A DNA stretch of 64,000 bases from Haloplanus sp. GDY1 (GTDB lineage Archaea > Halobacteriota > Halobacteria > Halobacteriales > Haloferacaceae), in contig NZ_CP098514.1 in assembly GCF_023703775.1 (NCBI RefSeq), forward strand, positions 744,001-808,000, in the 5' to 3' direction. The notes below the pieces were generated by a model, which did no database searches, was not told the DNA's origin, and saw only the letters and a program-made list of their open reading frames with translations. Position 1 is the stretch's first letter, and each line of letters begins with the position of its first letter. Positions 1-64,000 of this stretch are shown piece by piece. The translations under genes and the position numbers were made by a program.

Positions 1-172
1 GTTCGAGCCCCCAACCGACCGCGACGGTCACCAGCATGGTGACGAGAAACGGCGCGACCGACTCGCCGTAGGCGAGCCCCACGACCAGCGGGATCGCCAG
101 CGGCACCGACAGGTACTTGAGGACGCTCCCGACGAGGCTCAGACTCGCCCGGTAGTCGACACGGAGGGGCAA
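1..172 (-). CDS. trkH: TrkH-family K+ uptake membrane subunit, N-terminal part only
   Basis: This is the beginning of the membrane-embedded K+-translocating subunit of a Trk system, cut by the window edge after about 57 residues. A short basic start leads into VDYRASLSLVGSVLKYLSVP and then hydrophobic segments, which resembles haloarchaeal TrkH N-termini. No ATG or GTG is in frame between the trkA stop and this stretch, so the TTG at 172 is the likely start. It lies 49 bases after trkA on the same strand, the usual pairing of the channel with its cytoplasmic gating subunit. The pore loops are outside the window, so the call leans on the neighbour. Confidence 0.72.
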   Translation of the reverse strand, partial: MPLRVDYRASLSLVGSVLKYLSVPLAIPLVVGLAYGESVAPFLVTMLVTVAVGWGLE

Positions 173-221
173 GGTTCGTACGTCGCTGTCCGGCGGAGGG
201 GGCTTGAAACTGCTGACATCG

Positions 222-1559
222 TCACAGCGCCGGCGTCACCTCGTCGGCGACGCAGGCGTCGAGGAAGACGACGACGTGGTCGCCGGGCTGGATCACCGTG
301 TCCCCGCGCGGCGTGATGAGGGACTCCTCGCGGGTGATGGCGCCGATGACGACCCCGTCCGGCAGGTCGGCCACCGACTCGTGGATCGGCCGCCCCGCGA
401 GGACGCTCTCCTCGCCCACCTCGACTTCGAGCACCTCGGCCCGGTCGCTCTCGATGATGGCGACGTTCTCGGCGCCGCCGTCGCGGGTGAAACGCGTGAT
501 CTCCTCGGCGACCACCTCCCGCGGGTTGACGCCCACGTCGACGCCGACCGTCTCGAACAGTTCGACGTACTCCGACGCGTCGATGACGGCCACCGTCCGG
601 TCGACGCCGAGCCGTCGGGCCAGAAGCGACACCAGCAGGTTCTTCTCGTCGGAGTCGAGCGCCGCGACGACGAAGTCGGCGTCGCCGACGTGTTCGCGCT
701 CCAGGAAGTCCATGTCCGTCGCGTCGCTCTCCATCACCACCGCGTTCGGGAGTTCCTCGGCGAGGCGTCGGGCGCGCTCGGGGTCCCGTTCGATCAGTCG
801 CGGCGTGAACCCCCGGTCGCCCAGCAGGCGGGCGACCTGGTAGCCGATCTCGCTGCCGCCGACGACGACCACCTCCTCGGCCCGTCCGGGGCGCTCCTCC
901 GGAGCGATGGTCGTCGCGAACTCCCGGACTGCCTCGGGGTTGCCGATCACGACCACCCGGTCGTGCGTCTTGAGCAACGAGTCGCCGCGGGCGAGTTCCA
1001 CCTCCCCGTTCCGGAGGATGGCGGCGAAGGTGAGGTCGTCGAAGCGGTCGGCCTCGGCGACGGACTGGTCGGTCACCGGGCTCCCCGGTGGGATCTCGAA
1101 CTCCGCCATCTGGACGCGCCCGTCCGCGAAGGAGTCGACGTCGCGGGCGGCCGGGATGCCGACCACTCGGACGATGGACTCCGCCGCGAGCAGGTTCGTA
1201 CAGACGACGAAGTCGATGCCGAAGGCGCGCTCGGAGCGCTCCCACGTCCGCAGATACTCGGTGTTCTTCACGCGGGCGACGGTGAAGGCGTCGCTCACCG
1301 CACGGGCCGTCCCGCAGATGACGATGTTCGTCTCGTCGTCGTCGGTGCTGGCGATGACCATGTCGGCCTCGTCGATGCCGGCCTCCTCCAGCGTCGAGAG
1401 CGAGGTGCCGTCGCCCTGCACTGTCAGCACGTCGAGCGAGTACGTCAGTTCCTCGACCCGGTCGCCGTCCCGGTCCACGACGACGATGTCGTGCGACCCG
1501 GCGAGGTCGGCGGCGATGCTCGATCCGACCTGTCCGGCGCCGACGATGATTATGCGCAC
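222..1559 (-). CDS. trkA: TrkA, K+ uptake regulatory subunit with two RCK units
   Basis: TrkA is the cytoplasmic nucleotide-binding subunit that gates TrkH. The 445 residues form two tandem RCK units, each a Rossmann RCK_N part followed by an RCK_C part. The first Rossmann motif is GAGQVGSSIA at residues 7-16 with an acidic end to strand 2 (VVVDRDGDR). The second begins near residue 230 (VVVGGSEIGYQVARLL). This double arrangement and the length fit classical TrkA. The gene leads directly into trkH. Regulation by NAD(H) or ATP is known for the family, and the glycine-rich motifs needed for it are intact. Confidence 0.95.
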   Translation of the reverse strand: MRIIIVGAGQVGSSIAADLAGSHDIVVVDRDGDRVEELTYSLDVLTVQGDGTSLSTLEEAGIDEADMVIASTDDDETNIVICGTARAVSDAFTVARVKNTEYLRTWERSERAFGIDFVVCTNLLAAESIVRVVGIPAARDVDSFADGRVQMAEFEIPPGSPVTDQSVAEADRFDDLTFAAILRNGEVELARGDSLLKTHDRVVVIGNPEAVREFATTIAPEERPGRAEEVVVVGGSEIGYQVARLLGDRGFTPRLIERDPERARRLAEELPNAVVMESDATDMDFLEREHVGDADFVVAALDSDEKNLLVSLLARRLGVDRTVAVIDASEYVELFETVGVDVGVNPREVVAEEITRFTRDGGAENVAIIESDRAEVLEVEVGEESVLAGRPIHESVADLPDGVVIGAITREESLITPRGDTVIQPGDHVVVFLDACVADEVTPAL

Positions 1560-1629
1560 GCTCGACCGCTCCCGGTGTGCATGCGCCCGAATCGTCGCGC
1601 CCGCGGTTTCACGATTTCGCTTCGCGGGC

Positions 1630-2172
1630 TCAGCCCACGCCGCTCGGCTCCTCGTGAACGACGAGTTCGACCTCCCGGCGTCGCCCTTCGAGGTCCGCGA
1701 CGATGCGCTCGACGACCCGTTCGGCCTCCTCGACCAGGACCGGTTTCACCTTCTCGACCACCCAGTCGAGGGAGACGAACCGCGGCAGGTCGAGGGCGTC
1801 CCCACCCACGGAGTCGGGGTCGAACTCGACCTCCAGGTGGACGCGACAGGCCGGCCCCGTCGCGTCCGGCAGCGTCGCGGGCACGGCGTCGAGCGGTTCG
1901 ACCCGCCACCGCCCCCGGGCGTCGACGTCCTCGGTCACCCGCCAGTCCAGTCGCTCCGGCGGGTCGGCCTCGGTCACCGTCGTGTGGGCGGTGTACGAGA
2001 GCTTCCACCACGCGAACCGGAGGTGATACCGGGTGCCCGGCGACCCGTCGCCCTCGGCGCGCACGTCGGTCAGGTACTCGGAGTACCGGGCGTACCGCGG
2101 GAAGTCGACGAGGAAGTCGTACACCTCCGCGGCCGGCAGGCGGACGACCGTGCTGACGTGGATGCGGTCCAC
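1630..2172 (-). CDS. SRPBCC (START-like) domain protein
   Basis: A 180-residue protein of the SRPBCC/polyketide-cyclase fold, a helix-grip fold that holds hydrophobic ligands or lipids. The family opening is clear: VRLPAAEVYDFLVDFPRYARYSEYL, here split as VRLPAAEVYDFLVDF then PRYARYSEYL. It is followed by beta-strand segments and a C-terminal amphipathic helix rich in Val and Glu that would close the cavity. No signal peptide or membrane segment is visible. It is 70 bases upstream of trkA on the same strand, but nothing links it to K+ transport. The ligand cannot be told from sequence. Confidence 0.75.
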   Translation of the reverse strand: MDRIHVSTVVRLPAAEVYDFLVDFPRYARYSEYLTDVRAEGDGSPGTRYHLRFAWWKLSYTAHTTVTEADPPERLDWRVTEDVDARGRWRVEPLDAVPATLPDATGPACRVHLEVEFDPDSVGGDALDLPRFVSLDWVVEKVKPVLVEEAERVVERIVADLEGRRREVELVVHEEPSGVG

Positions 2173-2212
2173 GTGGACCCGTCGGACCGCGGCGAGGTAA
2201 GCGTTCCGCGGC

Positions 2213-2443
2213 CTAGAGCGGTTCGCCGCAGTACTCGCAGGCCTCGCCGGCCGCCGTCCGCGATCCGCACTGGGGGCAGTTCGTCCGGTCGGGGCCGTCC
2301 CGGTCGTCCGACTCGCCGAGCATCGCCGCCGCGCCGATGACGGCGATGCCGAGGAAGCCGGCGACGAACCAGCCGACCGGACCCATCATGAGGAGGAAGA
2401 AGCCGACGACTGCGGCGGGGAGGCCGAGCAGGACGTACAGCAT
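2213..2443 (-). CDS. Small two-helix membrane protein with C-terminal zinc ribbon
   Basis: A 76-residue protein with two hydrophobic segments at about residues 2-20 and 24-42 (MLYVLLGLPAAVVGFFLLMM, then VGWFVAGFLGIAVIGAAAML). A cytoplasmic zinc ribbon follows with CPQCG and CEYCG at about 56-73. The start is the ATG at 2443, since the longer open frame upstream runs antisense through coaBC. It is divergent from coaBC and 41 bases before the SRPBCC gene on the same strand. Zinc-ribbon mini-membrane proteins of this kind are common in haloarchaea and have no established function. Confidence 0.7.
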   Translation of the reverse strand: MLYVLLGLPAAVVGFFLLMMGPVGWFVAGFLGIAVIGAAAMLGESDDRDGPDRTNCPQCGSRTAAGEACEYCGEPL

Positions 2444-2534
2444 GAGTTCGGATTCCCGGGTCACGGCTCCCCGTACACCGCCCACCCGAAAGCCGGTTTC
2501 GGTGACGACGACGCGCGCCGTCGTCGAACCGACG

Positions 2535-2540
2535 CTTAAG
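2535..2540 (+). promoter_or_regulatory. TATA-like box for coaBC
   Basis: CTTAAG lies about 29 bases before the coaBC start codon in a GC-rich stretch, the spacing expected for a leaderless haloarchaeal transcript. Assignment is by position and composition only. Confidence 0.45.
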
Positions 2541-2566
2541 AGCCCTCGCCGCGAACGGCCGGACGA

Positions 2567-3721
2567 ATGCTCGAGGGGACACACGTCGCGCTCGGAGTGA
2601 CGGGGAGCATCGCGGCGGTGAAGACGGTCGAACTCGCTCACGAACTCCGGCGCCACGGGGCGTCCGTACGCGCCGTGATGACCGACGCCGCCCGCGGGAT
2701 CGTCCACCCCTGGGCGCTGGAGTTCGCCACGGACCACCCCCCGGTGACGGAACTCACGGGCGCGGTGGAACACGTCGACCTCTGCGGGCGCGAGGGGTGG
2801 GCGGACGTCCTGCTGATCGCTCCCGCCACCGCGAACACCGTCGGCAAGGTGGCCGCGGCCGTCGACGACACGCCCGTGACGACCTGTGCGACGACGGCCC
2901 TCGGCGCCGGCGTGCCCGTCGTCGTCGCGCCCGCGATGCACGAACCCATGTACGACCACCCCGGCGTACTGGACGCCATCGAGCGCGTCGAGTCGTGGGG
3001 CGTCGACTTCGTCGACCCGCGGATCGAGGAGGGGAAGGCCAAGATCGCGAGCGAGGACGCCGTCGTCACCGCCCTCGCGCGGGCGACGACGCCGGATCCG
3101 CTGGCCGGCAGACAGGTCGTCGTCACCAGCGGCGCCACCACGGAGTCGGTCGACCCCATCCGGACGCTCTCGAACCGCGCCTCGGGTCGCACCGGGCGGG
3201 CGGTCGCCCGCGCCTGTCACGTCCGCGGCGCGTCCGTGACGCTCGTCCACGACGGCCCCGACGTCCACTACGCCGACGTTCGGCGGGTCGAGAGCGCGGC
3301 CGAGATGCTCGACGCCGTGAGGTCGGCCGTCGACGGCGCGGACGCCCTCGTCTCGGCCGCCGCCGTCTCCGATTTCACCGTCGAGCGCGCGCCGGAGAAG
3401 ATCCGCTCCGGCGAGCCGATCACCCTCGAACTCGAGCCGACGCCGAAGCTGCTGGACACGGTCCGGGCGGACCACCCCGACCTCACGATGGTCGGGTTCA
3501 AGGCGGAGACGAGCGGCGACGACGACGCGATGGTCGAGCGGGCGCGGGCGCTCCGGGACCGCGTCGGCCTCGCTTTCGTCGTCGCGAACGACGCCTCGGT
3601 GATGCGCGAGGCGGACACCCGGGCCCTGCTCGTCGACGCGGACGCCGTCGACCGCTACGAGGGGTCGAAACTCGGCCTCGGGGGTCGGATCGCCGAGGAC
3701 CTCGCCGACCGCCTCGATTGA
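2567..3721 (+). CDS. coaBC: Bifunctional phosphopantothenoylcysteine decarboxylase / phosphopantothenate-cysteine ligase
   Basis: CoaBC carries out two steps of coenzyme A synthesis: CTP-dependent joining of cysteine to 4'-phosphopantothenate, then FMN-dependent decarboxylation. Residues 1-175 are the flavoprotein CoaC half, with GVTGSIAA near 10, a probable catalytic His in HVDLCGR near 67, and APATANT. The CoaB half follows, with VTSGATTESVDPIRTLSNRASG and the GFKAET motif near 310; the first is given here in parts, VTSGATTESVDP then IRTLSNRASG. The total of 384 residues matches bifunctional enzymes. The substrate-clamp motif, usually PAMNxxMW in bacteria, reads PAMHEPMY here. It is a single gene with its own promoter. 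Confidence 0.94.
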   Translation: MLEGTHVALGVTGSIAAVKTVELAHELRRHGASVRAVMTDAARGIVHPWALEFATDHPPVTELTGAVEHVDLCGREGWADVLLIAPATANTVGKVAAAVDDTPVTTCATTALGAGVPVVVAPAMHEPMYDHPGVLDAIERVESWGVDFVDPRIEEGKAKIASEDAVVTALARATTPDPLAGRQVVVTSGATTESVDPIRTLSNRASGRTGRAVARACHVRGASVTLVHDGPDVHYADVRRVESAAEMLDAVRSAVDGADALVSAAAVSDFTVERAPEKIRSGEPITLELEPTPKLLDTVRADHPDLTMVGFKAETSGDDDAMVERARALRDRVGLAFVVANDASVMREADTRALLVDADAVDRYEGSKLGLGGRIAEDLADRLD

Positions 3722-3767
3722 GCGGCGGACCCGGTCGCGGCCCCGGACGCCCCCCGCTGGCTCACCG

Positions 3768-3851
3768 TATAGCAATAGTTATGAAAGCGGAACCGAAGCC
3801 TACACGATGACAAGGATGAACGGGGGAGCCACCGCTCGGGTCGCCGGAGGT
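3768..3851 (+). promoter_or_regulatory. Promoter region and Shine-Dalgarno site of the mnh operon
   Basis: An AT-rich stretch GTATAGCAATAGTTATG starts at 3768 and stands out from its GC-rich surroundings, so it is a likely TATA region. GGAGGT at 3846-3851 sits 10 bases before the mnhE ATG and complements the archaeal 16S 3' end. The mnh transcript therefore probably has a real leader, unlike most genes here. Confidence 0.45.
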
Positions 3852-3861
3852 CGACCACCGG

Positions 3862-4929
3862 ATGGCGGCTGACCACGAGCGAGACGTGCTCGTCCCGGTC
3901 GGCGACTCGGAGACGCTTCGGCGGACAGTGACGTACGCGGTCGAACGCGCCCACGAGGCGGCCGTGGACGCCGGCGAGCGGACGACGATCCACTTCGTCT
4001 TCCCCGCCCGCTGGCGCATCTACGAGACGGATCGGGAGAACGTCGCCTCCGCGTCGTCGCTGCTCGACCGGGTCGTCGCCTGGGCCGAGGAGGACCTCGA
4101 CGGGCTGATCGGCGAGGACCAGATTGCGACCGTCGCCTTCGAGACGGCGACCGTCGGCACGGACGAGTACGTCTTCAGCCCCGGCGACTTCGCCGCGGTG
4201 ATCGCCCGCTACGCCGACGCGAACGAGGTCGGTCGCGTCGTCGTCGACCCCTCGTTCCGTCCCGGCGGGAGCGTTCCCCTGCTGCGCTCCTTCGAGGAAG
4301 AGCTCGCCGAACGGGGGTTCGACGTGTTCGAGGCGCCGGTCACTCGTCAGACCCGTCGCCGCCTCCCCTTCACCGAAATCGGCCTGCCCGAGTTCCTCCT
4401 CGTCTTCGCCGCGTCGCTGCTGTTCTATCTGGCGCTCGGTGGCTGGCACGTCACCGACGCCTACGAACTGGTCACGGGCGTCGCGACGGCGGGGGTCGTG
4501 ACGCTCACGCTCGCCCGCGTGACGATGAAAAGCGAGGTGCCGCGACTCCGGTACATCGGCGCCACCGTCCTCCGGATGGCCGCCTACACGCCGATCCTGC
4601 TCTGGGAGATCACGAAGGCGAACGTCGCGCTGGCGTACGTGGTCCTCCATCCCAGCCTCCCCATCGAGCCGCGAACCGTCGAGTTCGACGCCGCGGTGTG
4701 GGGCGACATGCCCGTCACGACGCTCGCGAACTCCATCACGCTGACGCCGGGGACGCTGACCGTCGACGTGAGCCGACAGCACTTCATCGTCCACGCGCTG
4801 ATCCCCGACGCCGAGGACGACCTGCTGGAGGGGACGCTCGAACGCCTCGTCCGCTTTGTCTTCTACGGCCGGGAGTCCGCGCGCATCCCGTCCCCGCTCG
4901 AACGCCGGGACGACGAGGGGGGGAGCTGA
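3862..4929 (+). CDS. mnhE: MnhE-type Na+/H+ antiporter subunit with N-terminal USP-like domain
   Basis: First gene of the Mrp antiporter operon. MrpE/MnhE proteins are small membrane subunits of about 160 residues, but this one has 355. Residues 8-160 look like a universal-stress-protein fold: DVLVPVGDSETLRRTVTYAV at the start, alternating strands and helices, and VGRVVVDPSFRP near the end. From about 170 the MnhE domain begins (LPEFLLVFAASLLFYLAL), then RLRYIGATVLRMAAYTPILL and the conserved ITLTPGTLTVDVS segment. The start follows a GGAGGT site. The stop is one base before mnhF. The soluble front domain may sense a nucleotide, but the ATP-binding glycine motif is not obvious. Confidence 0.88.
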   Translation: MAADHERDVLVPVGDSETLRRTVTYAVERAHEAAVDAGERTTIHFVFPARWRIYETDRENVASASSLLDRVVAWAEEDLDGLIGEDQIATVAFETATVGTDEYVFSPGDFAAVIARYADANEVGRVVVDPSFRPGGSVPLLRSFEEELAERGFDVFEAPVTRQTRRRLPFTEIGLPEFLLVFAASLLFYLALGGWHVTDAYELVTGVATAGVVTLTLARVTMKSEVPRLRYIGATVLRMAAYTPILLWEITKANVALAYVVLHPSLPIEPRTVEFDAAVWGDMPVTTLANSITLTPGTLTVDVSRQHFIVHALIPDAEDDLLEGTLERLVRFVFYGRESARIPSPLERRDDEGGS

Positions 4930-4930
4930 G

Positions 4931-5212
4931 ATGGTCTCGGAGACCCTCTCGACGATATTCCTCGGCGCCGCCGGGGCGTTCGCGCTGTTCGCGGTGGCCC
5001 TGCTCTACCGGGTCGTCCGCGGCCCGACCACGCAGGACCGCATCGTCGCCATCAACGTCGTCGGGACGAACACCGTCATCGTCATCGCGCTGGTGAGCGT
5101 CGCCCTCGGCGAGTACGGCTACCTCGACGTGGCGCTGGTGTACGCCCTGCTCAACTTCGTCATGAGCATCGCCGTCTCGAAGTTCACCGTCGAGTGGGGT
5201 GGCGTCATATGA
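4931..5212 (+). CDS. mnhF: Mrp antiporter subunit F
   Basis: A 93-residue membrane protein with three hydrophobic segments and the MrpF signature YRVVRGPTTQDRIVAINVVG near residue 25. It is a small accessory subunit of the multi-subunit Na+/H+ antiporter. The ATG at 4931 is chosen because it restores family length. Its stop overlaps the mnhG start as ATATGA, which points to translational coupling. Confidence 0.92.
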   Translation: MVSETLSTIFLGAAGAFALFAVALLYRVVRGPTTQDRIVAINVVGTNTVIVIALVSVALGEYGYLDVALVYALLNFVMSIAVSKFTVEWGGVI

Positions 5213-5547
5213 CGCCCGTCGAGTACCTCGCGGCCGCGCTCGTCATCGGCGGCGTCTTCTTCGGCTTCGTCGCCACCGTCGGGCTGCTCCGCCTGCCCGA
5301 CCTCTACTCGCGGCTCCACGCCGCCTCCAAGAGCGACACGCTCGGGTCGGTGCTGGCCATCGCCGGCACGGCGGCCGCCCTCGGCCTCACCACCGAGTCG
5401 ATGAAGATGCTGTTCTTGGTGCTCTTTCTGTTCCTGACGAGCCCCACCGCCGCCCACGCCATCGCCCGCGCCGGCAAGGAACAGGAGGTCGACCCCGTCG
5501 GCGAGGAGGCCGCCTGGCGCGACGAGGACGGGGGTGAGGCGAGATGA
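5209..5547 (+). CDS. mnhG: Mrp antiporter subunit G
   Basis: MrpG family membrane subunit, 112 residues, with three transmembrane segments. The characteristic stretch GLLRLPDLYSRLHAASKSDT is at about residues 25-44, followed by LGSVLAIAG and the terminal LTSPTAAHAIARA. The C-terminal 25 residues are hydrophilic and acidic. Both ends overlap neighbouring genes by four bases. Confidence 0.92.
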   Translation: MTPVEYLAAALVIGGVFFGFVATVGLLRLPDLYSRLHAASKSDTLGSVLAIAGTAAALGLTTESMKMLFLVLFLFLTSPTAAHAIARAGKEQEVDPVGEEAAWRDEDGGEAR

Positions 5548-6080
5548 GCCTCACCGCCCCCGTCGCGGTGGTCCTCGTGTTCATGATCGGGAGCGCGCTC
5601 GCGGCCGCCGTCCTCAGGGACGTGGTCGGCAGCATCGTCGCCTTCGCCGGCTACAGCTTCGGCGTGGCCGTCCTCTGGGCGTTCCTGCGGGCGCCCGACG
5701 TGGCGCTCACCGAGGCGGCCGTCGGCGCCGGCATCACGACGGTGCTCTTTTTGCTCACCATCGCCCGAACCTCCGTCTCGCGCTCCGAGCGGTTCGAGGG
5801 GATCGGCCTCCGGTCGACCCTGGCCGTCGTCGCCATCGTCGCCACCGTCGGCGCGACGGTGCCGGCCCTCCCTGCCGTGGGAGCCGCCGACACCCCGGTC
5901 CTCGCCGGCGAGGTGAGCCAGCACTACCTCGACAGCGCCTACGAGGAGACCGGCGTGACGAACGTCGTCACGGCCGTGCTGGTCGGCTACCGCGGGTTCG
6001 ACACGCTGGGCGAGGCGGCCGTCGTCTTCGCCGCCGGCATCGCCATGTTGCTCGTGCTTCGACGGGAGGCGTTCGTATGA
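5544..6080 (+). CDS. Standalone DUF4040 / MbhE-like Mrp antiporter subunit
   Basis: This 178-residue membrane protein corresponds to the C-terminal end of canonical MrpA. That part is a DUF4040 domain (residues 1-80, with LRAPDVALTEAAVGAGITTV as its hallmark, followed by LFLLTIAR) and then an MbhE-like part containing NVVTAVLVGYRGFDTLGEA near 140. In bacterial Mrp complexes these regions are fused to the large proton-channel domain. Here they form a separate gene with ATGA overlaps on both sides. It probably helps build the ion path between the D-like subunits and MnhB/C. Confidence 0.85.
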   Translation: MSLTAPVAVVLVFMIGSALAAAVLRDVVGSIVAFAGYSFGVAVLWAFLRAPDVALTEAAVGAGITTVLFLLTIARTSVSRSERFEGIGLRSTLAVVAIVATVGATVPALPAVGAADTPVLAGEVSQHYLDSAYEETGVTNVVTAVLVGYRGFDTLGEAAVVFAAGIAMLLVLRREAFV

Positions 6081-6625
6081 GCGAGCGTGACGCGTCGGGG
6101 CCGGAGACTGCGGACACAGCGGCGGACGCCGACGGCCGCCTCACCCGCCCCGCCGAGGACCGCCCGCCCTACGTCGAGAGCACGATCATCATGACGACGG
6201 TGCGGGTCATCGCCCCCTTCGTGTTGACCCTCGGGGTGTTCGTCATGTTCCACGGCGCGAGTTCCGCCGGCGGCGGCTTCCAGGGCGGCGTCATCGCCGC
6301 CACGACCGTCGTGATGCTCGGGTTCGCGTTCGGCATCGAACCGATAGCGGCCCGCCTCCGGAACTACCACCTCGCCGGCCTCGTCCTCTCGGGGTTAGGT
6401 GCCTTCCTCCTCGTCGGCTTCGGGGGCTACCTCCTCGGCGGCACGTTCCTGCAAGTGCCGGCCTACGAGGCGCTCGTTCACCACGGTAGCAAGTACAGCA
6501 TCGAAGTCGTCGAAATCGGCATCGGCGTCATCGTCGCCGGCGTCATCACCGGGCTCTTCTTCCTGCTCGGCACCGGCGTCGACACCGCCCGTGAAGCGAC
6601 CGAACCCGGATCGGAGGACGGATAG
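6077..6625 (+). CDS. mnhB: Mrp antiporter subunit B
   Basis: MnhB domain protein of 182 residues. A hydrophilic N-terminal tail of about 35 residues precedes four hydrophobic segments. The family motif FHGASSAGGGFQGGVIAA is at about 57-74. The segment YSIEVVEIGIGVIVAG near 140 is the usual last helix. It starts inside the stop of the DUF4040 gene and ends directly before mnhC, with no spacer. Confidence 0.92.
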   Translation: MSERDASGPETADTAADADGRLTRPAEDRPPYVESTIIMTTVRVIAPFVLTLGVFVMFHGASSAGGGFQGGVIAATTVVMLGFAFGIEPIAARLRNYHLAGLVLSGLGAFLLVGFGGYLLGGTFLQVPAYEALVHHGSKYSIEVVEIGIGVIVAGVITGLFFLLGTGVDTAREATEPGSEDG

Positions 6626-6991
6626 ATGATCGAACTCCTGACGACCAAGTACACGTACCTCACGGTGGTGGTGTTGCTCGCCATCGGCGCGTACGTCATG
6701 ATCGAGAGCGACAACTTCGTGAAGAAGATCATCGGCATGAACATCTTCCAGACGGGCATCTTCGTGTTCTTCATCTCCGCCGCGTACCGCGCGGGCGGGC
6801 GCTCGCCGGTCGTTCGGAGCGGCGGTGGCGGCGGCCCCTTCGTCAGCCCGCTCCCACACGTCCTGATCCTCACCGCCATCGTCGTCGGCGTGAGCCTGAC
6901 GGCCGTGGCGCTCGGCCTCGTCGTCCGCATCTACGAGAGTTACGGCACCATCAACGAGGACACCCTGGAGGAGGTGCGGGCGAATGACTGA
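6626..6991 (+). CDS. mnhC: Mrp antiporter subunit C (NuoK-like)
   Basis: A 121-residue homologue of NuoK with three transmembrane segments. KKIIGMNIFQTGIFVFFISA at about 35-54 is the conserved second helix, and LPHVLILTAIVVGVSLTAVA holds the third. A glycine-rich loop (GGGGGPF) separates them. MnhC carries part of the ion pathway next to the D subunits. Its 3' end overlaps mnhD by eight bases. Confidence 0.92.
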   Translation: MIELLTTKYTYLTVVVLLAIGAYVMIESDNFVKKIIGMNIFQTGIFVFFISAAYRAGGRSPVVRSGGGGGPFVSPLPHVLILTAIVVGVSLTAVALGLVVRIYESYGTINEDTLEEVRAND

Positions 6992-8474
6992 GACGTACCT
7001 CCCCCTGCTGGTCGCGGTGCCCCTGCTCGGCGCCCTGCTCGCCGTGGCGACGGGGCTGGCGTCGACCCGCGGCCCCGCGCTGGTCGCCCGACTCGTCCTC
7101 GGGGTCCAGACCCTGCTTGCGGTCTGGATCGGTGGCACCGCCCTCGCGCAGGGCTCCCTCTCGGTCGCCGTCGGCGGGTTCGCCGCCCCGTACGGCATCG
7201 AACTCGTCGTCGACGGCCTGTCGGCGGTGGTGGTCGTCCTCGTCGCCGTCGTCTCTTTCGCCACGCTCGCGTTCGTGACCGAGGACGACCCCGGCGGCAC
7301 CGCCTTCTACGCCCAGTACCTCCTGCTCGTGGCCGGCCTCTCGGGGATGTCCGTCACGGGCGACGTGTTCAACCTCTACGTCTTTCTCGAGATCACCGGA
7401 CTGGCGACCTACGCGCTGGTCGCCTCCGCCGGGACGGGCCGCTCGGCGGTGTCGGCGCTCAAGTACCTGCTGTTCGGCACCGTCGCCGCCTCGCTGTACC
7501 TGCTCGGCGTCGGCTACGCGCTCGTGGCGACGGGGACGCTCAACATGGCCGACCTCGCGGTCGAACTCGCGCGGGTGGGCTACGACTCGCCGCTCGTGCT
7601 CGCCTCCTTCGGCTTCATCGTCGTCGGCCTCGCGACCAAGGCGGCGCTGTTCCCGCTGCACACCTGGCAGCCGGACGCCTACGGCGACGCCCCGGACAGC
7701 GTGAGCGCGCTGATCGCCGCTCTCGTCTCGACGGTGGCGGCCTACGCCCTGCTTCGCCTGGTCTACACCGTCTACACGCCGGCCTTCTTCGACGCCGTGC
7801 CCGTCGCCCGCGACGCGCTGGTCGCCGTCGCGGCGATCAGCATCGTCGTCGGGAGCGTCCTCGCCGTCGCCCAGTCCGAGGTGAAGCGGATGCTGGCGTA
7901 CTCCTCGGTGTCGCAGTACGGACTGGTCGTCGTCGGCGTCGCCATCGGGACGCCGGCGGCCGTCTTCGGCGCCGTCGTCCACCTGGTCGGCCACGCGATC
8001 ATGAAGGGCGGCCTGTTCGTCGCCGCGGGCGCCGTCGCGGATCTGACCGGCGCCCGGACCGTCGAGGAGTACGCCGGTCTGGCCGACCGCTTCCCCGTCC
8101 TCGGGGGGGCGAGCGCCGTCCTCATGCTCGCGATGGTCGGCGTCCCGCCGGCCGTCGGCTTCGCGGGCAAGTGGTACATCGCGCTCGGCGCCGTCCGCGC
8201 GGGCACCTGGCCCGTCGCGGTCGTCATCTTCGGCTCGACGCTCCTGACGCTCGCGTACTTCGCGCTGCTGGTCGAGCGGATGTTCGTCGCTCCCGCCTCC
8301 GCGAGCGTCCAGGCGGCGACCGACGGGGGAAGCGACGACCACCCGTCACGGCCGAGTCGCCGCGCGCTCGCCCTCGTGATCGGTGCCGCCGCCGTCGCGC
8401 TCGTCCTCGGCGTCGCCGTCACCGACCTCCAGACCGCACTCGAACCGACCATCGACACGCTCCTCTCTCAATGA
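6984..8474 (+). CDS. mnhD1: Mrp antiporter subunit D, first of three
   Basis: A 496-residue proton-channel subunit homologous to NuoL, NuoM and NuoN, with about 14 transmembrane helices. The residues of the proton path are present: Glu136 in FNLYVFLEITGL, Lys219 in GLATKAALFPLH, and a Lys in the HAIMKGGLFVAAG helix. QSEVKRMLAYSSVSQYGLVV is the usual loop-helix before it. Of the three D-like proteins here it is the closest to standard MnhD by length and motif spacing. Confidence 0.92.
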   Translation: MTETYLPLLVAVPLLGALLAVATGLASTRGPALVARLVLGVQTLLAVWIGGTALAQGSLSVAVGGFAAPYGIELVVDGLSAVVVVLVAVVSFATLAFVTEDDPGGTAFYAQYLLLVAGLSGMSVTGDVFNLYVFLEITGLATYALVASAGTGRSAVSALKYLLFGTVAASLYLLGVGYALVATGTLNMADLAVELARVGYDSPLVLASFGFIVVGLATKAALFPLHTWQPDAYGDAPDSVSALIAALVSTVAAYALLRLVYTVYTPAFFDAVPVARDALVAVAAISIVVGSVLAVAQSEVKRMLAYSSVSQYGLVVVGVAIGTPAAVFGAVVHLVGHAIMKGGLFVAAGAVADLTGARTVEEYAGLADRFPVLGGASAVLMLAMVGVPPAVGFAGKWYIALGAVRAGTWPVAVVIFGSTLLTLAYFALLVERMFVAPASASVQAATDGGSDDHPSRPSRRALALVIGAAAVALVLGVAVTDLQTALEPTIDTLLSQ

Positions 8475-10162
8475 CCGACGTCGCCTCACTCAGACCGGCC
8501 CTGGCCGTCGCCGTCGCGGCGGCCGCCGTGGTACCGATCCTCGCGTCCGCGCGCCGACCGAACCTCCGGGAGGCGTGGACGATACTCGCGGCCGGGGGCG
8601 CCTTCGCCCTCGTCGCCAGCATGCTCCCCGGCGCCCTCGCCGGGACGGTCCGCGTCTCGAACTTCGGCCCCCTGGTCGCCGGCGTCGAACTCTCCCTGCG
8701 GGCCGACCCGCTCGGGATGCTCTTCGCGGCCGTCGCCAGCCTGCTCTGGCTGGTGACCAGCTTCTACAGCGTCGGCTACATGCGCGGCCTCGACGAGGAC
8801 GAACAGACCCGCTACTTCGCGGCGTTCGCCGCGAGCGTCGCCGCCGCCCTCGGCGTCGCCTTCGCGGCCAACCTCGTCACCCTCTTCGTCTTCTACGAAC
8901 TCCTGACGGTCGCCACCTACCCGCTGGTCACCCACGACGAGACGCCCGAGGCCCGGGCCGCCGGTCGCAAGTACCTCGCGTACACCTTCGGCGGCGGCGT
9001 GGCCGTCCTCGCCGGGACGGTCCTGATCGCCACGACGACCGGCACCACCGACTTCACGGCGGGCGGCATCGCCGCCCTCGCGGGCGCCGACCCGCTGCTC
9101 GCGCGGGCGGCGTTCGTCCTCCTGATCGCCGGCTTCGGCGTCAAGGCCGCGCTCATGCCGCTTCACTCGTGGCTCCCCGACGCGATGGTGGCGCCGACGC
9201 CCGTCTCCGGCCTGCTGCACGCCGTCGCCGTCGTCAAGAGCGGCGTGTTCGGCATCGCGCGGGTCGTCCTCGACGTCTACGGCGTCGATCTGACGGGGTC
9301 GCTCGGGATGGGCCTCCCGCTCGCCGCCGTCGCCGCCGCCACCCTCCTGCTCGCGAGCGTCATCGCGCTCCGGCAGGACAACCTCAAGCGCCGGCTGGCG
9401 TTCTCGACGGTGAGCCAGCTCTCCTACATCGTCCTCGGCATCGCCATCCTCGATCCGCAGGCCATCGTCGGCGGCCTGCTGCACATCCCCGCCCACGCGT
9501 TCATGAAGCTCACCCTCTTTTTCACCGCCGGCGCCATCCACGTCGAGACCCACACCGACGACATCAGCGAGATGGCCGGCATCGGGAAGCGCATGCCGCT
9601 GACGATGCTCGCGTTCGGCGTCGCCGCCGCGGGCATGGCCGGCATTCCGCTGGTCGCCGGCTTCGTCAGCAAGTGGTACCTCCTGCTCGGGAGCGTCGGC
9701 GCCGGCCAACCGCTGTTCGCCGTCGTCCTCCTGCTCTCGGGCGTCCTCAACGTCGCGTACTTCTGGCCCGTCTTCTACCAGGCCTTCTTCGAGAGCGAGG
9801 ACGACCACGACGCCAAACCCCTCGTCGAGTTCCCCCTCGGTGGCGAGTCGCGGTCCATCCTGCCCGACGAGCCGACCTACGACCCCGACCCCGTGACCGA
9901 CGGGGGCCACGCCGACGGCGCTGACGACGGAGACGCCCCCGAGGAAGCGCCTCACGGCGGTCACGAGAGCCACCACGGCGGCCCGCCCGCCGACGGCTGG
10001 GAGCGCCGCGGCTGGACCGGCGGGGAGAGCACGTGGTTCATGCTCGGCCCCATCCTCGCGGCGATGACCGGCGCCGTCGTCCTCGGCGTCGTCCCCGGCA
10101 CCGCCGTCTTCCTCCGCCTCGTGAAGGTCATCGTGACCGCGGCGACGGGGGTGGCCGTCTGA
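8471..10162 (+). CDS. Mrp antiporter subunit D homologue, second copy
   Basis: A 563-residue proton-translocating subunit. Glu143 (FVFYELLTVATY), Lys225 (GFGVKAALMPLHSWLPDAM) and Lys256 (HAVAVVKSGVFG) occupy the expected proton-path positions, and HIPAHAFMKLTLFFTAGA is the later charged helix. Between the last two helices is a hydrophilic, His- and Asp-rich loop (roughly 455-520) containing HGGHESHHGG, which could bind metal. It overlaps mnhD1 by ATGA. The copy may stand in for the MrpA channel domain. Confidence 0.88.
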   Translation: MTDVASLRPALAVAVAAAAVVPILASARRPNLREAWTILAAGGAFALVASMLPGALAGTVRVSNFGPLVAGVELSLRADPLGMLFAAVASLLWLVTSFYSVGYMRGLDEDEQTRYFAAFAASVAAALGVAFAANLVTLFVFYELLTVATYPLVTHDETPEARAAGRKYLAYTFGGGVAVLAGTVLIATTTGTTDFTAGGIAALAGADPLLARAAFVLLIAGFGVKAALMPLHSWLPDAMVAPTPVSGLLHAVAVVKSGVFGIARVVLDVYGVDLTGSLGMGLPLAAVAAATLLLASVIALRQDNLKRRLAFSTVSQLSYIVLGIAILDPQAIVGGLLHIPAHAFMKLTLFFTAGAIHVETHTDDISEMAGIGKRMPLTMLAFGVAAAGMAGIPLVAGFVSKWYLLLGSVGAGQPLFAVVLLLSGVLNVAYFWPVFYQAFFESEDDHDAKPLVEFPLGGESRSILPDEPTYDPDPVTDGGHADGADDGDAPEEAPHGGHESHHGGPPADGWERRGWTGGESTWFMLGPILAAMTGAVVLGVVPGTAVFLRLVKVIVTAATGVAV

Positions 10163-11907
10163 TGGCGAGCGCGCTCACCGCCCTGCCGCCCGTCGTCGTC
10201 GTCCTCGCCGCGGCGCTCGTGACGGGGGTCGCCGGTCGGCGTCTCGGCCACCTCGTCGGCGGCCTCACGACCGCGCTCGTCACCGCCTGGATCTGGCTCC
10301 TCCCCGAGGGGACCCACCTGACCGGGACGCTGTTCGGCTTCGACGCCGTCTTCCTCCGGGTCGACCCGTTCTCGCGGGTCGTCGGCCTCGTGTTCGCCTT
10401 CATCGCCACCGTCGCCGTCGGCTACTCGTGGGCGACCGACGCGAACGAGCGCCAGACCGCCTACGCCCTCACCTACGTCGGCTCCAGCCTCGGCGCCGTC
10501 TTCGCCGGCGACTGGCTGACGATGGTCGTGTGGTGGGAGCTGATGGCCGTGACCAGTACGATCCTCGTCTGGGACTACGGCGGGGAGGCCGTCCGGGCGG
10601 GCTTTCGCTACGCCGTCCTCCACGGCATCGGCGGCAGCCTCGTCCTCGGGGCCGTCGCGTGGCACTACGTCGAGGTCGGCTCCTTCCTCTTTTCGGCCGC
10701 CCCCGGGGGGATGGTCGGGACGATTCCCCAACTCCTGGCGGCCATCGGCATCGGCGTCAACGTCGGCTTCATCGGTCTGCACGCGTGGCTGCCCGACACC
10801 TACCCCCGACCACACATCGCCGCGAGCGTCTTCCTCTGTGTCTACACGACCAAGACGGGAGTCTACGCCATGTACCGCGCCTTCCCCGAGGGCCACCTCT
10901 GGATCGCCTACATGGGCGGGGCGATGGCCGTCTTCGGCGCCGCCGCCGCCCTCCTCCAGAACGACATGCGTCGCCTGCTCTCCTATCACATCCAGTCGCA
11001 GGTCGGGTACATGGTCGCCGGCGTGGGCATCGGCAGCGCGCTGGCGCAGGCGGGCGCGTTCGGCCACGTCTTCAACCACATCCTCTACAAGAGCCTCCTG
11101 TTCATGACCGCCGGCGCCGTCGTCTACCGCACCGGCGAGGAGAACCTGAAGTACCTCGGCGGTCTCGCCCGGAAGATGCCCGTCACCGCCGCGGCCTTCA
11201 CCGTCGCCGCGCTCTCCATCGCCGGCTTCCCGGGGTTCAACGGCTTCGTCAGCAAGGGCATCGTCATCTCCGCCAGCCACTACACCTTCGTGAAGGGGCC
11301 GCTCGTCGTCGGCGACGTCTACACCCTCGAACTCCTGCTTCTGATCGGCGGCGTCGGAACCTTCCTCTCCTTTATCAAGTTCGGCTACTACGCCTTCCTC
11401 CACGGGCCGTGGGAGGGCGACGCCGTGACTCCGGCGCCGCGGGCACAGCAGACCGCGATGGTCCTCGTCGCCGGGCTGTGCGTGTTCTACGGCGTCTTCG
11501 ACGGTGCGCTGTTCGGCCTGCTCCCGTTCGACGTGACCGACGAAGCCGTCGTCGCGCACGTCTATCACACCTACACCGTCCCCCACGTGATCGAGGGGCT
11601 CGCGCTCGCCGCGGCGGGCGTCGTCGGCTTCGCGGTCCTGAAGAAGCCGCTGTCGACGGTCGGACGGGTGCCCGACGTCGACGCGGGCTACAACCCGCTG
11701 GTCTTCTACGGGACGCGCGCGCTCGTCGTCGGCGTCACCGAGACGTACGCCGCCGTCGACCGGGTGGCCGTCGGCCTCGCCGACCGCGCCGCCGCCGTCC
11801 GCGCCGACCCCGCGGCGCTCTCGCGGTTCCGCGCGAACATCGGCGGGAGCATCTTCATCCTGATGGTCGTCCTCGGCGGCGTGCTGGCGTGGCTTGGCAT
11901 CGTGTAA
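10162..11907 (+). CDS. Mrp antiporter subunit D homologue, third copy, with altered proton path
   Basis: A 581-residue multi-helix subunit sharing one base with the previous gene (TGATG). Glu126 (VVWWELMAV) and Lys231 (YTTKTGVYAMYR) are retained, as is the Lys in FNHILYKSLLFMTAGA. The lysine of the central helix, present as Lys219 and Lys225 in the two preceding paralogues, is Asn200 here (IGVNVGFIGLHAWLPD). After the last common helix there is an extra C-terminal region of about 120 residues ending in a final hydrophobic segment. It closes the operon. Confidence 0.88.
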   Translation: MASALTALPPVVVVLAAALVTGVAGRRLGHLVGGLTTALVTAWIWLLPEGTHLTGTLFGFDAVFLRVDPFSRVVGLVFAFIATVAVGYSWATDANERQTAYALTYVGSSLGAVFAGDWLTMVVWWELMAVTSTILVWDYGGEAVRAGFRYAVLHGIGGSLVLGAVAWHYVEVGSFLFSAAPGGMVGTIPQLLAAIGIGVNVGFIGLHAWLPDTYPRPHIAASVFLCVYTTKTGVYAMYRAFPEGHLWIAYMGGAMAVFGAAAALLQNDMRRLLSYHIQSQVGYMVAGVGIGSALAQAGAFGHVFNHILYKSLLFMTAGAVVYRTGEENLKYLGGLARKMPVTAAAFTVAALSIAGFPGFNGFVSKGIVISASHYTFVKGPLVVGDVYTLELLLLIGGVGTFLSFIKFGYYAFLHGPWEGDAVTPAPRAQQTAMVLVAGLCVFYGVFDGALFGLLPFDVTDEAVVAHVYHTYTVPHVIEGLALAAAGVVGFAVLKKPLSTVGRVPDVDAGYNPLVFYGTRALVVGVTETYAAVDRVAVGLADRAAAVRADPAALSRFRANIGGSIFILMVVLGGVLAWLGIV

Positions 11908-11918
11908 TCGGGCGTACG

Positions 11919-11924
11919 CTTTTG
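11919..11924 (+). promoter_or_regulatory. TATA-like box for the pilin gene
   Basis: CTTTTG lies 28 bases before the ATG at 11950, which supports that ATG over the in-frame GTG at 11941. Confidence 0.4.
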
Positions 11925-11949
11925 TCGGTGGATTCCCTCCGTGGAATCG

Positions 11950-12381
11950 ATGGACCTGCACCGGTTCGTGACGGCCGAGGGCGCCCAGAGCGAGGTGGTC
12001 GGGACCGTCCTGCTGGTCGCCATCACCGTCGTCGTCGCCTCGACCGTCGGCGTCTTCGCGTTCGGCCTCGTCGGAACGGGCGAGATTCCGCGGCTGGCGC
12101 TCGACTTCGAGTTCGGCGAGTCGGACGTGACGATCACCCACGAGGGCGGGAACACGGTCACGACCGACGGGACGCTCCGGACCCGCGTCAGCGAGGGGAC
12201 GCTCGCCGGCGACGACTGGGCGGCCCTCGACGGCCCCATCGAGTCGGGGGCGAACGTCACGCTCACCCACCGGGACGGCGGGGTCGACCCCTGGGACGGC
12301 GAGACGGTCAGCGTCGCGTGGCGGAGCGCCGACGGCGAGACGTCGGCGGTGATCGCCCGGGAGCGGGCGCCCACGTCGTGA
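11950..12381 (+). CDS. Archaeal type IV pilin-like protein
   Basis: A 143-residue secreted protein with a class III signal peptide. A short charged start is followed by the hydrophobic stretch SEVVGTVLLVAITVVVASTV, typical of archaeal pilins that are cut by PibD just before the hydrophobic segment. The rest is a beta-rich, acidic extracellular domain with an ITHEGGNTV segment. It could form part of an adhesion pilus or a minor pseudopilin. No assembly ATPase (PilB/TadA) is nearby, so it depends on machinery encoded elsewhere. An in-frame GTG at 11941 would add three residues. Confidence 0.78.
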   Translation: MDLHRFVTAEGAQSEVVGTVLLVAITVVVASTVGVFAFGLVGTGEIPRLALDFEFGESDVTITHEGGNTVTTDGTLRTRVSEGTLAGDDWAALDGPIESGANVTLTHRDGGVDPWDGETVSVAWRSADGETSAVIARERAPTS

Positions 12382-12440
12382 CGGGTGTCCGCGAGGACGA
12401 CGACGCTAATCGGTCGACTGCGCCGAACCGTGTCCCGACG

Positions 12441-12470
12441 TTTTACATTGTGACACGCGTGATAGTCACA
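12441..12470 (+). promoter_or_regulatory. TATA-like box with adjoining TGTGAC/GTCACA inverted repeat
   Basis: TTTTACA at 12441-12447 is 31-37 bases before the next start codon. TGTGAC (12449-12454) and GTCACA (12465-12470) form a 6-base inverted repeat with a 10-base spacer, placed between the TATA box and the predicted transcription start. That position suits a repressor operator. Confidence 0.45.
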
Positions 12471-12477
12471 CACGCCT

Positions 12478-13173
12478 ATGAGGGGATATCTATCCGCGGC
12501 CGACGCGGACGGGGGGCGGATTCCGCTCGACTCGCGCACGGAACTGTATCGGAAGGCCGACGAGAACAACCGGGTGGTCGCGGAGTCGGAGGGGACCGTC
12601 CGGCCGCTGGGGGTGGCCGACGCAACGGTGTCCCGCAAGACGGACGGCCGGGCGCCGGTGACCCTCGTCCCGCGCTCGGAGTTCGTGGAGATCAGAAACG
12701 ACGGCAACACCAACGGCGTCACGGTCACGACCGGCGGCGACGAGTTCGACGTCGAGGAGGGGTTCGTCGAGACGGTGGCCCGCGACGCGACCATCACACT
12801 CGGCTACCGAACGACCCTCCGGCTCACCGTCGAGCGCGAGGCGAGCGTCGAACGGAACGTCGTCCACCAGGGGGAGGGCGACGTGGTCGTCGGCGATCAG
12901 ACGAACGTGGACCGGAGCCGGACCGTCGGCGACGACAACGTCATCAACCGGTCGCTCGGCGGGGACGGCGACGGCGCGGCAGACGCCGTGGACACGTCCG
13001 AACGGGGCGGGTCGGGGCCGTCCTACTGCGTCGACTGCGGGGCGAAACTGACCGGGGACGGCGCCTGTCCCGAGTGCGACCGGGGCGACGCCACCGACAC
13101 GAGGCAGTTCTGCGAGCGCCACCAGCGAACCTACGTCGGCGACGCCTGCCCGGAGTGTCGCCGCTCGGCGTGA
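12478..13173 (+). CDS. Zinc-ribbon protein with an FHA-like N-terminal region
   Basis: A 231-residue acidic soluble protein. Residues 60-125 are beta-rich with VEIRNDGNTNGVTVTTGG and ITLGYRTTLRLTVER, which resembles a divergent FHA-type domain, though the phosphothreonine-binding motif is not clear. Residues 125-170 hold short repeating polar segments (VVGDQTNV, TVGDDNVI). The C-terminus has two zinc ribbons: CVDCG with CPEC, then CERH with CPEC. The stop is three bases before the PP2C phosphatase gene, so the two are almost certainly co-transcribed. A role as adaptor or target in Ser/Thr phospho-signalling is inferred from this pairing. Confidence 0.65.
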   Translation: MRGYLSAADADGGRIPLDSRTELYRKADENNRVVAESEGTVRPLGVADATVSRKTDGRAPVTLVPRSEFVEIRNDGNTNGVTVTTGGDEFDVEEGFVETVARDATITLGYRTTLRLTVEREASVERNVVHQGEGDVVVGDQTNVDRSRTVGDDNVINRSLGGDGDGAADAVDTSERGGSGPSYCVDCGAKLTGDGACPECDRGDATDTRQFCERHQRTYVGDACPECRRSA

Positions 13174-13176
13174 CGG

Positions 13177-13887
13177 ATGACGCGAACCACCGCCGCCGCG
13201 ACCGACGTCGGACGGGCCCGCGACCACAACGAGGACGACCTGCTGGTGACCGCCGTCGGCGACTGGACGCTCCTCGCCGTCGCGGACGGGATGGGCGGCC
13301 ACCGCGCCGGCGACGTGGCCAGCGAAACCGCCCTGGAGGGGTTCGAGTCGGCGCTCGTCGACCGTCTCGGCGGGACCGACGACGTGACGGCGTCGCTCAG
13401 GGCGTCGGTCGCGGCGGCGAACGAGCGCGTCCGCGAGCGGGCGACCGACGGCCGGGAGGGGATGGGAACGACGCTCGTCGCCGCCCTCGTCCGGGACGGC
13501 GAGGCGAGGGTCGTCAACGTCGGCGACAGCCGCGCGTACCACGTCACCGAGTCCGCCATCGACCGGATCACGACCGACCAGTCGGTCGTGCGGTCCCTGA
13601 TCGAGGAGGGGGTGATCGACGAGTCCGAGGCCGACGACCACCCCCAGCGACACGTCCTCTCGCAGGCCCTCGGCACGAGCGAGGACGTCGAACCGGACGT
13701 CTACGAGCGGTCGGTCGAGGGCACCCTCCTGCTCTGTTCGGACGGGCTGACCGAGGAGGTGTCCGACGCCGCCATCCGCGACGTCGTCGCCGACGAGCCC
13801 CCGGACGCCGCCGTCGACCGACTCGTCGACGCCGCGAACGAGAACGGCGGCAGCGACAACGTCACCGTCGTTCTCGCCGAGGAGTGA
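13177..13887 (+). CDS. PP2C-family serine/threonine protein phosphatase
   Basis: A 236-residue PPM phosphatase of the PrpC/Stp1 type. All metal-binding and core motifs are in order: DVGRARDHNEDD near residue 10, ADGMGGHRAGDVAS near 36, GTTLVAAL near 100, NVGDSRAY near 115, LLCSDGLTEEV near 185 and GGSDNVTVVL at the end. The Asp residues for the two Mn/Mg ions are present. It is cytosolic and lacks any membrane segment. The partner kinase is not in the window, since no Hanks-type kinase was seen. Confidence 0.93.
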   Translation: MTRTTAAATDVGRARDHNEDDLLVTAVGDWTLLAVADGMGGHRAGDVASETALEGFESALVDRLGGTDDVTASLRASVAAANERVRERATDGREGMGTTLVAALVRDGEARVVNVGDSRAYHVTESAIDRITTDQSVVRSLIEEGVIDESEADDHPQRHVLSQALGTSEDVEPDVYERSVEGTLLLCSDGLTEEVSDAAIRDVVADEPPDAAVDRLVDAANENGGSDNVTVVLAEE

Positions 13888-13919
13888 CGACGGTCGCCCG
13901 AAACGCGATGCATAAGGCA

Positions 13920-13948
13920 CTTTACCTCCGGTAATTATATCTCATTAC
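13920..13948 (+). promoter_or_regulatory. TATA-like box and GTAAT/ATTAC inverted repeat before the CysD-like gene
   Basis: CTTTACC at 13920-13926 is 26-32 bases before the start at 13952. GTAAT (13931-13935) and ATTAC (13944-13948) form an inverted repeat across the predicted transcription start. Such AT-rich dyads are rare here, so an operator is plausible. Confidence 0.35.
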
Positions 13949-13951
13949 ACG

Positions 13952-14920
13952 ATGACCGAGTTCCCCGACTACCTCGACGTCGACTACACCGACGGCGAGG
14001 GCGAGACGCCGGACGACTATCCGACGCTCGAAGACAAGATCGAGAAGGCCATCGCGGTCACCCGCACGGGCCTCGAGCAGTACGAGAACCCCGCCGTGAT
14101 GTGGACCGGCGGGAAGGACTCGACGCTCACGCTCTACTTCATCAAGGAGGTGGCCGAGCAGTTCGACCTCGAGACGCCGCCGGCGGTGTTCATCGACCAC
14201 TACCAGCACTTCGACGCCATCCACGACTTCGTGGACCACTGGGCCGAGGAGTGGGACCTCGACGTCATCTACGCCCGCAACGAGGACGTGGGCGCGTACG
14301 TCGACGAACACGACCTGGAGCCGGGCGACGAGATTCCGGTCTCGGACCTCTCCGAGCACAACCGACACCACGTCCGCGAGATCCTGGAGTACGAGGAGGA
14401 CACCTTCCCGTTCCTGCTCGACACCTACGTCGGCAACCACCTGCTGAAGACCGTCGCGCTCAACGACGCCCTCGAGGAGTACGGCATCGACGGCGTCATC
14501 TCCGGCGTCCGCTGGGACGAACAGGAGGCCCGCGCCGACGAGACCTTTTTCAGCCCGCGTCACGACCCCGACATCTACCCACCCCACGACCGCATCCAGC
14601 CGATCCTCCAGTTCGCGGAGCGGGACGTGTGGGACGCCTTCTGGAACTACGTCGTCCCCGACACGGTCGCGGAGTTCCCGGACGACGGGTACGTCCCGCA
14701 GGCCGACGACGACCTGCCCAACGGCCTCACGCAGGCCGACATCCCGGTCAGTCCGAAGTACTTCGCGGGCTTCCGGTCGCTCGGCAGCGAGGTCAGTACC
14801 GAGAAGTCCGAGGAGGAACCCGCGTGGCTCCAGGACATCGAGAACACGACGGAGCGCGCCGGCCGCGCCCAGGACAAGGAGGACCTCATGGAGCGCCTCC
14901 GCGACCTGGGCTACATGTGA
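13952..14920 (+). CDS. PP-loop ATP pyrophosphatase of the CysD/PAPS-reductase family
   Basis: A 322-residue cytosolic enzyme that adenylates a substrate with release of pyrophosphate. The PP-loop TGGKDST is at residues 52-58. GVISGVRWDEQEARADE near 180 resembles the ARRDEE segment of CysD, the small subunit of ATP sulfurylase. The Cys motif (ECG) of true PAPS reductases is not seen. No cysN, cysH or sulfite reductase is nearby, so assimilatory sulfate reduction is not supported. A role in sulfur transfer or nucleotide modification is equally possible. It precedes another PP-loop enzyme by 83 bases. Confidence 0.75.
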   Translation: MTEFPDYLDVDYTDGEGETPDDYPTLEDKIEKAIAVTRTGLEQYENPAVMWTGGKDSTLTLYFIKEVAEQFDLETPPAVFIDHYQHFDAIHDFVDHWAEEWDLDVIYARNEDVGAYVDEHDLEPGDEIPVSDLSEHNRHHVREILEYEEDTFPFLLDTYVGNHLLKTVALNDALEEYGIDGVISGVRWDEQEARADETFFSPRHDPDIYPPHDRIQPILQFAERDVWDAFWNYVVPDTVAEFPDDGYVPQADDDLPNGLTQADIPVSPKYFAGFRSLGSEVSTEKSEEEPAWLQDIENTTERAGRAQDKEDLMERLRDLGYM

Positions 14921-15003
14921 GGATCCGTCGCCCCGAACCGCGCGACGTCGGCGGGCGGTAACGGACCGCAGTCCCTAACCCCACCCGCCTCCTATCGCCG
15001 CCG

Positions 15004-15735
15004 ATGACCGACAAGTGGGCCAGCCTCTTCTCCGGCGGCAAGGACTCCTCGTGGGCGCTGTACCGCGCGCTCGAACGCGGCCTCGACGTGGAGCGACTGG
15101 TGACCGTCCACCCCGGCGAGGACTCCTACATGTATCACGTCCCCGCGACGGACCTCGCCGCCCTCGCAGCCGAGAGCGTCGGTATCGAGTTGCTGGAGGT
15201 CGACCCCGACGACCTGGGCGCCGCGGCGGCGACCGACGCGGGAGCCCAGGGCGACGCCGAACTCGAACCCCTCGAAGCGGCGCTCCGGGACCTCGCGGCC
15301 GAGATCGATCTCGCCGGCGTCACCGCCGGTGCCGTCGAGAGCGAGTTCCAGACGAGTCGGATCGAGGCGATGTGTGAGCGCCTGGGGATCGACCTGTTCG
15401 CGCCGCTCTGGCAGCGGGATCCGGTCGAACTCGGCGAGGCGATGCTCGACGCCGGGTTCGAGATCCGGATCGTCCAGGTGGCGGCCGCCGGCCTCGACGA
15501 GTCGTGGCTGGGTCGCCGCCTCGACGCCGACGCCCTCGACGAACTCGTCGCGCTCAACGAGGCGTACGGCGTCCACCCCCTCGGCGAGGGCGGGGAGTTC
15601 GAGACGCTCGTGACCGACGCGCCCCACATGCGCCGACCGATCGAACTCGCGTGGGAACCGGTGTGGGAGGGGACGCGCGGCCATCTGAAGATCACGGACG
15701 CACGCCTCGCTCCGACCGACGGATCGAGCGGTTAG
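15004..15735 (+). CDS. dph6: Diphthine-ammonia ligase-like PP-loop protein
   Basis: A 243-residue Dph6-type ATP pyrophosphatase. In archaea and eukaryotes Dph6 converts diphthine on elongation factor 2 to diphthamide. The N-terminal PP-loop reads SGGKDSS at residues 10-16. GAVESEFQTSRIE near 112 and GEGGEFETLVTDAP near 198 are hallmarks of the family. It lies downstream of the CysD-like PP-loop gene on the same strand and overlaps the end of the convergent nucleotidyltransferase gene by four bases. Confidence 0.85.
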   Translation: MTDKWASLFSGGKDSSWALYRALERGLDVERLVTVHPGEDSYMYHVPATDLAALAAESVGIELLEVDPDDLGAAAATDAGAQGDAELEPLEAALRDLAAEIDLAGVTAGAVESEFQTSRIEAMCERLGIDLFAPLWQRDPVELGEAMLDAGFEIRIVQVAAAGLDESWLGRRLDADALDELVALNEAYGVHPLGEGGEFETLVTDAPHMRRPIELAWEPVWEGTRGHLKITDARLAPTDGSSG

Positions 15736-16700
15736 GCCCCGTCCGTCATCGTCGAGTGCGCGCCGATGAGCGCGTCCGCCAGGTCGAGGTTCTCGATGCG
15801 GGTCTCCTCGTCGATGATCGATCCGCGGACGTCCGCGTCGCGGATGGTCGCGTTCGGGAAGACGACGGTGCGTTCGAGCGTCGAGTCGGCCACCTCCGCA
15901 CCCGCCATCACGTGGACGTTCCCGCGGAGCGTGGCGTTCTCGACGGTGGCCGTCGGATCGACGCGCACGTCGCCGTCGAGATGCCAGGCCACCGCGTCGA
16001 GGTAGCTCTCGGGGGTACCGATGTCGAACCACGCGCCGTCGAAGGTGAAGGCGTGGACGGGGCGTCGGTCCTGAATCCACTGGACGAACCACCCCGGTTC
16101 GTCGGGGTTCTCGCCCGCCGCCAGATACTCCTCGAACAGGGAGAGGGTGTCCGCGGGGAAGGCATAACAGGCGATGGAGACGAGCGTGCTCTTGGGGTCG
16201 TCGGGTTTCTCCTGGAAGTCGACGACCCGGTCGCCGTCGATGTCGACCAGCCCGTAGGACTTGGCGCGCTCCTTCGACCCCACGTCGTAGGCCGCGAGGG
16301 CGGGCGTCCCCGTGGCCTCGAAGAAGTCGACGAACTCCGAGAGGTCGAAGCTGATGAGGTTGTCGCCGGCGACGACGAGCAGGTCCTCCTCGACGCCCTC
16401 GCGGTCGATGAGCTGGGCGAGGGCGCCGACGACGCCGAACTTCTCGTCCTCGGCCGTCGTCTCCTCGACGGAGAGCGTCGGCTTCTCGAACTCGCTGTCG
16501 GCGATGTAGTCGGCGAACTCGTCGGCGAAGCGCTCGTTGGTGCTGACGTACACCTCCGAGACGCGGTCGTCGGCCTCCAGATCCGCAAACACCGTGTCGA
16601 TGACCGTCGACTCGCCGACGGGGAGAAACATCTTCGGCCGATGCTTGGTGATCGGCCAGAGCCGCGTCGCGTACCCGCCAGCCAGAACGATAGCCTTCAT
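15732..16700 (-). CDS. Sugar-1-phosphate nucleotidyltransferase
   Basis: A 322-residue NDP-sugar pyrophosphorylase that couples a sugar 1-phosphate to a nucleoside triphosphate, supplying activated sugars for surface glycans or N-glycosylation. It has the nucleotide-binding start LAGGYATRLWPITKHRPKMF (residues 6-25), VVAGDNLISF with the metal-binding Asp near 117, and FQEKPDDPKS near 163. From about 240 a left-handed beta-helix-like tail begins (VDPTATVENATLRGNVHVMA). Glucose- or mannose-1-phosphate are both possible substrates. No glycosyltransferase adjoins it. It is divergent from the small regulator. Confidence 0.86.
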   Translation of the reverse strand: MKAIVLAGGYATRLWPITKHRPKMFLPVGESTVIDTVFADLEADDRVSEVYVSTNERFADEFADYIADSEFEKPTLSVEETTAEDEKFGVVGALAQLIDREGVEEDLLVVAGDNLISFDLSEFVDFFEATGTPALAAYDVGSKERAKSYGLVDIDGDRVVDFQEKPDDPKSTLVSIACYAFPADTLSLFEEYLAAGENPDEPGWFVQWIQDRRPVHAFTFDGAWFDIGTPESYLDAVAWHLDGDVRVDPTATVENATLRGNVHVMAGAEVADSTLERTVVFPNATIRDADVRGSIIDEETRIENLDLADALIGAHSTMTDGA

Positions 16701-16798
16701 ACGGAGACCGACCGACTACAGTGCCAAGTTTGTTTTGTATCGCCGTCCCGGTCGGCCGTCGCAGAAAGGGATTTGAGCGCCACCCGAGAACGAGGGGT

Positions 16799-17080
16799 AT
16801 GGAGTCCACGACACGGGAGCGCATCGTGGCCGCCCTCCGGGAGGAGGCCGCGACGCCGAGCGAACTCTCCGCCCGCGTCGACACCGCCCGGTCGGCCGTC
16901 TACGACCATCTCCGACACGTCGCCCGCTCGCTCTCCGGGACCGACGAGCGACTGCTCGTCTCGCCGCCGACCTGTCGGGACTGCGGGTTCGACGGTTTCG
17001 ACGACCCGATCAACCACCCCTCGAACTGCCCCGAGTGCCGGAGCGAGAGCGTCGCCGAGCCCGCCTTCCGGGTCGACTAG
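16799..17080 (+). CDS. Small winged-helix regulator with zinc ribbon
   Basis: A 93-residue protein. Residues 5-45 form a helix-turn-helix with [30 protein letters not shown] as recognition region. A zinc ribbon follows with CRDCGF near 58 and NCPECRS near 80. This arrangement is common among haloarchaeal mini-regulators and is probably a DNA-binding protein. The start is the ATG at 16799, which gives the conserved MESTTRERI opening. It is convergent with oppF, whose stop it overlaps by four bases. Target genes are unknown; the divergent nucleotidyltransferase gene is one candidate. Confidence 0.75.
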
Positions 17081-18618
17081 TCCAGATGACAGGCGCTCTC
17101 CCGGAGCGGGCCGAACGCGCCGTACAGTTCGTCGGCCGCGTCGTCGGCCCGCCCGGCGAGGAGGGCGTCGATCGCCGCCCCGACGGCGCGTTCGGCGTCC
17201 GAGTCCGAGAGGGGTTCCGGGAGGCGGAAGGCCGCCCGCACCGCGAGGCGGTCGATCCCGCCCTCCCGGTCGCTCCCCTCGACGCACCGCTCGCGGAGGC
17301 GGTCGGTCACCGCCGCCGACGGCGCGTCGACGAGCGTCGCCACCCACACCCGGAACCCCTTGATCGCCGCCCACTCGTCGGCCGAGAGGGCCGTGTCGCC
17401 GGGCACGAGACCCGGACGCTCCCGTCGACACACCGTCGGGAAGGCCTCGGCCAGTCGGTCGGCCGCGCCGTCGACGTCCTCGACGACGATCCGATCCAGC
17501 GCGTCCGACAGCGCCGCCTCGGCGCGCGCGTCCGCCAGTTCGGAGGGGACGTCGAACTCCTCGCGGATCGCCGCCCGCACCGCGTCCGGGTCGGCGTCGG
17601 CGGGGTCGTCGCCCTCGGCGGCGTACTCGCGGACGGCGTCGACGTCGATGCCCTCGGTGGCGACCCGCAGGCGGAGGTTCAACACCGACCGCCACGTCGA
17701 CTCGTCGAGGTCGTAGTCCTCGTCGAGGATCACCTCGGGACACCGGGTGTGGAACCGACAGCCCGGCGGCGGATCCGAGGGACTCGGCACGTCCCCGGTG
17801 AGGTTCGTTCCCTGCCCCCGGCGCCGCGGATCGGCCACCGGCGTCGATCCCAGCAGCGCCCGCGTGTACGGGTGACGGGGATCCTCGAACAGGTCCTCGG
17901 TCGGGGCCGTCTCGACGATCTCGCCCAGATACATCACCGCCACCCGGTCGCACACCTCGCGGACGACGCCCATGTCGTGGCTGATGACCAGGATGGCGAG
18001 GCCGAACGCCTCCTGGAGGCGGTCGATCAGGTCGAGGATGTCCGCCTGCACGCTCACGTCGAGCGCGCTCACGGGTTCGTCGGCGACGATCAGGTCGGGG
18101 TTGATGACCAGCGCGCGCGCCAGCCCGATCCGTTGCTTCTGCCCCCCCGAGAACTCGTGGGGGTAGCGGTCCACGTCGGCGGCGTCGAGTCCCACCCGCT
18201 CCAGCAGGTCGCCGACGATGCGCCGCCGGCGCTCCCGGTCGCGCATCCCGTGGACCCGGAGCGGTTCGGCCACCGACTCGCCGACGCTCATCCGCGGGTC
18301 GAAACTCGACGTGGGGTCCTGGAACACCATCTGGGCGCGGCGCCGGAACCGCTTGAGCGCCGCGTCGTCGTACGCCGTCACGTCCTCGCCGTCGAAGACG
18401 ACCCGGCCGTCGGTCGGCTCCTCCAAGCGAAGCGCCGCCGTCGCCGCCGTCGACTTCCCACACCCCGACTCGCCGACGAGGCCGAGCGTCTCGCCCCGGT
18501 CGACGGTGAAGCTCACGCCGTCGACGGCGCGCACCCGCCCCACCTCGTTCCGGAGGACGCCCTCGGTGATGGGGTAGTGTTTGGTCAGCCCCTCGACGTC
18601 GAGCAGGGGTCGGGTCAT
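17077..18618 (-). CDS. oppF: Peptide ABC transporter ATP-binding protein OppF type, with internal insertion
   Basis: A cytoplasmic ATPase that powers peptide import, last gene of the opp operon. Walker [10 protein letters not shown] is at 49-57, the signature FSGGQKQR at 156-163 and Walker B LIVADEP near 176. The C-terminal peptide-importer extension begins with CRFHTRCP (Cys287 and Cys293), but its normally nearby last cysteine segment VCRRERPGL is displaced to Cys397. About 100 residues of mostly helical acidic sequence separate the two, and another 110 follow. The total of 513 exceeds the usual 320-350. The ATG at 18618 overlaps the oppD stop. Confidence 0.92.
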
Positions 18619-19742
18619 CGGTCGGACGTCCCCCCGTCTCCGCTCCCGTCCCCCTCGCCGGCGTCGACGCCCGCCTCCCCGTCGTCTACCGACCGTCCGC
18701 CGTCGGCGGTGCGCGTGTCCTCCGCCGCCACGGTCGGTTCGTCGTCGCCCCGGACCACCGACGGGTCGCCGCCGGGTTCGTAGTGGACACACGAGACGAC
18801 GTGGTCGGCGTCGCCGTCGACGGGGGTGTCGGGGGGCTGGTCGCCCGCCGCGCAGGCGTCGACCGCGTACGCACACCGGGGGTGGAACCGGCAGCCGTCG
18901 GGGGGATCGGTCGCCGAGGGGAGCCGACCGCCGATGGAGGTGGCGCCGTCGCCGCGGCCCGGCAGGCAGTCCAGCAGCGCGCGGGTGTAGGGGTGGGCGG
19001 GCCGTTCGAACACGTCGAAGACGTCGCCCCGCTCCATCACCTTTCCGGCGTACATCACGACCACGCGGTCGGCCACCTCCGCGACGACGCCGAGGTCGTG
19101 GGTGATCAGCAGGACGCTCATGTCGAACTCCGCCTGTAGCTCCCCGAGCAGTTCGAGGATCTGGTTCTGGATGGTCACGTCGAGGGCCGTCGTGGGTTCG
19201 TCCGCGATCAGCAGGTCGGGGTTGGTCGCGAGCGCCATCGCGATGGCGACGCGCTGTTTCATGCCGCCGGAGAACTCGTGGGGGTAGTCGTCGAACCGGC
19301 GGGTGGCCTCGGGGATGCCCACCCGGTCGAGGAGGTCGACCGCCCGGTCGCGGGCGGCCTCGCGGGAGACGTCCTCGTGGAGTCGGATCGCCTCGACGAT
19401 CTGCCAGCCGACCGTGTAGACCGGGTTGAGCGCCCCCTGGGGGTTCTGGAACACGTGCGCGATGCGGTCGCCCCGGAGGTCCCGTAGCGCGCCCTCCGAG
19501 AGGGTCGTGAGGTCCCGCCCGTCGAAGACGATTTCGCCGTCCGCGATCTCCCCGGGGGGCGTCCGGATCAGTCGCGTGATGGACTCGCCGGTGACGGTCT
19601 TGCCGCTCCCCGACTCGCCGACCAGACAGACCGTCTCGCCGCGGTCGACGTCGAAGCTCACCCCGTCGACGGCGCGGACGACGCCCTCGTCGGTGTGGAA
19701 GACGGTTCGCAGGTCGCGGATCGAGAGGAGCGGGTCGCTCAT
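18615..19742 (-). CDS. oppD: Peptide ABC transporter ATP-binding protein OppD type
   Basis: First ATPase subunit of the importer, 375 residues. Walker A GESGSGKT is near 54, the signature FSGGMKQR near 165 and Walker B LLIADEP near 185. The oligopeptide extension [14 protein letters not shown] with a later [10 protein letters not shown] is complete. The last 45 residues are an Asp/Gly/Ser-rich acidic tail with no known fold. The start codon lies inside the oppC stop (ATGA). Confidence 0.94.
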
Positions 19743-20902
19743 GTTTCCTGCCTCGGGTCGAGCGCGTCGCGCAGCGCGTCGCCCATGAAGTTGAACGCGA
19801 GGATGGTCGTAAAGAGGAACACGCCGGGGAACGTCGACACCCACCAGGCCGTCGAGAGGTCGCTCCGTCCGTTGGCGATCACCTGCCCCCACGAGGGGAC
19901 GGTGGGGTCGCCGAGCGAGAGGAAGGAGAGCGACGCCTCGAAGAGGATGAATCCCGGGATCAGGAGGGTGGCGGCCGTGATGACGCTGTTGGAGACGTTG
20001 GGGACGAGATGCCGACGGATGACATAAAGCGTCCCCGCGCCGGCGCTCCGGGCGGCCGTGATGTACTCCTCCTCGGCCCGCTGGAGCGCCTCCGAGCGGA
20101 CCAGCCGCGCGATCGATCCCCACCCCGTCAGCCCGAAGATGACGATGAACATGAACAGGCTCCCGCCGAACAGGTAGGTGAGCAGGAGATAGAGGAAGAA
20201 GGCGGGAAAGACCAACTGGATGTCGACGTAGCGCATCAGGAGTTCGTCGACCAGGCCGCTCCCGTAGGCCGCGACGGTGCCGACGGTCGTTCCGATGGTC
20301 ACCACCAGCAGCGTCGAGATGAGGCCCACCTTCATGCTCACCTGCATGCCGTAGATGACCAGGACGAGGATGTCCTTCCCGTCGCCGGTGGTGCCGAGCG
20401 GGTGGGCCATGGTCCCGTGACACCGGCCGTTCGCGACGTCGCCGAGGCAGTCCACCGGCACCGACGCGTCGATGCTCGTGAAGACGGGGGGCTGGTAGGC
20501 CTGGTCCAGCGCGAGGACCGGCTTGTCGAGGAACAGGGGTCCGACGACGCCGATCAGGAAGACGACGAGCAGGTAGCCGAGGCTCAGGACGGCCATGCGG
20601 TTCTTGCGGAACTCCCGCCAGTAGTAGGCGGTCAGCCGGCGGTTGTCGTACAGCGGGACGGCGACGTAAAACAGGAGCGCGAGGAGCGTCGACACGAACA
20701 GCCAGTCGAGTTGCGTGACGTCCCAGGCGACCGGGACCGTGATCGTCGGCCGACCCTCGGGCAGGACCGCGTAGTCGTAGAGGAAGGCGGCGACGACGCC
20801 GAGGGCGGTCACGAGCGCCCACCGGTCACGGCGGGACAGCGTCGACAGCCGACTGTCCGTCTCCGTCCAGTCGACCGACTCGAAGGTGTCTTCACCCCCC
20901 AT
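19739..20902 (-). CDS. oppC: Peptide ABC transporter permease OppC type
   Basis: An inner-membrane permease of 387 residues. Two extra hydrophobic segments at about 30-50 and 65-85 precede the region [20 protein letters not shown] that normally begins OppC proteins. An external loop of about 60 residues after it contains two Cys (VDCLGD, NGRCHG) that could form a disulfide. The permease core carries [19 protein letters not shown] near 285, the coupling-helix motif that docks on the ATPase. It ends in the oppD start. Confidence 0.9.
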
Positions 20903-21870
20903 CAGCGATCACCGTAGTCGATCCGCGGATCCAGGACGGTGTAGGCCACGTCCTGAACGAGGTTGCCGATCACCGAGATGAACGTGAAGATGAGCGTCGT
21001 CCCCAGCACCAGCGACGTGTCCTGAGCGATGATGGCGTTGTACGACAGTTGACCGAGGCCGGGGATGCCGAACACCACCTCGACGAGGTAGGACGCCGCG
21101 AGGAAGATGCCGAGGATGTCGCCGACGAGGATGGTCATCAGCGGCACCGCCGCCGGCCGCAGGATGTGGCGGGTGAGAATGCGGTAGCCGTCCGCCCCCT
21201 TCGATTTCGCCGTCTTGACGAACTCGGCCTCGACGTACTCCAGCGCCTCGGCCCGCGAGTAGCGCATGACGCCCGCGATGGTGCCCGTCACCAGGACGAC
21301 CACCGGCAGGACGAGTTGGCGCGCCATCGCGAGGCTCAGGAAGGGCACGTCCGAGTCGAAGACGACGGGGAACCACCCGAGTTGGACGCCGAACACCAAC
21401 AGGAGGATGATGGCGAACCAGAAGTTGGGGATGGCGTACCCGAAGAAGGCGAAGAAGGTCGCGGCGTAGTCAGAGCGGGTGTACTGGTGGGTCGCGGAGT
21501 AGAGGCCGATGGCGAGGCCGAGCAGGACCGAGAGGATCGTCGTCGGCACGGAGTAGACCGCCGTGTAGGGCAGCGCGCTGGCGATGGCCTCGGTGACCGG
21601 CTGAGAGCGGCTCTGTGACCACCCCCAGTTGAGCGTCACCATGTTGAGCATGTACTCGCGGTAGCGCACCCACGGCGAGCGGTCGAGGCCGCGCCGCGCC
21701 TCGAAGGCCTCCTCGGCGGCCTCCGCGGACCCGCCGCTGGCGGCGGCCTGGAACTGCATCTGTTCGGCCGCCGGGTTCGGCGTGACCGCGAGCAGCCCCC
21801 ACGTCAGCGAGAGGATGAGGTAAGTCGCGACGACGGCCCACACCACCCGTCGGACCACGTACCAGCGCAT
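20902..21870 (-). CDS. oppB: Peptide ABC transporter permease OppB type
   Basis: A 322-residue permease with six predicted helices. The N-terminal RWYVVRRVVWAVVATYLILS is the typical first helix. The coupling motif VEAEFVKTAKSKGADGYRIL is near 215, and the terminal helix contains DVAYTVLDPRIDYGDR. The ATG at 21870 is chosen; an in-frame GTG at 21876 adds two residues. The stop touches the oppC start at 20902. Confidence 0.9.
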   Translation of the reverse strand: MRWYVVRRVVWAVVATYLILSLTWGLLAVTPNPAAEQMQFQAAASGGSAEAAEEAFEARRGLDRSPWVRYREYMLNMVTLNWGWSQSRSQPVTEAIASALPYTAVYSVPTTILSVLLGLAIGLYSATHQYTRSDYAATFFAFFGYAIPNFWFAIILLLVFGVQLGWFPVVFDSDVPFLSLAMARQLVLPVVVLVTGTIAGVMRYSRAEALEYVEAEFVKTAKSKGADGYRILTRHILRPAAVPLMTILVGDILGIFLAASYLVEVVFGIPGLGQLSYNAIIAQDTSLVLGTTLIFTFISVIGNLVQDVAYTVLDPRIDYGDR

Positions 21871-21895
21871 GCTCACCGATGCGATGCCCCCCGGA

Positions 21896-23755
21896 TCACG
21901 CGAAGTACCACGTCTGGGAGTCCCAGCCCGTGTTGAACTCCTCGCCGTACCCCCGGACGTTCGACGCGTACCCCGTCACGCTGGACGGCATGGCGAGGAA
22001 GCCGAAGGGCTGTTCCTCGCTGATGAGGCCGAACGCCCGCCCGAAGAGTTCGCGGCGGCGCTCCTCGTCCGTCGTCGCCGACGCCTCCTCGTACAGTTCC
22101 GCGATGTTCGCCTCGGGGTAGTAGCCGTAGTAGTTGATGCCGCCGCGCTTCTCGAAGAAGCCCTTGCTGGAGGCGGGCGTGAAGGGATAGGTGTTGAACT
22201 GGAGGTTGATCGACATGTCCCACGGCTCGGCGCTGGTGGCCACGTCCCGGGGACCGCCGTTGAACACCCCCGCGGTCCACTCCGGATCGACGCCCTCCGG
22301 CGCCGACGTCCGGACGTAGTTGCTCTGGAACGTCGACGAGGAGACGGCCTGCGGTTGCACGTCGATGCCGGCGTTCTCCCCGAATTCCTGGGCGATGTAC
22401 TCCGCGATGGTGCCCTCGGTCGGCTGCCCGGAGTCGTAGTAAATCGAGAGCGTCACCTGCTCGCCGTCGCCGTCGACGAGTCGCTCCCCGTCGTAGGCGT
22501 ACTCGGTGTCCGACAGCGCGGATCCCAGCCGGGACCGGGTGGCCTCCGGCCCGTAGCGGTCGCCGACGCCGAACTCCCGAACCTCGCTGTCGTCGTACCA
22601 GTCCGACCACTTGGGCTGCATCGTCTGGGCCACGTCGGCGTACCCGCGGAGGACGTTCTGAACGACCGTCTCCTTGTTCACGGCGAAGGCGAGTGCGCGT
22701 CGAACCGCCTTCGAGCGGAACGGCTCCCACCCGTTCGCGCGCATGTTGTAGACGATCAGGCGGAGGAACGGCTGGGGCGTCACGTTGACCGTGACGTTCG
22801 GCAGGTTCTCGAAGCGGTTCGCCTTGTCCGGCGGGATGCCCGCGGAGTCGACTTCGCCGGATTCGAGCGCCCCGAGGCGCGTGCTCTCCTCGCTGATGAC
22901 CCGGACGGTCTGCTGCTCGAAGTACGGCGCTCCCCGGAAGCGTTCGGGAACCTCGTCGACGTCCTGCAGGTAGTAGTCCTCGTTGCGGGTGACGGTGTAG
23001 CGGGCCGAGCGCTCCCAGGTGTCGTACGTGTACGGCCCGAGGTTGCCGGTGTAGGCGAGCGTGTTGAGTTCCTCGTCCTGCTGGAGGCCCTCGGTGTCCC
23101 GGTTCGGAACGTACTTCTCCAGGATTTCCTTGGGAATGCACTGCTGGCGCCAGAGGATCGGCTTGAACGGCAGCGAGGGGTCGACCTGGAACAGCCGGAT
23201 CTCGAAGGTCAACTCGCCCGTCTGCTCGACGGGGATGGGTTCCGGCTGCCCCGACTCGGGGTTCATCCGGAACCAGGCGTCGGCGTTGGGATACCCGCTC
23301 CAGTTCGGCCGGGCCTGGAAGACGTTCTCGATCATGTAGACCCAGTCCTCGGCGGTCATCTGCCCGTAGCCGGCACCCCACTCCAGGTTGTCCCGGAGCT
23401 CGATCTCGTAGACGCGCCCGTCGTCGGTCGAGTAGTCGCCCCACAGCGGGAAGATCTCCCGGTCGGGCTTGATCGCCCAGATGCCATCGAGGGTCGCCGT
23501 GACGAACGATCCCGACGTGGCGTCCGCGATGGTCAGCCAGTTGAGCGACTGCGCGTCGACGCTCGACGCCGAGACGTACGTCCCGTCGACGCTCCGATCG
23601 GTGCTCCCCGTGCCCGAATCGTTCCCGTCCCCCGAACACCCCGCGAGACCGGCGACGCCCGTCACCCCCAGAAGCTTCAACACGTCGCGGCGTCCCCGAC
23701 GTCCCCGACGCTCCGCCGTGTCCGGAGTACCCCGGCGGTCGTTACCAGACGGCAT
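21896..23755 (-). CDS. oppA: Peptide ABC transporter substrate-binding lipoprotein OppA type
   Basis: The extracellular binding protein that captures peptides or similar solutes and delivers them to OppBC. It starts with a Tat-type signal, GRRGRRDVLKLLG, followed by VTGVAGLAGC whose Cys is a lipobox anchor, then a Ser/Thr/Gly-rich linker. The mature part belongs to solute-binding family 5, with WGAGYGQMTAEDWVYMIENV near 130 and the hinge region VRRALAFAVNKETVVQNVL near 330. The 619-residue length fits the family. It leads the A-B-C-D-F operon. The substrate is unproven. Confidence 0.9.
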   Translation of the reverse strand: MPSGNDRRGTPDTAERRGRRGRRDVLKLLGVTGVAGLAGCSGDGNDSGTGSTDRSVDGTYVSASSVDAQSLNWLTIADATSGSFVTATLDGIWAIKPDREIFPLWGDYSTDDGRVYEIELRDNLEWGAGYGQMTAEDWVYMIENVFQARPNWSGYPNADAWFRMNPESGQPEPIPVEQTGELTFEIRLFQVDPSLPFKPILWRQQCIPKEILEKYVPNRDTEGLQQDEELNTLAYTGNLGPYTYDTWERSARYTVTRNEDYYLQDVDEVPERFRGAPYFEQQTVRVISEESTRLGALESGEVDSAGIPPDKANRFENLPNVTVNVTPQPFLRLIVYNMRANGWEPFRSKAVRRALAFAVNKETVVQNVLRGYADVAQTMQPKWSDWYDDSEVREFGVGDRYGPEATRSRLGSALSDTEYAYDGERLVDGDGEQVTLSIYYDSGQPTEGTIAEYIAQEFGENAGIDVQPQAVSSSTFQSNYVRTSAPEGVDPEWTAGVFNGGPRDVATSAEPWDMSINLQFNTYPFTPASSKGFFEKRGGINYYGYYPEANIAELYEEASATTDEERRRELFGRAFGLISEEQPFGFLAMPSSVTGYASNVRGYGEEFNTGWDSQTWYFA

Positions 23756-23779
23756 ACCTTCTCAAAACGGCGGTGCGCA

Positions 23780-23785
23780 CTAATA
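23780..23785 (-). promoter_or_regulatory. TATA-like box for the opp operon
   Basis: TATTAG on the minus strand is centred about 27 bases before the oppA start codon. Confidence 0.4.
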
Positions 23786-23829
23786 CCCATCGGTCAGCAG
23801 AATCGCCCGACGCCAGCGAGGTGTGTCGA

Positions 23830-24396
23830 TTACCCGTCGCCGTGCGGATCGACGATGATGACTTCGCCGTCCTCGACGGTGACGTTGATGAGCGTCTTGA
23901 CGCTGTAACCGGCGTCGTCGAGGTCGTTCGGCCCCGCCTTCTTGATGACCGCGACCACGTCGATCACCTCGGCGCCGATGTGTTCGAGGGCGTCGAGGAT
24001 GGCCTTCATCGTCCCGCCCGTCGAGAGCACGTCGTCGAGGACGAGCACCCGGTCGCCCGCCTCCACGTCGTTGATGTACATCTCGCTCTCCGAGTAGCCC
24101 GTCTGGGCCGACAGCGACACCTCGCCGTCGAGGCCGTACTGCCGCTTCCGGATCACGACGAGCGGGATGTCGGTCATCAGCGAGACGGCCGTGGAGATGT
24201 GGATGCCCATCGCCGCGGGCGTGACGATCTTGTCGATGTCCTCCAGGTCTGCCTTGCGGATGATCTTGATGACGATTTCGCGCAGGAGTTCGGGCCGCAG
24301 CATCGGCACGCCGTCACTGACGGGGTGGACGAAGTACTCGTACTCCCCTTTCTCGATGATCGGCGCGTCGAGAAGCGACTGCCGCAACTGGTCCAT
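23830..24396 (-). CDS. hpt: Hypoxanthine/adenine phosphoribosyltransferase-like protein
   Basis: A 188-residue type I phosphoribosyltransferase of the haloarchaeal HGPRTase-like family, which salvages purine bases with PRPP. The PRPP-binding loop reads [18 protein letters not shown] near 120-137. [20 protein letters not shown] is near 58 and [13 protein letters not shown] near 80. It is cytosolic. The gene stands at the edge of a purine block with purB, purNH, purK and purE, which supports a purine substrate. The exact base preference cannot be read from the sequence, and adenine is possible. Confidence 0.88.
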
Positions 24397-24418
24397 GTCG
24401 ACCGTACCGAACGTCGAG

Positions 24419-24426
24419 AATAAAAG
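24419..24426 (-). promoter_or_regulatory. TATA-like box for hpt
   Basis: CTTTTATT on the minus strand is centred 26 bases before the hpt ATG, a strong leaderless promoter match. The remaining 100 bases up to 24534 hold no gene that I can see. Confidence 0.55.
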
Positions 24427-24534
24427 CTGGCGGTTCCCGTGGCGTGGGTCGTCTCGAGTGAGACGTCGTGCCCGGTGCCCGTCCGCGCCGACCCGTCGGC
24501 TACCGAACCGTCGACCCGTCTCGGCGCGACGCGA

Positions 24535-25098
24535 TCAGTCGCTGATGAACTGGTTGTCCCGCCAGTTCACGCCGTTTTTCTCGGCCTGGGACTGGCTGGG
24601 ATTCTCGACGACTTCGACCGAGGCGGGGCGCTCCTCGCCCTCGACGATCCGCGTCGCCTTGAGTTCGTCGTCCTCCTCGACGATGGCGGTCAGCGTGCCC
24701 TTCTCGGCCATCCTGGCGATGTCCCGGAGGACGAGGAACATGGGGTACTGGAGCGCGGTGTTCTGGAGTACCGTCTCGCGGTCGCCCTTGAAGCAGGCGA
24801 ACTCGACGAGTTCCGAGGGGATCTCCTCCTCCTCCTCCTGCCAGGGACCGCCGGCGCGCGGCGGTTCCTCCTCGTAGACCCGCGTCTCGGTGACGCTGGC
24901 TTTGAGCTGGGCCGTCGGGGTGTACTTGCTCAGGTCCTCGTCCTCGGCGACGGCCTTCAGGATGAGCGTGTTGTTTCGTCGAGTGAGCGTTACGTCCGCG
25001 ATTTCGGGGGGGAGGTCGGGGTCCCCCTCGAAGTAGTCCTGCACGTCTTCGAGTGGCAGTTCGAGCGTCGAATGGAGTCGATATACGCGGCCTGACAT
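24535..25098 (-). CDS. Conserved haloarchaeal protein, DUF7110-like
   Basis: A 187-residue acidic cytosolic protein. It opens with MSGRVYRLHSTLELPLEDVQ and has TLTRRNNTLILKAV near 42 and LVEFACFKGDRETVLQNTAL near 105, stretches that I recall as strongly conserved in haloarchaea (DUF7110). A Glu run (EEEEEE region near 92-98) separates two halves. No catalytic motif, membrane segment or metal site is evident. The ATG at 25098 is preferred over an upstream GTG because the MSGRVYRL opening is conserved. Function unknown. Confidence 0.75.
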   Translation of the reverse strand: MSGRVYRLHSTLELPLEDVQDYFEGDPDLPPEIADVTLTRRNNTLILKAVAEDEDLSKYTPTAQLKASVTETRVYEEEPPRAGGPWQEEEEEIPSELVEFACFKGDRETVLQNTALQYPMFLVLRDIARMAEKGTLTAIVEEDDELKATRIVEGEERPASVEVVENPSQSQAEKNGVNWRDNQFISD

Positions 25099-25204
25099 AG
25101 TTTGTTCTCGGCGAGGTGGCACCACTACGCCCGTCTACCCGTCCGTAGGGGACGTGTGCTTATATGACCTACTGTTCCCGTTGCGCGACGAACACGTCGG
25201 GGGA

Positions 25205-25549
25205 TCACTCGCCCGCGAGCGTCGCCTCGAGTTCGCCCCGCTCGTCGAGTTCCGCGAGGACGTCGCTCCCGCCGACGAACTCCCCCTCGACGTACGCCTG
25301 GGGCGTCGTCTCCCACCCGCTGTGGGATTCGAGCGCGTCCCGGAACTCCGGCAGCGCCGGCAACACGTCCACCGTCTCGAAGTCGTCGACGTACTGGTCG
25401 ATCAGTTCGAGCGCCCGCTGGGAGTACCCACACTGGGGCATGAGCCGGTTGCCCTTCATGAACAGCACCACGTCGTTCTCCTCGATGGCCGCGTCGACAC
25501 GCGCCTGTACGTCCTCGGCGTCGAGGTCGCTCCCGGGTTGGAACGTCAT
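25205..25549 (-). CDS. Monothiol glutaredoxin-like protein with CGYS site
   Basis: A 114-residue thioredoxin-fold protein of the Grx4/monothiol glutaredoxin family, linked in other organisms to Fe-S cluster handling. VVLFMKGNRLMPQCGYSQRA holds the active site, reading CGYS instead of the usual CGFS. TTPQAYVEGEFVGGSDVLAE near 80-100 is the glutathione-binding segment, with the cis-Pro in TPQ. It is soluble. It stands alone between the DUF7110-like gene and purB. Haloarchaea use gamma-glutamylcysteine rather than glutathione, so the physiological thiol is probably different. Confidence 0.86.
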   Translation of the reverse strand: MTFQPGSDLDAEDVQARVDAAIEENDVVLFMKGNRLMPQCGYSQRALELIDQYVDDFETVDVLPALPEFRDALESHSGWETTPQAYVEGEFVGGSDVLAELDERGELEATLAGE

Positions 25550-25570
25550 GCCGACACGTACGGCGCCACG

Positions 25571-25578
25571 AGTAAAAG
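25571..25578 (-). promoter_or_regulatory. TATA-like box for the glutaredoxin gene
   Basis: CTTTTACT on the minus strand is centred about 26 bases before the start codon, just outside the purB stop. Confidence 0.5.
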
Positions 25579-25600
25579 GGGTTGCGCAACCCGAGGGAGC

Positions 25601-26989
25601 TTACTCCTCGAGTCCCGCGAGCGACGCCGCCACGCCGGTGTACCCCGCCGGCGTCAGCGCCCGAAGCTCCTCGCGCACCGACTCGTCGACGTCCAGGTCG
25701 TCGAACAGGGACCGGAAGTCCTCGAGGCTCACCCGCTCGCCCCGGGTGAGTTCCTTCACCCGCTCGTAGGCCTCGGTGTCGCCCTCGCGGCGGAGGATCG
25801 TCTGGACCGCCTCGCCGATCACCTCCGGCGTCGCCTCCAGGTCCTCGCGCATGACCGTCTCGTTGGGGACGACCGTTCCCAGTCCCGTCTCGGCCTTGCG
25901 GTAGCCGATGAGACAGTGGCCGAGCGCCGCGCCGACGTTCCGCTTGACCGTCGAGTCCGAGAGGTCGCGCTGGAGGCGGGAGGTGGTGACGTAGTCCGCG
26001 AGGAAGGTCAGATCCGCGTTCGCCTTCGAGAGGTTGCCCTCGCTGTTCTCGAAGTCGATGGGGTTCACCTTGTGGGGCATCGTCGAGGATCCCGTCTCGC
26101 CCTCGACGGCCCGCTGCCCGAGGTAGCGATCCGAGACGTAGCGCCACGCGTCCCGGTCCAGATCCAGGAGGACGTTGTTGACGCCGCGGAGGGCGTCGAA
26201 CAGCGTCGCGAGGTCGTCACAGGGGTTGATCTGCGTCGCCAGCGGCGTGTGCTCCAGGCCGAGGTCGGCGACGAACGCCCGGGAGAAGCCCCGCCAGTCG
26301 ACGTCGGGGTAGGCGGCGACGTGGGCGGCGTAGGTACCCGAGGCGCCGGCGAGTTTGCCCGAGAGGCCGGCCGCCGCGTCCCGAACGCGGCCCATCGTCC
26401 GCCCGAGGCGGGCGGCGTACACCGCCATCTCCTTGCCGAACGTCGTCGGCGTCGCCGGCTGGCCGTGGGTGCGGGCGAGCATCGGCGTGTCGTCGTACTC
26501 GTGGGCCATCGCCGTCAGTTCCTCGCGGACGTCCGAGAGCGCGGGCAGGAGGACGTCCTCGACGGCCGGCCCGACCAGCAGTCGGTGCGCGAGGTTGTTC
26601 ACGTCCTCGCTGGTCAGCCCGAAGTGGATCCAGGGGTGCAGCGACTCGTCGGTCCGAGTCCGCAGGAAGTACTCCACGGCCTTCACGTCGTGGTTGGTGG
26701 CGTCGTACCCCTCGGCGCCCTCGGTTTCGAGGCGCTTGATCAGGCGGGCGTCGTCGGCGCCGAACGACTCGTAGCAGTCGCGCAGCGCCGCCCGCCCGTC
26801 GGCGTCGACGGTCAGGGGCGTCGCCTCGAGGTCGGCAAGGGCCAGCAGGTACTCGACTTCGACGCGAACCCGCGCCCGCATGAGCGCCGACTCGCTGGCG
26901 TACGGCACCAGCGGTTCGGTGTACCGCGCGTAGCGCCCGTCGAGCGGAGAGACAGCCGCGAGCGGGTCGCTCCGTGGCAGATCCGTCAT
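25601..26989 (-). CDS. purB: Adenylosuccinate lyase
   Basis: PurB acts twice in purine synthesis, splitting fumarate from SAICAR and from adenylosuccinate. The 462-residue sequence has the superfamily signature GETGSSTMPHKVNPIDFEN near 290, LTSEDVNNLAHRLL near 125 and the His-containing ARTHGQPATPTTFGKEM near 165. All three regions build the active site shared between subunits of the tetramer. The ATG at 26989 gives the family start MTDLPRSDPLAAVSPLDGRY. It is divergent from purNH with 90 bases between start codons. Confidence 0.95.
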   Translation of the reverse strand: MTDLPRSDPLAAVSPLDGRYARYTEPLVPYASESALMRARVRVEVEYLLALADLEATPLTVDADGRAALRDCYESFGADDARLIKRLETEGAEGYDATNHDVKAVEYFLRTRTDESLHPWIHFGLTSEDVNNLAHRLLVGPAVEDVLLPALSDVREELTAMAHEYDDTPMLARTHGQPATPTTFGKEMAVYAARLGRTMGRVRDAAAGLSGKLAGASGTYAAHVAAYPDVDWRGFSRAFVADLGLEHTPLATQINPCDDLATLFDALRGVNNVLLDLDRDAWRYVSDRYLGQRAVEGETGSSTMPHKVNPIDFENSEGNLSKANADLTFLADYVTTSRLQRDLSDSTVKRNVGAALGHCLIGYRKAETGLGTVVPNETVMREDLEATPEVIGEAVQTILRREGDTEAYERVKELTRGERVSLEDFRSLFDDLDVDESVREELRALTPAGYTGVAASLAGLEE

Positions 26990-27079
26990 AGCCGGGACTG
27001 GCCGTGGACGACGCAAAAGCGTACCGATCCCCCCGACGATGTCGCAACTGTTTTTCCCACGCGCGCGCCTCCCTCGACC
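26990..27079. promoter_or_regulatory. Shared divergent promoter region of purB and purNH
   Basis: Ninety bases separate the divergent start codons. A GCTTTTGC element near 27016 on the minus strand suits purB, and GTTTTTC near 27047 on the plus strand suits purNH, each about 28-31 bases from its ATG. Joint purine control could act here, but no clear dyad was found. Confidence 0.4.
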
Positions 27080-28657
27080 ATGCTCCGAATCGCGGGTCTC
27101 GCCGGCAATCGCGGACGGAACCTGATGCACATCGCGGATCTGGCGCCCGGCGGCGCCGAGGTGGCCGTCGTCTGCACGGACGGCGAGTCGGCGCCGGTCC
27201 TGTCCTCGGCCGCCGACCGCGGCATCCCCACGGAGGTGGTCGCCCGCGGCGACGACGAGTCGACGGCCGACCACGAGTCCCGACTGCTTGACCGCCTCGA
27301 CGACTACGAGTTCGACCTAGTCTGTATGGACGGCTACATGCGCGTCCTCTCGGCCGACCTGCTCGACGCCCTGCCGACGACGCTCAACGTCCACCCCTCC
27401 TTGCTCCCGTCGTTCCGCGGCGACGACGCCCACGAACAGGCGCTCGCGGCGGGCGTCCGAACCACCGGCTGCACCGTCCACGTCGCCACCGAGGACCTGG
27501 ACGCCGGCCCCATCGTCACCCAGGAGGCGGTACCGGTCCACGAGGGCGACGACGCCGACGACCTGAAGCGCCGGGTCCTCCACGGCGCGGAGTTCAAGGC
27601 CTACCCCCGCGCAGTCAGGTGGTTCGCCGAGGACCGCGTCACCGTCGGCGACGACGGCGTCACCGTCGAGGGCGACGAGGCGGGGCAGTTCCCCGCCCGC
27701 CGCGTCGTCTCCGACGACCGCAGTCGGACGCTCCGCTACGGCGAGAACCCCCACCAGGACGCCGCGCTGTACGCCGACGCCGCGAGCGACGACGCGAGCG
27801 TCGTCCATGCCGACCAGTTGAACGAGGGGGCGAAGGCGCTCTCGTACAACAACTACAACGACGCCGACGCCGCCCTCGACCTGATCCGGGAGTTCGAGGA
27901 GCCCGCGGCGGCGGTCATCAAACACACCAATCCGGCGGGGTGTGCGACGGCCGACACCCTCGCCCAGGCATACGACGACGCCCTCTCGACGGACGCCATG
28001 AGCGCCTTCGGCGGCATCGTCGCCCTCAACCGCACCTGCGACGCCGCCACGGCCGACGCCATCGTCGAGTCGTTCAAGGAAGTCGTCGTCGCGCCCGGCT
28101 ACACCGACGGCGCCCTGGACGTCCTCGCCGAGAAGGAGGACCTCCGGGTGCTGGACGTGGGAGCGCTGAGCGACCGGGAGGCGACGCTCGCGGAGAAGCC
28201 GCTGACCGGCGGCCGCCTCGTCCAGGAGCGCGACGACTGGGCGCCGACCCGCGAGGACCTGGAGGTAGTCACCGAGCGCCACCCCACGGAGGCGGAGTTC
28301 GAGACGATGCTGTTCGCGTGGCGGACGCTGAAACACGTCAAGTCCAACGCCGTCCTCTTCGCGTCGGGCACGGAGACGGTGGGCATCGGCATGGGACAGG
28401 TCAGCCGCGTCGACGCCGTCCGACTGGCGGCGATGAAGGCCGAGGAACACGCCGAGGGGAAGTCCGCGGCGGGGGCCGTGATGGCCTCGGACGCCTTCTT
28501 CCCGTTCCCGGACGGCGTCGAGGAGGCCGCCGAGGCGGGCGTCGAGGCGGTCGTTCAGCCGGGCGGGTCGGTCAACGACGAGGACGTGATCGCCGCCGCC
28601 GACGACCACGGGATGGCGATGGCGTTCACCGGACGGCGGTGCTTCCGGCACGATTAG
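27080..28657 (+). CDS. purNH: Fused GAR formyltransferase (PurN) and AICAR formyltransferase (PurH C-terminal domain)
   Basis: A 525-residue fusion of both formyl-transfer steps of purine synthesis. Residues 1-190 are PurN: GNRGRNLM near 9, catalytic Asn103 and His105 in NVHPSLLPSFRG, and Asp141 in EDLDAGPIVTQEAV. From about 215 the AICAR transformylase begins with LRYGENPHQ, then KALSYNNYNDADAAL, catalytic Lys281-His282 in IKHTNPAGC, and SDAFFPFPDGVE. The IMP cyclohydrolase domain of bacterial PurH is missing, so a separate enzyme such as archaeal PurO must finish the ring. Its stop codon lies inside a hairpin repeat. Confidence 0.93.
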   Translation: MLRIAGLAGNRGRNLMHIADLAPGGAEVAVVCTDGESAPVLSSAADRGIPTEVVARGDDESTADHESRLLDRLDDYEFDLVCMDGYMRVLSADLLDALPTTLNVHPSLLPSFRGDDAHEQALAAGVRTTGCTVHVATEDLDAGPIVTQEAVPVHEGDDADDLKRRVLHGAEFKAYPRAVRWFAEDRVTVGDDGVTVEGDEAGQFPARRVVSDDRSRTLRYGENPHQDAALYADAASDDASVVHADQLNEGAKALSYNNYNDADAALDLIREFEEPAAAVIKHTNPAGCATADTLAQAYDDALSTDAMSAFGGIVALNRTCDAATADAIVESFKEVVVAPGYTDGALDVLAEKEDLRVLDVGALSDREATLAEKPLTGGRLVQERDDWAPTREDLEVVTERHPTEAEFETMLFAWRTLKHVKSNAVLFASGTETVGIGMGQVSRVDAVRLAAMKAEEHAEGKSAAGAVMASDAFFPFPDGVEEAAEAGVEAVVQPGGSVNDEDVIAAADDHGMAMAFTGRRCFRHD

Positions 28658-28805
28658 TGCCGGAAGTCAGCAGGGCGAGCGCCAGCGAGTCCTGCGCGAT
28701 TTCAGACACGACTGACGGGAGTGTCTGAAGCTCGCCGCGCGAGCGGTAGCGAGCACGGCGGTGTTTCCGGCACGATTAGTGCCGGAAGTCAGCAGGGCGA
28801 GCGCC
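28633..28805 (+). repeat. Duplicated 51-base hairpin element around the purNH stop
   Basis: The segment 28633-28683 recurs at 28755-28805 with one mismatch (C to T), a period of 122 bases. Each copy contains TTCCGGCAC-gatta-GTGCCGGAA, a 9-base perfect stem with a 5-base loop (28643-28665 and 28765-28787). Between them TTCAGACAC (28701-28709) and GTGTCTGAA (28721-28729) form another 9-base stem. The first copy includes the purNH stop codon. This looks like a segmental duplication of the gene's 3' end that now forms a string of three hairpins before purK. Confidence 0.8.
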
Positions 28806-28828
28806 GGCGTCTCGGCACGGGTGACAAC

Positions 28829-28835
28829 GTTTAAG
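28829..28835 (+). promoter_or_regulatory. TATA-like box for purK
   Basis: GTTTAAG is centred 28 bases before the purK ATG and follows the hairpin element, so purKE probably has its own promoter. Confidence 0.5.
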
Positions 28836-28859
28836 CGCGGCTCGCTATCAGGGTCACCC

Positions 28860-30029
28860 ATGACGACAACCGTCCCCGGACCGACGCTCGGCGTCGTCGG
28901 CGGCGGCCAACTCGGTCGCATGCTCGCCGAGGCGGCCGCACCGCTCGGCGTCGAGGTCGTCGTCCTCGATCCGACGCCGGACTGCCCGGCCGCGCCCGTC
29001 GCCCGCGACCAGATCGTCGGCGGCTTCGACGACCCCGAGGCGATCGGTCGGCTGGCCGAGCGGACCGACGCGCTGACCTACGAGATCGAACTCGCCGATC
29101 CGGACCACCTCGCCTCCGCGAGCGCCGAGGCCGGCGTGCCGGTCCACCCGACGCCCGAGACGCTGCGGACGATCCAGGACAAGTTCGCCGAGAAGGAGAT
29201 GCTGAGCGAGGCGGGCATTCCCGTGCCCGCGTACCGCCGCGTCGACTCCGTGGCCGACCTGCAAGCCGCAGTCGAGGAGTTCGGCGGCGTCATGCTGAAG
29301 GCCCGGGAGGGCGGCTACGACGGCCGGGGCAACGTCCCCGTCCACGCGGCCGACGAGGCCGCGGACGCCCTGCGTGAGGCCGTCGGAACGGCCGAGGATC
29401 CCGCCGCGCTGGCGGAGACGTTCGTCGACTTCGAGCGCGAACTCTCGGTCATCGGCGTCCAGGGCGACGGCGAGGTGCGGACCTTCCCCGTCGGGGAGAA
29501 CGTCCACGAGGCGGAGATCCTGCGGGAGACGGTCGTTCCCGCGCGCACCAGCGAGGCGGTCGCGGAGCGCGCCCAGGCGGTCGCCCGGGACGTCCTCGAC
29601 GCCCTCGACGGGCGCGGCGTCTTCGGCATCGAACTGTTCGAGACGAGCGAGGGGGAGATCCTGGTCAACGAGATCGCGCCCCGCCCCCACAACTCCGGCC
29701 ACTGGAGCATCGAGGGCGCGGTCACCTCGCAGTTCGAGCAGCACGCCCGCGCGGTACTGGGGTGGCCGCTCGGCTCGACCCGCCAGCGCGCGCCGACGGT
29801 GAGCGCCAACGTCCTGGGGACGGTCGAGGAGCCCCGTCCGGCGCGCCTCGGGAACGTCGAGCGCGTCCTCGAACGCGAGGCGGCCCACCTCCACTGGTAC
29901 GGCAAGGACGAAGTGCGCCCGCTCCGCAAGATGGGTCACGTGACCGTGACCGACGAGACGGGAGGGTCGGAGCCGACCGCCCTCCTCGAATCGACACGCG
30001 AACTGCGCGACGAACTCGGCTTCCAATGA
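28860..30029 (+). CDS. purK: N5-carboxyaminoimidazole ribonucleotide synthase
   Basis: PurK is an ATP-grasp enzyme that carboxylates AIR with bicarbonate. The 389 residues begin with the glycine-rich LGVVGGGQLGRMLAEAA near 10. ATP-grasp segments are KAREGGYDGRGNV near 150, FERELSVIGVQGDGEV near 190 and the metal-binding VNEIAPRPHNSGHWSIEG near 270. The start at 28860 is supported by the TATA spacing and by family length. It overlaps purE by ATGA, so the pair that makes and isomerises N5-CAIR is translationally coupled. Confidence 0.94.
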   Translation: MTTTVPGPTLGVVGGGQLGRMLAEAAAPLGVEVVVLDPTPDCPAAPVARDQIVGGFDDPEAIGRLAERTDALTYEIELADPDHLASASAEAGVPVHPTPETLRTIQDKFAEKEMLSEAGIPVPAYRRVDSVADLQAAVEEFGGVMLKAREGGYDGRGNVPVHAADEAADALREAVGTAEDPAALAETFVDFERELSVIGVQGDGEVRTFPVGENVHEAEILRETVVPARTSEAVAERAQAVARDVLDALDGRGVFGIELFETSEGEILVNEIAPRPHNSGHWSIEGAVTSQFEQHARAVLGWPLGSTRQRAPTVSANVLGTVEEPRPARLGNVERVLEREAAHLHWYGKDEVRPLRKMGHVTVTDETGGSEPTALLESTRELRDELGFQ

Positions 30030-30640
30030 CCGACGTCAGCGACCTCGTCGACGACCTGCACGCACAGGCCGAGGCGGACGCCGACCCCGAGACGACCCCG
30101 GAGGTGGGGATCATCATGGGTTCGGACTCCGACCTCGACACCATGGCGGGCGCCTACGACGCCCTGCGGGAACTGGGCTTCGCGGAGCAGACGAACTACC
30201 ACGACGCCCCCGAGGCGCGCTTCACCTTCGAGAGCTACGTCGTCTCGGCCCACCGCACTCCCGACCTGATGTACGCGTACGGGGAGACGGCGGCGGACCG
30301 CGGCCTCGACGTGATAATCGCGGGGGCGGGCGGGAAGTCGGCGGACCTGCCGAACATGACCGCGTCCATCGCCTACCCGCTGCCGGTGATCGGGGTGCCG
30401 GTCCAGGAGAAGTCGGTCGATTCCGTGATCGGCATGCCGACGGGCGCGCCCATCGTCGCCGTCGACGCGGGCAAGTCGTACAACGCGGCGCTGTCGGCGG
30501 TCCAGATCCTCGCGCGCGAACACGGCGAACTCGTCGACCGACTCGACGCCGAACACGCGGCGCTGCGGGCGGACGTGGCGGACGTCTCCCGGGATCTCCA
30601 CGACCTGGGGATCGACGGCTTCCGGGACCGCCACGAGTAG
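30026..30640 (+). CDS. purE: N5-carboxyaminoimidazole ribonucleotide mutase-like PurE
   Basis: PurE moves the carboxyl group of N5-CAIR to the ring carbon. The 204-residue protein has an extra N-terminal 25 residues before VGIIMGSDSDLDTM, then VSAHRTPDLMYAY with the conserved His near 73. The next motif, AGAGGAAHLPGM in bacterial class I enzymes, reads AGAGGKSADLPNM here, so the usual His of that loop is replaced. IGMPTGAPIVAV and SYNAALSAVQIL complete the fold. Coupling to purK makes the assignment firm even though the loop differs. Confidence 0.9.
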   Translation: MTDVSDLVDDLHAQAEADADPETTPEVGIIMGSDSDLDTMAGAYDALRELGFAEQTNYHDAPEARFTFESYVVSAHRTPDLMYAYGETAADRGLDVIIAGAGGKSADLPNMTASIAYPLPVIGVPVQEKSVDSVIGMPTGAPIVAVDAGKSYNAALSAVQILAREHGELVDRLDAEHAALRADVADVSRDLHDLGIDGFRDRHE

Positions 30641-30647
30641 TTCGAGG

Positions 30648-30721
30648 CGGCCGCCGTGACAGGCCGTGAATCGGCCGAATACGGCCGCAAAATCGGCCGA
30701 CAGGACCGAATGGCATAAATC
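30648..30721 (+). promoter_or_regulatory. nuo operon promoter with CGGCCG palindrome cluster
   Basis: CATAAATC at 30714-30721 is a TATA-like box that predicts a leader of about 30 bases before nuoA. Just upstream, CGGCCG occurs at 30648, 30672, 30682 and 30694. Two copies extend to TCGGCCGA with centres exactly 22 bases apart, about two helical turns. They lie in unusually AT-containing DNA directly before the promoter, a reasonable place for an activator or repressor. Confidence 0.45.
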
Positions 30722-30771
30722 AACGCTTATGGGGGAGCACTCCTAATCGCCAGGACGACAGGAACCAAGGT

Positions 30772-31185
30772 ATGAATCAGTGGATAGCAATCGGTGCGCT
30801 CGGCCTCGTGGGCATCGGCATCCCCATCGGCATGATGGTGGTGTCGGCGCTCCTCCGGCCGACCGTCACCGAACAGGGAAAGACCGTCATCTACGAGAGC
30901 GGCGAGGTGCCGACGGGGACGGCGCACGTCCAGTTCAACATCCAGTACTACATGGTCGCGCTGCTGTTCGTCGTCTTCGACGTCGAAACCGTCCTGATCT
31001 TCCCGTGGACGATGATCTATCGGTCCGCGCTGGAGCAAGGGGCGACGCTGACACAGACCCTCGTGCCGATGCTGGTGTTCATCGGCGTCCTCGTCGTCGG
31101 CCTCGTCTGGGCGTGGCGGAACGGTGCGGTCGAGTGGGTCAAGAGTCCGCGCGCGTCCCGCCGTAAAACCGAGAGACAATCATGA
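30772..31185 (+). CDS. nuoA: NADH-quinone oxidoreductase-like subunit A
   Basis: First gene of the respiratory operon, 137 residues. It has three transmembrane helices, with KTVIYESGEVPTGTAHVQFN after the first and YYMVALLFVVFDVETVLIFP in the second, both standard for NuoA, where the quinone-site loop lies between them. The C-terminal 25 residues are basic and polar. It overlaps nuoB by four bases. Confidence 0.94.
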   Translation: MNQWIAIGALGLVGIGIPIGMMVVSALLRPTVTEQGKTVIYESGEVPTGTAHVQFNIQYYMVALLFVVFDVETVLIFPWTMIYRSALEQGATLTQTLVPMLVFIGVLVVGLVWAWRNGAVEWVKSPRASRRKTERQS

Positions 31186-31889
31186 GTAGCGAACAGGAAC
31201 GATTCGTCACCGACACAAGTCAGGTAGGGAGCGAGACACGCGACGCCCGGATCGGGTCCGGGGGCACCGACAACCGGTTCAACTCGAAGCTTCGGGAGGC
31301 CTTCGGCTCGTCGCCGTTCATCCTCACGAAGTTCGACCGGTTCATGGAGTGGGTGCGTGGCTCCTCGATGTTCATGCTACAGTTCGGCATCGCCTGCTGT
31401 AGCATCGAGATGATGCACACCTACGCGGTCAAACACGACCTCGACCGCTTCGGGGCCGGCGTGCCGCGGGCGTCGCCGCGGCAGGCCGACGTGATCATCG
31501 TCCCGGGGACCATCGTCTCGAAGTTCGCCCCGCGGATGAAGCGCGTCTACGACCAGATGCCCGAGCCCAAGTTCGTCGTCGGCATGGGGTCGTGTACCAT
31601 CTCCGGCGGGCCGTTCCAGGAGGGGTACAACGTCGTCAAGGGCGCCGAGGAGGTCATCCCGGTCGACATCCACGTTCCGGGCTGTCCGCCCCGACCCGAG
31701 GCGCTGGTCTACGGCGTCGCGAAGTTGCAAGAACGCATCGCCAACGGCGAGAGTTCGCCGGTCACGGTCAAGCCCTACGAACTCGAACAGTTCGGCGACC
31801 TCGACCGCGACGAAGTGGTCGACAAACTCGCCGAGGAAATCGACGAGGACGACCTCGTCATGCGGTACAACTGGGCCGACTCGCCATGA
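31182..31889 (+). CDS. nuoB: NADH-quinone oxidoreductase-like subunit B
   Basis: Carries the last iron-sulfur cluster, N2, which reduces the quinone. All four ligands are present: Cys72-Cys73 in FGIACCSIEMM, Cys137 in GMGSCTISGG and Cys167 in VPGCPPRPEA. The 235 residues include an N-terminal extension of about 40 polar residues and an acidic C-terminal 45 residues beyond the core, common in haloarchaea. Its end overlaps the nuoCD start. Confidence 0.95.
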   Translation: MSSEQERFVTDTSQVGSETRDARIGSGGTDNRFNSKLREAFGSSPFILTKFDRFMEWVRGSSMFMLQFGIACCSIEMMHTYAVKHDLDRFGAGVPRASPRQADVIIVPGTIVSKFAPRMKRVYDQMPEPKFVVGMGSCTISGGPFQEGYNVVKGAEEVIPVDIHVPGCPPRPEALVYGVAKLQERIANGESSPVTVKPYELEQFGDLDRDEVVDKLAEEIDEDDLVMRYNWADSP

Positions 31890-33544
31890 GTCTGGAAGAA
31901 TCCACGCCGGACACGGTCGAAGAGACGACGGCCGAGGAACTCGAGGACCTGCTGGGCGATCTGGTCCTCGACCGTGACGACCACCTGAACGCGCCGGGCT
32001 TCGTCGTCCGACCCGACGAGGTACAGGAGACGCTCTTCCGCCTGCGCGACGAGGCGGGGTTCGATCACTGCTCCTGTGTCACGGCACAGGAGTACGAGGA
32101 CCGCTACGAGTCCATCTACCACCTCAGGAAGTACGACGACCCGACCGACGAGGTGAGTGTCGTCGTGCCGACGCCGACCGACGATCCCGTGAGCGAGTCG
32201 GCCGAACCCGTCTATCGCACGGCCGACTGGCACGAGCGCGAGGCCTACGACCTGGTGGGCATCGAGTACGAGGACCACCCCGACCTGCGGCGCATCCTCC
32301 TGCCCGAAACCTGGCAGGGCCACCCCCTCGGCCGGGACTACGACCAGGACCGACCCCAGGTCGTCCCCCTCCGCGAACACGCCAACCCGCTCCAGGAGGA
32401 CCACGCGAGCGACGCGGGCGACACGATGTTCCTGAACATCGGCCCGCACCACCCGGCGACCCACGGCGTCCTCCACCTCAAGACCGTCCTCGACGGCGAG
32501 CAGGTCGTCGACGTGGAGTCCGACATCGGCTACCTCCACCGGTGCGAGGAACAGATCTGTCAGCAGGGCACCTACCGCTACCAGATCATGCCCTACCCCG
32601 ACCGCTGGGACTACATCTCGGCCGGCCTGCTCAACGAGTGGGCCTACGCCCGCGTGGCGGAGGACCTCGCGGACATCGAGGTGCCCGAGTACGCGCAGGT
32701 GATCCGGACCATGGGCGCCGAACTCTGCCGGATCGCGGCGCACATGCTCGCGGTCGGCACCTTCGCGCTCGACGTCTACGGCGACTTCACCGCCATCTTC
32801 ATGTACGCCGTCCGGGACCGCGAGAAGGCCCAGAACATCCTCGAGGAACTCACGGGCCAGCGGCTCATGTTCAACTACTTCCGCCTCGGCGGGGTGGTCT
32901 GGGACCTGCCCGAACCCCGCGACGAGTTCTTCGAGATGGTCCGGGACTTCCTCGACGACCTCCCGGAGGCCCTCGAGGAGTACCACGACCTCATCTCGGC
33001 CAACGAGATCCTGCAGGTCCGCACCGTCGACACGGGCGTCCTGCCACCCGAGGTGGCGAAGAGCTACGGGGCCACGGGGCCAGTCGCCCGCGGGTCGGGG
33101 GTCGACTACGACCTGCGACGGGACGACCCCTACGGCTACTACGACGAACTCGACTGGAACGTGGCCGTCGAGGACGGCTGTGACAACTACAGCCGTCTCC
33201 TCGTCCGCCTGCGAGAGGTCGAGGAGTCCGCGAAGATCATCGAACAGTGCGTCGACCTCCTGGAGGACTGGCCCGAGGACGACCGGACGATCCAGTCCAA
33301 CGTCCCCCGGACCATCCGCCCGGACGACGACGCCGAAATCTACCGCGCCGTCGAGGGCGCCAAGGGCGAACTCGGCATCTACATGCGCGCGGACGGCACC
33401 GAGAAGCCCGCCCGATTCAAGATCCGGAGCCCGTGCTTCTCGAACCTGCAGACGCTCCCGGAGATGTCGAACGGCGAGTACATCCCCGACCTGATCGCCT
33501 CCCTGGGTAGCCTCGACATCGTTCTCGGCGAGGTGGACCGCTGA
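31886..33544 (+). CDS. nuoCD: Fused NADH-quinone oxidoreductase-like subunits C and D
   Basis: A 552-residue fusion. Residues 1-160 are NuoC with the signature EREAYDLVGIEYEDHPDLRR at 117-136. NuoD begins near 180 with MFLNIGPHHPATHGVLHLKT, followed by YLHRCEEQICQQGTYRYQIM (the segment around the quinone pocket, usually with a Glu/His/Lys set) and the C-terminal GSLDIVLGEVDR. The last residue Arg is part of the quinone-site tail. C-D fusions also occur in bacteria such as E. coli. It shares one base with nuoH. Confidence 0.95.
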   Translation: MSLEESTPDTVEETTAEELEDLLGDLVLDRDDHLNAPGFVVRPDEVQETLFRLRDEAGFDHCSCVTAQEYEDRYESIYHLRKYDDPTDEVSVVVPTPTDDPVSESAEPVYRTADWHEREAYDLVGIEYEDHPDLRRILLPETWQGHPLGRDYDQDRPQVVPLREHANPLQEDHASDAGDTMFLNIGPHHPATHGVLHLKTVLDGEQVVDVESDIGYLHRCEEQICQQGTYRYQIMPYPDRWDYISAGLLNEWAYARVAEDLADIEVPEYAQVIRTMGAELCRIAAHMLAVGTFALDVYGDFTAIFMYAVRDREKAQNILEELTGQRLMFNYFRLGGVVWDLPEPRDEFFEMVRDFLDDLPEALEEYHDLISANEILQVRTVDTGVLPPEVAKSYGATGPVARGSGVDYDLRRDDPYGYYDELDWNVAVEDGCDNYSRLLVRLREVEESAKIIEQCVDLLEDWPEDDRTIQSNVPRTIRPDDDAEIYRAVEGAKGELGIYMRADGTEKPARFKIRSPCFSNLQTLPEMSNGEYIPDLIASLGSLDIVLGEVDR

Positions 33545-34668
33545 TGGACGGGCTACTGCTCCAGTCGGGGACGACCACCCCGACCGGGACCGCGAACGCG
33601 ACGGCCAACGCCTCCGCGGCCGGTCCCGTGACGACGCTGCCCGAGACGATTTCGGGCGCGCTCGGTCTCTCGGGCACCCTCGGCGACGTGGTGGGCGGCC
33701 TGATCGGCGCCTTCCTCATCGCCAACATCATGCTCGGCATGACGGCGCTGGCCGGGCCGTGGGCCAAGCGGAAGATCACGGCCGCCTTCACCGACCGGAT
33801 CGCGGTCAACCGGATCGGGCCCTTCGGCCTGCTGATCATCGTCGCCGACGCGGTGCGCCTGCTGTCGAAGGAACTGATCGTTCCGGACGGCGTCGACCGC
33901 CCGGCGTGGGACATCGCGCCGATCGTCCTGCCGTTCTCCGCGCTGCTGGGCTTCGCGGTGATCCCGCTGGGGAGCGGCCTCCAGCTCGCCGACCCCGAGA
34001 CGGGCATCGTCTTCGCGTTCGCCGCCGCCTCCATCGCGTCGCTCGGCCTCGTCATGGCCGGCTACGCCTCGAACAACAAGTACTCGCTGCTGGGGTCGCT
34101 GCGCTCCATCGCACAGAACCTCGCGTACGAGATCCCGCTGGTCGTCACGGCGGCGTCGGTGATCATCTTCGCCGGCACGCTCCAGACCAGCGAGATCGTC
34201 GCCGCACAGACCGAGACGCTGGTGTCGGTCGCCGGGGTGGCGATTCCCGCGTGGTACGCCTTCGTCAACCCCTTCGCGTTCGTGCTGTTCGTGCTGGCGA
34301 ACCTGGCGGAGATCGGTCGGAACCCGTTCGACATCCCCGAGGCGCCGACCGAAATCGTCGCCGGGTACCAGACCGAGTACTCCAGCGTCTACTTCGTGCT
34401 GTTCTACCTCGGGGAGTTCATCCACATCTTCCTGGGCGGCGCGCTGATCGCCGTCCTCTTCCTCGGTGGGCCGGCCGGTCCGGTCCTGCCCGGGTTCGTC
34501 TGGATGGTCATCAAGATGTGGGCGTTCTTCCTGTTCACGCAGTGGGCCCGGTCGGCGGTCCCGCGCGTGCGTATCGACCAGTTGATCGAAATCGGCTGGA
34601 AGGGGATGCTCGTGCTCTCCTTCGCCAACCTAGTGCTCACCGCAATCCTCGTCGGAGTGATCGCGTAA
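33544..34668 (+). CDS. nuoH: NADH-quinone oxidoreductase-like subunit H
   Basis: The membrane subunit that links the quinone site to the proton-pumping arm. It has 374 residues and about eight helices after a 45-residue Thr/Ala-rich start. Conserved loops are NRIGPFGLLIIVADAVRLLS near 82, YASNNKYSLLGSLRSIAQNL near 170 and NPFDIPEAPTEIVAGYQTEY near 260, which contains the charged residues of the E-channel. Its stop codon TAATG contains the nuoI start. Confidence 0.95.
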   Translation: MDGLLLQSGTTTPTGTANATANASAAGPVTTLPETISGALGLSGTLGDVVGGLIGAFLIANIMLGMTALAGPWAKRKITAAFTDRIAVNRIGPFGLLIIVADAVRLLSKELIVPDGVDRPAWDIAPIVLPFSALLGFAVIPLGSGLQLADPETGIVFAFAAASIASLGLVMAGYASNNKYSLLGSLRSIAQNLAYEIPLVVTAASVIIFAGTLQTSEIVAAQTETLVSVAGVAIPAWYAFVNPFAFVLFVLANLAEIGRNPFDIPEAPTEIVAGYQTEYSSVYFVLFYLGEFIHIFLGGALIAVLFLGGPAGPVLPGFVWMVIKMWAFFLFTQWARSAVPRVRIDQLIEIGWKGMLVLSFANLVLTAILVGVIA

Positions 34669-35129
34669 TGATTGGAATACTGAAAGGCATGGCGACGACG
34701 ATGAAACACGCGCTGGACGGCAAGACGTTCACCGTCGAATATCCGGACGTGGCGCCGGAGGTCAGTCCGCGGTTCCGCGGCGTCCACAAGTTCAGCCAGG
34801 AGCGGTGCATCTGGTGTCGACAGTGCGAGAACGTCTGTCCGAACGACACGATCCAGATCGTCCAGGACGACCAGCGCAACGGCGAACAGTACAACCTCCA
34901 CATCGGGCAGTGCATCTACTGCCGGCTCTGCGAGGAGGTGTGTCCGGTGGACGCCATCCTGCTCACCCAGAACTTCGAGTTCACGGCCGACACCAAAGAC
35001 GACTTCGTCTACAACAAGGAACAGTTGAAGAACGTCCCGTGGTACAAGGGCATCGACCCGCTGGAATCCCGCAATCCCGACCGGAGCGCGTGGATCGGCG
35101 AGGGCGACGGAGAGATCGACTACCAGTGA
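34668..35129 (+). CDS. nuoI: NADH-quinone oxidoreductase-like subunit I, two 4Fe-4S clusters
   Basis: A 153-residue ferredoxin-type subunit. Two complete 4Fe-4S sites are present: CIWCRQCENVCP (Cys47, 50, 53, 57) and CIYCRLCEEVCP (Cys82, 85, 88, 92). They pass electrons toward NuoB. With NuoE, F and G absent from the operon, NuoI is the outermost electron carrier encoded here, so it must receive electrons from an unidentified donor. Confidence 0.95.
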   Translation: MIGILKGMATTMKHALDGKTFTVEYPDVAPEVSPRFRGVHKFSQERCIWCRQCENVCPNDTIQIVQDDQRNGEQYNLHIGQCIYCRLCEEVCPVDAILLTQNFEFTADTKDDFVYNKEQLKNVPWYKGIDPLESRNPDRSAWIGEGDGEIDYQ

Positions 35130-35192
35130 TGTCCGGGCCGGCACTGCGCCGTCTCGAAACGTTCAAAGGAATACCTCAAGCAAACTCAAGCA
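35130..35192 (+). other. Gap between nuoI and nuoJ1 with a short direct repeat
   Basis: This 63-base space is the only sizeable gap in the operon. CTCAAGCAA occurs at 35175-35183 and 35185-35193, the second copy running into the nuoJ1 start codon. No clear TATA box was seen. Confidence 0.4.
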
Positions 35193-35474
35193 ATGGTGTA
35201 TGAAACGATCGCGTTCGCGCTGTTCGCCCTGATCACACTGGGCTGCAGCCTGGGCGTCGTCCTGGTCGAGGACGTGTGGCACTCCGCACTCCTCCTCGGC
35301 GGCGCCCTGTTGAGCGTCGCGGTACATTACGTGATGATGCAGGCGGAGTTTCTCGCCGCCATGCAGATCCTCGTCTACGTGGGCGGGGTGCTCATCCTCA
35401 TCACGTTCGCCGTGATGCTCACGAAATCGACCTCGGCAGCGGAATCGACTTCCACGGAGGTGCGTGAGACGTGA
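35193..35474 (+). CDS. nuoJ1: NuoJ N-terminal half
   Basis: NuoJ is split into two genes in this operon. This 93-residue part has three helices, with GVVLVEDVWHSALLLGGALL near 22 and MMQAEFLAAMQILVYVGGVL near 48, the latter being the pi-bulge helix region typical of NuoJ. The hydrophilic last 15 residues end in a GTGA overlap with the second half. Split NuoJ is known from other haloarchaea. Confidence 0.9.
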   Translation: MVYETIAFALFALITLGCSLGVVLVEDVWHSALLLGGALLSVAVHYVMMQAEFLAAMQILVYVGGVLILITFAVMLTKSTSAAESTSTEVRET

Positions 35475-35854
35475 CGACGAAGCCGAAACTCAGGACCGGC
35501 TCGCACCTGCTTCCAGGCCTCGCGGCCGTCGCGCTGTTCGTCGTGCTGGCCGCGGCGATCGTCCGTGCCTCCTTCGGCGACCCACAGGGGTTCGCCGCGG
35601 ACGCCCCGATCACCGCGAGCATCGGGTACGCGATGTTCAACCTCGACATGGGCGCAGTCCCGGGCGAGGGGATGATCGTCGCGTTCATCCTCATCGCGGT
35701 GGTGCTGGACGCCGCACTCGACGGGGCGCTCCTGCTCGCGAAACGCGAGGAGGAAGGGAGTGCCGTCGCGCTCCTCGCCGACGGCGGCCGGCAGGTCCGC
35801 GACCGGCTCCGTGACGATACGGAGACGGACGCGGACGAGGGAGGTGACCGCTGA
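35471..35854 (+). CDS. nuoJ2: NuoJ C-terminal half
   Basis: A 127-residue protein starting at a GTG inside the nuoJ1 stop. It has two helices, the second (GEGMIVAFILIAVVLDAALD) matching the last helices of bacterial NuoJ, and a soluble acidic tail of about 35 residues. Sequence similarity alone is weak. The position between nuoJ1 and nuoK is the main support. Confidence 0.82.
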   Translation: MTTKPKLRTGSHLLPGLAAVALFVVLAAAIVRASFGDPQGFAADAPITASIGYAMFNLDMGAVPGEGMIVAFILIAVVLDAALDGALLLAKREEEGSAVALLADGGRQVRDRLRDDTETDADEGGDR

Positions 35855-36156
35855 TGGTCCCGGTCCAGTGGTACCTCCTGCTCGCCGCGGCCGTGTTCTG
35901 CATCGGCCTGTTCGGCATCCTGACCCGACAGAACGCGCTGCTGTTCCTCATGTCGGTCGAACTGATGCTGAACGCGGCCAACATCAACCTCGTGGCCTTC
36001 TCGGCCTACTGGGGGAACGTCACGGGACAGACGTTCAGCCTGTTCACGCTGGCGCTCGCCGCCGCGGAGGTCGCGGTGGGCATCGGCATCATCCTCGTGT
36101 TGTATCGCAACTTCGGCGATATCGACGTGACGCTGGCCAAGGAGATGAGGTGGTAA
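35854..36156 (+). CDS. nuoK: NADH-quinone oxidoreductase-like subunit K
   Basis: A 100-residue, three-helix membrane subunit. NALLFLMSVELMLNAANINL contains the conserved membrane Glu of helix 2, and LAAAEVAVGIGIILVLYR the second Glu of helix 3. It forms part of the proton path beside NuoN. It is homologous to MnhC in the antiporter operon. One base separates it from nuoL. Confidence 0.94.
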   Translation: MVPVQWYLLLAAAVFCIGLFGILTRQNALLFLMSVELMLNAANINLVAFSAYWGNVTGQTFSLFTLALAAAEVAVGIGIILVLYRNFGDIDVTLAKEMRW

Positions 36157-36157
36157 G

Positions 36158-38185
36158 ATGGTCGGAGCATTCGACTACGCGCCCGCCATCGTCCTCCTCC
36201 CGTTCCTCTCGTTCCTCGTGTCGCTCGCGGGCGGGAAGTACCTCCCCAAGGGCGGCGCGTTCGGCGGCATCGCCGCCACCGCGGGGTCGCTCGTGCTGTC
36301 GGCGTGGGTCTTCCTGACCGTCAGCGACGGCAACGTCTACAACGCCACCCTCTACGAGTGGGCCACGGGCGTCGGCGAGGAGACGGCCACCCTCACGTTC
36401 GGCCTGCTGCTCGATCCGCTGGCGGCGATGATGCTGCTCATCGTCTCGCTGGTTTCGCTTCTGGTCCACGTCTTCAGCCTCGGCTACATGAACGACGAGG
36501 GCGAGACCGGGCTCCCCCGGTATTACGCCGGCCTCGGCCTCTTCACCGCCTCCATGCTCGGGTTCGTCGTCGCCGACAACCTGCTCATGGCGTTCATGTT
36601 CTTCGAACTCGTCGGCCTCTGTTCGTACCTCCTGATCGGCTTCTGGTTCCGCGAGTCGGGGCCGCCGAGCGCCGCGAAGAAGGCGTTCCTCGTCACCCGG
36701 TTCGGCGACTACTTCTTCCTCGTCGGCGTCGTCGCCGTCTTCGCCACCTTCGGCACCGCGAAGTTCGCGGGCGAGGGAGCGTTCCCGGTGCTCGCGGAGG
36801 AGGCCCTCGCCGGGTCCGCCGAGGCGGTGACCACCTTCGGCTTCGCGCCGGAGACGTGGTTCACCATCCTCGGCCTGCTGATCCTCGGCGGCGTGATCGG
36901 GAAGTCCGCGCAGTTCCCGCTTCACACCTGGCTCCCGGACGCCATGGAGGGTCCGACGCCCGTCTCCGCGCTCATCCACGCCGCGACGATGGTCGCGGCC
37001 GGCGTCTACCTGGTGGCGCGGATGTACGGCTTCTACGCGCTTTCCCCCACCGCTCTCGGCATCATCGCGCTGGTCGGCGGGTTCACCGCCCTCTTCGCCG
37101 CGACGATGGGCGTCGTCAAGCGGGAGATCAAGCAGGTCCTCGCCTACTCCACCATCTCGCAGTACGGCTACATGATGCTGGGGCTGGGCGCCGGCGGCTA
37201 CGTCGCCGCCACCTTCCACCTCATGACCCACGCCTTCTTCAAGGCGCTCCTGTTCCTCGGCGCTGGCTCGGTCATCATCGCCATGCACCACGACGAGGAC
37301 ATGTGGAACATGGGCGGGCTCAAAGAGGAGATGCCGGTGACGTACTACACGTTCCTCGCCGGTTCGCTCGCGCTCGCGGGCATCTTCCCCTTCGCGGGCT
37401 TCTGGTCGAAGGACGAGGTGCTCTACGAGACGCTCATTCACGGGCTCGGGGGGGCGCCGCTCCTGCTGGCGGGCTACGCGATGGGCCTCGTCGCCGTCTT
37501 CTTCACCGGCTTCTACACCTTCCGGATGGTCTTCTTGACCTTCCACGGTGAGCCCCGGACGGAGACGGCGGCGGACCCACACGGCGTCCGCTGGAACGTG
37601 AAGGGGCCGCTGGTCGTCCTCGGAATCCTCGCCGCCACCACCGGGGTCGTCAACATGGTGCCCGTCGAGAAACTGCTCGGAATCACGGGCATCGACTTCC
37701 TGCACCAGTGGCTCGACGGCGGCTTCGAGGCGCTGACTGCCCACCACTACGGCGACGTGCTCCCGTACTCGTCGGCCTACATCGGCGGGGAGACGACGAC
37801 CGTCGCAGTCGGTGCGGCCGTCTCGCTTGGCCTCGCGCTCGCCGGAGCGGGGCTCGCTCACGTCCTCTACAACAAGCCCAGCCCCGCCGAGCACACGGAA
37901 AAACTCGGCTCGATCAAGACGCTGTGGTACAACAACTACTACCAGGACGAATACCAGGTCTGGATCGCCGAGTCGGTCGTCCTGCCCCTCGCACGGCTGG
38001 CGGATAAGTTCGACCAGGGCGTCGTCGACGGCGTCGTCGACGGCGTCTCGTCGGTGAGCCTGTTCGCCGGAAGCCGCATCCGGCGGCTCCAGACCGGACT
38101 GGTGACGAACTACGCCGCGCTCCTCACCCTCGGGCTGACGGCGTTGCTGGTGGTCTTCGGCGTCATGGGAGGGTGGTTCGCATGA
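36158..38185 (+). CDS. nuoL: NADH-quinone oxidoreductase-like subunit L
   Basis: The distal proton-pumping subunit, 675 residues. Key motifs include FFELVGLCSYLLIGFWF (Glu of helix 5), GKSAQFPLHTWLPDAMEGPT (central Lys of helix 7), HLMTHAFFKALLFLGAGSVI (Lys of helix 12) and PFAGFWSKDEVLYE. Beyond residue 470 a long C-terminal region contains WYNNYYQDEYQVWIAESVVL, probably the amphipathic lateral helix and last membrane segment. It overlaps nuoM by four bases. Confidence 0.95.
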   Translation: MVGAFDYAPAIVLLPFLSFLVSLAGGKYLPKGGAFGGIAATAGSLVLSAWVFLTVSDGNVYNATLYEWATGVGEETATLTFGLLLDPLAAMMLLIVSLVSLLVHVFSLGYMNDEGETGLPRYYAGLGLFTASMLGFVVADNLLMAFMFFELVGLCSYLLIGFWFRESGPPSAAKKAFLVTRFGDYFFLVGVVAVFATFGTAKFAGEGAFPVLAEEALAGSAEAVTTFGFAPETWFTILGLLILGGVIGKSAQFPLHTWLPDAMEGPTPVSALIHAATMVAAGVYLVARMYGFYALSPTALGIIALVGGFTALFAATMGVVKREIKQVLAYSTISQYGYMMLGLGAGGYVAATFHLMTHAFFKALLFLGAGSVIIAMHHDEDMWNMGGLKEEMPVTYYTFLAGSLALAGIFPFAGFWSKDEVLYETLIHGLGGAPLLLAGYAMGLVAVFFTGFYTFRMVFLTFHGEPRTETAADPHGVRWNVKGPLVVLGILAATTGVVNMVPVEKLLGITGIDFLHQWLDGGFEALTAHHYGDVLPYSSAYIGGETTTVAVGAAVSLGLALAGAGLAHVLYNKPSPAEHTEKLGSIKTLWYNNYYQDEYQVWIAESVVLPLARLADKFDQGVVDGVVDGVSSVSLFAGSRIRRLQTGLVTNYAALLTLGLTALLVVFGVMGGWFA

Positions 38186-39714
38186 TAATCGAAGCGCTGA
38201 TCGCCATCACGTTCGTCGCCTCGATGGCCGTGTTGCTGGCCCCGGACGAGTGGGCCGGCCGCCTCGCGGCGGCGCTGAGCCTGCTCCCCGTCGCGGGGAG
38301 CCTCTACATGTGGAGTCGCTTCGACGCGACGGGCAACGCCCTCACCGGCGGTGACCTCGCGTTCGAGACGATGATCCCGTGGCTGGAACTCGGTGGGTAC
38401 ACGATCAACTGGCACGTCGGCGTCGACGGCATCGGCCTGCCGCTGGTGGTGCTCACCACCGTCCTGACGACGCTCGCCATCGTGAGCGCGTGGACCCCGA
38501 TCGACGACCGCCAGTCCCAGTTCTACGGGCTGATGCTGTTCATGGAGGCGAACCTGCTGGGCGTGTTCACCGCGCTCGACTTCTTCGTCTGGTTCGTCTT
38601 CTGGGAGGCCGTCCTCCTGCCGATGTACTTCCTCATCGGCGTCTGGGGCGGCCCGCGGCGGAAGTACGCCGCGATCAAGTTCTTCGTCTACACCAACGTC
38701 GCGTCGCTGGCGATGTTCATCGGCTTCGTCGCGCTGGTGTTCGGCCTGGGCGACTCGGTGTCGTCGCTGGACATGCCCGCCATCGCGCAGGCGTTGCGCG
38801 CGGGCGAACTCGGGTCGTTGTACGGAATTCCGGCCGCGACGCTGCGGAGCGTCGCCTTCGTGGCGATGTTCCTCGGCTTCGCGGTGAAGGTGCCGGTCGT
38901 CCCCTTCCACACGTGGCTGCCGGACGCCCACGTCGAGGCGCCGTCGCCGGTGTCGGTGATGCTGGCGGGCGTCCTTCTGAAGATGGGGACCTACGCACTG
39001 CTGCGGTTCAACTTCACGATGCTGCCGGAGACGGCGACGGCCTTCGTCGTCCCCATCGCCCTGATCGCCGTCGTGAGCGTCATCTACGGTGCGATGCTCG
39101 CGCTGGCCCAGCAGGACCTCAAGCGCATCGTCGCGTACTCCTCCGTCTCCTCGATGGGCTACGTGATCCTCGGCCTCGTCGCCTACACCACCTACGGGGT
39201 CGGCGGCGCGACGTTCCAGATGATCGCCCACGGCCTCATCTCCGGGCTGATGTTCATGTCGGTCGGCGTCATCTACAACGCGACCCACACCCGGATGGTG
39301 GGCGACATGTCCGGGATGGCCGACCGGATGCCGGTCACCGTCGGCATCCTGGTCGCCGGCGCCTTCGGCTACATGGGCCTGCCCCTGATGGCCGGCTTCG
39401 CCGGCGAGTTCTTCATCTTCAAGGGCGCCTTCGCGTCGACGGTGCACGCGGCCATGCCGCTCTTTACCGCCGTCGCGATGTTCGGCATCGTCGTCGTCGC
39501 GGGCTACCTGCTCTTCGCGATGCAGCGGACCCTCTTCGGCTCGTTCCGCCTGGAGACCGACTACGAGGTGGGCCCGGCCGCGCTCCACGAGACGGCGCCG
39601 CTCGCCGTCCTGCTCGCGACCATCATCCTCCTCGGGGTCGCGCCCGACCTCTTCTTCGGGATGATCCAGGACGCGGTCGATCCCCTCCTCGACTTCGGAG
39701 GTGACCTCTCGTGA
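38182..39714 (+). CDS. nuoM: NADH-quinone oxidoreductase-like subunit M
   Basis: A 510-residue antiporter-like pump. VWFVFWEAVLLPMYFLIG carries the helix-5 Glu, and VKVPVVPFHTWLPDAHVEAP with MLAGVLLKMGTYALLRFN the two Lys of helices 7 and 8. QQDLKRIVAYSSVSSMGYVI is the family loop. The ATG at 38182 is chosen over a GTG three codons earlier because it overlaps the nuoL stop exactly as elsewhere in the operon. Confidence 0.95.
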   Translation: MIIEALIAITFVASMAVLLAPDEWAGRLAAALSLLPVAGSLYMWSRFDATGNALTGGDLAFETMIPWLELGGYTINWHVGVDGIGLPLVVLTTVLTTLAIVSAWTPIDDRQSQFYGLMLFMEANLLGVFTALDFFVWFVFWEAVLLPMYFLIGVWGGPRRKYAAIKFFVYTNVASLAMFIGFVALVFGLGDSVSSLDMPAIAQALRAGELGSLYGIPAATLRSVAFVAMFLGFAVKVPVVPFHTWLPDAHVEAPSPVSVMLAGVLLKMGTYALLRFNFTMLPETATAFVVPIALIAVVSVIYGAMLALAQQDLKRIVAYSSVSSMGYVILGLVAYTTYGVGGATFQMIAHGLISGLMFMSVGVIYNATHTRMVGDMSGMADRMPVTVGILVAGAFGYMGLPLMAGFAGEFFIFKGAFASTVHAAMPLFTAVAMFGIVVVAGYLLFAMQRTLFGSFRLETDYEVGPAALHETAPLAVLLATIILLGVAPDLFFGMIQDAVDPLLDFGGDLS

Positions 39715-41216
39715 TCCCCATCCAGACACAACTGCCGACGTGGACGGCCGTCGCGCCGACGCTGCTGCTCGGCCTGACGGCGCTCGTCCTGTTCTTGGCC
39801 GACAGCATCGACCCCGACTCCACGCGACCCACGGCGCTCGCCGGCATCTCGGTGCTCGGGAGCGTCGCGGCCCTTGCCGTCGCCGGCTGGTTCCTGCTCG
39901 CCGGCACCGGCCAGGAGGGCGGCGCGATCGAACTCTACGGTGGCTCCCTCGTCGTCGACGGACTGAGCCTGTTCTTCACGGTTCTCTTCGCGAGCGTCGC
40001 CGCCATGGTGTCGCTCGCGAGCTACGACTACCTGCGTGGCCACGCCTACCAGGCGGAGTTCTACTCCCTGGTGATGCTGGCCGCGACGGGGATGAGCCTC
40101 ATGGGGTCGGCGGGGTCGCTGGCGACGGTGTTCGTCAGCCTCGAACTCGCGTCGCTGCCCTCGTACGCCCTCGTGGCCTTCCTCAAGGACAACCGGGGGA
40201 GCGTCGAGGCGGGGCTGAAGTACTTCCTCGTCGGCGCCGTCTCCTCGGCGGTGTTCGTCTTCGGCATCTCGCTCGTCTACGCCGCCACCGGCTCGCTCCT
40301 GCTGTCGGACGTCGCCGGAGCCATCGGATCCGCGGGTGACCTCGTCGGCATCGCGGGCGTGGGCGTGGTCATGATCGCCGGCGGCTTCGCGTTCAAGACC
40401 GCCTCCGTGCCCTTCCACTTTTGGGCGCCGGAGGCCTACGAGGGCGCCCCGGCACCCATCAGCGCCTTCCTCTCGTCGGCGTCGAAGGCGGCCGGCTTCG
40501 CCGTCGCGTTCCGCGTCTTCGCCGTCGCCTTCCCCATCGAGTCGGTCGTGCCCATGGGCATCGACTGGCCTCTCCTGTTCGCCGTCCTCGCCGTCATCAC
40601 GATGACGGTCGGCAACTTCGCGGCGGCGACCCAGGAGAACGTCAAGCGGATGCTGGCGTACTCCTCGGTGGGCCACGCCGGCTACGCGCTGATCGGCCTC
40701 GCCGCCCTCTCGGGCGGCGGCCCCAACGGGAACGTGATGGGCGCGAGCATGGCCCACCTGCTCGTCTACGGGTTCATGAACACCGGTGCCTTCCTGTTCA
40801 TCGCGATGGTCGAACACTGGGAGGTCGGCCGCACCTTCGAGGACTACAACGGGCTGGCGACCCGGGCGCCGGTCGCCTGCCTCGCGATGACCGTGTTCAT
40901 GTTCTCGCTGGCCGGCCTGCCGCCCTTCGGCGGGTTCCTCTCGAAGTACGCCCTCTTCTACGGGGCGATCCAGGGCGGCTTCTGGTGGCTCGCCGCGGTC
41001 GGTGCGATCAACAGTGCCCTGTCGCTGTTCTACTACTCCAGGGTCGTGAAGGCGATGTGGATCGAGGACCCCTCGGGCTCCTTCGACCTCGGATCGACGC
41101 CGCTCGGCCTCTACGCCGCGGTGATGGTCGCCGCCGTCGGCACGCTCCTGCTCCTGCCGGCGTTCGGCCCCGTCGTCGAGACGGCACAGAGCGCCGCCAC
41201 GGCGCTGTTCGCGTAG
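39711..41216 (+). CDS. nuoN: NADH-quinone oxidoreductase-like subunit N
   Basis: Last nuo gene, 501 residues, starting at a GTG within the nuoM stop. FVSLELASLPSYALVAFLKD has the helix-5 Glu, FAFKTASVPFHFWAPEAYEG the central Lys with the PFHFWAPEAYEGAP signature that separates NuoN from L and M, and VKRMLAYSSVGHAGYALIG follows. The operon ends here, with a convergent gene two bases later. Confidence 0.94.
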   Translation: MIPIQTQLPTWTAVAPTLLLGLTALVLFLADSIDPDSTRPTALAGISVLGSVAALAVAGWFLLAGTGQEGGAIELYGGSLVVDGLSLFFTVLFASVAAMVSLASYDYLRGHAYQAEFYSLVMLAATGMSLMGSAGSLATVFVSLELASLPSYALVAFLKDNRGSVEAGLKYFLVGAVSSAVFVFGISLVYAATGSLLLSDVAGAIGSAGDLVGIAGVGVVMIAGGFAFKTASVPFHFWAPEAYEGAPAPISAFLSSASKAAGFAVAFRVFAVAFPIESVVPMGIDWPLLFAVLAVITMTVGNFAAATQENVKRMLAYSSVGHAGYALIGLAALSGGGPNGNVMGASMAHLLVYGFMNTGAFLFIAMVEHWEVGRTFEDYNGLATRAPVACLAMTVFMFSLAGLPPFGGFLSKYALFYGAIQGGFWWLAAVGAINSALSLFYYSRVVKAMWIEDPSGSFDLGSTPLGLYAAVMVAAVGTLLLLPAFGPVVETAQSAATALFA

Positions 41217-41217
41217 G

Positions 41218-41595
41218 TCAGCCGAGCGTCGATCCGACCGCTCGCGTCACTTCCTTCGACCGGTCGACCGTGATGCCGTCGGTGGTGATGAACACGCCGT
41301 GGTCGCCCTTCACGACGCGCGTCACGAACCCGTTCTCGAAGACCCGGAGCGTGTACTGGTACTCGCCGAGTTCGCTCCCCTCGTAGGCCGTCTGGGCGCG
41401 AAAGCCCACCGCCTCGTGTTCCACCCAGCGCGAGAGGTCAGCGTCCGCCTCCAGATCAGAGCGAAGGTACACCTGTTCGTACTCGTCCGGGGTGAAGTAG
41501 ACGATGCTCCGGAGACTGTCGCCGACCGCGGTTCGACAGGCGCTCACCAGTTGCTCCTCGAGCGACGGATCGACGAGGTCGCGGTGCTCGCTCAT
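41218..41595 (-). CDS. Conserved haloarchaeal protein, DUF7522-like
   Basis: A 125-residue soluble protein. GDSLRSIVYFTPDEYEQVYL near 27-46 and GELGEYQYTLRVFENGFVTR (as read: GSELGEYQYTLRVFENGF) near 85 match a family that I recall as DUF7522, widespread in haloarchaea. An alpha/beta structure is likely, with no catalytic motif. The start at 41595 gives MSEHRDLVDPSLEEQLV. A TATA-like GAATTAACC lies about 30 bases upstream. It is convergent with nuoN. Function unknown. Confidence 0.72.
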   Translation of the reverse strand: MSEHRDLVDPSLEEQLVSACRTAVGDSLRSIVYFTPDEYEQVYLRSDLEADADLSRWVEHEAVGFRAQTAYEGSELGEYQYTLRVFENGFVTRVVKGDHGVFITTDGITVDRSKEVTRAVGSTLG

Positions 41596-41682
41596 GTTGC
41601 ATGGTGTCACGTCACACGTATGGTTAATTCCATCGGCGACGCGGGACGGTAGGGTTTTGGGCGCCCGCCGTAACCCACGAAC

Positions 41683-43143
41683 ATGGTCAGGCGGCTGGTG
41701 CTCGGGTGCGGTCACGCCGGGGAGACGGTCGTCGGCGTGGTCTCGACGTGGGGCGGCGAACTCCGGGTCGTCGTTCCCGAGGACGCCCCGACGGACGCGA
41801 TCGAGGCGAACGCGGAGGTGGTCACGGGCGACCCCGCCGATCCGGAGACGTACCCGGAGTCGGCCGACGTGGTGCTCGTCCTCGGCGACGACCCCGAGCG
41901 CAACGTCGCCGCGGCCGAGCGGGCCCGAGAGGCGTTCCCCGACGCCCTGCTCGTGGCGTCGACGGGGGACGACGGCGACCCGCGAGCGCTCGACGCCGTC
42001 GCGGACCGGGTGATCGACACCCGCGGCGTCGTCACCGACCGCCTCCTCGACTCGGTGACGGGCGACGACGCCGAGCGGGTGTGGCGACTGTTGAGCGTCC
42101 TGCGTGGGATCGACGGCCGACTGGCGGTCGTGATGCACGACAACCCCGACCCCGACGCCATCGCGTCGGCGCTCGCGCTGGCCGAAATCGCCCGCTCGGT
42201 GGGCGTCGACGCCGACCCGTGTTACTACGGCGACATCTCCCACCAGGAGAACCGCGCGCTGGTGAACCTGCTGGAGCTCGACCTCCGCAACCTCGCGGCG
42301 ACGGAGGACCTCGAGGAGTACGGCGGCGTGGCGCTGGTCGATCACTCCCGCCCCGGCGTGAACGACGGCCTCGACCCCGACACCCCCGTGGACGTGGTCG
42401 TGGATCACCACCCGCCGCGGGCGCCGGTCGAGGCACGCTACGTGGACCTGCGGAGCGACGTCGGGGCGACGAGTACGCTCCTCGCGGAGTATCTGAACCG
42501 CCTCGGCCTCGATCCGGGCCGCGAGGTGGCGACCGCGCTCCTGTACGGCATCCGCATCGACACCCGGGAGTTCACCCGCGAGGCCGTCGAGGCGGACTTC
42601 GAGGCCGCCGCCTACCTCCACGACCACGTCGACGAGTCCGTCCTGGACCGGGTGGAGTCCCCGAGCATGAGCCCCGAGGTGCTGTCGACGCTGGCGGCGG
42701 CGATCCGGAACCGGGACGTGCGGGGCGACGTGCTCACCACCGGCGTCGGTCGCATCCGCGACCGGGACGCCCTGGCACAGGCCGCCGACAAACTGCTCGA
42801 CATGGAGGGGGTCTGCATCACCGTCGTCTACGGGTTCATGGACGAGACGGTGTACGTCTCCGGACGCGCCCGGGGAACGGAGGTCGACCTCGGGGAGGTG
42901 TTGCGCGACGCCCTCGGCGCCATCGGCAGCGCCGGCGGCCACGCCGACATGGCGGGCGCCCAGATTCCGCTCGGCATCCTCGGCTCCGTCGACGAGGAGT
43001 CGACCGACTCGCTGCAGCGGGTGGTCGACGAGGTGATCGCCGAACGAGTGTTCGAGGTGCTGGAGAACCCCCCGAGCGCCCCGCGCCGCGACCCGACCGC
43101 CGCCGACATCGCCTTCGAGTTCCCCCTGGCCGACGAGGGCTGA
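41683..43143 (+). CDS. DHH-family phosphoesterase with N-terminal Rossmann-like domain
   Basis: A 486-residue soluble protein. Residues 1-110 resemble a TrkA-N/RCK Rossmann domain (LVLGCGHAGETVVGVVSTWG, then VVTGDPADPETYPESADVVL). From about 145 comes a DHH domain: VVMHDNPDPDAIASALAL, VALVDHSRPG near 220 and VVDHHPPR near 243, all metal-binding. DHHA1 follows with VYVSGRARGTEVDLGEVLRD and GGHADMAGAQIPLG near 425. DHH-DHHA1 enzymes cleave nanoRNA, cyclic di-AMP, or related phosphodiesters. Substrate unproven; a signalling role is suggested by the RCK-like front. Confidence 0.85.
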   Translation: MVRRLVLGCGHAGETVVGVVSTWGGELRVVVPEDAPTDAIEANAEVVTGDPADPETYPESADVVLVLGDDPERNVAAAERAREAFPDALLVASTGDDGDPRALDAVADRVIDTRGVVTDRLLDSVTGDDAERVWRLLSVLRGIDGRLAVVMHDNPDPDAIASALALAEIARSVGVDADPCYYGDISHQENRALVNLLELDLRNLAATEDLEEYGGVALVDHSRPGVNDGLDPDTPVDVVVDHHPPRAPVEARYVDLRSDVGATSTLLAEYLNRLGLDPGREVATALLYGIRIDTREFTREAVEADFEAAAYLHDHVDESVLDRVESPSMSPEVLSTLAAAIRNRDVRGDVLTTGVGRIRDRDALAQAADKLLDMEGVCITVVYGFMDETVYVSGRARGTEVDLGEVLRDALGAIGSAGGHADMAGAQIPLGILGSVDEESTDSLQRVVDEVIAERVFEVLENPPSAPRRDPTAADIAFEFPLADEG

Positions 43144-43199
43144 CTGCCGTCGGGCCGCGACGACCACCCTTTTGAGAGTCGGCCGCGTACGACGGGCCG

Positions 43200-44000
43200 A
43201 TGGCCGACAACGCGACCGTCGAGGAGTACATGACCCGTGACGTGGCGACCGTCTCGCCCGACGATTCGGTCGCCGAGGTGTCGCGGCGGATCGTCGAGAG
43301 CGACGGCCACACCGGCTTCCCGGTGACCGACGGCCGGCAGGTCGAGGGGTTCATCAGCGCCCGTGACCTACTGCTCGCCGACGACGACGCGCTGGTGTTC
43401 ACCGTGATGTCCGACGACCTCGTGGTCGCACATCCGGAGATGAAGGTCAACGACGCCGCGCGGGTGATCCTCCGCTCGGGCATCCAGAAACTGCCAGTCG
43501 TCGACGACGCGGGCAACCTCGTCGGCATCATCTCGAACACGGACGTCATCCGGAGTCAGATCGAGCGGGCGACGCCCAAGAAGGTCGACAAACTCCTGCA
43601 CACGCTGGAGGAGATTCACGACATCGACGCCGCGGAGGAGCGGCGACGGGTCGAACTGGCCGACCTCACGCCGACGCAGGCGCGGGTCTACGCCGACGAG
43701 TTACAGGGCCGGAGCTACGAACTCGAACACGGGCTGGCCGAACCGCTGGTCGTCATCGACAACGACGGCACGCTCCTCCTCGCCGACGGCCACCACCGCG
43801 TCATGGCGGCGAACCGCCTCGACATCGAAGAGATGGACGCCTACGTCATCGTCATCGACGCCGGGGCCGAACTCGAACTCGGGATGCAACGCACCGCCGA
43901 GAAGGAGGGCCTGGAGACCATCGACGACATCTCGGTCGTCGACTACGCGCGCCACCCGCTGATCGAGACGACCGAGCGCCTCCAGGAGGAGGACCGCTAG
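43200..44000 (+). CDS. CBS-pair protein with C-terminal ParB-like domain
   Basis: A 266-residue cytosolic protein. Two CBS motifs cover residues 1-125 (VEEYMTRDVATVSPDDSVAE, then VFTVMSDDLVVAHPEMKVND with GIQKLPVVDDAGNLVGIIS). A linker with KKVDKLLHTLEEIHDIDAAE precedes a ParB/sulfiredoxin-like region that contains YELEHGLAEPLVVIDNDGTL and ADGHHRVMAANRL near 198, the NTP/nuclease loop. CBS pairs sense adenine nucleotides. The combination may be a nucleotide-regulated switch or enzyme. Its stop codon overlaps that of the next gene on the other strand. Confidence 0.82.
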   Translation: MADNATVEEYMTRDVATVSPDDSVAEVSRRIVESDGHTGFPVTDGRQVEGFISARDLLLADDDALVFTVMSDDLVVAHPEMKVNDAARVILRSGIQKLPVVDDAGNLVGIISNTDVIRSQIERATPKKVDKLLHTLEEIHDIDAAEERRRVELADLTPTQARVYADELQGRSYELEHGLAEPLVVIDNDGTLLLADGHHRVMAANRLDIEEMDAYVIVIDAGAELELGMQRTAEKEGLETIDDISVVDYARHPLIETTERLQEEDR

Positions 44001-45181
44001 GCGCCGACCCCGCGATCGGTCGTCCCCTCGTCGACGGCGTCCCCGCCGTCGTCGTCGGTTCCTTCGTCGTCGGTTCCGTCGTCGTCACCGCCGTCGTCAC
44101 CGTCGGTTCTGCCGTCGTCACCGTCGCTCCCGTCTTCGTCACCGTCGTCACCGTCGCTCCCGTCGTCGTCACCGTCGTCCTCTCCATCGCTCCCGTCCTC
44201 GTCCGGGCGGTCCACACCCACCAGGTCGAGTTCGGGAACCAACATGCCGAGCACCGAGAGCGAGTAGTACCGGACGAAGGTGAGGACGGGCACCTGCACG
44301 AGGAGGCTCACGACGATCAGCGCGAGGACGAACAGGATCACCAGCGGGACGACGACGACCCACACGACGTGGCCAGCGCCCCCGGCCGACAGCGCGAGGA
44401 GCAGGGCACCGCCCACGAGGGCGAACGGGATCGCCACGACAACGGCGGCGAGGAGGACGACGATGGAGACGGCGATGCTCACCGCGATGCCGAGGACGAA
44501 CTTCGCGACGACGTAGAGGGCGACCTGCTTCCACTCGGCACGGATCGTCGGCCAGATGCGTCGCCAGGCGTCGACGACGCCCCGGTCCTCGACAAGCATC
44601 GTCGGCACCACGAAGTCGGTCGTCAGGCCCAGGAACACGCTCGTGGCGATGCCGACGACGACGAACAGGACGAGCAGCGGCACGAACAGGACGAGGAGTA
44701 TCGGCGAGAGGCCGATCCCGCCGAGGAGGACGAGCAGGAAGGGGACGGCGAGCAGCAACAGCGTGACGAGGCCGACGGCGAGTCGGAAGGCGAACAGGCG
44801 CAGGCCGGGGCGGAACTCCTCGCTGAAGGGGCCGCGGATCGACACCTCGCGGTCGCGGAGGCCGCGAACGAGCACGAACTCCATCACGGCGCCGACGAGG
44901 CTCCACAGGAGGAAGAGCGCGACGACGAGGAGGACCAGTCCGGCGACGATGGCCACCGCCGACCCGACGTCGGGCATCGACGGCGGGGACACGTCCGACG
45001 GCATCTCGGACCCGGAGGGAACGCTCGTGTTGCCGCCGCCGGACGGGACGCCGCCGCCCACGCCGACGAAGAGGGCGATCAGCGCGAGGCGGAGCCAGCG
45101 CCCCCGATCCAGGGGGAGGAGGAGGTCTTCGGTCGCGTCACGGGCGTCCGAGAGGGCCGCGAGGGCGTACCAGGAGGGCAT
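43997..45181 (-). CDS. Multi-pass membrane protein (DUF7544-like) with acidic repeat tail
   Basis: A 394-residue protein. It opens with MPSWYALAALSDARDATEDL and LDRGRWLRLALIALFVGVGG, the start that I recall for haloarchaeal DUF7544. Then come five or six long Val/Leu/Ile-rich helices with FLGLTTDFVVPTMLVEDRGV in between, a pattern also seen in DUF4013-type proteins. The last 65 residues are almost only Asp, Gly, Ser, Glu and Thr in repeats such as DGDDGSDG. The ATG at 45181 is preferred over one nine codons earlier. Function unknown. Confidence 0.75.
   Translation of the reverse strand: MPSWYALAALSDARDATEDLLLPLDRGRWLRLALIALFVGVGGGVPSGGGNTSVPSGSEMPSDVSPPSMPDVGSAVAIVAGLVLLVVALFLLWSLVGAVMEFVLVRGLRDREVSIRGPFSEEFRPGLRLFAFRLAVGLVTLLLLAVPFLLVLLGGIGLSPILLVLFVPLLVLFVVVGIATSVFLGLTTDFVVPTMLVEDRGVVDAWRRIWPTIRAEWKQVALYVVAKFVLGIAVSIAVSIVVLLAAVVVAIPFALVGGALLLALSAGGAGHVVWVVVVPLVILFVLALIVVSLLVQVPVLTFVRYYSLSVLGMLVPELDLVGVDRPDEDGSDGEDDGDDDGSDGDDGDEDGSDGDDGRTDGDDGGDDDGTDDEGTDDDGGDAVDEGTTDRGVGA
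44026..44200 (-). repeat. Imperfect tandem repeat coding the Asp/Gly tail
   Basis: Short units of GTCGTC and CACCGTCG (plus strand) recur through this stretch. Longer blocks such as CGTCACCGTCGCTCCCGTC appear twice within about 50 bases. They encode the acidic C-terminus of the membrane protein and are prone to slippage. Confidence 0.75.
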
Positions 45182-45263
45182 ACCGGATACCCCGCAGTCA
45201 GGTGACAAAAATGCAGGGGGTCGTCTTCCGGCTCGGAGAACCGCCGACGCGCGGGCGACGCGA

Positions 45264-45270
45264 CTTTATC
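45264..45270 (+). promoter_or_regulatory. TATA-like box for the M24 peptidase gene
   Basis: CTTTATC is centred 26 bases before the ATG at 45293, a clean leaderless promoter match. Confidence 0.55.
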
Positions 45271-45292
45271 CGAGGCCGCGGAACGGAGGGGC

Positions 45293-46396
45293 ATGACGAC
45301 GCCGTTCGAACGCCGGACTCGCCGCGCCCAGTCGCGACTGCGTGCCCTCGGCGCCGACGCCCTCGCCCTCTCGCCCGGGCGGGATCTGTACTACCTGAGC
45401 GGGGTGGACGCCGAGCGAAGCGACCGGCTCACGCTGCTCGTGGTGCCCGCGGACGGCGACCCCACGTTCGTGGTCCCCGGCCTCGAAGCCGGCCCCGTCC
45501 GGGCGGCCACGTGGGTCGACGACGTGCGCACCTGGGCCGACGAGACGGGACCCGACCCCGTCCTCGACCCGCTCCTCGATACCCTCTCGCCGTCTCGCGT
45601 CCTCCTCGCCGATCGGATGTGGGCGGCCGTCGCTCACTCCCTCCGGGAGCGGTTGCCCGAGGCCTCCTTCGGCCTCGCGAGCGAGGTGCTGGCTCCCCTC
45701 CGCCGGCGGAAGGACGACGCGGAACTCGACGCCCTCCGGGCGGCCGCCGGGGCGGCCGACGCGACGATGGAGGACGTGCGTGCCCTCGGCGTCGACGCCG
45801 TTGGGCGGACGGAGGCCGACCTCGCGGCGTTCGTCGAGGACCGACTGGCGGCACACGGCGGCACGGGCGTCGCCTTCGACACCATCGTCGCCGCGGGGCC
45901 GAACGGCGCCGACCCCCATCACGCGAGCGGCGACCGGGAGATTCGACCGGGCGACCCCGTCGTCCTCGACTTCGGGACGCGGGTGGACGGCTACGTCAGC
46001 GACCAGACCCGGACCGTCGTCTTCGACGGCGACCCGCCCGCGGCGTTCGAGGACGTCCACCGGGTCGTCCGCGAGGCCCAGGCGGCGGGGGTCGACGCCG
46101 TCGAACCCGGCGCGTCCACGGGCGCGGTGGACCGGGCCGCCCGGTCGGTCGTCGAGGCCGCGGGCTACGGCGACCGGTTCGTCCACCGGACGGGCCACGG
46201 CGTCGGCCTCGACGTCCACGAGTCGCCCGACGTCGTCGCCGGCGGCGACGTGGAACTCGAACCGGGGATGGTCTTCAGCGTCGAACCCGGCGTCTACCTC
46301 CCCGACCGCTTCGGCGTGCGGATCGAGGACCTCGTGGTCGTCACCGAGTCGGGGGCCGAGCGGCTCAACCGGACGGATCGGGGCTGGCGGCCCTGA
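45293..46396 (+). CDS. M24-family metallopeptidase, Xaa-Pro aminopeptidase-like
   Basis: A 367-residue cytosolic enzyme with the creatinase N-terminal domain (1-125) and the pita-bread M24 domain. The two-metal ligands are visible: Asp in VVLDFGTRVDGYVSDQTRTV (DFG and SDQTRT), His in HRTGHGVGLDVHE, Glu in VFSVEPGVYLPDRFG and the final Glu in GVRIEDLVVV. It probably removes N-terminal residues next to proline. It is a single gene that converges on the DRTGG gene with no spacer. Confidence 0.92.
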   Translation: MTTPFERRTRRAQSRLRALGADALALSPGRDLYYLSGVDAERSDRLTLLVVPADGDPTFVVPGLEAGPVRAATWVDDVRTWADETGPDPVLDPLLDTLSPSRVLLADRMWAAVAHSLRERLPEASFGLASEVLAPLRRRKDDAELDALRAAAGAADATMEDVRALGVDAVGRTEADLAAFVEDRLAAHGGTGVAFDTIVAAGPNGADPHHASGDREIRPGDPVVLDFGTRVDGYVSDQTRTVVFDGDPPAAFEDVHRVVREAQAAGVDAVEPGASTGAVDRAARSVVEAAGYGDRFVHRTGHGVGLDVHESPDVVAGGDVELEPGMVFSVEPGVYLPDRFGVRIEDLVVVTESGAERLNRTDRGWRP

Positions 46397-47464
46397 TCAC
46401 CCTTCGCCGACCCCGAGTAGCGCGTCCACGTCGGCGTGATCGGTCAGCAGGTCGCCCATCACCTCGACCGTGCGCTCGTCGCGCGTGCGGCCGCTCCGGA
46501 CCACCTCCTCGGCGCGTTCGAGCGTCGTGAGCGTGTCGGCCGAGCAAAGCAGGATGGGGACGCCCTTCTCGGCGGCGGTGCCGAGGACCGCCGCAGGCGG
46601 CCGTCGACCGCCCGTGAGCACCAGACACTTCACCCCGGGCGCTTCGAGCGCGGCTGTGTGGATGTCCGACCGGTCACCCCCCGTGACGACCGCGGCGTCT
46701 TTCGTCCGGCGGAAGAAGCGAAGCGCCTCCTCGCCGCTCATCGCGCCGACGAGGAACCGCTCGACGACGCCGTCGGTCGGGACGTCGGTCAGGAGTTCGG
46801 CGCCGAGTTCGCCCGCCAGGTCGGCGACGCTGACCCCCGCGAGTTCCGACTCGCGGGGCAGGACGCCCAGGACGGGAATCCCCTTCCCCTCGAGGAACGG
46901 CGCGACGAGGCTCTCCACCTCGTCGTAGGCGGCGTCGGCCACGCGGTTGAAGAGGACGCCCGCCAGCCGGTCGCCCAGCCGTCGGGCCGCAGCGAGCGTC
47001 TCGTCGACGTCCGTCGGCGTCCCGTACTCCGCGACCAGGACCACCTCGGCGTCGAGCAGTTCCGCCACGTCGGCGTCGGTCAGGTCGACGACGCCCCCGG
47101 TGGTCACGCGGCCGCCCCCCTCGACGATCACCAGGTCCCGCCCCTCGGCGACGGCGTCGAAGCCCTCGCGGACGCGCTCGCGGAGTTCGTCGGGGCGCTC
47201 CCGGCCCTCCAGCGCCGACCGGACGAACGTCGGCGAGTAGACGATGGGCTCCATCTCGTGCATCTCGTCGTCGGTGTCGAGGAGTTCGCGCGCCAGCATG
47301 GGGTCGCGGTCCAGCGTCTTGCCCACCTGGCTCTGGAGGCGCGTCCCCTTCGGTTTCATGTAGCCGACGCTCCGGCCCCGGGCCTGTGCGTGGCGGCCGA
47401 GCGCGACGGCGATGGCCGTCTTGCCTGTGCTCTCTCCGGTCGCGGTGACGAGTAGGGTGTTCAT
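46397..47464 (-). CDS. P-loop/DRTGG protein of the phosphotransacetylase-associated family
   Basis: A 355-residue protein. An N-terminal BioD-like P-loop domain has VTATGESTGKTAIAVALGRH near 6-25 and VIVEGGGRVTTGGVVDLTD near 112. A C-terminal DRTGG domain from about 215 includes FFRRTKDAAVVTGGDRSDIH near 255. The same two modules stand in front of bacterial Pta enzymes, where they regulate them. The catalytic Pta part is absent. Its start overlaps the stop of the ADP-forming acetate-CoA ligase gene, so a regulatory role on acetyl-CoA/acetate turnover is inferred. Confidence 0.85.
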   Translation of the reverse strand: MNTLLVTATGESTGKTAIAVALGRHAQARGRSVGYMKPKGTRLQSQVGKTLDRDPMLARELLDTDDEMHEMEPIVYSPTFVRSALEGRERPDELRERVREGFDAVAEGRDLVIVEGGGRVTTGGVVDLTDADVAELLDAEVVLVAEYGTPTDVDETLAAARRLGDRLAGVLFNRVADAAYDEVESLVAPFLEGKGIPVLGVLPRESELAGVSVADLAGELGAELLTDVPTDGVVERFLVGAMSGEEALRFFRRTKDAAVVTGGDRSDIHTAALEAPGVKCLVLTGGRRPPAAVLGTAAEKGVPILLCSADTLTTLERAEEVVRSGRTRDERTVEVMGDLLTDHADVDALLGVGEG

Positions 47465-49551
47465 AGGTTGTCTGGATCGACGGTGAGTCTGAGGTCGACG
47501 GCCCGCACGCCGTCCGGGCGGGCGACGAGCGGGTTCACGTCGAGTTCGAGGATGGCGGGGAAGTCGGTGACGAGCTGTGAGAGGCGGCCGAGCGTCTCGG
47601 CGACGGCCGCCCTGTCGACGGGCTCGCGGCCCCGGGCGCCGGACAGGAGCGGCGAGGCCTTGATCCCGTCGAGCATCGACAGCGCCTCGGACTCGGCGAG
47701 GGGGGCGAGCCGAACCGCGGTGTCCTCCATCACCTCGACGAAGACGCCCCCGAGGCCGAAGAGGACCAGCGGCCCGAACTGCGGGTCGCGGTTCGTGCCC
47801 GCGATGGTCTCGACGCCCGACTCCATCTCGACCCGCTCTTGGACCTGCACGCCGAGTATCGTCGCGTCCGGCTGGTAGTTGCGCGCCCGGGCGACCAGGT
47901 CCTCGAAGGCGTCGTACACCTCCTCCTGTGGCACGCCGACCTTCACGCCGCCGATGTCGGACTTGTGGAGGATGTCGGGGCTGACGATCTTCATGACCAC
48001 GTCGCCGTCGATCCCTTCGGCCACCTCGAGGGCGTCGACCGGCGACTCGACCACCTCGCCCGCTGGCGTCGGGATCCCGTAGGCGTCGAGCAGGGGCATG
48101 GCCTCGACGCCGAGGCGGGTCCGACCCCGCTCGCGGGCCCGCTCCAGCACCGCCCGGGCGGCCTCCCGGTCCACGTCGTAGGTGGTCGGTGACGGGCGCT
48201 CCCGCTCCCGGATCTCGCGGTACCGGGCGAGCGTGCCGAGGCTGCCGACCGCCCGCGCGGGGTCGAAGTAGTTGGGGATGCCCGCCGCGTCGAGGGCGTC
48301 GTCAGCCGCCCGGGCCCGTTCGCCGCCCATCAGACACGTCGTCACGGGGAGGCCGTGACGCGCCTGGAGGTCGGCCACGTCGACCGCCAAGTCGGCGAAA
48401 TCGAGCGTCGCGGTCGGGGCCGCGATGACGACGGCCGACCCCACGGCGTCGTCCGCGAGGACGGCGTCGACGGCCGCGCGCATGCGCTCGTTGTCCGCGT
48501 CGCCGATGACGTCGACGGGGTTGTAGACGTTCGCCCCTTCGGGCAGGCGGTCACGGAGTCGGTCCAGCGTGTCGGGGCCGAACTCCGCGAGCGACAGGGG
48601 CTCCTCGCCGACGGCGTCGGTGGCCATCACGCCCGGCCCGCCCGCGTTGGTGACGACGGCCACCCCGTCGCTCTCGGGGACGGGCTGCCCGGCGAGGACG
48701 CGCGCGGCGTCGAAGAGGTCCTGGACGGTGTCGGCGCGGATCACCCCCGCCTCCCGGAGGCCCGCCTCGTAGGCGCGGTCACGGCCGGCCATCGCGCCCG
48801 TGTGCGACGAGGCGGCCTGTGCCCCCGCCTCGGTCCGCCCCGACTTGACGACGACGACGGGCGTCTCGGGGGTCACCTCCCGGGCGACGTCGACGAACCG
48901 GCGGCCGTCCTCGACGCTCTCGAGGTAGCCGACGACGACGTCCGTTCCCTCGTCGTCGCCCCACGCCGCCACGAAGTCGGACTCGTCGAGGACCGCCTTG
49001 TTGCCGAGCGACACCACGTCCTTGAAGCCGACGCCGTGGTCGGCCGCCCAGTCGAGGACGGCGGTGACGAACGCGCCCGACTGGCTCAGAAAGGAGACGG
49101 ATCCGGCGGGCGCCGACCGCGGGGCGAAGGTCGCGTTCAGCCCCACCGGGGTGCTGACGATTCCGAGGCAGTTCGGGCCGACGACGTTCAGGTCGTACTC
49201 CTCGGCGAGGGCGACCAGGTCGCGTTCGCGGGCGGCGCCCTCGCCGCCCGCCTCGCCGAACCCGGCGGAGACGACCACCACGTTCCGGATGCCCGCCTCG
49301 CCGGCCTCGCGAACCACGTCGAGGACCGCCGCCGCGGGCACCGCCACCACCGCCAGGTCGGCGCCCGACTCGCCCACGCCGTCGACCGCCGGCAGTCCAC
49401 ACACCTCGTCGTAGTTCGGGTTGACGGGAACGACGTCGCCGTCGAAGTCGGCGAGGTTCTCGACGAGCGCTCGACCGACCGACCCCGGGCGCTCCGTCGC
49501 CCCGACGACGGCGACACGCTCCGGCGCGAACAGCGGGGATAGCTCTCCCAT
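47461..49551 (-). CDS. ADP-forming acetate-CoA ligase, fused alpha and beta parts
   Basis: Converts acetyl-CoA (or other acyl-CoA), ADP and phosphate to acid, ATP and CoA, an archaeal route of substrate-level ATP formation. In the 696-residue chain, CoA binding is at residues 10-130 with VVGATERPGSVGRALVENL and NVVGPNCLGIVS. The phosphorylated His is His250 in SSHTGAMAGRD. The ATP-grasp beta part runs from about 470 with DAYGIPTPAGEV, VVMKIVSPDILHKSDIGGVK and FGLGGVFVEVMED. Acyl-chain preference is not visible. It is followed by the DRTGG gene. Confidence 0.92.
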   Translation of the reverse strand: MGELSPLFAPERVAVVGATERPGSVGRALVENLADFDGDVVPVNPNYDEVCGLPAVDGVGESGADLAVVAVPAAAVLDVVREAGEAGIRNVVVVSAGFGEAGGEGAARERDLVALAEEYDLNVVGPNCLGIVSTPVGLNATFAPRSAPAGSVSFLSQSGAFVTAVLDWAADHGVGFKDVVSLGNKAVLDESDFVAAWGDDEGTDVVVGYLESVEDGRRFVDVAREVTPETPVVVVKSGRTEAGAQAASSHTGAMAGRDRAYEAGLREAGVIRADTVQDLFDAARVLAGQPVPESDGVAVVTNAGGPGVMATDAVGEEPLSLAEFGPDTLDRLRDRLPEGANVYNPVDVIGDADNERMRAAVDAVLADDAVGSAVVIAAPTATLDFADLAVDVADLQARHGLPVTTCLMGGERARAADDALDAAGIPNYFDPARAVGSLGTLARYREIRERERPSPTTYDVDREAARAVLERARERGRTRLGVEAMPLLDAYGIPTPAGEVVESPVDALEVAEGIDGDVVMKIVSPDILHKSDIGGVKVGVPQEEVYDAFEDLVARARNYQPDATILGVQVQERVEMESGVETIAGTNRDPQFGPLVLFGLGGVFVEVMEDTAVRLAPLAESEALSMLDGIKASPLLSGARGREPVDRAAVAETLGRLSQLVTDFPAILELDVNPLVARPDGVRAVDLRLTVDPDNL

Positions 49552-49638
49552 CGATGCCGAATTCCGTCGGAGTCCGCATAAAGTCGTGGGCTCGCTCCCG
49601 GCGTTTTAGGCCGGCCAAATGTATCGGGAATATGATAA

Positions 49639-49645
49639 TATTTAA
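49639..49645 (+). promoter_or_regulatory. TATA-like box for the ZIP transporter gene
   Basis: TATTTAA is centred 30 bases before the ATG at 49672, inside an AT-rich stretch that starts near 49621 and is the most AT-rich spot in the region. Confidence 0.55.
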
Positions 49646-49671
49646 CCGAGTCGCCCGCCGAGGATCGACGG

Positions 49672-50484
49672 ATGGCTCTGCTCGGGAACCTGACGTTCGT
49701 CTTCGTCGCCGGACTGGTGACGGCGTTCGCGACCGGTCTCGGGGCGATTCCATTCTTCCTCGTCGACGACGTGAGCGACCGCTGGAACGTGGCGCTGTGG
49801 GGACTCGCCTCCGGGATCATGGTCTCGGCGTCGGTGTTCGGGCTGGTGTTCGAGGGGCTGTCGGCCGCCGACTCGCCGCTCGAGATCGTGCCCGGATTGA
49901 TCGCGGGCGTCGTTCTCGTCGTCGTCGCCCACGAGGTGATCGAGGGCTACGAGGTGCATCCGAAGAAATACGAGGAGGCCGACTTCCGGAAACTGCTGCT
50001 CATCCTCGGCGTGCTGACCGTCCACAGTTTCCCCGAGGGGGTCGCCGTCGGCGTCTCCTTCGCGGATCTGGGGCTCCGGTCGGCGGCCGGCGAGACGGTC
50101 GGCCTGTTCGGCTTCGCCGTCCCCCTGCTCGCGGTGTTCATGACCGTCGCCATCTCGATACACAACGTTCCCGAGGGGATCGCCATCTCGATTCCCCTAC
50201 GGACGCTCGGCGTCTCGAAGTGGAAGATGGTCTGGTGGGCCGTCTTCTCCAGCCTCCCCCAGCCAATCGGCGCGGTCGTCGCCTTCCTGTTCGTTCGGAT
50301 CGCCCGGGAGTTCCTGCCGATCGGCTTCGGCTTCGCCGCCGGGGCGATGATCTACCTCGTCGTCACCGAGTTCATCCCCGAGGCGCTCGACATCGGGTCG
50401 GGGCTGCCGGGCGGCGGTCGCCGCGAACTCGCCGCCGGCGTCGCCGTCGGCGTCCTCGCCATGACGCCGCTCCTCGTCGTCTAG
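49672..50484 (+). CDS. ZIP-family divalent metal transporter
   Basis: A 270-residue membrane protein with about eight helices, importing Zn2+ or related ions. The binuclear metal site is clear: TVHSFPEGVAVGVSFADLG in helix 4 (HxxPEG) and SIHNVPEGIAISIPLR in helix 5 (HNxPEG). A cytoplasmic loop EGYEVHPKKYEEADFRK lies between helices 3 and 4. It resembles GufA/ZIP proteins. It is convergent with a short gene that overlaps by four bases. The strong promoter and AT-rich upstream region could carry metal-responsive control. Confidence 0.92.
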   Translation: MALLGNLTFVFVAGLVTAFATGLGAIPFFLVDDVSDRWNVALWGLASGIMVSASVFGLVFEGLSAADSPLEIVPGLIAGVVLVVVAHEVIEGYEVHPKKYEEADFRKLLLILGVLTVHSFPEGVAVGVSFADLGLRSAAGETVGLFGFAVPLLAVFMTVAISIHNVPEGIAISIPLRTLGVSKWKMVWWAVFSSLPQPIGAVVAFLFVRIAREFLPIGFGFAAGAMIYLVVTEFIPEALDIGSGLPGGGRRELAAGVAVGVLAMTPLLVV

Positions 50485-50765
50485 TGGCTGTGACCGGTCG
50501 CCTCCTCGAAGGTCATGCCGAAGCGCTCCTCGAACAGGCGCTCGGCCCTCTCGTTGATCGCCTCGAGGTCCGCGGGCACGTCGCCCTCGGCGTGGTGAAC
50601 CATGGCGTGCGAGCGCTGGACGAACGAGAGGAGCCCGATTTCGGCGACGACCGTCGTCGGATCTTCGCCCTGTTCGGACAGCACGTCGACCAGCCCCTCG
50701 GGGAGTTCCAGTTCGTCCGTGTCGCCGTCCGGGCCTTCGATGGTGTACGTCTCGGTCTCGACCAT
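50481..50765 (-). CDS. Conserved small haloarchaeal protein, DUF7545-like
   Basis: A 94-residue acidic soluble protein, mostly helical after a short strand region (TYTIEGPDGDTDELELPEGL). QRSHAMVHHAEGDVPADLEA near 51 and LFEERFGMTFEEATGHSH at the end are distinctive. I recall this as DUF7545. Two nearby His and the C-terminal HSH could bind metal, which is interesting beside a metal transporter, but this is speculation. The ATG at 50765 is chosen for family length. Confidence 0.68.
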   Translation of the reverse strand: MVETETYTIEGPDGDTDELELPEGLVDVLSEQGEDPTTVVAEIGLLSFVQRSHAMVHHAEGDVPADLEAINERAERLFEERFGMTFEEATGHSH

Positions 50766-50864
50766 GCCGCTACTGCGGGCGCACGGTATAAGGGCGTGGT
50801 GGGACGCGGGCACTCCCCCCGGCCAGTCGATACGTTGTTTGTGCTGGGCGGTTGGGATACCACC

Positions 50865-51119
50865 ATGGCGCCCTCCGACGGACTCGACGAAACGGAAGTT
50901 CGGGCTATCGTCCGCGACGAACTTCTCGGGGCGGGTCGGACGCTACTGGGACTCGTCCTGTGGACGGTCCTGGCCGTATTCGCCGGCCTCGTCGGCCTGC
51001 AACTGTTCCAACTCGCGCTGTACACGACGTCGACCCTCGCTCTCGTGGGGTTCGCCCTCGGGGGAACGGTCGTCACCGGGGCGAGCCTCTACCTCCTCTA
51101 TCTCCTCCACTGGGCGTAG
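50865..51119 (+). CDS. Small two-helix membrane protein
   Basis: An 84-residue protein. A short acidic amphipathic segment (DETEVRAIVRDELLGAGRTL) precedes two transmembrane helices (LLGLVLWTVLAVFAGLVGLQ and TLALVGFALGGTVVTGASLY). It is not recognised beyond a general likeness to small haloarchaeal membrane proteins. In-frame GTG codons upstream would add up to about eight residues. It is convergent with trxB. Confidence 0.6.
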   Translation: MAPSDGLDETEVRAIVRDELLGAGRTLLGLVLWTVLAVFAGLVGLQLFQLALYTTSTLALVGFALGGTVVTGASLYLLYLLHWA

Positions 51120-51164
51120 ATACGCCGACGGCGGTCGGTCCGACCGGGCGGTCGACGGCGCCGC

Positions 51165-52241
51165 TCAGTCGTCACCGGCCGCCGCGGGTTCCTCCTCGGC
51201 CTCCGCGGCCGCGCGCTCCCGCTCCAGGTCCTCGAGGTAGGCGTCCGCGTCGATGGCGGCCTTACAGCCCATGCCGCCCGCGGTGATGGCCTGCTGGTAG
51301 TGGTAGTCGACGACGTCGCCGGCACCGAACAGGCCGGGGACGCCCGTCGCCGTCTGCCCGCCGCCGTCGCCGCCGGCGGTCTCCAGATACCCCTCGTCGT
51401 CCATCTCCACGTCGAGCCCCTCCAGATACCCCGTGTTCGGCGTGTGGCCGATGGCGTAGAAGACGGCGCCGGCGTCGAAGTCGAACTCCTCGGTCTCCGG
51501 GTCGTCGAGCCTGTCCGTCGGGTGGCCCGCCGGGTTCGAGACCATGGTCACGTGGTCGACGCCCTCGGACTGGCTCCCGTGGAGTTCCGTCACCTCCGTG
51601 TTCAGCTTCAGTTCGATCTCGCCCTCGTCGACCTTCTCCATCACGCGGTCGATCCAGTAGTCCTCGGCGCGGAACTCGTCGCGCCGGTGGACGAGATACA
51701 CCGTGGAGGCGAACTTCGTGAGGAAGACGGCCTCCTCGCAGGCGGCGTCGCCGCCGCCGATCACGACGATCTTCTCGTCGCGGAAGAAGGCGCCGTCGCA
51801 GGTGGCACAGGTCGAGAGGCCGTACCCCATGAGTTCGTCCTCACCGGGGATGCCGAGGGTGCGGGCGCTGGCGCCCGAGGCGGCGATGAACGCGTCGGCC
51901 GTGTACTCGTCGCCGCCGGCCATGGTGACGTGGAAGGTGTGGCCCGGCCCCGCGTCGTCGAGGACGTCGACGGACTCGACGACGCCGTTTTTCACCTCGG
52001 CGCCGAACTTGCGGGCCTGCTCTTTCATGTTGCTGACCAGTTCCGGCCCGCTGATCCCCTCGGGGAACCCGGGATAGTTGTCCACGTCGGTCGTCAGCGT
52101 CAACTGCCCGCCGGGTTCGTCGCCCTCGAACACCAGCGGTTCGTTGTTCGACCGGCCGGCGTAGATGGCGGCCGTGAGCCCCGCGATCCCGCTCCCCGCG
52201 ACGATGAGGCGCCGGTGGTCGGCGCCGTCGCTCTCGCTCAT
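51165..52241 (-). CDS. trxB: Thioredoxin-disulfide reductase
   Basis: An FAD enzyme that passes electrons from NAD(P)H to thioredoxin. The 358 residues have the FAD motif VAGSGIAGLTAAIYAGRSNN near 14, the redox pair Cys145-Cys148 in STCATCDGAFF, the NAD(P) motif VIGGGDAACEEAVFLTKFAS and the FAD-binding end GLFGAGDVVDYHYQQAITA. The extra C-terminal 25 residues are Ala/Glu-rich and probably disordered. The ATG at 52241 fits the TATA box. Confidence 0.95.
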   Translation of the reverse strand: MSESDGADHRRLIVAGSGIAGLTAAIYAGRSNNEPLVFEGDEPGGQLTLTTDVDNYPGFPEGISGPELVSNMKEQARKFGAEVKNGVVESVDVLDDAGPGHTFHVTMAGGDEYTADAFIAASGASARTLGIPGEDELMGYGLSTCATCDGAFFRDEKIVVIGGGDAACEEAVFLTKFASTVYLVHRRDEFRAEDYWIDRVMEKVDEGEIELKLNTEVTELHGSQSEGVDHVTMVSNPAGHPTDRLDDPETEEFDFDAGAVFYAIGHTPNTGYLEGLDVEMDDEGYLETAGGDGGGQTATGVPGLFGAGDVVDYHYQQAITAGGMGCKAAIDADAYLEDLERERAAAEAEEEPAAAGDD

Positions 52242-52264
52242 ACACGCCGTAGGGTGGTGGGACC

Positions 52265-52272
52265 CATTTAGC
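52265..52272 (-). promoter_or_regulatory. TATA-like box for trxB
   Basis: GCTAAATG on the minus strand is centred about 27 bases before the trxB ATG. Confidence 0.5.
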
Positions 52273-52345
52273 TTGCGCTGTCGGGCGTGCGCGCGACCGA
52301 GCGTCGTCACCCACCTTCTTGTCTCGTCCCCGCCCACGGTCGCCC

Positions 52346-52630
52346 ATGCCCGCCGACCTCCAGGAGAAGACCGACCGCTACGAGCGGATGCTGGCCGACG
52401 CCCTCGACGAGGCGGAGACGCGCCCACCGGCCGACACCCCCCTCGGCACCGCCGCCGCGGAGTGTCGCGAGATGGCGGAGTCCTACCTCGACGACGGCCG
52501 TCACTTCCGCGAGTCGGGCGACCCCGTGAACGCCCTTGCCGCCTTCTCCTACGGCTACGGATGGCTGGACGCCGGCGTCCGACTGGGCCTTTTCGCCGTG
52601 CCCGAGGGGACGGATCTGTTCACCGTGTAG
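52346..52630 (+). CDS. DUF357-family protein
   Basis: A 94-residue all-helical protein. LQEKTDRYERMLADALDEAE is the first helix. YLDDGRHFRESGDPVNALAA followed by FSYGYGWLDAGVRLGLF is the DUF357 signature, reminiscent of a TPR-like hairpin. DUF357 proteins are found only in archaea. Their function is not known. The gene lies 105 bases from trxB, divergent, and may share its control region. Confidence 0.8.
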   Translation: MPADLQEKTDRYERMLADALDEAETRPPADTPLGTAAAECREMAESYLDDGRHFRESGDPVNALAAFSYGYGWLDAGVRLGLFAVPEGTDLFTV

Positions 52631-52725
52631 ACGGCGAGGGACTATGAGGGCCGGGCGCCAACGGGCCGACACCCCCCGCCGGCGTGCGTTCGCTGCCACA
52701 CCGACGCCGAGCGGGCACCCCAGCC

Positions 52726-53832
52726 ATGTCCGAGACGCCACCTTCCCCGACGGACGGCGGTATCGAAGTCGAGACGGAACCCTACGCCCGGTTCGACACC
52801 CGGGCGGGCAACCCCGCGATGACCCCCGACGGCCGGTTGCTCGTGAGCAACCACCCGTTTCCCTACGAACAGGAACCGGAGTACCGCGTCGTCGAGTACG
52901 TCGACGACGGGGAGGTCCGGCCGTTCCCGAACGAGGCGTGGAGCACGCCCCCCGGCGACGACGGCGTCGGCATCCACGAGTTGATCGGCCTCCGCGCCGA
53001 CCCGGACGGGATGGTCCGCATCCTCGACATCGGCGACGTGGCGAACGGTCACCTCCCGAAACTCGTCTCGTGGGACACGACGACCGACCGCCTCGCACGC
53101 GTCGACCACGTCCCCGCTCACGCGGCGACCGACCGCTCGTTCATGCAGGATTTCGCGTACGACGCGGTTCGAAACGCCGTCTACATCGCCGACCTGGGAT
53201 CGAGCGACGAACCGGGCGATCCGGGGAACCCGGCCCTCGTCGCGCTGGACCTGGACACCGGCCGGACCCGGCGAGTGATCGAGGACCACCCGAGCGTCCT
53301 GCCCGAGGAGGGCGTCACACCGATCGTCGAGGGCGAACCGGTCGTGCAGGAGAACGCCGACGGCGAGTTCGAACCGATCAGCGCCGGGCTGGACGGCATC
53401 ACGATCGATCCCGCCTTCGAGTGGGTCTACTACTGTGGCATCACGACCGAGAGCGTGTATCGGATCCGCGCTGCGGACCTGCTGGACGAGTCGCTCACCG
53501 ACGACGAACTCGACGAACGCATCGAACGCTACGGCGACAAGGAGGTCTGTGACGGCATCACGGTCGACACCGCGGGCAACGTCTACATCACGGACATGAC
53601 GAACAACGCCATCGGCGTGACGCGTCCCTCCGGCGACTACGAGGTCGTCGCCCGTGACGACGAGCGGTTCCTCTGGCCCGACGGCTTCTGCTGTGGCCCG
53701 GACGGACACGTCTACTTCACCGTGACCCAGCTCCACCGGGCGCCGCCGTTCAACCGGGGCGAGGAGGAGTCCTACACCCCCTTTACCGTGTTCCGGTTCG
53801 AGAGCCTGGCGCCGGTGACGGTGGGTCGATAG
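52726..53832 (+). CDS. Six-bladed beta-propeller of the yellow/royal-jelly or SMP-30 type
   Basis: A 368-residue soluble protein with repeating propeller segments: NPAMTPDGRLLVSNHPFPYE, MVRILDIGDVANGHLPKLVS, NAVYIADLGSSDEPG, VCDGITVDTAGNVYITDMTN and FCCGPDGHVYFTVTQLHRAP. FMQDFAYDAVRNAVYIAD is characteristic of the major royal jelly/yellow family. Propellers of the neighbouring SMP-30 family hydrolyse sugar lactones. No signal peptide is visible, so it is cytosolic. It precedes the block of unknown genes and the GMC dehydrogenase. Confidence 0.75.
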   Translation: MSETPPSPTDGGIEVETEPYARFDTRAGNPAMTPDGRLLVSNHPFPYEQEPEYRVVEYVDDGEVRPFPNEAWSTPPGDDGVGIHELIGLRADPDGMVRILDIGDVANGHLPKLVSWDTTTDRLARVDHVPAHAATDRSFMQDFAYDAVRNAVYIADLGSSDEPGDPGNPALVALDLDTGRTRRVIEDHPSVLPEEGVTPIVEGEPVVQENADGEFEPISAGLDGITIDPAFEWVYYCGITTESVYRIRAADLLDESLTDDELDERIERYGDKEVCDGITVDTAGNVYITDMTNNAIGVTRPSGDYEVVARDDERFLWPDGFCCGPDGHVYFTVTQLHRAPPFNRGEEESYTPFTVFRFESLAPVTVGR

Positions 53833-53871
53833 GCGTCGGACGGCCTGGAGCGCCGAGTTGAAGTTCGTGCC

Positions 53872-54399
53872 GTGCGAACCGACGGACGACCTAGTGTGGT
53901 TCCCGTGACCGGATCCGACCGTCCGACCACGCGTCCCGCACTCGCCCTGGCAGCGTCGGTCTTCGCCGCGACCGGTAGTGCGAGCCTGTCGAGCGCTCTC
54001 CTCCCCGCGTTGCGCGACTCCCTCGGCGTCGGAGCGGCGTCCGCGGCGGTTCTCGTCGGGGCCGTCTCCCCGTTTCTCCACTCGCTCCTTCCGCTGGCCG
54101 TCGTGTACGCCGCCGGCAAACGGATCGGCGGCTTCCCCGTCTCCGCGTGGACCGTCGCGGGCGTGTCGCTGACTGCCGCCGTTCTCGGGCGGTACGTCGG
54201 GACCGGCGTCGGCTACGCGTTGGGCGGGCGGCCGCTACCGACCCCACTCGTGCTCGTCAGTCCCGCGGACGTGGCCGCTCGGGAGTTCGGCGTCGTCCTG
54301 TGGATCGGGGTCGTGGTGGGAGTCCTCGGTTCCGGTCTGTGGGGGGTCGTGGGCGCCTTCGGGGGGATCGGTCTCGTGAACCGAACCCACTCGGCGTGA
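53872..54399 (+). CDS. Unrecognised multi-pass membrane protein
   Basis: I do not recognise this 175-residue protein. Four or five hydrophobic segments are visible: ALALAASVFAATGSASLSSA, AASAAVLVGAVSPFLHSLLP with LAVVYAAGK, VSLTAAVLGRYVGTGVGYAL, and FGVVLWIGVVVGVLGSGLWG. Start is uncertain: GTG codons at 53872, 53896 and 53905 are in frame and no ATG is available. The pattern resembles a small archaeal integral membrane protein with a C-terminal glycine-rich helix. It lies 39 bases after the propeller gene on the same strand. Confidence 0.55.
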   Translation: MRTDGRPSVVPVTGSDRPTTRPALALAASVFAATGSASLSSALLPALRDSLGVGAASAAVLVGAVSPFLHSLLPLAVVYAAGKRIGGFPVSAWTVAGVSLTAAVLGRYVGTGVGYALGGRPLPTPLVLVSPADVAAREFGVVLWIGVVVGVLGSGLWGVVGAFGGIGLVNRTHSA

Positions 54400-54520
54400 T
54401 CGCCGTCCCAACGGCGACTCCGAGGGGAGCGACGAACTAAGACGATGGCGACCCTATCGGGCGGTAGACGCGGCCGAGGCCGTCCGTCGACGGCGGCCAC
54501 CGCGCCACCGCCGAAGACCC
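54400..54520 (+). other. Intergenic stretch before the tail-anchored protein gene
   Basis: These 121 bases hold no gene that I can support. CTAAGACG near 54437 is the only weak TATA-like element. Confidence 0.3.
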
Positions 54521-55180
54521 ATGACTCCCACCACCGCGCTCGTGTTCCTGCGATCGCTGCTTCGATCGATCGGCCACCTCCTCGGGGGCCGCATCCGCTT
54601 TCCGCGATCCCGGCTCGGGGACGTCCTCGAACTCCCGGACGGAAGCCGCTTCGTCTGCTATCGCGAGACGGCGCTGCATCCGGCAGCCGACGGGGACCGG
54701 ACCGACGGCGTCGTCCTCGTCTTTCGCCTGCGCGGTGTCGACGGACCCTCGGGCGAGACGCTCAGGGGCGTACTGTTCGATCCGGTCGCGAACGTCGCCA
54801 CCCCGTTTTTCGCCGGGATGCCCGGCTTCCGACGAAAGCTCTGGCTGGCCGGCACGCGGGGCGGCGAGTTCCTCGAACTGTACGAGTGGGCGACGGTCGA
54901 CGACGCGAACCGGTTCGTCGGCGTGCTGCGGTCGCTCCTGGCGCCGTTCGACTCCCTCGGGGCGGCCAGCTTCGAAGTCGTCGACGACGACACCGTCGAC
55001 GAGTACGTCTCGGGCCGGCGCCTGTCGTGGGAGGAGCGAGGCGACCCCCGGCCGAGCCGAGAGCGGTGGGCTCGACCCGCCGCACTCGGAGCGGTTGCGG
55101 TGCTGTCGCTGGTCGTCGGGTACCTCCTGTGGCGTGTGCGGTCGCGAGCCGACCGATCGCGTCCCCCTCCCGAGGGGTAG
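54521..55180 (+). CDS. Unrecognised protein with C-terminal membrane anchor
   Basis: I do not recognise this 219-residue protein. The first 20 residues are hydrophobic/basic (ALVFLRSLLRSIGHLL). A globular part from 30 to 175 contains DVLELPDGSRFVCYRETALH, PFFAGMPGFRRKLWLAGTRG and EFLELYEWATVDDANRFVGV, which looks like a ligand-binding or ferredoxin-like alpha/beta domain. FLELYEW and the fold order recall dimeric alpha-beta barrel proteins. A helix at about 187-205 (ALGAVAVLSLVVGYLLWRV) would anchor the domain facing the cytoplasm. It is 31 bases before the next gene. Confidence 0.6.
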   Translation: MTPTTALVFLRSLLRSIGHLLGGRIRFPRSRLGDVLELPDGSRFVCYRETALHPAADGDRTDGVVLVFRLRGVDGPSGETLRGVLFDPVANVATPFFAGMPGFRRKLWLAGTRGGEFLELYEWATVDDANRFVGVLRSLLAPFDSLGAASFEVVDDDTVDEYVSGRRLSWEERGDPRPSRERWARPAALGAVAVLSLVVGYLLWRVRSRADRSRPPPEG

Positions 55181-55211
55181 GCTTAGCACGACTGCGAACG
55201 TCGACCCGAGT

Positions 55212-55469
55212 ATGTCCGTTCGAAACTGGCTCCGGCGCGTCGACTGGCTGTGGATGACCATCGGCGGGTTCTACCTCGTCGCGTACCTGTTCTGGTACGT
55301 GCCCGCACTCGAGGCGCTCCCCGAGAGCGTTCGCGACCCGCCGTCACCCTACCCGTGGCACTGGACGCTCGATTTCGCCGCCACCGGGGTCGCCGGCGGC
55401 GCGTTGCTGTTTCTCGGCTTCGACCGAGCGACCGAGTTGACGACCCCGCGGAACGACGACGACCGTTGA
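55212..55469 (+). CDS. Small two-helix membrane protein
   Basis: An 85-residue protein with helices at about 12-32 (LWMTIGGFYLVAYLFWYVPA) and 52-72 (LDFAATGVAGGALLFLGFDR). The aromatic-rich loop SPYPWHWTLD joins them. No family was recognised. The position between the tail-anchored protein and the dehydrogenase genes suggests a link with either. A weak GCTTAG element lies about 25 bases upstream. Confidence 0.55.
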   Translation: MSVRNWLRRVDWLWMTIGGFYLVAYLFWYVPALEALPESVRDPPSPYPWHWTLDFAATGVAGGALLFLGFDRATELTTPRNDDDR

Positions 55470-55527
55470 CCGCCCCCGACGACGGGTGCCGTCGCACGTG
55501 CGGGGGCCGCCCGCGCCGACGACGAAG

Positions 55528-55536
55528 TATTATTAC
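55528..55536 (+). promoter_or_regulatory. TATA-like box for the dehydrogenase pair
   Basis: GTATTATTA is centred 26 bases before the ATG at 55558, one of the clearest promoters in the window. Confidence 0.55.
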
Positions 55537-55557
55537 CTCGCTGACGAATAGAGGGGC

Positions 55558-56454
55558 ATGTACGACGAACGGGTGCGTCGGATCCGCCGGTGGATCGACG
55601 CCGTCTTGCGGGGGTCCGCGTCGGCACTCGAACTCCTCGCCGACCTCGTCTCTGGCTCCGAGGACGTCGAGTTACACACGGTCGTGACGTTTCGGGCGGT
55701 CGTCGACGCGGTGGTGCCGGAGACGCCGGAACTCGACCCCGAACTCGGCCCCGACCACGTCCCCGGGGGGTTGGGAGTCGACCTCGAGGAGTTCGTCGTC
55801 ACGTACGTCGACGACGGGTTTCAACTCGGCCTGCCGTACCTCGGGCCGCGGGGCAACGTGCCGCTCGCCGATCCGATAGCGCAACTCCTCGACGTCGCGG
55901 CGCTCGCCCTCCTCGACCGGGGCGGAAACACGGGGGAACTGGACGACGACCGCCCCGTCTCGTTGCTGGATCCCGGCGAGGCGTCCCCCCGGGAGGTTCG
56001 GGCGGCGGCCGGCGCGTTCTCGAAGCTGTCGCGGCGGGACCGGCTCCGTGCGGTCGGGCTCCTCGACGAACTCGAACTCGAAATTTCGCAGTTCGACGGC
56101 GAACTGTTCGAGTTCGACGGCGGGCTCGTCGGCCAGCTCGTCGTCGGGTTCACCGAGATGATCTACTACAGCGAGTGGCAGGGGTACGACGAGTTCACCC
56201 AGCCGCCGAGCGAGCGCGTCCATCCGAACGATCCCGCGGCGGTTCAGAGCTGGCGACAGACCGGATATCCGGGGTTCAGCCCCGGATACGCGGCGCTTCG
56301 GGGCTATCTCGGAAGCGACGACGGCCCGCTCGGCGACGGCGACGCCTGGACGACCGTAGACGAGGAGTCGTCGGTTCGAATCCTCCGCGAGCCCGGGTCC
56401 TTTCGCGAGAACGACTACGACACGAGCGACTACGCGGAGCCCTTCCCGGAGTGA
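55558..56454 (+). CDS. Gluconate 2-dehydrogenase subunit 3-like protein
   Basis: A 298-residue protein directly before the GMC oxidoreductase. TFRAVVDAVVPETPELDPEL near 44 and YYSEWQGYDEFTQPP with WRQTGYPGFSPGYAAL near 200-240 match the small subunit of gluconate 2-dehydrogenase. That subunit usually has a Tat signal and about 180-240 residues. Here there is no signal peptide, and a helical region in the middle (residues 130-190) is longer. It is probably a cytosolic partner or chaperone of the flavoprotein. The stop is three bases before the next start. Confidence 0.75.
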   Translation: MYDERVRRIRRWIDAVLRGSASALELLADLVSGSEDVELHTVVTFRAVVDAVVPETPELDPELGPDHVPGGLGVDLEEFVVTYVDDGFQLGLPYLGPRGNVPLADPIAQLLDVAALALLDRGGNTGELDDDRPVSLLDPGEASPREVRAAAGAFSKLSRRDRLRAVGLLDELELEISQFDGELFEFDGGLVGQLVVGFTEMIYYSEWQGYDEFTQPPSERVHPNDPAAVQSWRQTGYPGFSPGYAALRGYLGSDDGPLGDGDAWTTVDEESSVRILREPGSFRENDYDTSDYAEPFPE

Positions 56455-56457
56455 CCG

Positions 56458-58167
56458 ATGGTCGGGAACGACTACGACGTCGTCGTCGTCGGCGCGGGCG
56501 GTGACGGCCCCGTCGCGGCGTGGAAACTGGCCGAGGCTGGGTTGTCCGTCCTCGTCCTCGAGGCCGGACCCTTCTACGGGAACGAGCAGTGGCCGGCGCC
56601 CAGCGAGAGGCCGGGCGGGGAGGCGTCGTCCAGCGTCGCGGACCTGAGCGGCGAGTTGCTCGACGAGCAGTTCACGACCCGGGAGTTCGAGATGGTGAAC
56701 AAGCTGCTCTTCGGGCCGGCCGACCACGAGCGGGGCTTCTGGTTCCGGAAGTTCCCCGGCGACGGCGCGATCCTCCAGTGTGCGGGCGTCGGGGGGACGA
56801 CGCTCCACTACACCGGCTGTCATCCCCGCGCCTACCCCGCGTCGATGGACGAACAGGGACACTGGCCGATAGCGTACGCGGAGTTGCTGCCGTACTATCG
56901 GGAGATCGAGGAGATGTGCGAGGTGACGCCCGCCCCCGTCACCGCGAAGGAGGAACTGTTCTTCCGCGGCGCGGCGGCGGCCGGGTGGCCGCTCCTCCAC
57001 GACCTGAACGTCACGACGTCCGGATACCGACCCCAACCCAACGCGATCAGACGGCCCGATCCGAAACTCCACGTCGACGCGGGGTACGACGGCCCCGTCA
57101 CCTACCCCGAGGTCCGGGGAGATACGCTCTCCCTCGGGAACATCGCGGGCAACCCACACCCCCGTGGCGCCCCGTACGAGGAGAAGGCCAAGCGGTCGAG
57201 CAACGTCAGTTTCGTGCCGGCGGCACTCGAGACGGGGAACGTGACGATCCGTCCGAACGCGTTCGTCACGGACGTCCGGACGGAGACGGCGCTCGGCGAC
57301 GCGCCCACCGCAACCGGCGTCGACTTTCGGGACACGTGGTCGGGCCGAACCGAACGCGTCGACGCCGAGGTGGTGGTGCTCGCGGCGGGTGCCATCGAGA
57401 CGCCACGCCTCTGGAAGAACGCCGATCTCCCGGACAACGAGTGGGTGGGTCGGGGATTGACCATCCACTTCGGGGACAACGTGATGGGCCTGTGGAGGGA
57501 GGCGGACCTCGACGAACGACTCGGGAAGGGAACGATCGACCAGCACGAGGGGCAGGACATCGCCGCCCGGTTCGACTATCCCGGTCTGGGGATGTTACAG
57601 ACGGTCGGCACGACGCCCGGAGTCGGCGCGATCTTGGGTTTCGGAGCCAGCGCGTCCGGGTTCACGTTCCAGAACGACCCCGCGGACGCGCCCTGGGACA
57701 CGATGGGTCGGCTCGCCGGCCCGGAGCTCAAACGGCTTCTCGCGGACTACCGCCGGATGCTCCAGATGCTGGTCGTGAGCGACGACCGCCCGCACCGGCG
57801 AAACGGCGTCACGGTGACGCCGGGACTGGCGGACGAACACGGCCCGATCCCCGTCGTGAACTACGAGCCGAGCGAGGGGGACCGGAAGCGCCGTGACGAA
57901 CTCGCGACCATCGCGGCCGAGATCCTCAGGGAGGCCGGTGCCGCACACGTCCATCGGTCGGACTCGCCGCCGACCGCCCTGCACGTCCACAGCACGATGC
58001 GGATGGGCTACGTGCTGGACGAGGCGTGTGAAGCCTACGACGTCGACCGGCTGTTCGTTGCGGACCACTCCGCCCTCTCGAACGGCGTGGGTGGCGCGAA
58101 CCCCACGAACACGGGACAGGCCCTCGCGGCCCGGACGGCCGAGCGGATCCTCGACCGCCATTTCTGA
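56458..58167 (+). CDS. GMC-family FAD oxidoreductase
   Basis: A 569-residue glucose-methanol-choline oxidoreductase that oxidises alcohol or sugar hydroxyls. The FAD motif is VVVGAGGDGPVAAWKLAEAG near 9-28. GVGGTTLHYTGCHPRAYP near 110 is the FAD-attachment loop. The catalytic pair is His in LHVHSTMRMG near 505 and Asn in GANPTNTGQALAARTAERIL near 555. It most resembles the flavoprotein of bacterial gluconate/sorbitol dehydrogenases. No signal peptide is present, and no cytochrome subunit is nearby, so the electron acceptor is unknown. Confidence 0.9.
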   Translation: MVGNDYDVVVVGAGGDGPVAAWKLAEAGLSVLVLEAGPFYGNEQWPAPSERPGGEASSSVADLSGELLDEQFTTREFEMVNKLLFGPADHERGFWFRKFPGDGAILQCAGVGGTTLHYTGCHPRAYPASMDEQGHWPIAYAELLPYYREIEEMCEVTPAPVTAKEELFFRGAAAAGWPLLHDLNVTTSGYRPQPNAIRRPDPKLHVDAGYDGPVTYPEVRGDTLSLGNIAGNPHPRGAPYEEKAKRSSNVSFVPAALETGNVTIRPNAFVTDVRTETALGDAPTATGVDFRDTWSGRTERVDAEVVVLAAGAIETPRLWKNADLPDNEWVGRGLTIHFGDNVMGLWREADLDERLGKGTIDQHEGQDIAARFDYPGLGMLQTVGTTPGVGAILGFGASASGFTFQNDPADAPWDTMGRLAGPELKRLLADYRRMLQMLVVSDDRPHRRNGVTVTPGLADEHGPIPVVNYEPSEGDRKRRDELATIAAEILREAGAAHVHRSDSPPTALHVHSTMRMGYVLDEACEAYDVDRLFVADHSALSNGVGGANPTNTGQALAARTAERILDRHF

Positions 58168-58243
58168 CGGCGGTGCGCGGGCGGCACGCCCCGGTCGGGC
58201 GGCTCGCGGCGCCGCCCGTCGCCGAAGCGGCGGGCGTCCCGAC

Positions 58244-59725
58244 TCAGTACCGGTACGTGACCCCGTCGTCGCCGTCCTCGACGGTGATCCCGAGCGCTTC
58301 CAGGTCGTCGCGGAGCGCGTCCGCGCGCTCGTAATTCCCGGCCTCGCGCTCCGCCTCGCGCACGTCGAGGACGAGTTCGATCAGGTCGTCGGCCAGTCGC
58401 ACGTCGCCGTCCGCCCCGTCGCCGAAGTCGAGGCCGAGGACGTCCCCGCCGAGTTCCTCGAACGCCTCGACCGCCTCCCGGAGGCCGACGTAGTCGTACT
58501 CGTCGCTCCCGTCGACGTGGCGGTTGACCGCCGAGGCGAGTTCCAGGAGGGCGCTCGTCGCCTCCCGAACGCCGAAGTCGTCGTTCATCGCCGCCGCGAA
58601 CTCCTCGCGGGCCGTCGCGACGGCCGAGCGCAGGGTTCCGTCCTCGAGTTTCGTCCGCGCGTCCACGCTGTCGCAGGCGTCGACCGCCGTCTCGTGGGCG
58701 CGCTCCAGGCGCTCCCAGCGCTCCTCGGCCTCGGCCATCGCCGCCTCGCTGAAGGTCTGTTTCGACCCGTAGTTGGTCGAGAGATAGAAGGTGCGGACGA
58801 CGTTCGGGCCGAACTCCGCCAGCGCGTCGGCCACGTAGAAGTAGTTGCCGAGGCTGGAACTCATCTTCTCGCCTTTCGTCTCCAGGAGGCCGGTGTGGAG
58901 CCAGTAGCGGGTGAACTGCTGGCCCGTCGCCGCCTCGCTCTGGGCGATCTCGTTCTCGTGGTGGGGGAAGACCAGGTCGTGCCCCCCGACGTGGATGTCG
59001 ATCGTCTCGTCGAGGTGGGCCATGCTCATCGCCGAGCACTCGACGTGCCAGCCCGGTCGGCCCTCGCCCCACGGCGAGTCCCACGTCTCGCCGCTCGGGG
59101 GGTCCGCGCCGAGCGGTCGGTCGTCCGCCCGGTGTTCGGCCACGTCGCTCGGCGAGACGCCGTCGGCCTTCCAGAGCGCGAAGTCGGCGGGGTGGCGCTT
59201 CTCGGATCGCTCGTCCGGATCGCCCTGGGCCTCCATCTCCTCGGGGCGCTGGTTGGAGAGTTTGCCGTACTCCTCGAAGGCCGTCACGTCGAAGTAGACC
59301 GACCCGTTCGTCTCGTAGGCGTAGCCGCGGTCGATCAGGCGCTCCACGAGGTCGACGATCTCGGGGACGTGCTCCGAGACCCGCGGGTAGACCGTCGCCC
59401 GCTTCAGGTTCAGCCCGCGCATGTCCGCGAGGATCGAGGAGATGAACCCCTCCGCGACGTCGAGTTCCGACTCCCCGAGGTCGTCCTCGCCCACGCGGGC
59501 GACGATCTTCTCGTTCACGTCGGTGAAGTTCTCCACGTGACGCACCTCGTACCCCAGGTGAGAGAGCCACCGGTGCATCACGTCGGCGTGGGTCCACACC
59601 CGGGCGTGGCCGAGGTGGGCGTCGTCCGAGACCGTCAGCCCACAGACGTACAACAGGACTTCCTCGCCCGCTGGCTCGAACTCCTCGCGGTCGCCGGTCA
59701 GCGTGTTGGTCACGGACAGCGTCAT
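58244..59725 (-). CDS. cysS: Cysteinyl-tRNA synthetase
   Basis: A 493-residue class I synthetase. The HIGH-type motif reads HLGH in DDAHLGHARVWTHADV near 36, and KMSSSLGN near 275 is the KMSKS loop. Zinc ligands are Cys in YVCGLTVSD, Cys and His in WHVECSAMS and HHENEIAQSE. An insertion (residues 175-215, rich in Asp, Glu, Arg) lies between the first part and the zinc site. The C-terminal DALR-like helical domain ends ADALRDDLEALGITVEDG. The ATG at 59725 gives the correct length. Confidence 0.95.
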   Translation of the reverse strand: MTLSVTNTLTGDREEFEPAGEEVLLYVCGLTVSDDAHLGHARVWTHADVMHRWLSHLGYEVRHVENFTDVNEKIVARVGEDDLGESELDVAEGFISSILADMRGLNLKRATVYPRVSEHVPEIVDLVERLIDRGYAYETNGSVYFDVTAFEEYGKLSNQRPEEMEAQGDPDERSEKRHPADFALWKADGVSPSDVAEHRADDRPLGADPPSGETWDSPWGEGRPGWHVECSAMSMAHLDETIDIHVGGHDLVFPHHENEIAQSEAATGQQFTRYWLHTGLLETKGEKMSSSLGNYFYVADALAEFGPNVVRTFYLSTNYGSKQTFSEAAMAEAEERWERLERAHETAVDACDSVDARTKLEDGTLRSAVATAREEFAAAMNDDFGVREATSALLELASAVNRHVDGSDEYDYVGLREAVEAFEELGGDVLGLDFGDGADGDVRLADDLIELVLDVREAEREAGNYERADALRDDLEALGITVEDGDDGVTYRY

Positions 59726-59769
59726 CGGGGGTGGCTTCCGCGCCGAGGCATTAATAGTTGCATAAACGC

Positions 59770-60258
59770 TCACGCGGGCACGGCGTCGAGCGCCGCCTCG
59801 ACGACGCGGAGTGCCCGGCCGCCCGCCCGCCCGTCGACGACGACGACCAGACACGCGCCCCCGACGGCGGCGGCCGTCACCTCGACTCCCGCGGCGTCCA
59901 ACCGCCCGAGGATCGCCGTCAGCGCCCGGGCGTTCACGTCGCCGGTCGCGACGAGCGCCGTCGCCGACCCCGCGTCGGGGACGACGGCGCGGTCACCGAC
60001 GGTCGCCAGGGCGTCGCCGTCGGCGCCGTCGCCGACGCCCACCCCCCGTTCGACGGTCACCCGCGCGTCGCGGGACTCGGGGTCGCGGTCGGGCAGGTCG
60101 TCGGCGAACCGGCGGAGCGCGGCGGCGACCGTCTCGTCGCTCGCGTCGAGGTCGAGCGTCGCCGCCGCCGCGCGGTAGTTGACGACGCCCGCCCGGAGCG
60201 CGTCGAGCAGGAACGGTCGCTCCCTCACGGCCTCGCGTGTCGCCTCGGCGATCGACAT
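59770..60258 (-). CDS. Conserved haloarchaeal protein, DUF7523-like
   Basis: A 162-residue soluble protein upstream of cysS on the same strand, 44 bases apart. Its N-terminal helix region, MSIAEATREAVRERPFLLDA and GVVNYRAAAATLDLDASDET, resembles a small helix-turn-helix. A C-terminal part (DVNARALTAILGRLDAAGVE, ACLVVVVDGRAGGRALRVVE) has the strand-helix pattern of an ACT-like regulatory domain. I recall the family as DUF7523, which often stands beside cysS. A role as amino-acid sensor is conceivable but not shown. Confidence 0.7.
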   Translation of the reverse strand: MSIAEATREAVRERPFLLDALRAGVVNYRAAAATLDLDASDETVAAALRRFADDLPDRDPESRDARVTVERGVGVGDGADGDALATVGDRAVVPDAGSATALVATGDVNARALTAILGRLDAAGVEVTAAAVGGACLVVVVDGRAGGRALRVVEAALDAVPA

Positions 60259-60533
60259 GCCTCCCCGTTCGTCGCGGCCACCAAAAGTCCGGCCGACGTC
60301 AACTACCAACTACCGTACAGAAACTTCGTTCGGATTAGGGTTATTCCCGCCCGGCACGTGGGTGGAGACGCGTCGGCCGTCCCCGCTGGCGCCGCTCCCA
60401 TCCCGTTTTCGGCCAGTTGCCCCGACACGCGGTACGCGCTCCCCGACCGGGGGTACTCGGCGCGGGCGACGGGGTCGCCGCGGCCGCGATCCCACACCCA
60501 CCGTTATACGCCCCGGCGGCCAACCGGACGCAC
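60259..60533. other. Intergenic region between divergent DUF7523-like and SDR genes
   Basis: This 275-base gap is the longest in the window. It holds CAACTAC repeated at about 60300-60315, an AT-richer stretch to 60350, and TTATAC at 60504-60509, which suits the SDR gene start 27 bases on. Short open frames on the minus strand have no recognisable content. I see no RNA gene. Confidence 0.4.
60504..60509 (+). promoter_or_regulatory. TATA-like box for the SDR-patatin pair
   Basis: TTATAC is centred about 27 bases before the ATG at 60534. Confidence 0.5.
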
Positions 60534-61394
60534 ATGTCCGCCGACGAGTTCGACCTCAGCGAACCTGAACTGACCGCCGACGACCTCCTCGTCCTCGACG
60601 ACGAGCGGTTCACCGCCGAGACCGTCGCCGTCGTGACGGGCGCGGCGTCGGGCATCGGGCGAGCGACGGCCGTCGCCCTCGCGGCCAACGGCCTGACCGT
60701 CGTCGGTGCAGACGTCGACGACGAGGGGTTGGCGGGGACGGAGGATCTCGCGGCCGACGTCGGGGCCGAGGGGGAGGTCCTGCCGGTTCGGACCGACCTC
60801 ACCGACGACGACGACGTGGCGGCGATGGTCGACGCGGCCGCCGAGCGCGGCGACCTCCGGTACGTCGCCAACGTCGCCGGGATGCAACACATCGCCTCCA
60901 TCCCCGAGTTCCCGATGGAGAAGTACGACCTCCTGCTCGATATCATGCTCCGGGCGCCCTTCCTCGTCGCGAAACTCGCGATGCCGCACATCCGCGAGGC
61001 GGACGGCCGGGGCGCCATCGGCAACATGTCGTCGGTCCACGGCCACTACGCCACGCAGGACAAGGCGGCGTACATCACGGCCAAACACGGGCTGAACGGG
61101 CTGACGCGTTCCATCGCCGCCGAGGGCGACGGGTCGCTCCGGGGGTTCTCGGTCAGCGTCGGCTACGTGCTGACGCCGCTGATGGTGAACCAGATCGCGG
61201 ACACGGCCGCGGAGCGGGGCATCTCCGAACGCGAGGTCGTCGAGGACGTGATGCTGGGACAGGCGCGAACGAAGGAGCTGATGACTCCCGCCGAGGTCGC
61301 GAACCTGTTCGTCTTCGGCTTCTCGAGGCACGCCAAACACCTCAACGGCGGCGACCTGCTCTTCGACGGGGGCTACTCGACGACGTATGAGTGA
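60534..61394 (+). CDS. Short-chain dehydrogenase, probable 3-hydroxybutyrate dehydrogenase
   Basis: A 286-residue NAD(P)-dependent SDR. The coenzyme motif VVTGAASGIGRATAVALAAN is near 33, with an acidic Asp after strand 2 (GADVDDEG) favouring NAD. The catalytic Ser/Tyr/Lys set is in NMSSVHGHYATQDKAAYITA and KHGLNGLTRS (Tyr-x-x-x-Lys). The first 30 residues are an acidic extension. SVHG and AKHGLNGLT are typical of 3-hydroxybutyrate dehydrogenases. It overlaps the patatin gene, the partner order that I recall for bdhA-phaZ in Haloferax mediterranei. Confidence 0.82.
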   Translation: MSADEFDLSEPELTADDLLVLDDERFTAETVAVVTGAASGIGRATAVALAANGLTVVGADVDDEGLAGTEDLAADVGAEGEVLPVRTDLTDDDDVAAMVDAAAERGDLRYVANVAGMQHIASIPEFPMEKYDLLLDIMLRAPFLVAKLAMPHIREADGRGAIGNMSSVHGHYATQDKAAYITAKHGLNGLTRSIAAEGDGSLRGFSVSVGYVLTPLMVNQIADTAAERGISEREVVEDVMLGQARTKELMTPAEVANLFVFGFSRHAKHLNGGDLLFDGGYSTTYE

Positions 61395-62352
61395 GCGGAC
61401 GCGGGTCGCCATCGCCTGTCAGGGCGGCGGGAGCCACACCGCCTTCACCGCGGGGGTGCTGAAGCGACTCCTCCGCGAGTGGGACGACGACTACCGACTG
61501 GTCGGGATCAGCGGCACCTCCGGCGGCGCGTTCAACGCCCTCGCCGCGTGGTACGGGCTGGTCACCGCCGACGAGCGCCGGGCCATCGAACTGCTCGACG
61601 CCCTCTGGGCCGACCTGGCGGCCGACACCGCCCTCGATCGCCTGCTCAACGACTGGACCGTCTGGCTGTCGCGGGTCGAGCGGACGGGCGTCCCGATCCC
61701 TCGGGTCAGTCCCTACCTCGCCCCGGGGGCGCGGATGGGACAGGAACGCATCCGACGGGTTCTGGAGCGTCACATCGACTTCGAGGCGGTCCCCGACCTC
61801 TGTGAGCGGACGGCGCCCGAACTGGTCGTCGGGACGGTCGACATCAACGCCGGCGTCTTCGAGACGTTCACCAACGAGGACGTGACGCCCGAGGCGGTGT
61901 TGGCGTCGTCGGCCCTCCCGACGCTCTTTCCCGCCGTGGAGATCGACGATCACTACCACTGGGACGGCCTGTTCTCGCAGAACCCGCCGGTCGACGACCT
62001 GCTGACCGTCGACGCCGGACGCAAGCCCGAGGAGCTCTGGGTGATCCAGATCAACCCGCAGGAACGGGCTGGTGAACCCACGTCGGTCGAGGAGATCGCC
62101 GACCGCCGGAACGAACTCGCCGGTAACCTCTCCCTGAACCAGGAACTCCGCGTCGTCGAACGGGTCAACGACTGGATCGAGGAGGGCCACCTGCCTGAGA
62201 GCGACTTCCAGCGGACCGAGATCCGCCGCATCGAGATGGATCGGACCTACACCGCCGCGACGAAGGTGGACCGGACCCCCGGCTTCATCGACGAACTCAT
62301 GGCCCTCGGCGAGCGTCGCGCGGCCGAGTTCGTCGGCGCCGACGGCGCCTGA
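61387..62352 (+). CDS. Patatin-like phospholipase, possible PHA depolymerase
   Basis: A 321-residue alpha/beta hydrolase of the patatin family. The nucleophile Ser45 is in GISGTSGGAFNALA, and the catalytic Asp is in HYHWDGLFSQNPPVDDLL near 197. The oxyanion stretch reads ACQGGGSHTAFTAGVL near 10, with Ser-His where many patatins have Arg-Gly. Patatin-like PhaZh1 of Haloferax mediterranei degrades polyhydroxyalkanoate granules and stands next to the dehydrogenase gene. The same pairing is seen here with an eight-base overlap. A lipid or lysophospholipid substrate remains possible. Confidence 0.82.
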   Translation: MSERTRVAIACQGGGSHTAFTAGVLKRLLREWDDDYRLVGISGTSGGAFNALAAWYGLVTADERRAIELLDALWADLAADTALDRLLNDWTVWLSRVERTGVPIPRVSPYLAPGARMGQERIRRVLERHIDFEAVPDLCERTAPELVVGTVDINAGVFETFTNEDVTPEAVLASSALPTLFPAVEIDDHYHWDGLFSQNPPVDDLLTVDAGRKPEELWVIQINPQERAGEPTSVEEIADRRNELAGNLSLNQELRVVERVNDWIEEGHLPESDFQRTEIRRIEMDRTYTAATKVDRTPGFIDELMALGERRAAEFVGADGA

Positions 62353-62387
62353 ACCCCGGCGGTTCGGACGGAGCGAATCAAAGCCCG

Positions 62388-62394
62388 TATATCG
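62388..62394 (+). promoter_or_regulatory. TATA-like box for proC
   Basis: GTATATC is centred about 31 bases before the proC ATG. A second AT element, TCTATAGG, lies closer to the start and would give an odd spacing. Confidence 0.4.
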
Positions 62395-62421
62395 GAGTCG
62401 GCGTCTATAGGGGGATACGAC

Positions 62422-63201
62422 ATGACTACCGTGAGCGTCATCGGGTGTGGCCACATGGGGAGCGCCCTGGTGAAGGGGCTCTCCGAGGCCGGCACCCACA
62501 GGGTGACCGCGTGTGACCTGGACACGAGCGCCCTCGAAGCCATCGAGCCGTACTGCGCGGAGACGACGACGGACGTCGCCGAGGCGACGGCCGGCGCGGA
62601 CGTGGTGTTCGTCGCCCTCAAGCCCGACGTGGTGGGGGCCGTCCTCGACGAACTCGACCTCGCGCCGGCGCAGACGCTGGTCACCATCGCCGCGGGCGTC
62701 CCGACGGACTTCGTGGCGGAACACACGGACGCGACGGTCGTCCGGATCATGCCCAACCTGGCGGCCGAGACGCGGACCATGGCCGCGGCGGTCACCTGGG
62801 ACGAGGTCGACGAGGACGTCCGCGCCCTCCTCGACGAACTCGGCGAGTTCGTCGTGGTCGACGAGAATCTGATGGACGTGGCGACGGCGCTCAACGGAAG
62901 CGGCCCGGCCTTCGTCTACTACCTCATCAAGGCGATGCAGGACGGCGCCGCCGCCGAGGGCATGGACCCGGCCGACGCCCGGACGCTCGCGGCACAGACC
63001 TTCAAGGGGGCGGCGGAGACGGTCCTGCGATCCGAGGAGAGCCTCGACGAGTTGATCGACGCCGTCGCCACCGAGGGCGGCACGACCATCGAGGGCATGC
63101 GAGTCCTCTGGGACAGCGACGCGGACGCCGCGGTGGGCGAGGCCCTGCACGCGGCGGCCGACCGCTCCCGCGAACTGGCCGGCGGGTTCGACGATGAGTG
63201 A
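62422..63201 (+). CDS. proC: Pyrroline-5-carboxylate reductase
   Basis: The last step of proline synthesis, reducing pyrroline-5-carboxylate with NAD(P)H. The 259 residues begin with [20 protein letters not shown] (dinucleotide motif). [16 protein letters not shown] near 70, [17 protein letters not shown] near 110, [20 protein letters not shown] near 156 and [16 protein letters not shown] near 217 are family signatures. It overlaps proB by eight bases, an operon expected to continue with proA beyond the window. Confidence 0.95.
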
Positions 63202-64000
63202 AGCCGTCGAGGGCGAGGCGGTCGAGCGGACCCGTCGACTCGCCGCCGACGCCGACCGCGTCGTCGTCAAGGCCGGCACGAACTCCCTGACCGACGACGA
63301 GTCCAACCTCGACGACGGGAAACTCGACAAACTCGTCGACGACATCGAGGACCTCCGCTCCCGGGGGAAGGAGGTGATCCTCGTCTCGTCGGGTGCCATC
63401 GGCGCCGGCAAGGGGCGGATCGACCACCCCACCGAGACGGTCGAGGAGTCACAGGCGCTCTCGACGGTGGGGCAGAGCCACCTGATGCGCCGCTACACCG
63501 AGAGCTTCGAGCGCTACGACCGGACGGTCGCGCAGATCCTCCTGACGGATCACGACCTGGAGAACCCCGAGCGGTTCACCAACTTCCGGAACACCATCGA
63601 GACGCTGCTGGACTGGGGCGTCGTCCCCATCATCAACGAGAACGACGCCGTCGCCACCGAGGAGATCCGGATCGGCGACAACGACATGCTCTCCTCGTCG
63701 GTCGCGGTCGGCATCGACGTTGACCTGCTGGTGACGCTCACGGACGTGGGGGGCGTCTACACCGGCAACCCGAAGGAGGACGACTCCGCCCAGCTCATCG
63801 AGGCCGTCGGCCGCAACTACGCCGAGGTGCAGGAACTCATCGACGCGAGTTCGAAAGGCGAGTTCGGCGGCATCCGGACGAAGGTCCAGGGCGCCCGGGA
63901 CGCGAGCGAACACGGCATCCCCGCGATCATCGCGGGGTCGGCCGAACCGGACGTGCTGGAGAGAATCGCCACCGAGAAACCCGTGGGGACGCTATTCGTC
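63194..64000 (+). CDS. proB: Glutamate 5-kinase, C-terminus outside window
   Basis: First step of proline synthesis, phosphorylating glutamate. Only 269 residues are visible, and the frame runs open through the window edge. The amino-acid kinase core is [17 protein letters not shown] near 25, [19 protein letters not shown] near 60, [20 protein letters not shown] near 130 (given as [18 protein letters not shown]), [18 protein letters not shown] and [19 protein letters not shown] near 220. The ATG at 63194 lies in the proC stop. A PUA domain, if any, would come later. Confidence 0.93.

Follow-up and report, generated by a model that had tools for sequence, protein, structure and literature searches.

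Among proteins of solved structure, GdpP is by sequence the closest relative of the protein considered here. GdpP carries N-terminal membrane, PAS and degenerate GGDEF parts ahead of its catalytic domain. This catalytic domain (9n0l, 5xsi) is the nearest solved sequence across the entire catalytic part of our protein, and every catalytic motif is common to both. The protein encoded in the window (the whole stretch of DNA analysed, 64,000 nucleotides of Haloplanus sp. GDY1) has an RCK domain where GdpP has its N-terminal parts, and is therefore not GdpP proper. TmPDE, Rv2837c and NrnA, which are DhhP-type phosphodiesterases and nanoRNases, have the fold in common with it (Z 24–27), but are farther away in sequence and are without an RCK domain. 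At the N-terminal end, the RCK-N fold is shared with the RCK/KTN domains of TrkA, KtrA and MthK. Unlike these, the RCK of the window protein lies outside any channel, is without the RCK-C half and has lost the ligand-binding acid.

The combination of these parts has also been described. The clade for which Makarova et al. 2012 (PMC3307487) predicted nanoRNase-like activity has an identical domain order, and by its description the window protein is a member. In the available part of that paper, no haloarchaeal paralogue pair, opposite degradation or link to the cyclic di-AMP synthase domain (DAC) was found described. Cyclic di-AMP is reported to be essential for Haloferax volcanii. A 2021 annotation review (PMC8305020) names three predicted cyclic di-AMP phosphodiesterases, HVO_0756, HVO_0990 and HVO_1690, and, in the text available, calls the degrading enzyme of this organism not yet identified. 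Related enzymes differ in substrate: the archaeal DHH-DHHA1 enzyme PyapApase is reported to refuse cyclic di-AMP, which speaks against taking this substrate for granted here, and some DHH-DHHA1 enzymes reportedly work on pAp or nanoRNA.

The features of the locus are collected in table 1. The open reading frame is conserved at 51–79% identity among 80 haloarchaeal loci (kept from 287 matching loci) and is a real gene, not a chance frame. Its TrkA_N, DHH and DHHA1 matches each exceed the curated Pfam cut-off, and catalytic motifs I–IV and the GGH motif of DHHA1 are intact. The TrkA_C model for the RCK-C half gave no Pfam match in the protein up to E = 1, and the RecJ_archaeal model scored 17.4 bits, below its cut-off of 360. 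An RCK-like front fused to a DHH-DHHA1 enzyme, as an earlier note on this DNA had proposed, is borne out by the Pfam domain order and by the fold of both halves. The architecture is real, widespread and already known.

Table 1. Coordinates of the RCK-DHH-DHHA1 gene, its domains and motifs, its neighbours and its paralogue; positions are those of the window unless a contig or locus is named.
Feature	Position	Strand	Basis and remarks
RCK-DHH-DHHA1 protein, class A (catalytic residues intact)	41683..43143	+	one ORF, 486 aa; start ATG at 41683, stop ends at 43143, uninterrupted
TrkA_N / RCK-N, residues 5-111	41695..42015	+	Pfam 2.7e-8, fold; GxGxxG present, Val31 in place of the strand-2 acid
DHH domain, residues 148-290	42124..42552	+	Pfam 2.1e-11
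Motif I, H152-x-x-x-D156-x-D158	42136..42156	+	invariant in 46-row alignment; 107/107 class A
DHH motif, D241-H242-H243	42403..42411	+	107/107 class A
Motif IV Asp293	42559..42561	+	107/107 class A
DHHA1 domain, residues 351-453, GGH motif 418-420	42733..43041	+	Pfam 2.5e-14; residue counts
Two CBS domains and weak ParB-like C-terminal match (below cut-off)	43200..44000	+	Pfam; kept in 74/80 loci
Proton_antipo_M respiratory-complex gene, nuoN by position	39711..41216	+	Pfam; kept in 59/80 loci
Class B paralogue, RCK-DHH-DHHA1 order as in class A	G000:C1:2901384-2902814; L001 943-2430	-	Pfam

Structures were predicted for the whole protein (mean pLDDT 84) and separately for residues 1–130 (pLDDT 90.8). 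The N-terminal fold search that had been suggested for this protein, run on residues 1–130, returned the RCK fold, with RCK-type domains among the matches listed (MthK Z 15.8, KtrA, TrkA, Kef). Another match to the RCK is 3llv (Z 14.5), an NAD(P)-binding domain from an ‘exopolyphosphatase-related’ protein of Archaeoglobus fulgidus; it appears to derive from one of the non-haloarchaeal proteins termed class M below. Residues 127–465 matched TmPDE (Z 27.1), the Bacteroides nanoRNase BfNrn (26.7) and GdpP (26.3), as well as Rv2837c (24.3), NrnA (23.8) and RecJ (about 18.6). Fold scores by themselves do not tell cyclic di-AMP phosphodiesterases from nanoRNases, the first three scores being 27.1, 26.7 and 26.3. 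The similarity to TmPDE, BfNrn and NrnA, about equal to that to GdpP, is consistent with a second-step enzyme of the NrnA/Pde2 types, which would degrade pApA and other short RNAs and not cyclic di-AMP. The prediction made by Makarova et al. 2012 (PMC3307487) points the same way, as does the low level of pApA reported in Haloferax, so that something must remove it. We regard such an enzyme as unlikely, but as an explanation to be taken seriously.

Sequence kinship argues against it. A profile of 46 orthologues, searched against the sequences of solved structures, found GdpP first (7.6e-21, 78 bits, spanning DHH and DHHA1), with a second GdpP at 1e-16. Rv2837c and NrnA reached about 30 bits (near 1e-6) and TmPDE about 25 bits, and the match to Mn pyrophosphatase was confined to the DHH part. 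This ranking discriminates, because a control query, an NrnA-like archaeal DHH protein, picked a mycobacterial nrnA homologue (4ls9) first, and not GdpP. The phosphodiesterase kinship supposed in the earlier note thus stands by sequence, GdpP and not RecJ or NrnA being nearest. The window protein is not nearest RecJ by fold either (Z about 18.6 versus 27.1). A general nanoRNase, pAp phosphatase or RecJ-like repair nuclease unconnected with cyclic di-AMP is a quite improbable reading. Proteomic work on Haloferax, in the portion available, has HVO_0990 and HVO_1690 both up with hypochlorite and classed under DNA recombination/repair, and the pAp and nanoRNA substrates of certain relatives would suit such a function; the RecJ score falls well below the 26–27 of the phosphodiesterases, however, and a repair nuclease would not be expected to come and go with DAC.

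The distribution of the family was compared with that of the synthase across the window's phylum, in 390 genomes at least 90% complete, which were searched with the RCK-DHH profile and the DAC family. RCK-DHH was scored as present at E <= 1e-100, and 14 DAC-negative genomes were identified via their absence from the DAC positive list. RCK-DHH-DHHA1 proteins were found in 358/390 genomes and DAC in 356/390; both occur in 352 and neither in 28, so that 380/390 are concordant. The co-occurrence proposed beforehand as a check therefore holds, with 10 exceptions. Six genomes have RCK-DHH without DAC (G016, G022, G078, G093, G159 and G211), and four have DAC without RCK-DHH (G006, G042, G207 and G354). 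Fisher's p for the association is 1e-32, a value that ignores shared descent. The double-negatives comprise the whole of family f24 (23 genomes) and five of the seven of genus g56 (family f13), the other two g56 genomes having both genes. Counted as independent events, the joint absences thus number at least two. An NrnA-like DHH protein is kept in every one of the 23 f24 genomes (E <= 3e-74), so this family did not lose DHH proteins in general; the control is valid for f24 only, as g56 gave weak matches. The f24 genomes would still need nanoRNA clearance and do without RCK-DHH, which is a further point against the pApA enzyme, although an enzyme acting on pApA only would follow DAC and give the same co-occurrence.

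Two of the exceptions, G022 (RCK-DHH, no DAC) and G006 (DAC, no RCK-DHH), are single-contig genomes and look real. They may lead to further enzymes of the cyclic di-AMP pathway. A single DAC gene is present in the genome of the window. The next gene on its strand encodes a 260-aa membrane protein that by eye resembles an MscS channel, and this arrangement (L087 684-2277) fits an osmotic role.

Six DHH-domain proteins are encoded in the window genome, and the main cyclic di-AMP phosphodiesterase could be another paralogue, the membrane-anchored DHH-DHHA1 protein of class C (L004 1294-2478), with class A redundant or specialized. GdpP is first among solved structures for this protein too (5xsi, 1.2e-11), and by eye it has an apparent N-terminal membrane segment like that of GdpP. 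Its distribution is patchy, with no clear match in G017, G116 and G259, whereas RCK-DHH follows DAC phylum-wide, and we consider a leading role for class C improbable. A possible second link to RCK, given by a TrkA_N-like match next to class C, was rejected, the open reading frame being by eye a NAD-dependent-epimerase-like Rossmann protein.

The window protein belongs to class A, one of two haloarchaeal paralogues of the same domain order. The other, class B, is found in 105/106 haloarchaeal genomes at >= 59% identity, and the remaining genome (G390) has a relative at 50%. Residues were counted on one alignment of 107 class A, 78 class B and 18 class M sequences, leaving out same-gene repeats (L235 repeats L157) and 10 class A sequences identical to others. 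Class M comprises 18 of 19 non-haloarchaeal RCK-DHH proteins (G005 was left out), spread over 16 further families of the phylum. We take the acid after RCK strand 2 to bind the ribose of the nucleotide and the catalytic residues to include metal binders. The two classes are degraded at opposite ends. In class A, H152, D156, D158, D220, D241, H242, H243, D293 and R395 are each present in 107/107 sequences, and the GGH motif in all 106 with letters there. The strand-2 acid is Asp in only 10/107 (mostly Thr, 63), and G13 is kept in 81/107. In class B the RCK residues G8, G10 and G13 and the strand-2 acid are kept in 78/78, whereas H243 is found in 13/78 (Tyr 28, Phe 22), D293 in 0/78 (Glu 77, Ala 1), G418 in 4/78, G425 in 0/78, H152 in 63 and D156 in 65. 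Most class M proteins have both sites (strand-2 acid 15 Asp and 3 Glu; H243 18/18; D293 14/18, Glu 4), which implies that each haloarchaeal copy has lost one.

The rate of change of the RCK follows the same division. In 19 of 21 intended genomes, those that had both sequences, mean RCK identity is 0.40 for class A and 0.73 for class B, lower for A in 171/171 genome pairs; for the catalytic part the means are 0.65 and 0.77. Conservation of both halves of class B indicates that it is maintained and not decaying. Pfam E-values for the pair in the window genome are likewise opposed (TrkA_N 2.7e-8 for A versus 3.3e-19 for B; DHHA1 2.5e-14 versus 1.2e-6). The suggestion in the earlier note that the window protein senses a nucleotide is weakened by its Val31, by the scarcity of Asp in class A and by an RCK that is the fast-evolving part of the protein; nucleotide sensing fits the class B paralogue better.

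Two A-like copies, in G116 and G390 (L157 and L236; 364 and 368 aa), have no RCK domain and have Glu at 293. They were counted apart from class A, and among the genomes looked at only these two have such a copy. Apparent RCK loss in G059 and G188 (f1 g2) was due to a split alignment, in which the first 131 positions are present.

Best BLAST hits gave the initial division into classes A and B, and a tree on 80 of 211 sequences recovers both, class A (99/96) and class B (100/99). It unites B with the class M proteins (96/97) and places A outside, a grouping under which B and the other archaeal proteins would be orthologues. A topology constrained to group A and B with the RCK-less copies is not rejected by the AU test (p-AU 0.40), and a duplication in the haloarchaeal stem is possible.

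Gene order links both paralogues to Haloferax loci. The window gene is preceded by three Proton_antipo_M genes of nuoLMN type and, on the opposite strand, by a DUF7522 gene; the neighbour counts of table 1 come from the 80 loci kept of 287, some of which end early. The nuoN gene adjoins the class A gene in 11/11 named Haloferax loci, and HVO_0979 is nuoB in H. volcanii. HVO_0990, positioned close after this nuo cluster, is therefore the likely class A orthologue, on the basis of gene order and not of its own sequence. On the downstream side, the CBS gene begins 56 bases past the stop of the window gene, and its CBS-ParB-like product may act as a partner that senses a nucleotide, either cyclic di-AMP or AMP/ATP. 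Convergent with class B lies a PRC-barrel gene (PF05239, 1.3e-12; L001 653-946, +), which adjoins it in 24/30 B loci. Because the division protein CdpB1 is HVO_1691, class B is probably HVO_1690.

Since HVO_0990 is already in print as a candidate phosphodiesterase (PMC8305020), the core idea of the earlier note is a known prediction. Two findings are new here: the family is present or lacking together with the synthase domain, and the two paralogues have degraded in opposite ways. No description of the latter was found in the limited collection of literature searched, as far as its available text extends.

Taken together, these data make it moderately probable that the class A window protein is a catalytic phosphodiesterase and paralogue B its probable sensor counterpart, the two having split the work of a cyclic di-AMP-degrading ancestor. 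The ancestor would have been an archaeal RCK-DHH-DHHA1 protein in which neither the nucleotide-sensing RCK nor the enzyme was impaired, and two haloarchaeal paralogues would then have divided these tasks. Class A is predicted to be an Mn-type DHH-DHHA1 phosphodiesterase of the GdpP-like branch, whose presumed substrate, cyclic di-AMP, would most likely be cleaved to pApA and perhaps further to AMP. Its RCK, having usually lost the nucleotide-binding acid, would no longer bind nucleotide in the usual way and would now probably serve mainly for assembly. Retention of G13 in 81/107 sequences and of Asp in ten means that binding may persist in some. Class B, with its RCK site kept, would be a conserved and probably non-hydrolytic sensor, hydrolysis having presumably been lost with the residues named above. 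The good conservation of its catalytic half (0.77, versus 0.65 in A) and the presence of Glu293 in 4/18 class M proteins suggest that B may still be active. Joint action of A and B in one complex is speculative. A mixed assembly, in which pseudoenzyme B would read a nucleotide by its RCK and set the rate of cyclic di-AMP destruction by A, is a tentative proposal that we think rather doubtful.

Its shared distribution with the synthase domain makes the RCK-DHH family the leading cyclic di-AMP phosphodiesterase candidate of the phylum. The opposite degradation of the paralogues predicts that one copy hydrolyses without RCK nucleotide binding and that the other does the reverse, which offers a sharp and cheap test. 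A mixed A-B assembly, if true, would couple energy or redox state to osmotic signalling.
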